Assembly: GCA_007618135.1 (NCBI GenBank)
Contig: PHFX01000019.1
Location: 1-36,385, forward strand
Source: Candidatus Brocadia sp. WS118
Lineage (GTDB): Bacteria > Planctomycetota > Brocadiia > Brocadiales > Brocadiaceae
Length of the DNA: 36,385 nt
Direction of reading: 5' to 3'
Under the pieces are notes generated by a model. The model was not told where the DNA came from. It saw only the letters and a program-made list of their open reading frames with translations, and made no database searches. Position 1 is the first letter of the stretch. Every line of letters begins with the position of its first letter. The translations under genes and the position numbers were made by a program. Positions 1 to 36,385 of the stretch are shown here, one piece after another.

Positions 1-1
1 T

Positions 2-2575
2 CCGCATAAAGATGGCCGTCTTCCTTCTATTCTCGCCTGTACCTCACTGTTGAGTAAAGGACATCCGGATATCCCCGCAATAGGAAACCTGGTGGGGCCG
101 TTAAGCCTCGCAACCTCTCTGATAGATGCATCCCTGCTCTTCAAGGCGCTCAGACAGAGGCCCGAAGAAGTTCACCGTATGCTTGATTTTCTGGCAGATA
201 ACAGTATCAGGTATGGCGAGGCACTTATCAGAAACGGAGCCGACCTTATCGTAATATCAGATCCTTCTGCAACCGGGGAAATACTTGGCCCGGATATGTT
301 CAATGCGTTTGCACTTCCCTATCTCAATCAGATGATACATCGTATGCATACCCTCGGCAAACCCGTTATCGTGCATATATGCGGAAGGATAGCCCCTGTT
401 TACGAATCACTCAAAAGACTAGCTGCGGAATGTATGAGTGTAGATTCCGTTGTAAACATCAAAGAGATGCGGAATACAATTTCCGGTAAAAAATTGATGG
501 GTAACGTAAGCACCATACTCCTGCAAAACGGACCGGTTGACAAGATACAAAAGGTATCAAGGAATCTGTTGAGTTCCGGTGTCGATATCCTTGCACCAGC
601 CTGCGGCCTCAGCGCCAAGACGCCTGTCAGACATATAAGGTATTCAACGATGAAGGTGAGAATAATCTTTTATCCTTCACGAGTAAGCGGGGAGGTACGA
701 AAAGGAGTCAGCATTTTAGAGGCGGCACGGAGCCTTGGTGTTGACATCGAGGGTCCATGCGGTGGTACAGGCAAATGTGGAAAGGATTTGGTGCAGATAC
801 GGAAGGAAGGAAACCTCCACACGGTTCTCGCCTGTAAAACTCCGGTAGAAACGGATCTTGAGGTCATCTGCCGTCAACATGAAAAGAAATCGCTGAAGAT
901 CATTGAAGGTTTTCATGCAGCAGGCAATAAAACCTATGGTATCGCCCCTTCTGTAAAGAAAGAGCTGGTACATGACAAACAGGGCATTTGTTCCACAAGG
1001 GTGTATGATACCGGTAATCTGCTTTTGCAGGAAAATGGCGATACGACGAACCATATCTACGGAATTGCCTTAGATATCGGAACTACTACGCTGGTGGCGT
1101 CGCTGGTTGACCTTAGGAGTGGCGAAATTCTGGGAAGTTCCTCATCGCTGAATCCACTGGTACATTACGGTCACGATGTCATGTCGCGGATAAGGTACTC
1201 TGCCGCTCAAAAGGATGGTCTTCGCAGCATGCACCGGGAACTTATCTCTGCCGTTCATTTTTTGATACAGGTTTTATCTTCAGAAAGAGATGTGAAACCT
1301 GAGCATATCTATCAAATCATAGGGGCCGGCAATACGACAATGCAGCATATCTTCTTAAACAAGGAAATAAAGGGCATCGGTGAGTATCCCTATCAAGCTG
1401 AAACCCTGGATGTAGCTACTATGAAAGCACAGGAACTCTCTCTTGATATTGCTATAAATGCCCCGGTAATGACCTTCCCGTGCATTTCAGCCTATGTGGG
1501 AGGCGATATTGTCTCCGGACTTCTGGCCATTGACATAAAATCCCTGGAAGCGCCTGCCCTCTTTCTCGACATCGGCACCAACGGCGAGATTGCCCTTATC
1601 CTGAATGACACCATAATCGCTTCGTCCACTGCGGCAGGTCCCTGCTTTGAGGGGATGACCATAAGCTCGGGTATGCGGGCGGGTGAAGGTGCGATTGAAC
1701 ACGTCGGATTTGAAGAAGAAATATCATTGGAGGTTATCAGTGGCGGTCAGCCAAGAGGTATCTGCGGGAGCGGGCTTTTGGATTTGGTGTCGGAACTCGT
1801 CGGGTCTGGCATCGTAAACGCCAGAGGACGTTTGCAGTCCCCCGATAATAAAAATAACACAGCACAGCAAACTGTAACCACACCCCTCCTACCAGGCGAC
1901 AATTCAGTAAACGAATGCACCCTATCAACTTCCCCTTCAAAATCCGTCCTATCAAGCCCTCATTCAATATCCCTTCCATCAAGTTCCAATACAGTATCCC
2001 GCCTATCGGGCTCCAATTTAGTTCCCCCTCTATCAAGCGCCAATGTAGTTCACCCTCTATCAAGCTCCAAGGTAATCCCCCCTATCAAGGGGGGTGAAGG
2101 GGGGTGTAAGGATCGTGGTACAAATGAGAATCTTTTATACAGTAATGCGATGAACTATAGAAAGAATCTCTTTGAAAAAAACGGAAAGCGGCATTTCCGT
2201 TTGACTGATACTGTGTCGATATCTCAGGAAGATATACGGCAGGTGCAATTGGCAAAGGCCGCCATCAGGGCAGGGGTTGAAATTCTCCTTGCACGATGCA
2301 ACCTTACCGCTGAAGAACTGAAGACAATTATCATTGCAGGGGGATTCGGCTATCATCTGAACGAAAAGAGCATCTTTGGTATTGGTCTCCTTCCCGAAAC
2401 AAAAAATGCAAAGATTTCTTTTGTAGGTAATTCCAGTCTGGAAGGTGCTGTAAAAGTCCTCCTGAATAAAAAATTGGTAAATGAAGCAGTTCAAATTGCC
2501 AGGACTGCCCAGGTGGTGGAACTTTCTCAAATCCCTGAATTCGAAAGTGTTTTCATCAGGGAGATGCATTTTTAA
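2..2575 (+). CDS. Corrinoid methyltransferase (MtaA/URO-D type) fused to RACo-like corrinoid activation protein, 5' partial
   Basis: The frame is open from the first bases, so the true start lies outside the window; TTG at 50 is only the first possible start. Numbering from that TTG, residues 1-200 resemble the C-terminal part of the uroporphyrinogen-decarboxylase/MtaA methyltransferase family. They keep the zinc-ligand pattern H109-x-C111 and a late Cys185 (PACGLS). Residues 201-290 form a plant-type 2Fe-2S ferredoxin domain, but the third usual cysteine is Asp (C237, C243, D246, C262). From about 335 on there is an ASKHA ATPase of the RACo/DUF4445 type (ALDIGTTT, GAGNTTMQ, FLDIGTNGE, GICGSGLLD, IAGGFG). 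RACo proteins reduce inactive Co(II) corrinoid to Co(I) with ATP, so the fusion would join methyl transfer and reactivation. Residues about 605-690 are a low-complexity insertion encoded by 27-bp repeats. The ATG at 650 could mark an ancestral RACo start, but no stop separates the two parts. Confidence 0.82.
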   Translation, partial: PHKDGRLPSILACTSLLSKGHPDIPAIGNLVGPLSLATSLIDASLLFKALRQRPEEVHRMLDFLADNSIRYGEALIRNGADLIVISDPSATGEILGPDMFNAFALPYLNQMIHRMHTLGKPVIVHICGRIAPVYESLKRLAAECMSVDSVVNIKEMRNTISGKKLMGNVSTILLQNGPVDKIQKVSRNLLSSGVDILAPACGLSAKTPVRHIRYSTMKVRIIFYPSRVSGEVRKGVSILEAARSLGVDIEGPCGGTGKCGKDLVQIRKEGNLHTVLACKTPVETDLEVICRQHEKKSLKIIEGFHAAGNKTYGIAPSVKKELVHDKQGICSTRVYDTGNLLLQENGDTTNHIYGIALDIGTTTLVASLVDLRSGEILGSSSSLNPLVHYGHDVMSRIRYSAAQKDGLRSMHRELISAVHFLIQVLSSERDVKPEHIYQIIGAGNTTMQHIFLNKEIKGIGEYPYQAETLDVATMKAQELSLDIAINAPVMTFPCISAYVGGDIVSGLLAIDIKSLEAPALFLDIGTNGEIALILNDTIIASSTAAGPCFEGMTISSGMRAGEGAIEHVGFEEEISLEVISGGQPRGICGSGLLDLVSELVGSGIVNARGRLQSPDNKNNTAQQTVTTPLLPGDNSVNECTLSTSPSKSVLSSPHSISLPSSSNTVSRLSGSNLVPPLSSANVVHPLSSSKVIPPIKGGEGGCKDRGTNENLLYSNAMNYRKNLFEKNGKRHFRLTDTVSISQEDIRQVQLAKAAIRAGVEILLARCNLTAEELKTIIIAGGFGYHLNEKSIFGIGLLPETKNAKISFVGNSSLEGAVKVLLNKKLVNEAVQIARTAQVVELSQIPEFESVFIREMHF
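1922..2083 (+). repeat. Six degenerate 27-bp tandem repeats inside the RACo coding frame
   Basis: Copies start at 1922, 1949, 1976, 2003, 2030 and 2057, each beginning CTATCAAG-like (CCATCAAG in the third) and containing a TCCAA-like core. Because 27 is a multiple of three, each copy adds nine residues of the pattern LSSSN-V-V-P. The array is bounded by ACACCCCTCCT near 1880 and by its near inverse AGGGGGGTGT at 2097-2106, so it looks like a miniature inverted-repeat element that expanded in frame. The G/C-rich ends match repeats near 14767, 21933 and 22310. Confidence 0.8.
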
Positions 2576-2796
2576 AACGTATAAACCCGTCTTTCGGGAA
2601 TGCATGGTGGATTCGCTGCGCTTAATCCCCCCTCCTCAACTTTTTGAAAAAGGTAGCGCCGATCCCCTGTCCGCGCAGGCAGACTTGTGTTAGGCTTGAG
2701 CGGAGGATATCCACCCCCTAACCCCCGACAGCGGGGGACACTCCCGCCCTATAGTATTCTGTTTTGCGTAGATTATATACAAACGTATAGATTTTT

Positions 2797-2914
2797 TTCG
2801 CTGGTTCAATCGTCCCCGATTGAACCGAAACATTTGGTATAATTCCGTCTCACGGCGCGAGCTTTAGAGTACCGTTCAAATATATGGTTCAATCTGCAAG
2901 ATTGAACCAGCGAA
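2797..2914. repeat. Inverted-repeat element with two GGTTCAAT hairpins
   Basis: Two perfect 10-bp hairpins lie at 2803-2826 (GGTTCAATCG, loop TCCC) and 2886-2908 (GGTTCAATCT, loop GCA). The outer flanks TTCGCTGG (2797-2804) and CCAGCGAA (2907-2914) are inverted copies of each other, so the whole 118 bp reads as one miniature inverted-repeat element. A decayed related arm follows near 2962-2990. No convincing gene was seen in 2576-3247; the rest holds a CCCCCG/CGGGGG hairpin near 2720 and a possible promoter (TTGACA 3200, GATAAT 3222). Confidence 0.6.
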
Positions 2915-3247
2915 GAATCAGTGTCTCCTGTTTTTGCTTCGACTTTATTTACCGGCTGGTTCATGCTTGTAGCCTGAATCAGGACTTTTGGAGCGTTCAA
3001 AGTCCATGCTGTTTTACCTTGAAAATAAGGTATTGTAGGCGTTATATCAATTCTAGCACTTCAATCAATTCTATCCTTTTGGATTGATTTTAGCACAAAC
3101 TTAGCACAAATTATGACACAAGAATTTGATAAAACACCAATTTTCAGATAACCTGGAACGATTCGACCCCGTTCTTTCCCCATGAAAAACGAAAAAGGCT
3201 TGACATTGCAAAACGGTAAATGATAATCTCTGGTTGTCTTCGCCAAA

Positions 3248-3400
3248 TACGTCAGCACGACGATGATCTACACCCATATCTTTAGCAAAGGAGGTCCCGG
3301 CGCCGAAGTCCCGTCGATGGGTTGTAGGAAGGTTTATACAGCCTGTATAAACCGGAATGAGCGATTAGAGAAAAACACAGAAAAGCTTTATAAGAAATAA
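3248..3400 (+). pseudogene. 3' fragment of integron integrase / tyrosine recombinase
   Basis: A plus-strand frame of 50 codons ending at TAA 3398-3400 contains YVSTTMIYTHIFSKGG. This is the hallmark C-terminus of XerCD-like integron integrases (xVSTTMIYTHVLNxGG), including the catalytic tyrosine in the IYTH box. No upstream part with the other catalytic Arg/His residues is recognisable; the sequence before 3248 is unrelated in this frame. It is therefore a remnant and cannot be active. It lies just before a possible attI and a cassette in the same orientation, as in the inverted integrase arrangement described in some planctomycetes and spirochaetes. Confidence 0.75.
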
Positions 3401-3486
3401 GTTACAATGTGTGATATGAAGGCACGGCAACTTCTTATATGTATATCGGGACAGTCTGTGTTTGTCGTTTTATACAGACTGTATAA
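3331..3486. promoter_or_regulatory. Three ACAGNCTGT palindromes around the putative attI
   Basis: A perfect palindrome with 11-bp arms (GGTTTATACAG, centre C) spans 3331-3353, inside the integrase fragment's last codons. A second with 8-bp arms (TTATACAG, centre A) spans 3470-3486, just before the cassette junction. A core-only copy, ACAGTCTGT, lies at 3451-3459. All share ACAGNCTGT. Repeated, evenly symmetric sites next to a recombination site suggest a dimeric DNA-binding protein such as an SOS-type repressor or a recombination accessory factor. The factor is unknown. Confidence 0.5.
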
Positions 3487-3506
3487 TCAGTGTTAGAGGT
3501 CATTGA

Positions 3507-3908
3507 ATGAGGCCACTGTTCACAATTCACGCCGGGGAGTTCGTGGTCGGCGGCTACATCGAGCAGAAGTTCCGGCGTGTAAATCTCTGGATTCCGTGTC
3601 GCGATACAGGCACCGATCTCTTGGTTACAGATTCAAAGAATGAAAAAACAGTATCGCTTCAGGTCAAGTTCTCGCGCGACTTCCTGGCTACGCACATGCC
3701 TTTCATTTTTCAGAAGCCGTTGCGAGCTTGTGGCTGGTGGTCCCTGAATCGAGACAAAATCGCGAAGTCAAAAGCAGATTATTGGATGTTTGTGCTGGTC
3801 GGCTTCGAGAACCGGAGTACAGATTTCGTAATTATCAAACCGTCTGAACTGCTCAATCGTCTTAATGTAATTCACAGCAAAGGTAAAACTATCCAGAGCT
3901 ATCTTTGA
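3507..3908 (+). CDS. Integron cassette protein, PD-(D/E)XK nuclease-like, apparently cut short by TGA
   Basis: The ATG lies 14 bases into the cassette with GAGG seven bases upstream, the usual position for a cassette gene. The 133-residue product has an acidic helix (GEFVVGGYIEQKFR), then D37 (TGTDLLV) and a strand ending Q52-V-K54 (LQVKF). This D...QxK spacing fits the PD-(D/E)XK nuclease fold, with Q in place of E. The family is not recognised by name and no activity is claimed. Codon 134 is TGA, and the same frame continues with protein-like sequence to TAG at 4056, so the gene may be a nonsense-mutated version of a protein of about 183 residues. The base composition is richer in GC than the flanks, in line with a mobile origin. 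Confidence 0.6.
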   Translation: MRPLFTIHAGEFVVGGYIEQKFRRVNLWIPCRDTGTDLLVTDSKNEKTVSLQVKFSRDFLATHMPFIFQKPLRACGWWSLNRDKIAKSKADYWMFVLVGFENRSTDFVIIKPSELLNRLNVIHSKGKTIQSYL

Positions 3909-4058
3909 GTAACGGAGAAAAATCGTTGTTGGGAAACTCGTGGCTTGAAGCGTCAAGAACAACTGGCAATCGCTCAAGGACAGTTTTCAAACGGCGAGCG
4001 AGACTTCTCGGCATTTCTAAACAACTGGGGGCCAATTCAAGCGCTCAACGGAAAGTAG
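3906..4058 (+). other. In-frame continuation of the cassette gene after TGA
   Basis: Reading on past TGA 3906-3908 gives VTEKNRCWETRGLKR, then QEQLAIAQG and FSAFLNNWGP, ending at TAG 4056-4058, six bases before the attC. The text is protein-like and fills the cassette exactly. A TGG-to-TGA change would restore SYLWVTE. Confidence 0.5.
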
Positions 4059-4063
4059 AAAAA

Positions 4064-4126
4064 TGACCTCTAACGCCGCGCGTGGAGTCGGACTCGCTAC
4101 GTCGGCACTCACGCGCGGCGTTAGGC
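4064..4126 (+). other. attC recombination site
   Basis: R'' is CTCTAAC (4068-4074) and R' is GTTAGGC (4120-4126). Between them, CGCCGCGCGTGGAG pairs with CTCACGCGCGGCG through 13 bp with one extra G. This is the bulged extrahelical base that orients attC strands for the integrase. The central part (about 20 bases) is an unpaired loop. Length, boxes and bulge all match a short attC. Confidence 0.85.
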
Positions 4127-4538
4127 ACAGGCGTTTTGTCCGTGATCTTGGTAAGGTCGCTTGAAATGGAAAACGTAGCTGTGAAGCAGTCGGGTTCCTG
4201 GGATGAAGCGATTCTCATCCTTATGGATGCTGCGAAACGGCTGATTCTGGCATTGTGTCTGAATAGGCAATAAATGTTACGAGATCAAATAGCAGTCAAG
4301 TAGGATCGGATCGCCTACCTTTAAATTCCGATTTTGGCAGTAGATGTTGATCGTTCTCTATCAACGGATTTGATATTGGCAGGCACTGCCTGCCCTACTC
4401 CTGCAGAAAACTTAAGCCCTGGTTTGCAAATTTGAGGAAACGGCTTGTTCGGAGTATGAGGTATTACTAGCGTGATTCCCACATCGGCACAGTTTACATG
4501 TCATAAACGCAGGGGGCATTCATGTATCCAACCATATT
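4127..4538. other. Intergenic region after the integron remnant
   Basis: The only candidate gene is a 35-codon frame at 4166-4273 (MENVAVKQSGSWDE...), which directly follows the attC and could be a remnant of a second cassette; there is no supporting attC behind it. Small hairpins are present: GTAGG/CCTAC near 4301, GTTGAT/ATCAAC near 4347, and GGCAGGCACTGCCTGCC near 4379. Nothing else was recognised. Confidence 0.45.
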
Positions 4539-5813
4539 TTATACCTTGTCGCTGAGCTTGAATACACAGTATTCAGCGCACATGGAACAGACCTCGTCAT
4601 TTTGGGGGCGTCCCTTTTCGCGGATACTTCTGGCCACCACGGGATCAATGCATGTGTTGAACTGACCCTCCCAATCCCTCTTTCGCCTGAATTGCGACAT
4701 CTTTTTGTCCCACTCCCATGCCGATTTTACACCCTTGGCAATATCAGCCGCATGGGCGGCAATCCGCGCGGCCATGACCCCATTCCTTACATCGGTCGGA
4801 CTGGGCAGGCTCAGATGTTCCGTTGGCGTTACATAGCATAAGAAGTCTGCCCCGGCAGCGGCAGCTATCGCCCCGCCAATGGCAGAGGTAATATGGTCAT
4901 ATCCGGGAGCGACGTCCGTGACAATGGGTCCAAGCACATAAAAAGGCACCCCTTTGCAGAGTTCCTTTTGCAATTGAACCTGTGCCGTCACCTGATTTAT
5001 AGGCACGTGTCCCGGCCCTTCCACCATCACCTGCACGCCGTTATCCAGCGCCCTTTGCGCAAGTTCTGCAAGGACGTTGAGCTCGTACACCTGCGCCCGA
5101 TCAAACGCATCCGCCAGGGCGCCTGGTCGCATGGCGTCCCCCAGGCTCAGGGTCACATCATATTCCTTTGCTATAGCCAGTATCTCGTCGTAGTTTTCAT
5201 ACAGGGGATTTTCCCTGCCGTTGTGGATCATCCATTCTACTAAAAAAGTCCCGCCGCGGCTTACCACGCCGCAAATGCGTTTGTTTTCTTTCAGATGTTT
5301 GAGCACTCCTCTTGTTGCACCGCAATGCACCGTAATAAAATCCACGCCATCCTCACAGTGCAATCGTACAGCATCAAGCATGTCAGTTGCAGTCATATCA
5401 ACAATCGACTGTTTCTGCTGGACGGTCTTGACGGCCGCCTCATAAATAGGCACACTCCCTATGGCAACGGATGCCGATCCGACAATCTTTTTCCGTATTG
5501 CCCGTAAATCGCCGCCGGTGCTCAGGTCCATTACTGCGTCAGCGCCTGCCTCTTCCGCTGCCCGTAACTTATCGATCTCCCTGGCGACATCGGCATAATC
5601 GGCCGATGTGCCGATGTTGGCATTGACCTTGGTTTTGAGTCCTGTGCCGATACCGCAAACTTTTGTGGCTTTACGCTTGTGATTTACCGGAATCACCATC
5701 TTGCCTTCGGCAATACGTTCCCTGATATATTCAGGGTCAAGACCTTCATCCTTTGCAACCTGCATCATCTCTGGTGTAACGGTATTTTTCCTTGCCAGTT
5801 GTAGCTGTGTCAT
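4539..5813 (-). CDS. thiC: Phosphomethylpyrimidine synthase ThiC (radical SAM)
   Basis: ThiC turns aminoimidazole ribotide into HMP-phosphate for thiamine. The 424-residue protein is the short form without the N-terminal extension of the E. coli enzyme. Family blocks are clear: KVNANIGTS, MDLSTGGDL, MVEGPGHVP, TDVAPGYDHITSAIG and CYVTPTEHL. The C-terminal cluster motif reads C409-S-M-C412-A-E-Y-C416 (CxxCxxxC, one residue shorter than E. coli). It is the last gene of a minus-strand group, 18 bases after the pseudouridine synthase, so no TPP riboswitch is expected or seen here. The start ATG has GGGGA five bases upstream. A benzimidazole-forming paralogue (BzaF type) cannot be excluded by eye. 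Confidence 0.93.
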   Translation of the reverse strand: MTQLQLARKNTVTPEMMQVAKDEGLDPEYIRERIAEGKMVIPVNHKRKATKVCGIGTGLKTKVNANIGTSADYADVAREIDKLRAAEEAGADAVMDLSTGGDLRAIRKKIVGSASVAIGSVPIYEAAVKTVQQKQSIVDMTATDMLDAVRLHCEDGVDFITVHCGATRGVLKHLKENKRICGVVSRGGTFLVEWMIHNGRENPLYENYDEILAIAKEYDVTLSLGDAMRPGALADAFDRAQVYELNVLAELAQRALDNGVQVMVEGPGHVPINQVTAQVQLQKELCKGVPFYVLGPIVTDVAPGYDHITSAIGGAIAAAAGADFLCYVTPTEHLSLPSPTDVRNGVMAARIAAHAADIAKGVKSAWEWDKKMSQFRRKRDWEGQFNTCIDPVVARSIREKGRPQNDEVCSMCAEYCVFKLSDKV

Positions 5814-5831
5814 CTTTTCCCCAATCGCTCT

Positions 5832-6587
5832 TTAAAGCACAGAACTATGCTCTATATCCTTTGTATTAACTCTTTCCGCCAGTGCATAAAGCCGCGACAC
5901 TTCGCGATCTGTTAATTTCCGGTATTTACCGATCTTCAATGCCGGATCATATAAATTGCCTATTCTTATCCTGCGCAGGATACGCACCTTATAATTACAG
6001 TCAACGAGCATACGGCGGATCTCCCGATTTTTGCCTTCCTTCAACACCATCTCAAACCGGCTTCTTTGCTTTCCCCTGTGTACCTTGCGAACTCTTACGG
6101 GTTGTGTTTTGCCAAAGGAAAGCCAAATACCTGATTCCAACGCCTCGATTGCCGCATCCGACAGGTATCCATCTACTTCTACAAAGTATGTCTTACTCAC
6201 CTCATACTTCGGATGAGACAGTTTGTTTGCAAGGTCACCGTCATTCGTTACGACAATCAACCCTTCACTCTCCTTGTCCAGTCTGCCAATGGTATATATC
6301 CTCTGAGTCACATTTTTTATGATATCAATTGCCTGGAGCCGCTCCAGTTCGTCACGATTTGTACACACGTAACCCTTCGGTTTGTTCAGTAAAAAATAGA
6401 TCTTTCGCTGCTTTTGTATCAAGGTGCCGTCACACCGTATCTCACTTTTACTTGCATCGACCGTTGTACCTAAGGTCATGACCCGCTCTCCGCCAACAGT
6501 CACCCTCCCCGCGACGATAATTCTCTCGCATTCACGCCGGGAACCTAATCCCGCTTCTGCCAGTATTTTTTGCAGGCGTTCCAACAT
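5832..6587 (-). CDS. rluB: rRNA pseudouridine synthase, RsuA/RluB/RluE family
   Basis: The N-terminal S4 RNA-binding domain covers residues 1-55 (MLERLQKILAEAGLGSRREC). The catalytic domain has the hallmark GRLDKESEGL at 101-110 with Asp104 as the catalytic residue, preceded by LNKPKGYVCT. The C-terminal block EGKNREIRRM is also typical. The 251-residue length fits the subfamily, which modifies 23S rRNA (RluB) or 16S rRNA (RsuA); the exact target is an inference. The gene starts six bases after recN stops and is followed by thiC, so the three are very likely cotranscribed. Confidence 0.9.
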   Translation of the reverse strand: MLERLQKILAEAGLGSRRECERIIVAGRVTVGGERVMTLGTTVDASKSEIRCDGTLIQKQRKIYFLLNKPKGYVCTNRDELERLQAIDIIKNVTQRIYTIGRLDKESEGLIVVTNDGDLANKLSHPKYEVSKTYFVEVDGYLSDAAIEALESGIWLSFGKTQPVRVRKVHRGKQRSRFEMVLKEGKNREIRRMLVDCNYKVRILRRIRIGNLYDPALKIGKYRKLTDREVSRLYALAERVNTKDIEHSSVL

Positions 6588-6593
6588 GTATTC

Positions 6594-8303
6594 TTATTTT
6601 TTTCCCTTCCTTTTCGCATCACGCAGCATTTCCTGAGCCTGCTTCCGGGTAATATCCGTCTTTTCACTGCCCCGGATCATATCGGCAATTTCCTCAAGCC
6701 GGGATTCCTTTGATAAATTTTCAATACTGGACACCGTTTTACCATTTTTTACCAGCTTACTTACCTTCCATTGCTCATCCGCATAACTGGCAATTTGAGG
6801 AAGATGGGTAATGCAGATCACCTGATGTGACCTTGCAATACTACTCAACTTTTCCCCAATAACCTCTCCCATTCTTCCGCCGATATTGGCGTCAATCTCA
6901 TCAAAAACCAGCACCGGCGTCTTGTCTACTTTGGCCAGCTGATGTTTTAGCGCCAGCATGACTCGTGAGATTTCACCCCCGGAGGCAATTTTTTTTAACG
7001 GCTTTAAATCTTCACCCGGATTGGGTGAGATGAGAAAATCCACCTGTTCAAAACCATGTCTCTTTGCCTCCAAAACCTGTGGCTCGCCATTATTATGCAA
7101 AAAAGGCGATGTGATCTGAACGCAAAACCGTCCATGAGGGATACCGAGGTCGTGAAGCTCTTTGTTTATCAGAGGAGCCAATTGGTCAGCCGTGGAAAGG
7201 CGCTTTTTGGTTAATTCACCGCCTTTCTGTTTCAAAGTCTTTGTCAACGTTTCTATCTCTTCGTCCAGGTGTTCAGCCGTGGTTCCTTCCTCCGAAAGCA
7301 GCTTCAATTTTTCTGATATCTTATCCCGATACGATAGGATTTCTTCCACCGTGGTTCCGTATTTGGACTTTAACTTTCTGATGGTGTTTAAACGTTCTTC
7401 AATAGATTCTAACCTTTGAGGATCATAGTTAAATCCGTCCCGGTATTTCCCTAAAGAAAAGGCCGTGTCTTCCAACTGATACGCCGATTGGCTGGAGTCA
7501 TCGAATATCTTTTGCAGGGTATCGTCAAGTTTTGCAACCGATTGCAATTCACGCATGACAGATTTCAACTTTTCAAGAATAGCATCAGAAGACTCATAAA
7601 GCTGTGAATAACATGAGGAGACCGTGCTGAAAATTTTTTCTGCGTTACTTAAAAGGAGCCTTTCTTTTTCGAGTTCTTCTGCCTCACCTGCTTTGAGTTG
7701 TGCTTTATCAATCTCATCGGTTTGGAAGGCATACAAATCCATCATCTGCCTTCGTTCCTGCTGATTATTTTTCAAGGTATCCCGCACCATGGTCTTTTCC
7801 GTGAACTGCTGGTAGACTTGTGCAAACTGTTCCCGTAACGGCGAGATCCCACCAAAATCGTCCAGGATATAAAGTTGGTTCATGCCATGCAACAAGGTTT
7901 CATGTTCGTGCTGACCATGAATGTTGACCAGGATATCCCCAACTTCTTTCAGCGTGGATACCGTGATAGGAATGTCGTTGAGACGGCATCTGCTTCGACC
8001 GCTTGTATCAATACTTCTTTGAAGCAGGATTTCTTCTTCCATGTCGCTGTTATCTGATACCTTTTGAATCTGCTTCAGGAGGTTTTTATCGTTAATGAAA
8101 AATTTACCGATTACCGTGGCATCTTCTTTGCCGCTTCGCACAAGATCAGCGGTCGCCCGCCCACCAAGGATGAAATTAAGAGCGCCGATGACCATTGATT
8201 TTCCTACACCGGTCGCCCCGCTAAACACGTTCAATCGCTCACAAAGGTTGATGGTAACTTTGTCTATCAATACAAAATTCGTTATGTAGAGCTCCTGCAG
8301 CAT
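6594..8303 (-). CDS. recN: DNA repair protein RecN (SMC-like ATPase)
   Basis: RecN acts in double-strand break repair. It has an SMC-like layout: Walker A GATGVGKS at 29-36 (usual form GETGAGKS), a long helical middle with coiled-coil-like heptads, the ABC signature SGGE at 441-444 and Walker B VLVFDEID at 464-471, followed by ITHLPQIA. The 569 residues match the family. Start ATG 8303 has GGAAG eight bases upstream. It lies 30 bases after the tRNA-binding protein gene and six before the pseudouridine synthase gene. The two Walker A substitutions keep the GK(S/T) core, so activity is expected. Confidence 0.95.
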   Translation of the reverse strand: MLQELYITNFVLIDKVTINLCERLNVFSGATGVGKSMVIGALNFILGGRATADLVRSGKEDATVIGKFFINDKNLLKQIQKVSDNSDMEEEILLQRSIDTSGRSRCRLNDIPITVSTLKEVGDILVNIHGQHEHETLLHGMNQLYILDDFGGISPLREQFAQVYQQFTEKTMVRDTLKNNQQERRQMMDLYAFQTDEIDKAQLKAGEAEELEKERLLLSNAEKIFSTVSSCYSQLYESSDAILEKLKSVMRELQSVAKLDDTLQKIFDDSSQSAYQLEDTAFSLGKYRDGFNYDPQRLESIEERLNTIRKLKSKYGTTVEEILSYRDKISEKLKLLSEEGTTAEHLDEEIETLTKTLKQKGGELTKKRLSTADQLAPLINKELHDLGIPHGRFCVQITSPFLHNNGEPQVLEAKRHGFEQVDFLISPNPGEDLKPLKKIASGGEISRVMLALKHQLAKVDKTPVLVFDEIDANIGGRMGEVIGEKLSSIARSHQVICITHLPQIASYADEQWKVSKLVKNGKTVSSIENLSKESRLEEIADMIRGSEKTDITRKQAQEMLRDAKRKGKK

Positions 8304-8333
8304 GGTTATCTTCCGCCATTTTCTGCAAACATG

Positions 8334-8660
8334 TTATTGTATTTTTGAGCCTGGCTTTATATCCTTTTCCGTTGTGAGGATTACCACGTGCCCGCCATCC
8401 TTTGCAGCCAGCAACATCCCCTGACTTTCCACCCCCCGCAGGGTTGCAGGGGCCAGGTTGTTTACAATAACGATTTTTTTCCCAATCAGGTCTTCCGGGT
8501 TGTAAGCGCCTCTAATCCCGGCGACAATCTGCCTGTCTTCCAATCCGTCACCCGCATCAATCTTCAGGATCAGAAGCTTATCTGCGTTTGGGTGAGGTTC
8601 TGCTTGCTTTACCTCGGCAACCCGCAGGTCTATCTTCAAAAAATCCTCAATCGAGATCAT
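8334..8660 (-). CDS. tRNA-binding domain protein (MetRS beta-subunit / CsaA-like)
   Basis: The 108-residue product is a single OB-fold tRNA-binding domain: DLRVAEVKQAEPHPNADKLL, RQIVAGI, GKKIVIVNNLAPATLRG and ESQGMLLAA. The same module is fused to the C-terminus of many methionyl-tRNA synthetases and also exists as a separate beta subunit. The ATG at 8660 is chosen over an upstream start because homology begins at MISIEDFLKIDLRV and an AAAGG box lies just ahead. It heads the recN-rluB-thiC group. The upstream region is occupied by a miniature element ending at 8705. Confidence 0.85.
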   Translation of the reverse strand: MISIEDFLKIDLRVAEVKQAEPHPNADKLLILKIDAGDGLEDRQIVAGIRGAYNPEDLIGKKIVIVNNLAPATLRGVESQGMLLAAKDGGHVVILTTEKDIKPGSKIQ

Positions 8661-8704
8661 GTGAACCTTTCGTAAAAAAAATAAATACGCCTTATATACG
8701 TATC

Positions 8705-8856
8705 TGTAGTAGACGCACAAAGAAAGTTGTGGTTGCGAACACATTCGTTTTGCTCAGTGTAAACTCCATGAAGCAATCCAAACCGTAGAGATTGCTTCGG
8801 GCTATTGCCCTCGCAATGACACGTGCATGGATACTTATTTATTGTGTTTACTATAA
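8705..8856. repeat. Miniature inverted-repeat element, copy A
   Basis: The ends TGTAGTAGACGCACAAAG (8705-8722) and the inverse of TTATTGTGTTTACTATAA (8839-8856) are degenerate terminal inverted repeats. The interior contains GATTGCTTCGGGC...GCCCTCGCAATGAC. The same ends and interior occur at 28174-28359 (copy B). The element sits directly upstream of the tRNA-binding protein gene and could affect its expression. Confidence 0.65.
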
Positions 8857-9360
8857 TTTAGTATCACACTCATTTTTGGCTACTAGCGAATTTGCCGCAA
8901 GGTATAAAAAGGCTTACGTATTTTTTTATAAATATAACGATTTTTGAAAAATGTGTCAATGAATTATCACGGACGGTAAGATTTCGGCGTGATGCGCCTT
9001 TTCTGGACAGAATTTGACTGCTCTGGACTGAAGCTCTTTGGAATACGAAGGCCGGCTATTTGAGAACGCGGTAATGTAGAGCCCCGGAAAGGCTGCTCTT
9101 TTTTACACCGTCTGAAGCGCTAGCGCTTCATGAGCAAAGCCATATCCTTCGGGCTATCGAGAAGGTTCCGCCCCGAGGTGCGCAACCGTAAGGAGTATCG
9201 AAGCATTTGCGGATTTGGGTATGAACGAATTTATGTCAATGATAGCAAACACTTCGCCCCTCCTTTTTCAAAAAAACTACATTGTTACAAATCCTAAACC
9301 GGTTACCACATTTCGTAGCAGGAGAAATCTCTCTTCACAAAATTATTTTATGCGAAGTGC
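8857..9360. other. Intergenic region without a recognised gene
   Basis: No convincing coding sequence was found. It contains a perfect 18-bp palindrome, TGAAGCGCTAGCGCTTCA, at 9113-9130. A possible plus-strand terminator lies just before it (AGAGC/GCTCT followed by six Ts, about 9077-9106), but no gene precedes it on that strand. Confidence 0.5.
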
Positions 9361-11052
9361 TTATTTCTTTGCCTTCTGTTTTACCTTCTGTTTTGTCTTC
9401 TGCTTTGCTTTTGCGCCGGGTTTTGAAGAGACCTTTGGCTTTGCTTTTACCTCAATTTTGCCTTTGGGTTTTTCTTTCCCCATGAGGATCTGTTCAGCTA
9501 TTTCGCTATCGGCATCCATGATGTATCTTAAGCCGGTTACTTCTGCCGCTTCACGAGTCAGGGTGACGACATCATCTCGTGTTAAATACTCCAATGCAAA
9601 TTTTCTTGAACCGCACATTAACTGCCGTAAACCCTGAGATAACCGCTGATAATAAGAATAAACCCCGACTGCCCCAGGAGGCACTTCACGTCCGTTGGAA
9701 CCGAACAACCGTTTTACTTTAGATGCCAAAACGAAAATTTCATCTATCGTCCTGCCGTAGGGTTCTATCGTTTTGTCAACTGAGTTCTTATTGACCTGAT
9801 CGGCAACTAACTTCCCAACATGTGCTGCACACAGCGGAGAACGCGCCATTCCAACAGCCTTGACATAAGGAGCGCCAAGCGCAAAAGCCTTAAAGATATC
9901 ATCCTCAAACGCAAATCCGCCGGCAAGGATAACGTCAGGCACATACTGACCCTTTGAAGCTAATGTGTGGATATAATTGTAGGTAAGGGAAGCAATGTAT
10001 AACGTCGGCACACCCCATTCGTTCATCATATGCCATGGGCTCATACCTGTACCGCCGCCGGCCCCATCTACGGTCAAAACATCAACTCCGGCGATAGAAC
10101 AATAACGGACTGCCCTGGCAAGGTCCGCCGGTCTATAGGCACCCGTCTTCAGAAACACATATTTTGCGCCAGCCTTCCTTAATGCCTCAACCCGTTTCAC
10201 AAATCCTACTTCATTGACCATTCCAACTCTGGAGTGTCTTTCAAATTCCTTAAATGCCTTGCCAAAGACTGAGGCTACATTATTATCATAGGGGTCAGGA
10301 AGTACGATATAACCGCGATCTCGTAATAATCTTGCTTTTTCGAGGGTGTTTATCTTAACCTCTCCGCCAATATCCTTGGCGCCTTGCCCCCATTTCATTT
10401 CTACGGCCTGCACCCCTAATTTGTTCATGCCGTATTCAAGGACACCTAATCTGCTATCTTCCACATTTTCTTGCATGACAATAACGCCGTAACCATCCTT
10501 TTGCCATTCCTGAAAGGTTTTTACCCGGTATTCGATGTCGGGACAGTGGGTTATTTTCCCGTTCTCCAATCTGGTATTGACGTCCATGCCTCCGACATTT
10601 TCACCAATCGTAAGTCCTGTCCCGGAAATTGCGGAACCGATAGCCAATCCATCCCAGTGTGTCTTGGCGACATTTGTTGAACCCAGACCCGGAATCATAA
10701 TCGGCAGTCGTAATTTGATTCCCTTGTCCTTCCCCAGCCTCGTCTCCGTGTTTACATTCTCAAAAATTGCCTTGTCGCTGTCGGCCTCAATCCCCACGGC
10801 GCCAACCGCAGTCCCCATAATATTTAAATGTGAAAAATCCACCGGATATTCTTTATCTGCCCCGGCTGTGATAGTTCCAAAGGGTTGCGGATACAAATTT
10901 TCAGATGCTCGAAATGCAGACCTTCCAATTTCGCATATACCCGGACAATCATCTACACAAACCGAACACATGCCGCTGGCCGGCATCCGGTCATTTGGTG
11001 TCCTATTCTTTGTACGTGTTGCCGCTGACGCGTTTGGTTTTGAAAAAGACAT
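9361..11052 (-). CDS. FMN-binding glutamate synthase domain protein (stand-alone GltB central domain type)
   Basis: The core (about residues 50-490) resembles the FMN/synthase domain of glutamate synthase: LPIMIPGLGSTNVAKTHWDG, EMKWGQGAKDIGGE, VDGAGGGTGMSPWHMMNEWG and PDVILAGGFAFEDD. There is no amidotransferase domain, so the substrate and partner are uncertain; a Fd- or NADPH-coupled role in ammonia assimilation is only possible. Residues 29-40 (CSVCVDDCPGIC) form a CX2CX3CX3C motif that could hold an iron-sulfur cluster. The last 40 residues are a Lys/Pro-rich repeat tail. ATG at 11052 is preferred over the TTG six bases upstream because CAGAAAGGGG lies seven bases ahead of it. The gene is alone and divergent from moxR. 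Confidence 0.85.
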   Translation of the reverse strand: MSFSKPNASAATRTKNRTPNDRMPASGMCSVCVDDCPGICEIGRSAFRASENLYPQPFGTITAGADKEYPVDFSHLNIMGTAVGAVGIEADSDKAIFENVNTETRLGKDKGIKLRLPIMIPGLGSTNVAKTHWDGLAIGSAISGTGLTIGENVGGMDVNTRLENGKITHCPDIEYRVKTFQEWQKDGYGVIVMQENVEDSRLGVLEYGMNKLGVQAVEMKWGQGAKDIGGEVKINTLEKARLLRDRGYIVLPDPYDNNVASVFGKAFKEFERHSRVGMVNEVGFVKRVEALRKAGAKYVFLKTGAYRPADLARAVRYCSIAGVDVLTVDGAGGGTGMSPWHMMNEWGVPTLYIASLTYNYIHTLASKGQYVPDVILAGGFAFEDDIFKAFALGAPYVKAVGMARSPLCAAHVGKLVADQVNKNSVDKTIEPYGRTIDEIFVLASKVKRLFGSNGREVPPGAVGVYSYYQRLSQGLRQLMCGSRKFALEYLTRDDVVTLTREAAEVTGLRYIMDADSEIAEQILMGKEKPKGKIEVKAKPKVSSKPGAKAKQKTKQKVKQKAKK

Positions 11053-11139
11053 TTCCAAACCCCTTTCTGACGAATTATATTTGTCAAACTAAATGATAAT
11101 GAAATATGGTATTCATACACTTGCGATTTAAATTTTGAA

Positions 11140-11168
11140 TATATACACCTTTTTAAATTTACTGTCAA
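11140..11168 (-). promoter_or_regulatory. Sigma-70-type promoter for the glutamate-synthase-domain gene
   Basis: On the minus strand TTGACA (11168-11163) is followed after 17 bases by TATATA (11145-11140). It lies about 90 bases upstream of the start codon at 11052. Confidence 0.55.
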
Positions 11169-11290
11169 TACAATTCTCTCATAGAAATGAGAGTGGATAG
11201 TAAAAACGCATATAAGATGCCAAAGCATGAAATTAGTTTTTCTTTTGCAGAAGATTTCCCCGCCTAATGTTGTATCTTGCTTGAATTACA

Positions 11291-11318
11291 TTGAGTTGTA
11301 GTAATAAAGAATTATAAT
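11291..11318 (+). promoter_or_regulatory. Sigma-70-type promoter for the moxR-bat group
   Basis: TTGAGT (11291-11296) is followed after 16 bases by a perfect TATAAT (11313-11318). This leaves a leader of roughly 150 bases before the moxR start at 11472. The rest of 11053-11471 is AT-rich and divergent-promoter-like, with no gene seen. Confidence 0.5.
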
Positions 11319-11471
11319 TTGTTTGTAAACAAAAAAACTACATTATATAATCCTATCGTAAAAAATAGGTATGTAAAGCAGCATGTTGGCTGAAAAAAAC
11401 CTGTGAAAGAAAAGTCCAAGGAGAATAATTTCGCAGCAATTCGCTGCACCATGATAGGGAGGTAATAAGCT

Positions 11472-12467
11472 GTGAAGACACGGGTAAAAACAGTAATCCA
11501 TGATAAGGAGTCCGTGAAAGAGAAGGTCGAAACCATTAAGAGAGAAGTGGGGAAGGTCATTGTCGGCCAGGAAGAACTGATCGAGGGTATCATTATTGCC
11601 TTGCTCTCAGATGGTCATATTCTCCTGGAGGGTTATCCCGGACTTGGAAAGACCGTTACGGTGAAAACCGTTGCACGGATATTAGATGCAAAATTCCAAA
11701 GGGTGCAATTTACTCCCGATCTTATCCCCGGAGACATTACCGGATTTGAAATGTGGGACCCGGCAACAAGAAAAAGCAGGATACAAAAAGGCCCGGTTTT
11801 TACCAATCTACTCCTTGCCGATGAAATTAACCGAGCACCTGCAAAGGTTCAAAGCGCATTACTTGAGGCGATGCAGGAAAAGCAGGTAACGATCGGGCGG
11901 GAGACCTATCCTCTGGAAAAATTATTTCTCGTGCTGGCGACCCAAAATCCGATTGAGATTTCGGGGACATATCTATTGCCTGAAGCCGAGATAGACCGGT
12001 TTATGTTCAAACTGAAGGTTAATTATCCGGCATACGGAGACGAAAGAGAAATCACTGAGAGGCAAATTCGGGACGAGGAGGCAGAATTAGCGGTTGTTTT
12101 ATCCCCCAGAGAAGTGCTTTCCTTCCGGCATATGATTTCCGAGTGGTTGCCTTTGCGTGAAACGTCGGTCACCATAAAATATATTACCCGATTAGTCAGG
12201 GCAACAAGACCGGAAGAAGGAAATGGTACATTAAAAAATCTGGTGATGTATGGCGCGTCACCCCGTGCATCCATCGCCTTAGCGCGTGCATCCCGTGTGT
12301 ATGCCTTTATTCAGGGAGAAGATATGGTATTGCCAGAGCATATTCACAAGATGGCTTATCCTGTCTTGCGGCACAGAATCATCCTTACCCATGAAGCGGA
12401 ATCTCAGGGCATTGATTCTGACGATATTATTGAAAAAATCCTTCATCAGGTACCCATCGTGGAATAA
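11472..12467 (+). CDS. MoxR-family AAA+ ATPase
   Basis: Walker A GYPGLGKT lies at 54-61. Family signatures follow: RVQFTPDLIPGDITGFEMWD, Walker B LLLADEINRAP, SALLEAMQEKQVT, and LATQNPIEISGTYLLPEAEIDRF as sensor region. The 331-residue length is normal. GTG 11472 is the start, with GGAGGT eight bases upstream. MoxR ATPases act as chaperones for VWA-domain partners. Here the downstream DUF58, BatD-like and BatA-like genes provide such partners, so a membrane-envelope stress or cofactor-insertion role is inferred. Confidence 0.93.
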   Translation: MKTRVKTVIHDKESVKEKVETIKREVGKVIVGQEELIEGIIIALLSDGHILLEGYPGLGKTVTVKTVARILDAKFQRVQFTPDLIPGDITGFEMWDPATRKSRIQKGPVFTNLLLADEINRAPAKVQSALLEAMQEKQVTIGRETYPLEKLFLVLATQNPIEISGTYLLPEAEIDRFMFKLKVNYPAYGDEREITERQIRDEEAELAVVLSPREVLSFRHMISEWLPLRETSVTIKYITRLVRATRPEEGNGTLKNLVMYGASPRASIALARASRVYAFIQGEDMVLPEHIHKMAYPVLRHRIILTHEAESQGIDSDDIIEKILHQVPIVE

Positions 12468-12472
12468 ACCAG

Positions 12473-13327
12473 ATGAAAAAAAGGATACGACTTACTTTGC
12501 AACGATTGATTGAAAACCTCTTTGCAGGAACATTTTCCAGCTACATGAATGCGCTGCATGGTCTGGAATTTGACGAACTCCGGCAATATCAACCAGGAGA
12601 TGATTGTAAAGCCATCGACTGGAAGGCGACGGCAAAGACCGGAAGGCTTCATGTACGCATGAAATTCGTTGATAAACGGGTAACCATCATGTTCGTAATA
12701 GACAAAAGCCGTTCGGAGAAGTTTGGGTCGTTTATCCATACAAAAGAAGAGGTTCAAGCAGCCATTCTCTCTCTCCTTGTCCATGCCGCTTCGGAAGCAG
12801 GTAATGAAATAGGCTTTCTTACCTTTACCGATAGGGTGGAAAACTTCATGCAACCAAAAGCCGGCGAAAAAGAGGCGTTAATCAAGGTAAGAACTATTTT
12901 ATCTGAAACACCTTCGGGCAGTTACACTGATTTCCATGTGGCATTTACCTTTTTGAACGAAAAAATTCTCCAGCCAGCCCTCGTATTTATTTTGTCAGAT
13001 TTTTTAGCGCCTTACAATTACGAGCAATCGATGAAAACACTTTCCTATTTTCATGAGGTAATCCCAGTAATTATTTCAGACAGGATGGAAACAACTTTGC
13101 CTTACGCAAGGGGCTTTCTCACCGTACAAGATATGGAAACCGGCGTCATAAAACCACTGGACATTTCAACAGCGCACGAAAAATTTTTACCTTACATGAT
13201 TTTATTAAGGAAATTGAATATAGATCATATTTCATTATTTACCGATGAAGACGAAGAACTATGGGTAAAAAAAATCTCTGAGTTCTTCGACAGACGCATC
13301 AGGAGAGGAGGGAGGAGGAGGAGATGA
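12473..13327 (+). CDS. DUF58 domain protein
   Basis: The N-terminal half carries the DUF58 signature LEFDELRQYQPGDDCKAIDWKA as GLEFDELRQYQPGDD and IDWKATAKTG. A VWA-like part follows with IMFVIDKSRSEKFG, where the metal site is DKSRS rather than a perfect DxSxS. The start is five bases after moxR and the stop overlaps the next start (ATGA), which supports translational coupling. It has no obvious signal peptide and is expected in the cytoplasm, near the membrane complex. The function within moxR-bat loci is not established. Confidence 0.9.
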   Translation: MKKRIRLTLQRLIENLFAGTFSSYMNALHGLEFDELRQYQPGDDCKAIDWKATAKTGRLHVRMKFVDKRVTIMFVIDKSRSEKFGSFIHTKEEVQAAILSLLVHAASEAGNEIGFLTFTDRVENFMQPKAGEKEALIKVRTILSETPSGSYTDFHVAFTFLNEKILQPALVFILSDFLAPYNYEQSMKTLSYFHEVIPVIISDRMETTLPYARGFLTVQDMETGVIKPLDISTAHEKFLPYMILLRKLNIDHISLFTDEDEELWVKKISEFFDRRIRRGGRRRR

Positions 13328-14721
13328 AATACCTTGGGATCGTTGTATGGATCGGTATTATCAGTGCGGTTTTCCCGGGAAATTGCTTTACCCGTGCATA
13401 TGCACAAGAGCAGCCCCGGATACAAGAAGAAGCAGAGGAGGGAGGCGAATTTGCGCTGGCAGACCAACCGCTTGAAATTTGGACATTTCTTGACGATTAC
13501 CGGCTAATTACCGGCAAGACGCTGCATCTAACGGTTCAGGTTATGTGGAAGCTGGGGGTAACAGTTAATCTGGAAGGGATGGAGAAGATCGATCTTTCGC
13601 CATTTACGATAGAAGGCGTAACCATCGGGGAACGCCAAATCTTTGATAATGAACATGATTATGCCGTCGTCACCTACGCGCTTTCTTTGCCTTCTGACAT
13701 CAAGGCAGGTATCTATTCAATTCCCTCTTTTTCTCTTTCCTACAGGAATGAAGTCGATAAGAGTGAAGGTACGGCAACTTCTGCACCCGTCGCCGTTAAA
13801 AAGGTGGCAATCCTTCTCGAAGGCAAGGTGGATAAGGACGTTATCACCATTGGCGATCACATTACTTATACCCTTACCATACGGCATGAAAAAAATGTAA
13901 CCATATTGTGGGAAAGCATGGAAAAACTGAATTTTTCCCCATTTGAAGTCTTACAAAGGGATATTAAAAAAACTACGGAAAGGAATGTTGAGAAGGTATC
14001 GATAACCTACACGCTTTCATTATATGAATTGGGAGGGAAAAAAAAGGCTCAGGAAATCCCTGAGCTGACGGTTTTATATTACGGAGGGACACCTTCACAA
14101 TCCAATACGACAAAAGCCGAAAATTTGCTTATTGAAACACAAGAAGTCAAGACTACTTCTATTCCCATTATTTTAAACAGCCTTCTCAAGGCGGTGGACG
14201 TGCCATTAGAAGGAATCAAAGGCCCGATGTTCTATTCGGGGAAACATGCCTTTTTCCATGGATATTTGCCTATGGGCATAGGCGTTATGTTATTTGTCTT
14301 TTTAGGGGCAACGGCGTTGCGTTCTATGATGGGAAGGTTATCATCCGCGTCGCCGAAACCTGTAACCGAAACTCCTCATATTGCCCTGGAGAGGTTGAAA
14401 AATACCGTGGCATTATTTCAGTATACCGATGATGAAGCCATCAACCGGAATACAATTCACAACATCAACAAGGCGCTGCGGACGTATGCGGGCATGCTTA
14501 TCGGCATTTCAAATGAACAGGCACAATCTGCCACGACATCGAGGTTCTTGCAATATGATACACAAAAACACCTCCCGGAAGAAATTTCAATGATCATCCA
14601 AACCGTATTGAAACAGCTCGATGAGCTGATCTTTGGAAGACATATGGGAAAAGAGGCCGTAGACAGAATGCTGGAGGGCGTAAAAGAAATTATCGAAAAG
14701 ACCGGCCTTAAGATTTCTTAA
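13324..14721 (+). CDS. BatD-like exported, membrane-anchored protein
   Basis: The 465-residue protein has an N-terminal signal sequence ending near AYA-Q (residue 28), two repeated beta-rich segments resembling each other (KVTVNLEGMEKIDLSPFTIEG-type and ESMEKLNFSPFEVLQ), one transmembrane helix at about 316-336 (GIGVMLFVFLGATAL) and a helical cytoplasmic tail of about 125 residues. The topology and position match BatD of moxR-bat operons, although identity cannot be measured here. The ATG overlaps the DUF58 stop and has a very strong purine-rich GGAGGAGGAGG leader. The next gene, batA-like, lies 376 bases on, behind a terminator-like hairpin. Confidence 0.75.
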   Translation: MKYLGIVVWIGIISAVFPGNCFTRAYAQEQPRIQEEAEEGGEFALADQPLEIWTFLDDYRLITGKTLHLTVQVMWKLGVTVNLEGMEKIDLSPFTIEGVTIGERQIFDNEHDYAVVTYALSLPSDIKAGIYSIPSFSLSYRNEVDKSEGTATSAPVAVKKVAILLEGKVDKDVITIGDHITYTLTIRHEKNVTILWESMEKLNFSPFEVLQRDIKKTTERNVEKVSITYTLSLYELGGKKKAQEIPELTVLYYGGTPSQSNTTKAENLLIETQEVKTTSIPIILNSLLKAVDVPLEGIKGPMFYSGKHAFFHGYLPMGIGVMLFVFLGATALRSMMGRLSSASPKPVTETPHIALERLKNTVALFQYTDDEAINRNTIHNINKALRTYAGMLIGISNEQAQSATTSRFLQYDTQKHLPEEISMIIQTVLKQLDELIFGRHMGKEAVDRMLEGVKEIIEKTGLKIS

Positions 14722-14728
14722 ATTAGGC

Positions 14729-14763
14729 TGGGTTTTAAAAGATAAAAACCCAACGACTTTTTT
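14729..14763 (+). terminator. Rho-independent terminator after the BatD-like gene
   Basis: TGGGTTTT (14729-14736) pairs with AAAACCCA (14745-14752) over an 8-base loop, and a T-run (14758-14763) follows closely. The stem is AT-rich and modest in strength, so it may only attenuate expression of the downstream gene. Confidence 0.5.
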
Positions 14764-14766
14764 ACC

Positions 14767-14931
14767 CACCCCTAAATCCCCTCCCAAGAGGGGCCTTCTC
14801 AAATTCCCCTCTTGAGAGGGGCAAGGGGTGTGTAGGGCAATAACAAAAAGATTGAAGTTCCTATGCATTAAATTAGGTCTTTGGCTACTTCCCCCCCTGT
14901 TTCCCCCCGTAAACGGGGGGATTATGGGGGG
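14767..14931. repeat. Cluster of G/C-rich inverted repeats between batD-like and batA-like genes
   Basis: The first element (14767-14830) pairs CACCCCTAAATCCCCTC-type sequence with its inverse ending GGGGCAAGGGGTG. The second (14891-14931) has nested arms CCCCCCGT/ACGGGGGG and outer C/G runs. Direct repeats of GAARTTCCT followed by TTAATTAGGT-like sequence flank the second element (14852-14877 and 14936-14961), as if left by insertion. A further hairpin (GGGCGACCA/TGGTCGCTC) lies near 14998. No gene lies in 14722-15097. Confidence 0.65.
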
Positions 14932-15097
14932 TAATTGAAATTCCTGAACATTTAATTAGGTTGCCATCGGCAGCGACTTTAAGCGCCCTTCATAGTAGGG
15001 CGACCAGACTGGTCGCTCTACATGAGCCGGTTTGAAATTCCATACTTTAAAGAAGTAACAGAAATTTTGAAATTCCAAAACACCCAGGTACCGATAC

Positions 15098-16117
15098 ATG
15101 ACCCTTGCAAATCCGTTACTCCTTCTGCTTCTCATCCCTTTTGCTTTCCTATATTACTTTTGGCGGGAGAAGAAGTTTCTCGGGTATTCCAGCCTCTCTT
15201 ACGTTAAAGAACCCGTGGGGTTTAAGAGAACAGTAACCCGTCTCAATAAACCCGTTTTTTTTGGCGCCGTATTTTTTGCAATTGTTGCCATCACACACCC
15301 CCAAACCAGGTATTATCAGGAGGAAACAGCCCTTCAAGGACGCGAAATAGCTCTTTCCATAGATACCTCTTTTAGCATGACGGGAACGGCTATCGAAACG
15401 ATAAAAAAAATTGTTGGGGATTTTATAAAAAAACGCTCGAATGATCTCGTAAGTATTACCATCTTTGGTACCGATGCAGCCCTCATTGTTGTACCTACGA
15501 TGGAAACTCAGCTGCTGAAGAAATCACTGGAGCGTGTGCAGGCGTCTCAGGTGGGCTATCAGACGTCCATTGGAGAAGGCCTTTTTACTTCTCTTGCGGC
15601 GCTGTTTGAAAAAGAGATGGGAAAGCAATTTACCATAAAGGAATTGAGAAATAGCATCAATAAAGAATATCTTGCCGATTATGCCATTTCTTTTGTCAAG
15701 GAGATGGAAAAGAGGCAGGTACTCAAAAACAAGCTCATTGTTCTCTTTACCGATGGGATATATAATATTGGCATTTCGCCCACCCGGCCCCTGCGCTTAC
15801 TGAAGAGAATGGGAATAAAGGCATATGTCGTGGCAGTCAAGGCATCGGATGTTACGGGCGTAGACCCTGAAGTTGCAGCCCAGCACATTGAGGAATTAAA
15901 AGAGGCGGTCGAGTCAACCGGAGGAAGGTATTATCACGCAGAGAATTTTGAAGAGGTTGCCAGTTTTTACGACGAGATCGACGCGAGGGAAAAAGACAAA
16001 ATTGTCATAGAAACCGTGGTAAAGAGAAAAGACCTGTATCTTTATCCCCTCCTTGCAAGCATCGTGCTTCTTTTCACTGCTATTTTTATGGAACATGTCT
16101 GGATACGTATACCATAA
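15098..16117 (+). CDS. BatA/BatB-like membrane VWA protein
   Basis: Two N-terminal hydrophobic helices (about 4-21 and 52-66) precede a von Willebrand A domain with an intact metal site D89-T-S91-F-S93 and a later FTDGIYN segment; a C-terminal helix (about 315-335) returns to the membrane. This layout and the 339-residue length are those of BatA/BatB. The VWA loop would face the cytoplasm or periplasm and bind a partner through a divalent metal. MoxR, DUF58 and BatD-like proteins upstream make up the rest of the group. The upstream spacer with hairpins may uncouple its expression from the first three genes. Confidence 0.85.
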   Translation: MTLANPLLLLLLIPFAFLYYFWREKKFLGYSSLSYVKEPVGFKRTVTRLNKPVFFGAVFFAIVAITHPQTRYYQEETALQGREIALSIDTSFSMTGTAIETIKKIVGDFIKKRSNDLVSITIFGTDAALIVVPTMETQLLKKSLERVQASQVGYQTSIGEGLFTSLAALFEKEMGKQFTIKELRNSINKEYLADYAISFVKEMEKRQVLKNKLIVLFTDGIYNIGISPTRPLRLLKRMGIKAYVVAVKASDVTGVDPEVAAQHIEELKEAVESTGGRYYHAENFEEVASFYDEIDAREKDKIVIETVVKRKDLYLYPLLASIVLLFTAIFMEHVWIRIP

Positions 16118-16204
16118 CGCAGCAAAGCCGCAACCAAATCCCCCTTGTCGCACTGGGACAAGCGTCCCCGCTTGTCATGTGATGTCAACCGGGACGGCTG
16201 TGAC

Positions 16205-17608
16205 CTACCTCAGCGTCCTTGTGTGATGACTTCTCTTGACTCCTTCCAGTAATTGCCTCCTTTTCAAGAGCATAGACATGGCCTTTGCGCTCCGTTCTGG
16301 AGAGGGGTAGACGGGAAACTCGTGGTCTTCAAAGAGTTGTTTGATCTTCAGGGTAAACGCCCCGCCCACCGTGCATATAACGGCAGGCTTTCCTGCTCGT
16401 GTCATCGTATCGGCAATAAGCCCAACCACCTTTTCCGTCATGCCTTGTGGCGCCATAAGCGGTATGATTATGGCCGCATCGTATTCATCGCTTTCTACCA
16501 TGCACGCATTCAGTGCTGTGTGATAGTCCTGGTCGCATGCGCTTCCGGTTAAATCAACGGGATTGCTTACAACATAGAATGCAGATAATTTGTTGCGGAG
16601 CTTCTCCTTTAACTGCGGAGAGGGGAGCGGGACATCGAGTCCGTTCTCTGAACAGTGGTCAGCCACAATGACGCCAAAGCCGCCCCCATTGGTGACAATA
16701 AGGATGCGATTCCCTTTGGGAGGATTTTGCATAGACAGTGCCTTTACGCCATCGATAAATTCTTCCAGACCGTTTGCCTCAATAATACCCGCTTTCAGGA
16801 ATGCGGCCTTGTATATTGCGTAGTTTCCTGCAATAGCGCCCGTGTGTGACCTGGCTGCGGCAATTCCAGCGGCGCCCTTTCCAACTTTTAAAGCCACAAT
16901 AGGTTTTTTCTCCGAACAGGATTTAGCTGCTTCAATAAACCTTCTTCCGTGATCAACCGACTCCATATAAATAGCAATTACCCTGGTATGGACATCATCC
17001 CGCAAAAATGGCAAGAGGATAGACTCCCCCACGTCGAGCCTGTTTCCGTAGTTTACCATTTTTGCTATGCCCAATCCTTCCTGGGATGCGAGGTCCAGCA
17101 AGGCAATAGCGAAGGCACCGCTTTGTGATAGGATTGATAGTGACCCCTTTTTCGGGTAGCTCACCCGTTCCCATGACAGAAACGAGGTAGTGAAATTGGT
17201 ATAATTATCCAGTACGCCCAAGCAGTTAGGCCCAAGTATTCTGATATCATTTTCACGTGCAACGTACTTGATCCGCTCTTCCATTGCAATGCCTTCCTCG
17301 CCCATTTCCCGAAACCCGGCGCTGATAATGATGGCATGGCGAATCTGCTTCCGTGCCTGTTGCTGCACTACCTCCAATACCAGTGGGGCGGGGATGGCTA
17401 TGACGGTTAACGCCACATTGTCCGTGATATCCAGGATTGAAGAAAAACATGTAAGGCCAAAGATGGTCTTGTATTTTGGATTTACCGGATATATCCTGCC
17501 TTGGAAATCCATATCGATGAGGTTTTTCAGGATAATGCCCGGCAAGCTGCCCGGTTTTTCCGTGGCGCCTACGATAGCAACTGATGGGGGATTAAAAAAA
17601 GTTTCCAT
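16205..17608 (-). CDS. acdA: ADP-forming acetyl/acyl-CoA synthetase, alpha subunit
   Basis: The 467-residue protein has an N-terminal CoA-binding Rossmann domain (SVAIVGATEKPGSLPG, YPVNPKY) and succinyl-CoA-synthetase-like ligase domains (ILGPNCLGVLD, SILSQSGAFAIALLD, YGNRLDVGE). The phosphorylatable histidine is H255 in ARSHTGAIAGN. This enzyme class makes ATP from acyl-CoA, ADP and phosphate. It is the alpha part only; the ATP-grasp beta subunit is not in the window. The ATG at 17608 is preferred over an upstream one because AAGGA lies nine bases ahead and homology begins there. The gene is alone on its strand. Confidence 0.87.
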   Translation of the reverse strand: METFFNPPSVAIVGATEKPGSLPGIILKNLIDMDFQGRIYPVNPKYKTIFGLTCFSSILDITDNVALTVIAIPAPLVLEVVQQQARKQIRHAIIISAGFREMGEEGIAMEERIKYVARENDIRILGPNCLGVLDNYTNFTTSFLSWERVSYPKKGSLSILSQSGAFAIALLDLASQEGLGIAKMVNYGNRLDVGESILLPFLRDDVHTRVIAIYMESVDHGRRFIEAAKSCSEKKPIVALKVGKGAAGIAAARSHTGAIAGNYAIYKAAFLKAGIIEANGLEEFIDGVKALSMQNPPKGNRILIVTNGGGFGVIVADHCSENGLDVPLPSPQLKEKLRNKLSAFYVVSNPVDLTGSACDQDYHTALNACMVESDEYDAAIIIPLMAPQGMTEKVVGLIADTMTRAGKPAVICTVGGAFTLKIKQLFEDHEFPVYPSPERSAKAMSMLLKRRQLLEGVKRSHHTRTLR

Positions 17609-17649
17609 ACCCGTGTGTCCTTCCGTTTTATTCGTAACTATAGGAAACA

Positions 17650-17772
17650 CAGATTTCTCAGATTACGCAGATAAACAAAAATCTAAAATGCCTGTTTATG
17701 GGTCATCTCCCCTTGCGGGAGAGGGTGAGAGGTGTCAGCCTTTAAGGCTATCTGTGCAATCTGTGAAATCTG
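17650..17772. repeat. Inverted repeat CAGATTTC-CAGATT-CAGAT
   Basis: A 23-base segment at 17650-17672 (CAGATTTCTCAGATTACGC...) has a nearly identical inverted copy at 17750-17772; the two differ at three or four positions. The spacer contains CCCCTTGCGGGAGAGGG. Together they could form a long hairpin. Confidence 0.6.
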
Positions 17773-18070
17773 CGGTTTCAGCCATTTTTGTCTCTTTCAA
17801 AAATCAGCAACTACCACTAATAACAGGAACATAGGGGGTAAAGCAAGGATAAAATTTTGAGCAGGACAATCATCTGCACCTTTAAATAAAGGTGTGTCAT
17901 GGCACACTTTTTCTTCTTTACTGCAAAAGAACTGGTGATGGTTATATCTACTCTCTCATATTCATAAGTTATTAGAATTCAACGGGTAATAGAGTAGTTA
18001 TAAAAATTCTTTCTTTTATATCATGTTCCAGCATTTATTTTGTTAATTCTTCATATCAGATACCTTTGAA

Positions 18071-18176
18071 AAAGACAAACCCTGAGTAATCAGGGGACGC
18101 AAAGTAACAGGATCTTTCGTAGGGGCGTATTGAATACGCCCTGCATCTGATTAAAAGATAGCCTTACTGCCGAAGA
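18071..18176 (+). promoter_or_regulatory. Cyclic-di-GMP-I (GEMM) riboswitch-like aptamer without a downstream gene
   Basis: The GEMM core is visible: ACAAAC, then stem CCCTGA/TCAGGG closed by a GNRA loop GTAA (18080-18095), then GGACGCAAAG (18095-18104). A second stem GATCTTT (18111-18117) pairs with AAAGAT (18054+100 to 18159), followed by AGCC and TGCCGAAG, as in many GEMM-I RNAs. A perfect-type hairpin GGGCGTATT/AATACGCCC (18122-18141) is inserted in the second stem loop. The closing P1 stem is not clear. No plus-strand gene follows; the next gene, arcC, is on the other strand. Confidence 0.58.
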
Positions 18177-18211
18177 TGTTTTAATGAACATTTTGTAGTA
18201 AGGCTTTTTTG
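18160..18211 (+). terminator. Intrinsic terminator overlapping the riboswitch 3' half
   Basis: AGCCTTACT (18160-18168) pairs perfectly with AGTAAGGCT (18197-18205) and is followed directly by a T-run. An inner ATGTT/AACAT stem adds stability. Its left arm is also the 3' strand of the putative aptamer, so aptamer folding and terminator folding would exclude each other; this is the usual expression platform of an ON switch. Confidence 0.75.
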
Positions 18212-18337
18212 TTTTTAAGCCCGAGAGAGCAGGGTCTTGCAATCACATAACCAGCCTAACATGGTGCTCAACCGGAGCGCGGCCATAAGTCGGTTTTGTA
18301 TTTCAAGTCTCCGTAGCCACGCCAGGCGTTCCCAACG

Positions 18338-19285
18338 TTAATCCTTGATAATCATCGTGCCAGTCCGGCCGTCCAGCGCCTCTTTGACCTTGTCGATGGA
18401 CGTGATGATCGCCCGTTCTCCATCCCAGTCTAAAAAATTCATGGCGGCTTGAATCTTTGGACCCATGCTTCCCGGCGGGAAGTGCCCTTCCTGAAAATAT
18501 TTTTGGGTTTCCATAACGGTTAATCTGTGAAGCGCCTGCTCGTTTGATTGTTTAAAGTTTAAGAAGGCATATTCAACGCCGGTAAGCATCACAAGACAAT
18601 GCGCATGAATATCTCTTGCCAAGACGGCGGAAGCGAGGTCCTTGTCAATCACCACGTCAACCCCCTCCAGGTCTCCGTTTTCTTTCATAATTACCGGGAT
18701 GCCGCCACCACCTGCCGCAATAACAATGTCACCTGCTTTTAGCAGGGTCTTTACCGCCCGTTCCTCCACGATTTTCAGCGGGTTTGGTGAAGCAACGACC
18801 CGGCGGTACCCCCTGTGGCTATCTTCGGCAATATGCCAGCCTTTTTCCCGGTGGAAGCGGCCCGCTTCTTCCCTGGTAAAAAAAGGTCCGATGGGTTTGG
18901 TTGGATTTGAAAAGGCATTGTCATCTTTATCAACAATGACCTGCGTCAGCACGGTAACGACGCACCGGTCGATTCCCTCTTGTCGGAGACGATTCGTCAA
19001 CGATTGCTGGATCATGTACCCAATGGCGCCTTCGGTATCTGCCACACAGACGCCCAGGGAAAGCTCCGGTATCTGATTCCGGCATGCCTCTACCATAAGT
19101 AACAGATTCCCCACCTGTGGCCCATTTCCATGGGTGATGACTACCTCGAAGCCCGTCTTTAAGCAGTAGACGATCCCGTCCAGACTCTTTCGGACATTTT
19201 CGAATTGTTCCGCAATAGTACCCTGCTGACCCGTTCCGATAAGGGCATTTCCTCCTAAAGCAATAACAATAACTTTTTTCTTCAT
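18338..19285 (-). CDS. arcC: Carbamate kinase
   Basis: Carbamate kinase moves phosphate between carbamoyl phosphate and ADP, giving ATP, CO2 and ammonia in catabolism. Family blocks are complete: VIALGGNALI, VVITHGNGPQVGNLL, GAIGYMIQQ, VASPNPLKIVE, AAGGGGIPV, VIDKDLASAVLA and FPPGSMGPKIQAAM. The 315 residues match the usual length. The start overlaps the upstream P-loop gene by four bases (ATGA), with AAGG six bases ahead, so the two are translationally coupled. No arginine deiminase or ornithine carbamoyltransferase gene is nearby, so the source of carbamoyl phosphate is unknown. Confidence 0.95.
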   Translation of the reverse strand: MKKKVIVIALGGNALIGTGQQGTIAEQFENVRKSLDGIVYCLKTGFEVVITHGNGPQVGNLLLMVEACRNQIPELSLGVCVADTEGAIGYMIQQSLTNRLRQEGIDRCVVTVLTQVIVDKDDNAFSNPTKPIGPFFTREEAGRFHREKGWHIAEDSHRGYRRVVASPNPLKIVEERAVKTLLKAGDIVIAAGGGGIPVIMKENGDLEGVDVVIDKDLASAVLARDIHAHCLVMLTGVEYAFLNFKQSNEQALHRLTVMETQKYFQEGHFPPGSMGPKIQAAMNFLDWDGERAIITSIDKVKEALDGRTGTMIIKD

Positions 19286-20601
19286 CGCAACCTTGACTCA
19301 AGAAGTTCCTGAAGTGTCGGTGTGCCTATTTCCCGGAAATGATATCTGACCCGGTCAGTAGGTTTATCTATGGAAATGAGTTTTCTCAGATCAACAGGGG
19401 TACCAATAATTACCACATCGCATGGGGTTCGATGTATCGTTTCCCGCAACTCCTCCATCTGCGAAAGGCCATAGCCCATGGCCGGTAAAAGATTGCCGAT
19501 GTGCGGATACTTCACAAAAACTTCAGCAATTGAGCCTACCGCATAGGGTCTGGGATCGACAATCTCTCCTGCGCCATACTGTTTTGCAGCAAGGACTCCG
19601 GCACCAAAGGCCATTCCACCGTGTGTCAGGGTTGGTCCATCTTCGATAACCAGGGTACGCTTCCCCTTTATAAGCTCAGGTTTTTCAATTATTACGGGCA
19701 GTGCGGCATCTACCACGACCGCTTTTGGATTCGACTGCTTTATGTGCTCTTTAAGAAGGCGTATGTTTTCTGGTTTTGCGGTATCTTCTTTCGTAATGAC
19801 AACAATATCTGCCATGAGAAGATTGGTTTCACCGGGATAATACGTAAGCTCGTGTCCCGACCGGTGCGGGTCAACAAGGGTAATATGAACATCGGGCACA
19901 TAGAAGGGGGTGTCATTATTGCCGCCATCCCATACGATAATATCGGCCTCCTTCTCAGCCTCCGCCAGGATCGCTGTGTAATCCACACCGGCATACACGA
20001 TGGTATGCTGTTCTATATGCGGTTCATATTCCTCAACCTCTTCGATGGTGCAGTCATGCCTCTGAAAATCCTCATACGAAGCGAACCGCTGCAAGCGCTG
20101 CCGGGAAAGATCACCATAGGGCATGGGGTGCCGTATAACAACGACCCTTTTCCCCATTCCTTTGATAATCTCACAGACCCTGCGTGAAACGGGACTCTTG
20201 CCACTGCCGGTTCGTACAGCACAAACAGCGACAACGGGCTTGCTGCTCTTTATCATCGTCTGCTTCGCACCCAGAAGGATGAATTGCGCGCCTGATGCGT
20301 TTACAAGGCTGGCCTTGTGCATAACGTACTCATGCGATACATCGCTGTAAGAAAATACTACCTCATCAATGGTATGTAATTTTATGAGTGATGTCAGCTT
20401 TTGTTCGGGTTCGATGGGGATTCCTTGTGGGTAGAGTTTACCTGCCAGAGAAGGGGGATAGCGTCTTCCTTCAATATTTGGTATCTGTGCCGCCGTAAAG
20501 GCAATGACTTCGTATTCGGGATTGTCACGAAAAAGGAGATTGAAATTGTGAAAATCCCGCCCGGCTGCCCCCATAATAAGAACTTTTTTTCTGTTTGCCA
20601 T
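19282..20601 (-). CDS. Cyclic 2,3-diphosphoglycerate synthetase-like P-loop protein (predicted GTPase)
   Basis: The 439-residue protein begins with a Rossmann-like segment (KKVLIMGAAGRDFHNFN), followed by a P-loop AVRTGSGKS at 128-136 and the conserved blocks IRHPMPYGDL, VWDGGNNDTPF, LMADIVVITK and VIEDGPTLTHGGM. This pattern belongs to the family named after the Methanothermus enzyme that makes cyclic 2,3-diphosphoglycerate. Bacterial members are often only called predicted GTPases, and their substrate is not known. ATG at 20601 is chosen over an upstream start because AGGAG lies eight bases ahead. It overlaps arcC by four bases, which points to a joint function with carbamate kinase. Confidence 0.82.
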   Translation of the reverse strand: MANRKKVLIMGAAGRDFHNFNLLFRDNPEYEVIAFTAAQIPNIEGRRYPPSLAGKLYPQGIPIEPEQKLTSLIKLHTIDEVVFSYSDVSHEYVMHKASLVNASGAQFILLGAKQTMIKSSKPVVAVCAVRTGSGKSPVSRRVCEIIKGMGKRVVVIRHPMPYGDLSRQRLQRFASYEDFQRHDCTIEEVEEYEPHIEQHTIVYAGVDYTAILAEAEKEADIIVWDGGNNDTPFYVPDVHITLVDPHRSGHELTYYPGETNLLMADIVVITKEDTAKPENIRLLKEHIKQSNPKAVVVDAALPVIIEKPELIKGKRTLVIEDGPTLTHGGMAFGAGVLAAKQYGAGEIVDPRPYAVGSIAEVFVKYPHIGNLLPAMGYGLSQMEELRETIHRTPCDVVIIGTPVDLRKLISIDKPTDRVRYHFREIGTPTLQELLESRLR

Positions 20602-20718
20602 AAAGATTGCTCCTGCCTGACCCGAATACATGATGTCTGGTGGGCGATGTCCACCCTACTGCGATGGCAAGGCACGCCTTGCCACTACAATTTTATAAGA
20701 GGTACTCAGTCATACCGT

Positions 20719-21408
20719 TCATTCATTTTTTTGCAATATGCCTTTCACCGTCTGCCATACCTTTTCCGCAATGAGTTGTTCCGGCAACAATGTGCCATTT
20801 TCTGTGCAATCAATAGTTACCCAATCCTTTTTCCCCTGAGCAATTTCCAGAAATGTTTGTTGCGCATATCGCAAGTGGTTGATGTCCGCCTCATGGATAT
20901 CCTTCTTTCCGCCTGCCAGATAAGCGCGCTGTTCCTTTCTTTCAACGAGATGATACGCGATTTCTGGCGGCACGTATAACAGGATGTTGAGATTTGACCG
21001 TGGAACGGCAAACACCTGATGTTCCAGAGTGTCCAACCATTGGAAAAATTCTTCTTGCCTTGCAGCGTTCCTGATTTTACCACCCTGATGGGCCATATTG
21101 TCGCACACGTACCGGTTCGACACGATAATCTTGCCTTCTCCGAGCCATCTGTTTATCTGTTCCCTGCACTCCCAGCGATCCCCTGCATAGAGAAGCGCTG
21201 CTAAGTATGGGCTTACGGAGTCCGCACTGCCAAATTCACCTTTCAGATATTTCGTGACCATGTCGGCAAAAAAAGTTTTGCCATATTGAGGGAAATCGGT
21301 AATGTCTGCCGGATACCCCTCTTTCAGCAACCGTTGGTACAGGAGTTTTGTCTGTACCGTTTTACCGCTACCGTCAATACCCGTAATGACAATGAGTTTT
21401 CCTTGCAT
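20719..21408 (-). CDS. tmk: Thymidylate kinase-like nucleoside monophosphate kinase
   Basis: The P-loop GIDGSGKT is at 10-17, and the DRY-type motif appears as SNRYVCDNMAHQG. The LID-like region ERKEQRAYLAGGKKDIHE follows, and the 229-residue length fits dTMP kinase. Thymidylate kinase phosphorylates dTMP to dTDP. The N replacing D in the DR(Y/F) motif means that a related substrate is possible. ATG 21408 has GGAG upstream. It precedes the P-loop gene by 117 bases that contain a GGCAAGGCACGCCTTGCC-type hairpin, so cotranscription is likely but not tight. Confidence 0.8.
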   Translation of the reverse strand: MQGKLIVITGIDGSGKTVQTKLLYQRLLKEGYPADITDFPQYGKTFFADMVTKYLKGEFGSADSVSPYLAALLYAGDRWECREQINRWLGEGKIIVSNRYVCDNMAHQGGKIRNAARQEEFFQWLDTLEHQVFAVPRSNLNILLYVPPEIAYHLVERKEQRAYLAGGKKDIHEADINHLRYAQQTFLEIAQGKKDWVTIDCTENGTLLPEQLIAEKVWQTVKGILQKNE

Positions 21409-21500
21409 TCAATAGTCTCCGGTTAGTTTAATGGTTCAGGTATTCCAAAGTTGTTGCAGAGCGAAGAGCTTCTTCACTCTCCATTGAAAAGCGGTACGCC

Positions 21501-21583
21501 GAATATCGAATATCGAACAAGGAATGTTGAATGATGAAGTATTTTTACTTCACTATTCGATATTCCTTGTTCTGCGGTTCGAT
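21501..21583. repeat. Long imperfect inverted repeat (CGAACAAGGAAT type)
   Basis: The left arm 21501-21540 and right arm 21547-21583 pair through GAACAAGGAAT and GATGAAGT/ACTTCA around a TTTTT centre. The sequence would form a long hairpin. A separate hairpin, GGTATAAG/CTTATACC, is at 21822-21845. No gene was recognised in 21409-22342. Confidence 0.65.
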
Positions 21584-21932
21584 CTTCTCTTTAAATGAAT
21601 CGCCGAAGGCCTAATTTATATTACTGATTTTATATCACCAAACAATTATTTTCTCAAATCTTTATTTTTAAACCCATGAATTCTGTGAGTGCCGTCTGAA
21701 AACATTTTCAAATACTTGAGTTGCTTCCGGAAAACACCTCGTTAAATACGAAACACAACAGGTTTTTTTTGGTGGGAAATAAAAACGGTTTTGATGCTTT
21801 TGTTGGGGTTGTGTGTTATACGGTATAAGATGAATACCTTATACCAAAAAAGGGGATGTCTTGCTGCGCGGAGAGAAATTAGGGCTCATTGTATTACCTT
21901 ATAAAATCCTTCTTTTTCTGAAAGTTTTTTAC

Positions 21933-22321
21933 ACCCCCCTTGATCTTACTGCTGGACAATTTTTGTGCTGGACAAAGCAAAGGGTGAGTAGTCGCTATTA
22001 TTCTCTGATGTTTCGGCGTGTCCTCACGCCGAAACCCACTGATGACTCCGGATTCGTCACGGTGCCGAGGATTAATTCTTGTTTCGGTGAGAGGACTCAC
22101 CGAAACATCCAACAATTATACGCTCCGTACAGATAATAGCTCCGTCAGCAGCGGCCTGTTGCATCTCCGTCAGATACAGGTCTCTCCTATGGAGCTCATC
22201 ATATCGCTACAAACAGTACGCCCTTAACAGGGCTTCCTTTTTCAAGGCACTACTTTGATATAAACTGTTTAGTTTTGTCCAGCCAAAAATTGTCCAACTG
22301 TAAGCCCTTGATAGGGGGGGA
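21933..22321. mobile_element. Miniature inverted-repeat element of about 390 bp with nested hairpins
   Basis: Terminal arms 21951-21976 (GCTGGACAATTTTTGTGC... ) and 22274-22298 are inverted copies with two or three differences. The match extends outward through CTTAC/GTAAG-like sequence and CCCCCCTTGAT/ATAGGGGGGG. Inside lie two 11-bp hairpins, 22010-22035 (loop TCCT) and 22081-22106 (loop AGGA), which share GTTTCGG stems. No transposase frame is present, so movement would need a helper enzyme. Confidence 0.6.
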
Positions 22322-22342
22322 TTGGGTTGCAGCTTTGCTGCG

Positions 22343-23599
22343 TTATGTCTTAACCTGATCAAAATACCATTTTTTTTTCAGCAGGTCGTAGGAAATAAGG
22401 CAGGTGAGATTCGTATTCGTTATTATCCAATATCGTTTCTTTGTCACACCCTGAATAGTTTGGTCTAACCATTCGCTGATTACTTCTTTTACCTGAAAAA
22501 GTCTGCCGTGCAGTTTAAAACTATAGGGAGTCACATAGTCAAGGGTCAGTTTGTTAACAGGTACCCATACGGAAGACTTTGCTAAATAGAAAATCGAAAA
22601 TATCAATGAAAAAGCCCAAATGGTTATACAGGCTATGGCAAAAGCCGTTGAGATGACAACGAGATAGCGCCCCTCAAATAACGCAACCATATGAATGGTG
22701 CTATCGGCATATAAACCCAAAGCAAAGGCAATCTCCCAGTATCCTACGGTAAACGTAAGACCTTCTCCGCTGTATATCAACTTTCTCACGGCAAGAATAA
22801 TTAAGAATGGCACCCAGCAGAGTCCAAAAGACCAAAAAAACAGGGAAATTCCTTTTAAAAATGGGAGGAAATCGGTAAAAGGTCCCCCTACTACTTGTAC
22901 ATGCTGGTGCAATACGGCGCCCGTAATTGCCGTTACGGCTGCTGCACCAATATTCATCCAATAAGGTGAGAGAAAGGTGTTTCTATCAAACCGGTAAAAC
23001 ATCATTCTTAGGACAAGCAATACCATAAACACCAGATACAAGCTTGCCCCTACCGACCAGAGTGCAAATGAAAATACGTGAATGAAGATCACCTGTTTTA
23101 TGGTATGCTCTGCAACGATAATTCCCAGCAAGGCCGTAGATTGAGTGCCCACCGTCGCGAAAAACCATCCCCCATGCAAGACGTCCTCAATCTTTCTGTC
23201 TTCTGATTTCGGATTCAGGAAAAGGATGCTAAACGTGGAAAGTGATATTACTAACCATAGACCAATGGAAACATACCAGAATATCCGTGCCGTTGTATGG
23301 AAGTGAAATATCCTGGAAAAACAAATGCCAATAAAACTCCCGACACCCACAATCGTAAAGAAATAGAGGGTTTTCTCCGTATTCAATATTTCCTCTAATA
23401 CGTCTCTAAAGAATAACACCGTCTGTGCTGCCTTAAAAACAACCACAGAGAAGAGTATGGCTAAACTTGCTAAAAAAAAGTAAGGGGCAATTGCCTCGTA
23501 GCCATACCACTGAGTAAGAGAGGCAATCATAATCGTGGCCATAACGGCAGTAAACCAACGGGTATCCAATGAATAAGTTGCTATCTTTAATACGTTCAC
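22343..23599 (-). CDS. SLAC1/TDT-family channel or transporter with extra C-terminal domain
   Basis: About ten hydrophobic helices fill residues 10-344. The family segments VLHGGWFFATVGTQSTALLG and GISLFFWSFGLCWVPFLI are shared with the second copy at 26946-28031. This family (TehA, Mae1, plant SLAC1) passes small anions such as nitrate, chloride or dicarboxylates. Residues 345-418 form a soluble, beta-rich-looking tail (YSFKLHGRLFQVKEV..W, RYWIITN, CLISYD, KKWYFDQV) whose G/W/Y spacing recalls small stand-alone domains of the DUF6504 kind; this is by eye. The start is GTG 23599 with no good ribosome site. It follows the NarK-type gene by 228 bases. Confidence 0.78.
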   Translation of the reverse strand: MNVLKIATYSLDTRWFTAVMATIMIASLTQWYGYEAIAPYFFLASLAILFSVVVFKAAQTVLFFRDVLEEILNTEKTLYFFTIVGVGSFIGICFSRIFHFHTTARIFWYVSIGLWLVISLSTFSILFLNPKSEDRKIEDVLHGGWFFATVGTQSTALLGIIVAEHTIKQVIFIHVFSFALWSVGASLYLVFMVLLVLRMMFYRFDRNTFLSPYWMNIGAAAVTAITGAVLHQHVQVVGGPFTDFLPFLKGISLFFWSFGLCWVPFLIILAVRKLIYSGEGLTFTVGYWEIAFALGLYADSTIHMVALFEGRYLVVISTAFAIACITIWAFSLIFSIFYLAKSSVWVPVNKLTLDYVTPYSFKLHGRLFQVKEVISEWLDQTIQGVTKKRYWIITNTNLTCLISYDLLKKKWYFDQVKT

Positions 23600-23827
23600 A
23601 AATCATAACGCAGCATAGCTGCAAAAAAACTCATGTTAACTGTTGAAAACTGATAAATTCGGATTTCGATATTCAAATTTTGGATTTGACTCAGAGGGCG
23701 CTCCTTATCCCTAACCCGAACGAGTCGGAATGCGTAGCGATGGTGATTTATCCCCCGCCGAATGCCGACCACAAGGGATCGGCGCTACGTTTTTTGCCGA
23801 AAATGTAAAAATATATTTTGTAAGCGC

Positions 23828-25030
23828 CTAAGTTACCCCCACAGCTTTTTTCGTATGCATCTTTGTTATGGTCTTTTCTTCCATAAACGAGAGACACATA
23901 AGGCACACAAGCGAAACGAAGATAAATCCTAAAGAATAATTATTCGTATAATCCCTGATGGTACCTAACATAATGGGAAGAAAGAAGCCACCGAGACCGC
24001 CAGCAGCGCCTACCATTCCTCCAACAGCGCCAGTATCTTTGGGAAAATACTCCGCTACCAGCTTAAATACAACACCATTCCCGATGCCCAGACAAACACC
24101 CATCAAGTAAAAGACGGTAAGTGAAGTCATTAACGATACATTCATATTCAGGAAAACGAGTATGCTGAGTATCGCTATTGAAAGGACGATTAAAATGCGT
24201 CTTCCGGGGATACGGTCACCAAGATATCCCCCCAGGATGCGGGAAAAGGTTGTGGCAAATACAAATATTGACGTGAGACTACCAGCCTTTACGGGGGTTA
24301 ATTTATAAAAGTCCCGAAAGTAGGAGGGCAACCATAATGAGAAGGTAACAAAGAATCCAAAGGTCATGAAATAAAACAGGCAAAAGATCCAGATGAGGTT
24401 AGAAGACTTATATACCTTTATTTTATCACGAAAGGTCGGAGGTTTTATGTTGACGGGTTTTGGCGCATCTGCAGAGAAAAACCAGTAGACAAAGGCCATT
24501 ACGAGTAAGGGTATCGCATAGATCATAAATACCTTATTCCAGCCGAGAGACTCCGCAAGGAACGGCGCTCCAAATGTGGCAGCGGCAGAGCCTATATTTC
24601 CAACACCATAAATTCCTAATGCCAAACCCTGTTTTTCTTTTGGATACCACTGTGAGACTTGCGGAATCCCGATGGCGAATGATGTCCCTACGATACCGAA
24701 AAAGAATCCACAAACCAGCAGAAACCCGTAACTGTGCGCAAAACCCGCAATGAACATAGGGAAAAAGCCAAACAGAAGCAGCATACTAAAAACCCGTCTG
24801 CCACCAAATTTATCCGTTAAAACGCCAATCGGTACCCTGGCAATAGAACCAAGCAATACAGGTGTTGCGAGTAACAATCCCACCGCAGTGGATGATAACT
24901 TAAAATCAACCTTCAGGTATGCAGCGAGAGGGGAAAAGAGTGCCCAGCCTGCAAAACAGGTTGCAAATGCTATGGTTGCAAGCACGAGTACCTTCAGATT
25001 CCCTGTTTGTGCCTGAACAGTCGGATTCAT
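23828..25030 (-). CDS. narK: NarK-type nitrate/nitrite transporter (MFS)
   Basis: The 400-residue protein has twelve predicted helices. The nitrate/nitrite-porter signature is seen in GTSFAIGIPQVSQWYPKEKQ followed by GLALGIYGVGNIGSA, and again in the second half as GVVFKLVAEYFPKDTGAVGG and GAAGGLGGFF. The MFS loop motif GVLTDKFGGRRV is present. It is likely an exchanger or importer of nitrate and nitrite at the inner membrane. AGGAG precedes ATG 25030 by seven bases. It lies 72 bases after the Cache sensor gene, so both are probably in one transcript. Confidence 0.88.
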   Translation of the reverse strand: MNPTVQAQTGNLKVLVLATIAFATCFAGWALFSPLAAYLKVDFKLSSTAVGLLLATPVLLGSIARVPIGVLTDKFGGRRVFSMLLLFGFFPMFIAGFAHSYGFLLVCGFFFGIVGTSFAIGIPQVSQWYPKEKQGLALGIYGVGNIGSAAATFGAPFLAESLGWNKVFMIYAIPLLVMAFVYWFFSADAPKPVNIKPPTFRDKIKVYKSSNLIWIFCLFYFMTFGFFVTFSLWLPSYFRDFYKLTPVKAGSLTSIFVFATTFSRILGGYLGDRIPGRRILIVLSIAILSILVFLNMNVSLMTSLTVFYLMGVCLGIGNGVVFKLVAEYFPKDTGAVGGMVGAAGGLGGFFLPIMLGTIRDYTNNYSLGFIFVSLVCLMCLSFMEEKTITKMHTKKAVGVT

Positions 25031-25102
25031 AATAGTATCTCCTAAAATCTCAGTTTAAAAATTTACGAAATAACAGAATACCTCCATTTTGTGAGATATT
25101 TC

Positions 25103-26521
25103 TTATGGTTTTACTTCCCAATTTGGTACAGACTCAGACTTTTCCGGCGTTTGGTTGTCATCACTTTTTACAGTTTCACTTTCTTCATTACCAGGGAAAG
25201 TGTTTTCGGATTTGGAGGTGGGTAAACCCCCCTTAAATTTAGAAATATGCTCCTTAATAAAATCTTCGTCTCTTTGTGTCACAATCGAGCCAAAAACGCC
25301 TAATGGATTCTGCACTTTATATTTCTGCTCCCGGAGATATCCTTGTTCTTTTCTCAATTTGTAACCATCCATGATGGCTATTATAAATCCCACCATAATA
25401 ATGCCGGTTACACCTAGAGCTGTCTTCGTTGGCAGGGACATGCCTTTCAGCACACATCCAGTCGAAAGCTTCCGGCAAATCAACATTGCAAGAACAAAAG
25501 CGGGAATTATCATTGCGACCATAAGCGGTCGTATCAGCGAATTAATATTATCTACTACACCAAGAGCCTCATCGGTATCCATTTCCACAATGAGCCCCAT
25601 GTTTAAGTCTTTAAGCCATGTCCACGCACCCACGACCTTTAACCCATCATAATCTCTGTATCCTTTCAAATCATAACCGGTGGTTTTTCCTGTAATGCAC
25701 CGTTTCACCCCTTTTGTCAGTAAGGTTGTAGTTGGATCCGCTACCTTATGGCATGTCCTGCAGATATCATCGGTATTTTTGATCTGGCCTGAAAATCTCG
25801 ATTGTGTGATCATGATACCATCTTTGTTTACCAGATAAGCTTCTCCCGTTTTTCCCCAGGCAACATTTCTCATGCCGTTATTGAGCATGGACGCATCCAT
25901 CCATAACAAAACCGCACCAATTACATCGTGATTTCCCCCCTTAATCGGATAGGAAATAAAGAGAGAAGGTGGATCATCCGCTTTGCCGCCATCCGCAGCA
26001 GTATTCAAAGAATAGTGGATCACATCAGAGATGTATGTTTTGCCATCGTATAACGTCTCCTGCACATTCCTGAATGGCTTTTCTTTTATAATATTCACGC
26101 CTATCAGGGATTTTTCACTTTCGGTTGTTAGGTGGATTGTTCCAGCGGCATCACAAATAAATATTCCTTTATAGCCGTAATCTGCCTTTGACAACTCTAA
26201 TTGTGTTTTTAGTCTTAAATATTCATGCTCATTTCTTCCGCTTGCAAGGCTTACAAAATCCTCATCACCGCGAATGAGGAATTCACTTTGAATCGTGTCT
26301 GAGATAGCCCTGGCATGCGACTTTCTTTCATCCCACAGTAAGACAAGCATATCTTTCTGCTTGTTTAAGAACCCCTCCAGATTCCGTTGAACACCCTCCA
26401 TCAGTTCTTCGCTTGCCTTTGGAAATGCGAGCATTTTTAGCAAAATAAGGGGAAATAATCCTAAAAACACAAACATGGCAACAACAAAAACTCTGCCTTC
26501 CTTAAACATCTTATTTATCAT
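25103..26521 (-). CDS. Membrane Cache-domain receptor with a CxxCH haem motif
   Basis: TM1 (about 11-31) is followed by a long periplasmic dCache-like region (32-325; YKGIFICDAAGTIHLTT, GVNIIKEKPFRNVQ, SLFISYPIKG, GEAYLVNKDGIMITQSR). The region contains C254-R-T-C257-H258, a c-type haem attachment motif, and ends with VVGAWTWLKDLNMGLIVEMD. Two more helices (about 331-350 and 366-384) and a hydrophilic tail of about 90 residues follow. There is no HAMP, kinase, GGDEF or methyl-accepting domain, so the output partner is unknown. The position before narK suggests sensing of nitrogen oxides or redox state. A good promoter lies upstream. Confidence 0.8.
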   Translation of the reverse strand: MINKMFKEGRVFVVAMFVFLGLFPLILLKMLAFPKASEELMEGVQRNLEGFLNKQKDMLVLLWDERKSHARAISDTIQSEFLIRGDEDFVSLASGRNEHEYLRLKTQLELSKADYGYKGIFICDAAGTIHLTTESEKSLIGVNIIKEKPFRNVQETLYDGKTYISDVIHYSLNTAADGGKADDPPSLFISYPIKGGNHDVIGAVLLWMDASMLNNGMRNVAWGKTGEAYLVNKDGIMITQSRFSGQIKNTDDICRTCHKVADPTTTLLTKGVKRCITGKTTGYDLKGYRDYDGLKVVGAWTWLKDLNMGLIVEMDTDEALGVVDNINSLIRPLMVAMIIPAFVLAMLICRKLSTGCVLKGMSLPTKTALGVTGIIMVGFIIAIMDGYKLRKEQGYLREQKYKVQNPLGVFGSIVTQRDEDFIKEHISKFKGGLPTSKSENTFPGNEESETVKSDDNQTPEKSESVPNWEVKP

Positions 26522-26690
26522 ATTTCACCTTTTCTCGTTAAATTCTCTTATGGTAAGTAAACTATTTTATGTTCGATTGTTAAATTCGTTAAGATATGTC
26601 TCTATATCGCCCATATTACTTATTTTACCAATTTAACTGGAAACAACAATTCGTTTCATGGTTAATTTATAACAAAACTCATAATGCTAT

Positions 26691-26719
26691 ATTATACAAT
26701 AGCATTAGGCAAATAACAA
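26691..26719 (-). promoter_or_regulatory. Promoter of the Cache-narK group with overlapping inverted repeat
   Basis: On the minus strand TTGTTA (26719-26714) is spaced 17 bases from TATAAT (26696-26691). An 8-bp inverted repeat AATGCTAT-N8-ATAGCATT (26683-26706) covers the -10 region, a position suited to an operator. The start codon at 26521 is about 165 bases downstream. Confidence 0.6.
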
Positions 26720-26730
26720 AAATTAAATAG

Positions 26731-26907
26731 GTGAAAACAATTTGGTTGCAGTTTGTATTAATAAGAAAATGCGAACGACTTAAAGGAATTGCATCCCAAA
26801 GAACTAATGAAATTCTTGGAAAGATAAGGCTTGGAAGACAAAGGGTCATACTGAAAAGGCGTGGGGTAAAGAGGAGAATTTTACACAGTGTGATTACGCA
26901 ATCTTAA
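26731..26907 (+). CDS. Possible small basic protein, 58 residues
   Basis: A GTG-started frame runs to TAA 26905-26907 and encodes KTIWLQFVLIRKCERLKG followed by a very Arg/Lys-rich half (GRQRVILKRRGVKRR). There is no clear ribosome site and no recognised family. It lies on the opposite strand to its neighbours and could be chance in an AT-rich spacer. No other gene was seen in 26522-26945. Confidence 0.25.
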   Translation: MKTIWLQFVLIRKCERLKGIASQRTNEILGKIRLGRQRVILKRRGVKRRILHSVITQS

Positions 26908-26945
26908 CTTCACTTCTCCATTGCCCGTCAGTTTGTTCAGACCCT

Positions 26946-28031
26946 TTAAACACCTGTTATCTGAGGTTGAGCGGCCTTTTCCTCTTTCATTTTAGGAGCT
27001 TCTTTTGCGATAGCTGCTTTTATCATGGAGATGATCATATGAATAAAGATAAAGACCCATGCAACATAAGCCGCATAGATAAAATATTTTGATATATTAG
27101 CGATAAAAGGAATCTGGATTGCCTGAGAAAGCTTTATGGTGCATGCAGTGTACATGCCTAAAGGGAAGACCATCGCCCAATAGAGCGAACTGTATTTAAA
27201 CGGGGTCTTGTGAATGACGTATTTCCATACCCCAATAATTATCAAAAATGGTAACCACCAGGTACCGAATGACCAGAAAAACAGGGTAAGTCCTTTTGTG
27301 AATCCTAAGAGATCAGTATAGGAACATTCCACTTTCGGAATATTAAGACAAAGCGCAGAGCCTGCCAGAGTCGTGATAGCGAGAGCACCCATATTAATCC
27401 AATACGGCGGTACCAATGCGTCGGGTGATATCTTGAAAAACACGAGACGGTAAATGATGAGCGTAATCAAGACCATATAAAGGGATGAACCAATCATCCA
27501 CCATACAAACGAGGAAAATATTACAACGCTACCACCGGCTCCAAATTGGGGGGCAAGTATGGCGCCAAGAACTGCGACAGATTGTGTTCCTACGGTTGCC
27601 GTTAACCACCCGCCATGCAATACCATCTCAATTCTTTGCTCACCTGTAATAAAGAGAATGCTGAATGTGGATAGTGAAACAATCGTCCAGAGAAAAATGC
27701 CAAAGTACCAAAATACCTTTGCAACTTCCGGGTAATTAACAACGGTGGCAAACTGTGACCCCAGCACATTTGTGCCCGCAACGGTGGTAAAAAAGACAAG
27801 GCTTAGTCTTGGATTGGAAAAATCGGCGTAAAAGTTATTCCAAAACATCTTCACCCGGAGTATCTGTAATGATAAAATAATCACATATGCTACGATGTTC
27901 AGATAAAAAAGCCCGTAACTTATTCCGGTGAAACCCAGCAGATTGGCTGCAATGGAAATTATTCCGGTAGACATCACCATTGCAAAATAGGCTGGGTGAA
28001 ATGTCTTGATGGCATTACGAATAACACCCAT
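26946..28031 (-). CDS. SLAC1/TDT-family channel or transporter
   Basis: The 361-residue protein has ten helices starting with HPAYFAMVMSTGIISIAANLLG, the typical opening of the TehA/Mae1/SLAC1 family. VLHGGWLTATVGTQSVAVLG and GLTLFFWSFGTWWLPFLI match the second copy at 22343-23599, which marks them as paralogues. A short charged tail ends the protein; it lacks the C-terminal domain of the other copy. Transport of nitrate, nitrite or another small anion is inferred from the narK context, not from residues. ATG 28031 has AAGGTGAG about nine bases upstream. Confidence 0.85.
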   Translation of the reverse strand: MGVIRNAIKTFHPAYFAMVMSTGIISIAANLLGFTGISYGLFYLNIVAYVIILSLQILRVKMFWNNFYADFSNPRLSLVFFTTVAGTNVLGSQFATVVNYPEVAKVFWYFGIFLWTIVSLSTFSILFITGEQRIEMVLHGGWLTATVGTQSVAVLGAILAPQFGAGGSVVIFSSFVWWMIGSSLYMVLITLIIYRLVFFKISPDALVPPYWINMGALAITTLAGSALCLNIPKVECSYTDLLGFTKGLTLFFWSFGTWWLPFLIIIGVWKYVIHKTPFKYSSLYWAMVFPLGMYTACTIKLSQAIQIPFIANISKYFIYAAYVAWVFIFIHMIISMIKAAIAKEAPKMKEEKAAQPQITGV

Positions 28032-28173
28032 TCGCGTTCATCTCACCTTGTTAAAAAGATTAAGAATATGGTATAATAATTTGCAACATTCTATCTGATA
28101 GTAATGAAGTTTTGCAATCCTTTATTTTGCCGTGTCAAATTTTTGATTCAATGTCCAATTATGCTCTTCTTAA

Positions 28174-28359
28174 TTATAGTAAGCGTATAAAGAAAGTTGT
28201 CATTGCGAGGGCGCTAGCCCGAAGCAATCTCTGCTATGACTGTCATTCCGAGCAAAGCGAGGAATCTCGTGGGTTTGCTTCGCTTGGGCTCGCAACTTCG
28301 GCTTCGCTGTCGCTCGCAATGACCAGCACATGTCAACTTATTTAATACGTTTACTATAA
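28174..28359. repeat. Miniature inverted-repeat element, copy B
   Basis: The ends TTATAGTAAGCGTATAAA (28174-28191) and TTAATACGTTTACTATAA (28342-28359) are inverted copies with two differences. The interior carries CATTGCGAGG...GAAGCAATCT and a partial second copy of the same unit. It shares ends and interior with 8705-8856. It fills most of the 366-bp gap before the exonuclease gene. Confidence 0.7.
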
Positions 28360-28397
28360 ATACCACATTACTTTTAAAGGTACAGGTTGTTTCGACC

Positions 28398-29168
28398 ATG
28401 AAAATTGCCAGCTTCAATGTTAATTCGGTGAGGGCCAGATTACCGATTGTGATTGACTGGATACAAAAAGAATCACCGGACGTCCTGTGTCTTCAGGAGA
28501 CAAAAGTGACGGATGCTGAATTTCCGAAGGGCGCTTTTGAAGATATGAAATATTATTCGGTCTTTCGTGGTGAAAAATCATACAATGGGGTAGCCATTCT
28601 CAGTAAAATTCCCCTGAAAAATATCCGGATAGGTTTTGATGAATACGAATCCGAAGGCACACGCCTCATTGCAGCTACCGTGCATACAGTTTCACTCGTC
28701 AACACCTATATTCCCCAAGGCGTCCATCCGCTGCTGAAACAGTTTCGGTATAAACTGGATTGGTTTCAAAGATTGTACGAGTATTTTGACAAAAACTACC
28801 GCCCGGATCAGGCGGTGCTGTGGGTGGGGGATTTTAACGTCGCACCAGAACCAAGAGACGTTTATGACCCGGAGCATTTACTGGGAAGTATAGGCTATCA
28901 CCCCGACGAGCACGCAGCCATGCTGAAATTGAAGGAATGGGGGTTTGTTGATGTATTCAGGCTACATCAGCATAATGCGGAACAATATACTTTCTGGGAT
29001 TACCGGGTAAAGAATGCTATCGCCAGAAAGCGGGGCTGGAGGGTTGATCATATATGGGCAACCCGGGCTTTGGCAAATAAATCAACAAAGTCATGGATCG
29101 ACATCGCCCCAAGGCTTTTGAAAAAACCATCGGACCATACCATTATTGTAGCCGAATTTGAGGTTTAA
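28398..29168 (+). CDS. xth: Exodeoxyribonuclease III / AP endonuclease
   Basis: The enzyme cuts DNA at abasic sites and trims 3' ends. All family motifs are present: N7 in FNVNSVRAR, E34 in CLQETK, the block GEKSYNGVAILSK, NTYIPQG, GDFNVAPEPRDVYDP, a WRVDHIWAT segment and the terminal SDHTII catalytic histidine. The 256 residues are standard. The start ATG is 38 bases after the end of repeat copy B, so its promoter may be affected by that element. Confidence 0.95.
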   Translation: MKIASFNVNSVRARLPIVIDWIQKESPDVLCLQETKVTDAEFPKGAFEDMKYYSVFRGEKSYNGVAILSKIPLKNIRIGFDEYESEGTRLIAATVHTVSLVNTYIPQGVHPLLKQFRYKLDWFQRLYEYFDKNYRPDQAVLWVGDFNVAPEPRDVYDPEHLLGSIGYHPDEHAAMLKLKEWGFVDVFRLHQHNAEQYTFWDYRVKNAIARKRGWRVDHIWATRALANKSTKSWIDIAPRLLKKPSDHTIIVAEFEV

Positions 29169-29296
29169 CTATTTGATTATTTAAGATTAATTATGACATA
29201 ATTTATAAAGATACTAGACGAACTATCGTTTTTTGCTAAAATAAGAGAAAAATTTCATAGCCGTACCTATCAAAAATATCAAAGGAGGAACATGAA

Positions 29297-29518
29297 ATGA
29301 AAAAAAAGATGCCCATTGTTGTTACCCTGGAACCAGGCACCTATTATTGGTGTACCTGCGGAGAGACGAAAAAACAGCCATTCTGTGATGGCTCACATCA
29401 GGGAACTGAATTTGAACCGCAGGTGTTCAAGATGGCTGAAAAAAAACAGGTGGCAATCTGCAACTGTCAGCGTACCCATAATCCGCCTTTTTGTGATGGC
29501 ACGCATTTTAATATATGA
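29297..29518 (+). CDS. Dual-CDGSH iron-sulfur protein
   Basis: Two CDGSH-type 2Fe-2S motifs are present: CTCGETKKQPFCDGSH and CNCQRTHNPPFCDGTH, each giving three Cys and one His. Small bacterial members carry two such motifs in one chain and act in electron transfer or redox sensing. The role here is not known. AGGAGG stands eight bases before ATG 29297; the ATG six bases earlier is followed directly by a stop. The gene is convergent with the UbiD gene, whose stop lies only eight bases away. Confidence 0.93.
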   Translation: MKKKMPIVVTLEPGTYYWCTCGETKKQPFCDGSHQGTEFEPQVFKMAEKKQVAICNCQRTHNPPFCDGTHFNI

Positions 29519-29526
29519 ACCTTTAC

Positions 29527-31299
29527 CTATTTCCAGTAGGTATCCCACCGCCTGTTTACTTTGTCAATGATTTCATCCGGCATAACAAGTGGCGAAGGAT
29601 AACCAGTCTTCCACGTGGCATCAATACCCATTTTTCCCCTGAATACAGGACTTATACCCACTAATTTTTCCTGGGTAAATACAACATCACGCTCAGCATC
29701 GAATCTTGTAAATATCCCCCAAATCGTTTGTTCCAGATCATGAATATTAACATCAGGACTTGTTGCTGCAATAATTTTTGGTCCAATAATCTCCGGAGAT
29801 CTTGTTAATTTAGTAACTATTTCCTTCCCGTTATCAGACACGGTAACAACCAATAACGTTTCACCAATGATTTTCCAGTCTGTTATTCTTGTATCAATCA
29901 TTTTCAATAATCGTTCAAAATCCTGCAATTTGAGTGCGCCTTCGTTTACGGTATTCTTCGATTCATTTTTCGTGGCATCGATAATCATTTTGCTTCCTAA
30001 ATTCATTTTGTAACTGGTAAAATCAAGGGTATCCAGCGGCACCTTTGGAATCATAATAAAATCATATGCGGGATCGAAATTTTCATGAATTGCTTTGAGA
30101 ACTGCATGAAAGTCACGGGGATTTACGTCTTCAGAAACGGTAATAACGCATTTGGTGAGAGAAAGTTGCCCTTCACCCATAACGGAAAGGGCTGTTTTCA
30201 TTGCCTCTTTACGGTATCGTTCTTCGACGGATACCACGAGCAGATTGTGAAATCCGGCTTCATAATAAGCCCAAAGATCGCAGATTTCAGGATGAATCAG
30301 ACGGATCAGCGGTCCCAGCACCTGCTGGGTCGTATTTCCCAGATATTTATCTTCCATGGGTGGGCGTCCCACGACCGTTGCAGGGTAAATAGGATTTTTT
30401 CGATGGGTGATGGTGTCTATATGGAATACTGGAAATTCGGCAGCATTAGAATAATGCCCAAAATGATCGCCAAAAGGACCTTCCATGCGTAATTCCGTCA
30501 AATGAACCGTTCCTTCGAGAATGAATTCTGCATCGGCCGGCACAAGCATTGAAATGGTTTTGCCCTTGGCCATTCGTGTCCTTTTACCGCGGAGGAAGCC
30601 ACTGAACATGACCTCATCGATCCCTTCCGGTAATGCAGCAACGGTTGCCAGCAAGAGGGCAGGGTCGGTTCCCAATGCCACGGCAATTTGGAATTCCTTC
30701 CCCAGCTTTTTTGCCCGATAATAGTGAAATCCCCCTCCCTTTTGAATCTGCCAGTGCATCCCGGTCGTTTGTTTGTCAAAAACCTGCATGCGGTACATCC
30801 CTACATTTCGTTTTCTCGTTTGAGGATCATAGGTAAAAACCTGGGGCAGGGTAATAAAACGCCCGCCGTCCTCCGGCCAGCTCGTTGTAATAGGAAACTC
30901 ATTTAAATTGGGACTGCATACTACTTGCTGAGATGGAGGTCTGGATATTGTTTTAGGAAGGGTGCAAAACAGCCGTTTTGCAATGCCTGGATGTTTCAAA
31001 ATCACTTTCGGCTTTGGCGGTACAGCTTCTTCCAGAAAGGTGATCAACTCCTCGCCAAGCTGGTCAGGATGTTTTCCCAGCGCCAGCTCAATCCGCTTTT
31101 CACTGGCAAGGACGTTCATAGCTAGTGGAAATCGGGAACCACGAACATTTTCAAAGAGTAGGGCAGGCATGCCTTCGTGGAGCGCTCGAATGGAAATTTC
31201 AACCACTTCCAATCTTGCATCCACCTCGGTTTTGATCCGTATCAGCTCGCCGTTTTTTTCTAAATACTTGATAAAATCTTGTAAGGAATAGATTCGCAT
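29527..31299 (-). CDS. ubiD: UbiD-family decarboxylase
   Basis: UbiD enzymes decarboxylate (or carboxylate) unsaturated or aromatic acids using prenylated FMN. Family blocks: MPALLFENVRGS, VGMYRMQVFDKQTTGMHWQ, ADAEFILEG, MEGPFGDHFGHYS with the conserved Glu, and VVGRPPMEDKYLG. The length of about 590 residues matches the bacterial menaquinone/ubiquinone type. M at 31299 is preferred because RIYSLQDFIKYLEKNGEL is the usual N-terminus. No ubiX-like prenyltransferase is in the window. Whether it serves quinone synthesis or aromatic metabolism cannot be told. Confidence 0.9.
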   Translation of the reverse strand: MRIYSLQDFIKYLEKNGELIRIKTEVDARLEVVEISIRALHEGMPALLFENVRGSRFPLAMNVLASEKRIELALGKHPDQLGEELITFLEEAVPPKPKVILKHPGIAKRLFCTLPKTISRPPSQQVVCSPNLNEFPITTSWPEDGGRFITLPQVFTYDPQTRKRNVGMYRMQVFDKQTTGMHWQIQKGGGFHYYRAKKLGKEFQIAVALGTDPALLLATVAALPEGIDEVMFSGFLRGKRTRMAKGKTISMLVPADAEFILEGTVHLTELRMEGPFGDHFGHYSNAAEFPVFHIDTITHRKNPIYPATVVGRPPMEDKYLGNTTQQVLGPLIRLIHPEICDLWAYYEAGFHNLLVVSVEERYRKEAMKTALSVMGEGQLSLTKCVITVSEDVNPRDFHAVLKAIHENFDPAYDFIMIPKVPLDTLDFTSYKMNLGSKMIIDATKNESKNTVNEGALKLQDFERLLKMIDTRITDWKIIGETLLVVTVSDNGKEIVTKLTRSPEIIGPKIIAATSPDVNIHDLEQTIWGIFTRFDAERDVVFTQEKLVGISPVFRGKMGIDATWKTGYPSPLVMPDEIIDKVNRRWDTYWK

Positions 31300-31720
31300 G
31301 AGATACACAAAATTATACACTTAGTTAGCCCGCCGGGGAGGTCATTATATCTTGTCAGCGGCACTAAATATCCTTCGCATAAAAACTTTTCTGTAAGTTT
31401 TTCAAGCCCCTTTACTCCCCCTGTTTATAGATGATTTTAGGGAAGATTTGCCATATCTATTGTCATAGTTTAATCCTGATTATAAGGTAAAAAAATATTA
31501 TAAGAAATCATCAAAATAAGACAATATAAAAGTTTATCATGCCAGTTGCTATCCTCGGTAAGTAATATTTCTTATGGCTATTGTGTGAATCTGATAAATA
31601 CCAGTACCTGGCAAAAATTAAAATATATTGTAGTTACTAAGAAAAACGGAAATTTGGCGACGTGCTTAAGCCTGAAATGCTAAACTGGTTTTTCGTGACA
31701 GAAAGGTAATGAAATCAGGG

Positions 31721-31743
31721 GCTTTTTGCCGGAGAAGCTTTTT
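31721..31743 (+). terminator. Terminator-like hairpin without an upstream plus-strand gene
   Basis: GCTTTTT pairs with GAGAAGC (G-U pairs allowed) over loop GCCG and is followed by five Ts. It could end a small RNA from 31450-31740, where TTGTCA-N17-TAAGGT is a possible promoter, but this is weak. No gene was seen in 31300-31847. Confidence 0.35.
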
Positions 31744-31847
31744 CGTGCGCTATCTTATTTAGATTTATCGTTGAGTTTTATCCGATACTATTCCTTGCAA
31801 GGTTATATGAGGAATAATGCCCGTCAGGCCAGCGTGTGCAAACCACA

Positions 31848-32825
31848 TCAGGTAGGCGTCATGAATTCCTTTTCCTGAGGATCGGTGTTTATTAGCTTAT
31901 TAATAGCACCCATAACCGGTTCTTTTGAATTGTGGAATTTAGCGATAGGATTCACGATAGCAAGACCACGATAATACGTAACAAGTCCTTCGGCAATCTC
32001 GGCCATGATCTTATTAAAAGTATTTCGCTTCTTTGCCCTCGCAAGCTTCACCTCAGGACCTTTATCTCCGGTAATTGGGATTCTTTCGTAACTGCCAAAA
32101 TCCATGCGCAATATATTAATCATACCCCCTTGTCCAGACAGCTGATTTACAATTTCTGCCGATGGTAATGAAGCTATGTAGGCCAGAGGATACGTATAAT
32201 CCCTGTATCCCTCCTTTTGCAAATAAAAATCACTTTGAATTCCTAAGGTCTCAAAATAAGTTTGTACCCTTGCTAAACATTTTTTATTTACCGCCGATTC
32301 ATCTATTTCTTTAACCTGTTTACCGGCAGTTTTCAATCTGCCTAAGATAATAGTCGTAGCAATTGTCCTGTCATACTGATACGTTTTTACTTCAATTTGA
32401 ACATAATCCTTACTTACAAATTGCCATAAAAACAGATTACATGTTCTTTCGCTATAGTAGGCCGAACCAGTAAATTTTATATTTACCGAAGATATTTCCA
32501 ATTCAGAGAAGATAATTTCCAGGGGAAGGACAATCTTGGATACCGTCATTGCACCGGGGACGATGTTTCCTTTTCTATGAATGAGATTACTATCATTGGT
32601 TACATCGACAAAACTTTCGCCGTGTTGTTTAGAGATCTTATATTCATGCTTAATTAAAAATTTATCCCATACCAGCAAGCGGCGTTCGTTATGAACGTCA
32701 ATTTCAAACGCTAAGCCCGGATGAGGGGTTCGCGCCTTTGCATCTCTAAAGCAAATTTTATCGGTTAAAAAACCATCAATACGCCTTAGCGGAATTGTAA
32801 ATATAGGGATTTCTACTCGGGCCAT
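31848..32825 (-). CDS. MaoC/hot-dog-like protein of unknown role
   Basis: Residues 70-100 read SFVDVTNDSNLIHRKGNIVPGAM, which fits the hydratase-2/MaoC pattern (x)GDxNPIH...PG with Asp78 and His83 in the catalytic positions. The 325 residues are long enough for two hot-dog folds; the second half (LARVQTYFETLG..., YPLAYIASLP) shows no clear motif. Such proteins hydrate or dehydrate acyl-CoA/ACP chains. In an anammox host a lipid role would be attractive but is not supported by neighbours. The start ATG 32825 is the first one; the gene stands alone. Confidence 0.55.
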   Translation of the reverse strand: MARVEIPIFTIPLRRIDGFLTDKICFRDAKARTPHPGLAFEIDVHNERRLLVWDKFLIKHEYKISKQHGESFVDVTNDSNLIHRKGNIVPGAMTVSKIVLPLEIIFSELEISSVNIKFTGSAYYSERTCNLFLWQFVSKDYVQIEVKTYQYDRTIATTIILGRLKTAGKQVKEIDESAVNKKCLARVQTYFETLGIQSDFYLQKEGYRDYTYPLAYIASLPSAEIVNQLSGQGGMINILRMDFGSYERIPITGDKGPEVKLARAKKRNTFNKIMAEIAEGLVTYYRGLAIVNPIAKFHNSKEPVMGAINKLINTDPQEKEFMTPT

Positions 32826-33240
32826 AAATAGTACCGATAAAAAATAATGTTCATTTTATGACACTGATAAAAGACATAAAAATGATAAAAAACAACTTAT
32901 TTAACATATTCATGTCTTTTGATCTACCTATTGCAGTAATATGTTCGGTAAATATCACGAAAAATTAATAATATAAAGCAGAAATTGTTAAAGAGAAAAA
33001 ATTTACCTCAACCTTTAAGAATGTTTATGAATTTTTTTGCCAAACAACCTCAATAACCAAAGAACATTTATTCTGTCAAATATTTGCAATTGTATTATGT
33101 AAATTATTTTATGTCAAGGATATAAAAAATATTTCATATTTCGTGCACTTATCTGTCGTGGACTTAAACTACCGGTTTATTGGTGCGTTAAAAGACAGAA
33201 CGGATGAACTATCGGAAAAACATCACAATATTATATTAAC

Positions 33241-33388
33241 TTGACAAAGATTGTGGGTCTCAGTATGCTACCGTCACGCATACGCAGGTACAAAGAAACA
33301 TTTCAATTGATGCGAAAAGGGAATTTTCAAATGCAATATATTTATGTATTTGAAGATAATCAATATTCAAAGCTATTCCCTTTTGTAC
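33241..33388 (+). promoter_or_regulatory. Promoter and structured leader or small RNA
   Basis: TTGACA (33241-33246) and TATGCT (33264-33269) are 17 bases apart. The following region holds AAAAGGGAAT (33315-33324), which pairs with ATTCCCTTTT (33375-33384), and inside it CAAAT/ATTTG. This could be a small RNA or the leader of the gene at 33502. The rest of 32826-33501 is AT-rich, with no gene seen, and a second -10-like TATAAT at 33467-33472. Confidence 0.4.
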
Positions 33389-33501
33389 ATAATAAGGACA
33401 GCCTTTGAACTTCGATGCGGACTTGTTCTCTGCTTTAGAAAGGACTGCCAGACATTATCCTCGTGCTATAATTACCCTTTTTTGCAGGAGCTTTTTATCT
33501 G

Positions 33502-34196
33502 ATGTATTGCGTGAACGGTATTCCTATCGCGTTAATAGCCTGCATACAAAAAACGATACTTGCTTTTTTTAAACGGTCGCGCAATTATCTCTTTCCCTAT
33601 TTCTACAGAAGGTCCTGAAGAAATTGGGATTCAAGATAATACGCTGATGTATGCCCGACTTACGGGAAAAAAGGCAAAAACACTATCGCCGGAAATGTTT
33701 CTCACAAAAGATCTCCTTGGAACATTAAAAAGTTCCGTTCGGTCAGTTAATATTCAGGCACCCGTTGTGGCCTATTTTTGGTATCTCAATTAAACACAAT
33801 AAAACCCAAATAGAAAAGGATTACCTGCTGTTTGTCAAAAAGGGCGCAGTTTTGGGAACGTTACATGACGGTGTTTATTTTATGAACGAAGACCAGATAT
33901 ATCACGGTACGGCAATGGGAGAGCATACGAAAACTGCCGTTAATACGACAATCCTGACGGAAAGTATCATTGGTTTTGCCTGTAACCTTATAGGCACTTC
34001 CTACCCTCCGAAATATTTACCTTCTTTTACGTGGCACTCAAACCATGGCACGGTGATCTACAACCTGGAAAAGGCACTGCTTGTGGCAAAGATCGCGATG
34101 AAAAGGCGGGGCAAAGAAATGACTTCTGCAGAAGAACAACTCTTTCGGAGAGTTTTTGAGCTTACCCAAAAAGAGAAAAAATTCCTACCCAACTGA
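33502..34196 (+). pseudogene. Unrecognised gene interrupted by two +1 shifts at T-runs
   Basis: Three overlapping frames form one protein if one T is removed from each of two T-runs, at about 33566-33572 (seven Ts) and about 33776-33780 (five Ts). The first frame starts at ATG 33502 with AGGAG 11 bases upstream (MYCVNGIPIALIACIQ). It continues as LNGRAIISFPISTEGPEEIG and NIQAPVVAYF, then GISIKHNKTQIEKDYLLF and YHGTAMGEHTKTAV to TGA 34194-34196. The restored product has about 230 residues, with no signal peptide and no family I can name. It ends nine bases before the RNA-ligase-partner gene, so they are probably cotranscribed. Both shifts lie in homopolymers, so sequencing error, true decay or programmed slippage are all possible. 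Confidence 0.6.
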
Positions 34197-34205
34197 AAGG
34201 CTTTT

Positions 34206-34922
34206 ATGGAAAAAGAGATTAAACACGGACGAATTATTATTGACACGAGTATTTTTACTAATCCGGAAGTGTATCATTCGTTTGGTTTAAATCCAACAGA
34301 GGCACTTCGTACGTTTCTGGAGATCATCGGCAAATTAGAAGGAACGTCCTTTTATATGCCTCCATCGATTTACCAGGAATTGTTCAATTTTATCGAAGCA
34401 AAGGATATCCCGCCTGAACTTCAAATTCGTATCATACAAAAACCTCCAAAGCGATATGAACTTTCCGTTCCGGCTTTTTTGCTATACGAGCTTATTGAGG
34501 ATGTACGCCACAGAATAGACAAGGGGTTACGGGTAGCCGAAGAAGCCGTAAGGAAAAAGATTGATAAGGGTCTAAAAACATCAGAAGCGATGGAACGGAA
34601 ACGAAAGGCCTCACGCGAAAAATCAGTTTTTCTTTTTCCGGATGTGCGGATGACAGAAGAAATTCCCTACAAAACTGAATCAGAAACGTTAGAGGCTGCC
34701 GCTATTGCTGATCTGAGAAAAAAATATCGTGCTGCCCTGAGAGAAGGAATCATTGATAGTAAGGAGGATGTTGATCTAATTCTCCTGGCTAAGGAACTTG
34801 ACGGCATACTGGTGACAGCTGATACTGGTATTGTTAAATGGGCTGACAAGCTTGGCATCCGTTATCTTGATCCCCGTATGTTGCGCGGAATACTCGACAA
34901 GCTGACACAGGGAACAGAATAA
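34206..34922 (+). CDS. RNA ligase partner protein (PIN-domain nuclease fold)
   Basis: The 238-residue protein has PIN-domain acidic residues: D13 in [11 protein letters not shown] and late Asp residues in [27 protein letters not shown]. It matches the protein family known as RNA ligase partner, which is encoded beside Pab1020-type ATP-dependent RNA ligases in archaea and some bacteria. An RNA-cutting role that feeds the ligase is a reasonable inference. A charged helical insert (about 100-145) separates the two PIN halves. AAAGG lies five bases before ATG. Here the ligase is convergent with it and not in the same operon. Confidence 0.87.
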
Positions 34923-35053
34923 TCTTCCAACAAAGTGGTTCTACCATCTTCACCCGCCCTGTGACAGCTGGTTCCTCCCTTTGCCACAAGCGCTTGCCGA
35001 ACTGCTCCCTCATCTATTTTTATTGATCTGAGTTGTTGTGCTGAAAAGGAACA

Positions 35054-36178
35054 TTAGTCCACATGGGTTGCGCCTTGCAGATGTTTTTGAAGAATTTCAT
35101 AGGTGGCATAACATTTTCTTGCAAACTTAACATGCCAGTAATTTTCTATTTTATTTTTCGATAACACCTCGAACTTTACCTTACATTTATGGAGGTGCTC
35201 TATCATCCGCTGGATATTTCTCTCTTCCCGAAACCTGAGAAGATATTTCTCATCAATAACTTCGTTCCGCGCTGCTTTCGCAACATTTTCATATATCGGT
35301 CTCAGCAAAACTTTACCCAACTGAGGAAAAACTTCTGGTTGCAACGCCTCCATCTGTTCATGAATAAACATCGCTGCACGAATAATCCGATGGGTAAAAA
35401 ATTCAGATGCCATTTCTGCCATCAAAGGAGCGGTAACGTTAATATCACGCAAACAAGAGCCGAGTGTCACATACTTTAAAATCTTTTCTGCAGGATGGGT
35501 AGGTTTCATTACTACTCCTTCACACCCTGCCTCGTCCAGCCCTTTGACAATCTTTTTCAGGTCTGAAATATCCGATGCTGAAAACTGTCCAAACCGCCTC
35601 ACGGTAGGCACGCGATAGGTATCGAAGATTTTGTACCGCTCATCAACAGGAATGCTATGAGATTGGTTCATCATCATTACATCAAAGGCAAAAAACCTGA
35701 CGTCTTCCTTTACGTAGGGAGGATGTGCAATGTTATATGGATTATCGGGCCCGGCAAATTCACCACAAACGATCAGACCAGGAATATCGTCAAATATTTT
35801 CTTTACTTCTAAAAAATCTGCAATCCGGTCTGTCGAAAACGGGCAAACATACGCACCGCGGGAAAAAACCAGCACACGGCCCTGAATACGCACAACCCTG
35901 ACATTATAACCGTCGACTTTTTCTTCGACATAAAAAGGATGAATATAGGCATTACGAACACCATTTTCTAAATGGAGTATCCGGGCTATGCTGGGAAAAC
36001 CAAAAATGATCCCGTCCTCTGTAATAATGGATCCTTTCCCCAGGGCACCAACCTTTTTTGTCATTCTAAAAAAACGAATACCATCGAATTCTTCACTGAC
36101 AGCGTCATGCCTTTCAACCGACCCCTGCCACAGGGACTCGGTAATACCGACCTGTTTGACGACATCATACATTTGCAT
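35054..36178 (-). CDS. ATP-dependent RNA ligase, Pab1020/Rnl3 type
   Basis: Nucleotidyltransferase motifs in order: motif I EKVDGYNVR with nucleophile K87, SRGAYVCPF, motif III-like CGEFAGPDNPYN, FFAFDVMMMN, and motif IV EGVVMKP. A helical C-terminal domain of about 130 residues follows, as in the homodimeric archaeal ligase. The 374-residue length fits. It joins RNA ends through an adenylated enzyme intermediate; the natural substrate is unknown. ATG 36178 has only a weak purine-rich site upstream. It converges on the PIN partner gene, with 131 bases between stops. Confidence 0.9.
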   Translation of the reverse strand: MQMYDVVKQVGITESLWQGSVERHDAVSEEFDGIRFFRMTKKVGALGKGSIITEDGIIFGFPSIARILHLENGVRNAYIHPFYVEEKVDGYNVRVVRIQGRVLVFSRGAYVCPFSTDRIADFLEVKKIFDDIPGLIVCGEFAGPDNPYNIAHPPYVKEDVRFFAFDVMMMNQSHSIPVDERYKIFDTYRVPTVRRFGQFSASDISDLKKIVKGLDEAGCEGVVMKPTHPAEKILKYVTLGSCLRDINVTAPLMAEMASEFFTHRIIRAAMFIHEQMEALQPEVFPQLGKVLLRPIYENVAKAARNEVIDEKYLLRFREERNIQRMIEHLHKCKVKFEVLSKNKIENYWHVKFARKCYATYEILQKHLQGATHVD

Positions 36179-36258
36179 ATGCAGACACTTGCTCTCTCTA
36201 TAGTTCTTGAGTATCCGGAATATTTATGATACGATGTTACATAGTGTCTGAACGAAAA

Positions 36259-36280
36259 CGCACTTTTTTGTAAAAGTGCG
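36259..36280. repeat. Perfect 9-bp hairpin upstream of the RNA ligase gene
   Basis: CGCACTTTT pairs with AAAAGTGCG over loop TTGT. A T-run follows at 36288-36293 on the plus strand, so it could be a terminator for a gene to come, or an operator in the ligase promoter region. No gene was seen from 36179 to the end. Confidence 0.45.
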
Positions 36281-36385
36281 AGGGCGATTTTTTCCTTACC
36301 AAGAGATCATTTTAAAATATGCGATTGGGTTTTTGCTAAAATACGGTTCTTTTACCCGTTTCCCTTGGTTTTTTCTTTATTTTAA

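Follow-up and report, generated by a model that had tools for sequence, protein, structure and literature searches.

A c-di-GMP-I riboswitch without a sense gene at a candidate rearrangement junction in Candidatus Brocadia

The window analysed here, a 36,385-nucleotide stretch of Candidatus Brocadia sp. WS118 (contig PHFX01000019.1), carries a c-di-GMP-I (GEMM-I) riboswitch on its plus strand that faces a gene running in the opposite direction. Comparison with related sequences leads us to favour, at a probability of roughly 0.55, a model in which this copy is a leader that was orphaned recently at a rearrangement junction and has stayed close to intact. A rearrangement would have put the arcC block beside the riboswitch and removed the original target gene. 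The copy is ordinary in kind and unusual in position, and the Brocadia riboswitch family to which it belongs deserves more attention.

A cmscan search of the whole window gave a single Rfam match above the curated cut-offs, to RF01051 (c-di-GMP-I) at 18064-18174 (+), with 54 bits against a gathering cut-off of 35 and an E-value of 5e-8 across the whole window. The preliminary description had recognized GEMM-I from a GNRA-capped P2, the core and the 3′ side, and had proposed an Infernal search with the Rfam c-di-GMP-I model; the score bears out the assignment. The span that it gave (18071-18211) misses the first P1 bases, as the model match begins at 18064. The P2 hairpin, CCCUGA-GUAA-UCAGGG (18080-18095, +), is visible both in the sequence and in the RF01051 alignment, and its cap is the GNRA tetraloop GUAA (18086-18089). 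We transferred the residue numbers of the Vc2 aptamer onto the window copy by alignment. The equivalents of G20 (18074), A47 (18101) and C92 (C18170), which are ligand contacts of the Vc2 aptamer (PMC4744006), are all kept, and the conserved interhelical C-G pair between P2 and P3 (PMC4744006) is present as C18098 and G18161. One core residue is changed. G21 is replaced by A (18075), which leaves an A·C mismatch with C18100 in place of the G21-C46 pair; this pair is highly conserved, though not strictly defining. Position 21 is G in 144 of 146 collected copies and A in two. Of 51 highly conserved aptamer positions, the window copy is changed at one; two or more such differences occur in 25 of 129 copies. 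The c-di-GMP-I-GGC variant (RF03167) was rejected, as the match scores 56 bits, short of the 59 that this model requires, and position 47 is A where the variant has G; a cGAMP-type GEMM is unsupported, G20 being retained. The element is thus confirmed as a genuine member of the c-di-GMP-I riboswitch family and is predicted to bind the ligand.

An intrinsic terminator (18161-18204, +) overlaps the aptamer. Its 5′ arm, 18161-18170 (GCCUUACUGC), is the 3′ strand of aptamer P3/P1, as the preliminary description had read it, and pairs with the 3′ arm, 18195-18204, at 10 of 10 positions (one a G-U pair), followed by a U run (UUUUUUGUUUUU, 18205-18216). Such sharing of an aptamer strand with a terminator arm is expected of a cis-acting transcriptional ON riboswitch, and from this anatomy we infer an ON-switch layout. 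The RNA fold has a z-score of -6.6 relative to its own shuffles. Computed folding favours the terminator state by about 21 kcal/mol without ligand, so stabilization of the aptamer by ligand would have to act during transcription, which is the usual ON-switch logic. Binding of c-di-GMP during passage of the polymerase would keep 18161-18170 within the aptamer, the terminator would then be unable to form and transcription would go on; without ligand the terminator would form and the RNA would end near 18216.

The leader upstream of the aptamer (17892-18063, +) is common to gene-bearing copies at 70-76% identity; its relatives (C125:25138 in genome G000, 2823848 and 2834482 in G002, and one on C53 of G008) all bear genes. 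At 18029-18044 (+) the leader alignment reveals a degenerate σ54-like -24/-12 element, CAGCATTTATTTTGTT, which we assign by consensus only. Its -24 dinucleotide (18030-18031) is AG versus GG in all aligned relatives, including the paralogues, a single change that need not abolish the promoter. No σ70-type promoter was found for the window riboswitch. The leader opens with a palindrome, GTGTGTCATGGCACAC (17892-17907), which is kept in the paralogous leaders and is possibly an activator site; in the window and in the homologous leaders a palindrome close to GTGTGnCATGnCACAC lies about 120-140 nt upstream of the σ54-like promoters.

The window copy has many relatives. The source genome, from an anammox bacterium, contains 37 RF01051 matches (36 over the cut-off), and the ten congeners 19-56 each. 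Counts are 1-28 in the remaining genera of the family and mostly 0-5 (at most 11) in other families of the order. Use of c-di-GMP riboswitches by anammox bacteria appears to be genome-wide. We collected 146 copies for comparison, 129 of which share a cassette in which the 3′ strand of the aptamer is GCCUUACUGCCGAA and the terminator a matching GCAGUAAGGC-U; 9-10 of the 10 terminator arm pairs are present in 123 of the 129. TTGACA is found upstream of 68 of the 146 copies, against about 10 in shuffled sequence, and σ54-like TGGC-N7-TTGC sites, mostly 35-65 nt upstream, occur in copies that lack it (14 sites at a score threshold passed by 2.6 in shuffles). RpoN is encoded, and two promoter classes appear to serve these riboswitches. 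σ54-like promoters of the form TGGCAT-N5-TTGCT precede the TTGACA-less copies L051, L255, L168, L244 and L235. Two copies, L263 (G002 2823848) and L277 (G002), carry A at the G20 position, a change tied to altered ligand preference in GEMM-I variants. A tandem c-di-GMP-I pair (L148/L177, G002 2195100-2195293) that lacks the CUUACUGC terminator cassette stands before a secreted-protein-like ORF.

The unusual feature of the window copy lies downstream. There is no plus-strand gene behind it, as had been noted at the outset, and the same-strand downstream gene that a cis-acting transcriptional ON riboswitch should have is missing; just downstream there are only ORFs of at most 35 aa without an evident ribosome-binding site. 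The next gene, an arcC-like amino-acid kinase (carbamate kinase, PF00696; 18338-19285, -), runs towards the riboswitch. Its protein is about 85-89% identical in several Brocadia relatives; the closest named relatives, at about 84-89% identity, come from Candidatus Brocadia and unnamed planctomycetes, which places the window in an anammox planctomycete of this genus. In three genomes, 113 copies had enough DNA behind them for a simple ORF scorer, which placed a same-strand ORF first in 92, and the other apparently gene-less copies of the source genome were found on inspection to precede sense ORFs, some of them long. One of these, at C14:112796, had been a candidate for a second gene-less copy and is followed by a conserved 89-aa sense gene; a degenerate match at C221:118600 stands apart from the exceptions resolved in this way. 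The window copy is the sole clear exception in the source genome.

Both flanks are conserved in the genus, but not side by side. The left block (9361-17650) includes an fdrA-like gene for a CoA-binding/succinyl-CoA-ligase-like protein (16205-17650, -), and the right block (18338-21408) consists of arcC and two upstream genes. The two are adjacent in no relative examined, so that the riboswitch marks a rearrangement junction, with a contig misjoin as the less likely alternative. The gene upstream of fdrA varies among relatives, so the junction is a variable one. Between terminator and arcC, the segment 18216-18337 has no match in the genus, and the slightly longer 18210-18345 matches nothing in ten congeners and is unique within the source genome, hence no long repeat lies at the junction itself. 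Repeat checks on the source genome covered selected stretches; the longest exact repeat common to the window copy and the other compared copies of the genome measures 32 bases and lies inside the aptamer. An attC-like or plasmid origin of 18216-18337 was rejected; there was one weak plasmid match, and a 23-base piece matched no virus. In G001, the riboswitch upstream of fdrA (L301) has the same orientation but differs in leader, promoter and P3 insert, and is not taken as an orthologue. A former target like that at G002 2834482 or at tandem neighbour copies was set aside on weak evidence, the 145-aa protein found there being unmatched in the source genome.

Since the junction was found in no relative, the target gene was probably lost recently. 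G21A and the AG at -24 together suggest early decay, in which the orphaned copy would be losing a core pair and the GG of its σ54-like promoter; the intact terminator and palindrome run counter to decay. As a single conserved position out of 51 is altered and the terminator is intact, deep decay is unlikely and we prefer ‘recently orphaned’. The suggestion in the preliminary description that the element may be a relic therefore holds as far as orphaning at a junction is concerned, the flanks not being adjacent in relatives, but not for an eroded element. A short undetected downstream ORF or RNA is possible.

We consider it unlikely that the contig joins unrelated pieces near the riboswitch and that the true downstream gene is on another contig. 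The assembly is a draft of 299 contigs totalling 5.04 Mb, larger than its congeners (2.9-4.1 Mb), riboswitch cassettes are dispersed repeats and none of the relatives examined has fdrA next to arcC; against such an artefact, the shared exact repeat is short, 18210-18345 is unique and the upstream side of fdrA is variable across relatives anyway. Somewhat less probable again is an antisense-acting riboswitch, in which high c-di-GMP would allow read-through into RNA complementary to the 3′ part of arcC and so lower the amount of ArcC. An intact ON design is aimed at the arcC 3′ end, 163 nt from the end of the aptamer and so within 500 nt, and no riboswitch family is found in antisense orientation more often than that for c-di-GMP (PMC9943018). 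However, the arrangement is absent at arcC of the other Brocadia relatives searched, and in B. carolinensis the riboswitch near arcC points the same way as the gene; with this opposite relative orientation, it was rejected as an orthologue. The lack of a σ70-type promoter match and the weakened -24 of the σ54-like element also count against this reading, and some antisense cases are themselves ascribed to inserted or broken genes (PMC9943018).

A free-standing small RNA made from the terminated transcript, either a merRNA-like store of c-di-GMP or a trans-acting RNA, we regard as improbable. Leader, aptamer and terminator are self-contained, the fold is strong and the Bdellovibrio merRNA is a precedent for a GEMM RNA without a gene (PMC3627812), but the element is not conserved as gene-less, its promoter is weakened, G21A probably lowers affinity and the same genome has dozens of gene-linked copies. 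Control of a short ORF past the terminator (34 aa from TTG or 26 aa from ATG, end 18341) is highly improbable: the frame is open, yet it lacks both an evident ribosome-binding site and a relative elsewhere in the genus. Recent orphaning at a rearrangement junction remains our preferred explanation. Such an orphan would show a route by which rearrangement leaves a riboswitch antisense to an unrelated gene, and is a caution for antisense-riboswitch catalogues.

The apical part of P3 is a palindromic hairpin, GUAGGGGCGUAUUGAAUACGCCCUGC (18119-18144, +). A palindrome of the form GUAGGGGCGUAUUG-CAAUACGCCCC is present at about eight sites in the source genome, three of which are P3 of other riboswitch copies, besides the variant form in the window; a pattern search with up to three mismatches did not match in the window, where the loop is shorter and the end changed. 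The palindrome fills P3 in the same register in several other copies of the source genome and its relatives, similar hairpins occupy P3 in copies of several congeners, and copies outside riboswitches have unrelated flanks. Thus the P3 hairpin alone does not mark a relic. The preliminary description saw a common intergenic hairpin inserted into the second stem; this hairpin is a dispersed palindrome in P3 and is not private to the window copy. We suggest that the P3 tip is a tolerant swap site and that the window insert is a feature of a subfamily, not the cause of orphaning. Further repeats seen in P3 are the GUUUAAAC and UUUCCUGC palindromes. In L043 (C158:18606), L048 (C62:884), L263 and L154 the P3 insert contains a second copy of the aptamer 3′ strand (GAUAACCUUACUGC-like), possibly a decoy or alternative pairing strand. 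L266 and L277 (G002) have P3 inserts of 150-170 nt, apparently a shared intergenic repeat and an extreme case of insertion into the P3 tip.

Sister copies carry a different kind of hairpin in P3. The CsrA SELEX hairpin motif ACNNGGANGU occurs 35 times among 126 distinct P3 inserts, a density of 6.0 per kb versus 0.068 per kb in the compared DNA overall (∼ 90-fold), and the bases on its two sides are complementary more often than under permutation (p 0.002). A GGA hexaloop with at least three closing pairs is found in 9 of 30, 11 of 29 and 13 of 43 distinct inserts of three genomes (∼ 1 in shuffles); as the copies are related, these insert counts are not independent. The hairpins fit the CsrA SELEX consensus RUACARGGAUGU with its AC/GU pairing and hexaloop (PMC7652899), and csrA is present in all 11 genomes of the genus. 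CsrA-type P3-tip hairpins (AC-NNGGAN-GU hexaloop) are seen in L038 (G000 C125:6775-6873), where the P3 hairpin is CUUACAGGGAAGUAAG, in L044 (C267:3946-4081), L061, L062 and others; the window copy has none. We interpret the P3 hairpins of the sister copies as putative CsrA binding sites. A CsrA-type hairpin in this slot would mean that one leader integrates c-di-GMP and CsrA. We speculate, with rather less confidence than for the orphaning, that the Brocadia P3 tip is an exchangeable slot for either a variable-stem CsrA-type hairpin or a dispersed palindrome, and that in the window copy the CsrA site is absent or replaced. A possible built-in CsrA site would connect two global regulators of sessile life in a way that can be tested. 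A literature search of partial coverage returned no paper linking anammox bacteria or CsrA to c-di-GMP riboswitches in this way, and CsrA-type hairpins in c-di-GMP-I P3 appear to be new.

The closest known system is c-di-GMP-I itself (RF01051), with which the window copy shares the core sequence, the P2 GNRA loop, the G20, A47 and C92 equivalents, the P3 receptor region and the overlap with an intrinsic terminator; it differs in the G21A core mismatch, the long P3 with a palindromic repeat and the absence of a sense gene. A CsrA site inside an aptamer, which we propose for the sister copies, has a precedent in the action of CsrA on the moaA Moco riboswitch aptamer (PMC7652899), although that case comes from another riboswitch class and organism, and the window copy is without the CsrA-like hairpin. 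The Bdellovibrio merRNA is likewise a GEMM RNA without a downstream gene, but is a 445 nt, extremely abundant RNA (PMC3627812). Antisense-acting riboswitches, which among c-di-GMP riboswitches number 152 versus 2,554 in sense, include the same geometry, a c-di-GMP riboswitch facing the 3′ end of a convergent gene at less than 500 nt (PMC9943018). The window arrangement differs in that it is not conserved and no link between arcC and c-di-GMP is known. Gene insertion or breakage is the proposed origin of some antisense cases (PMC9943018).
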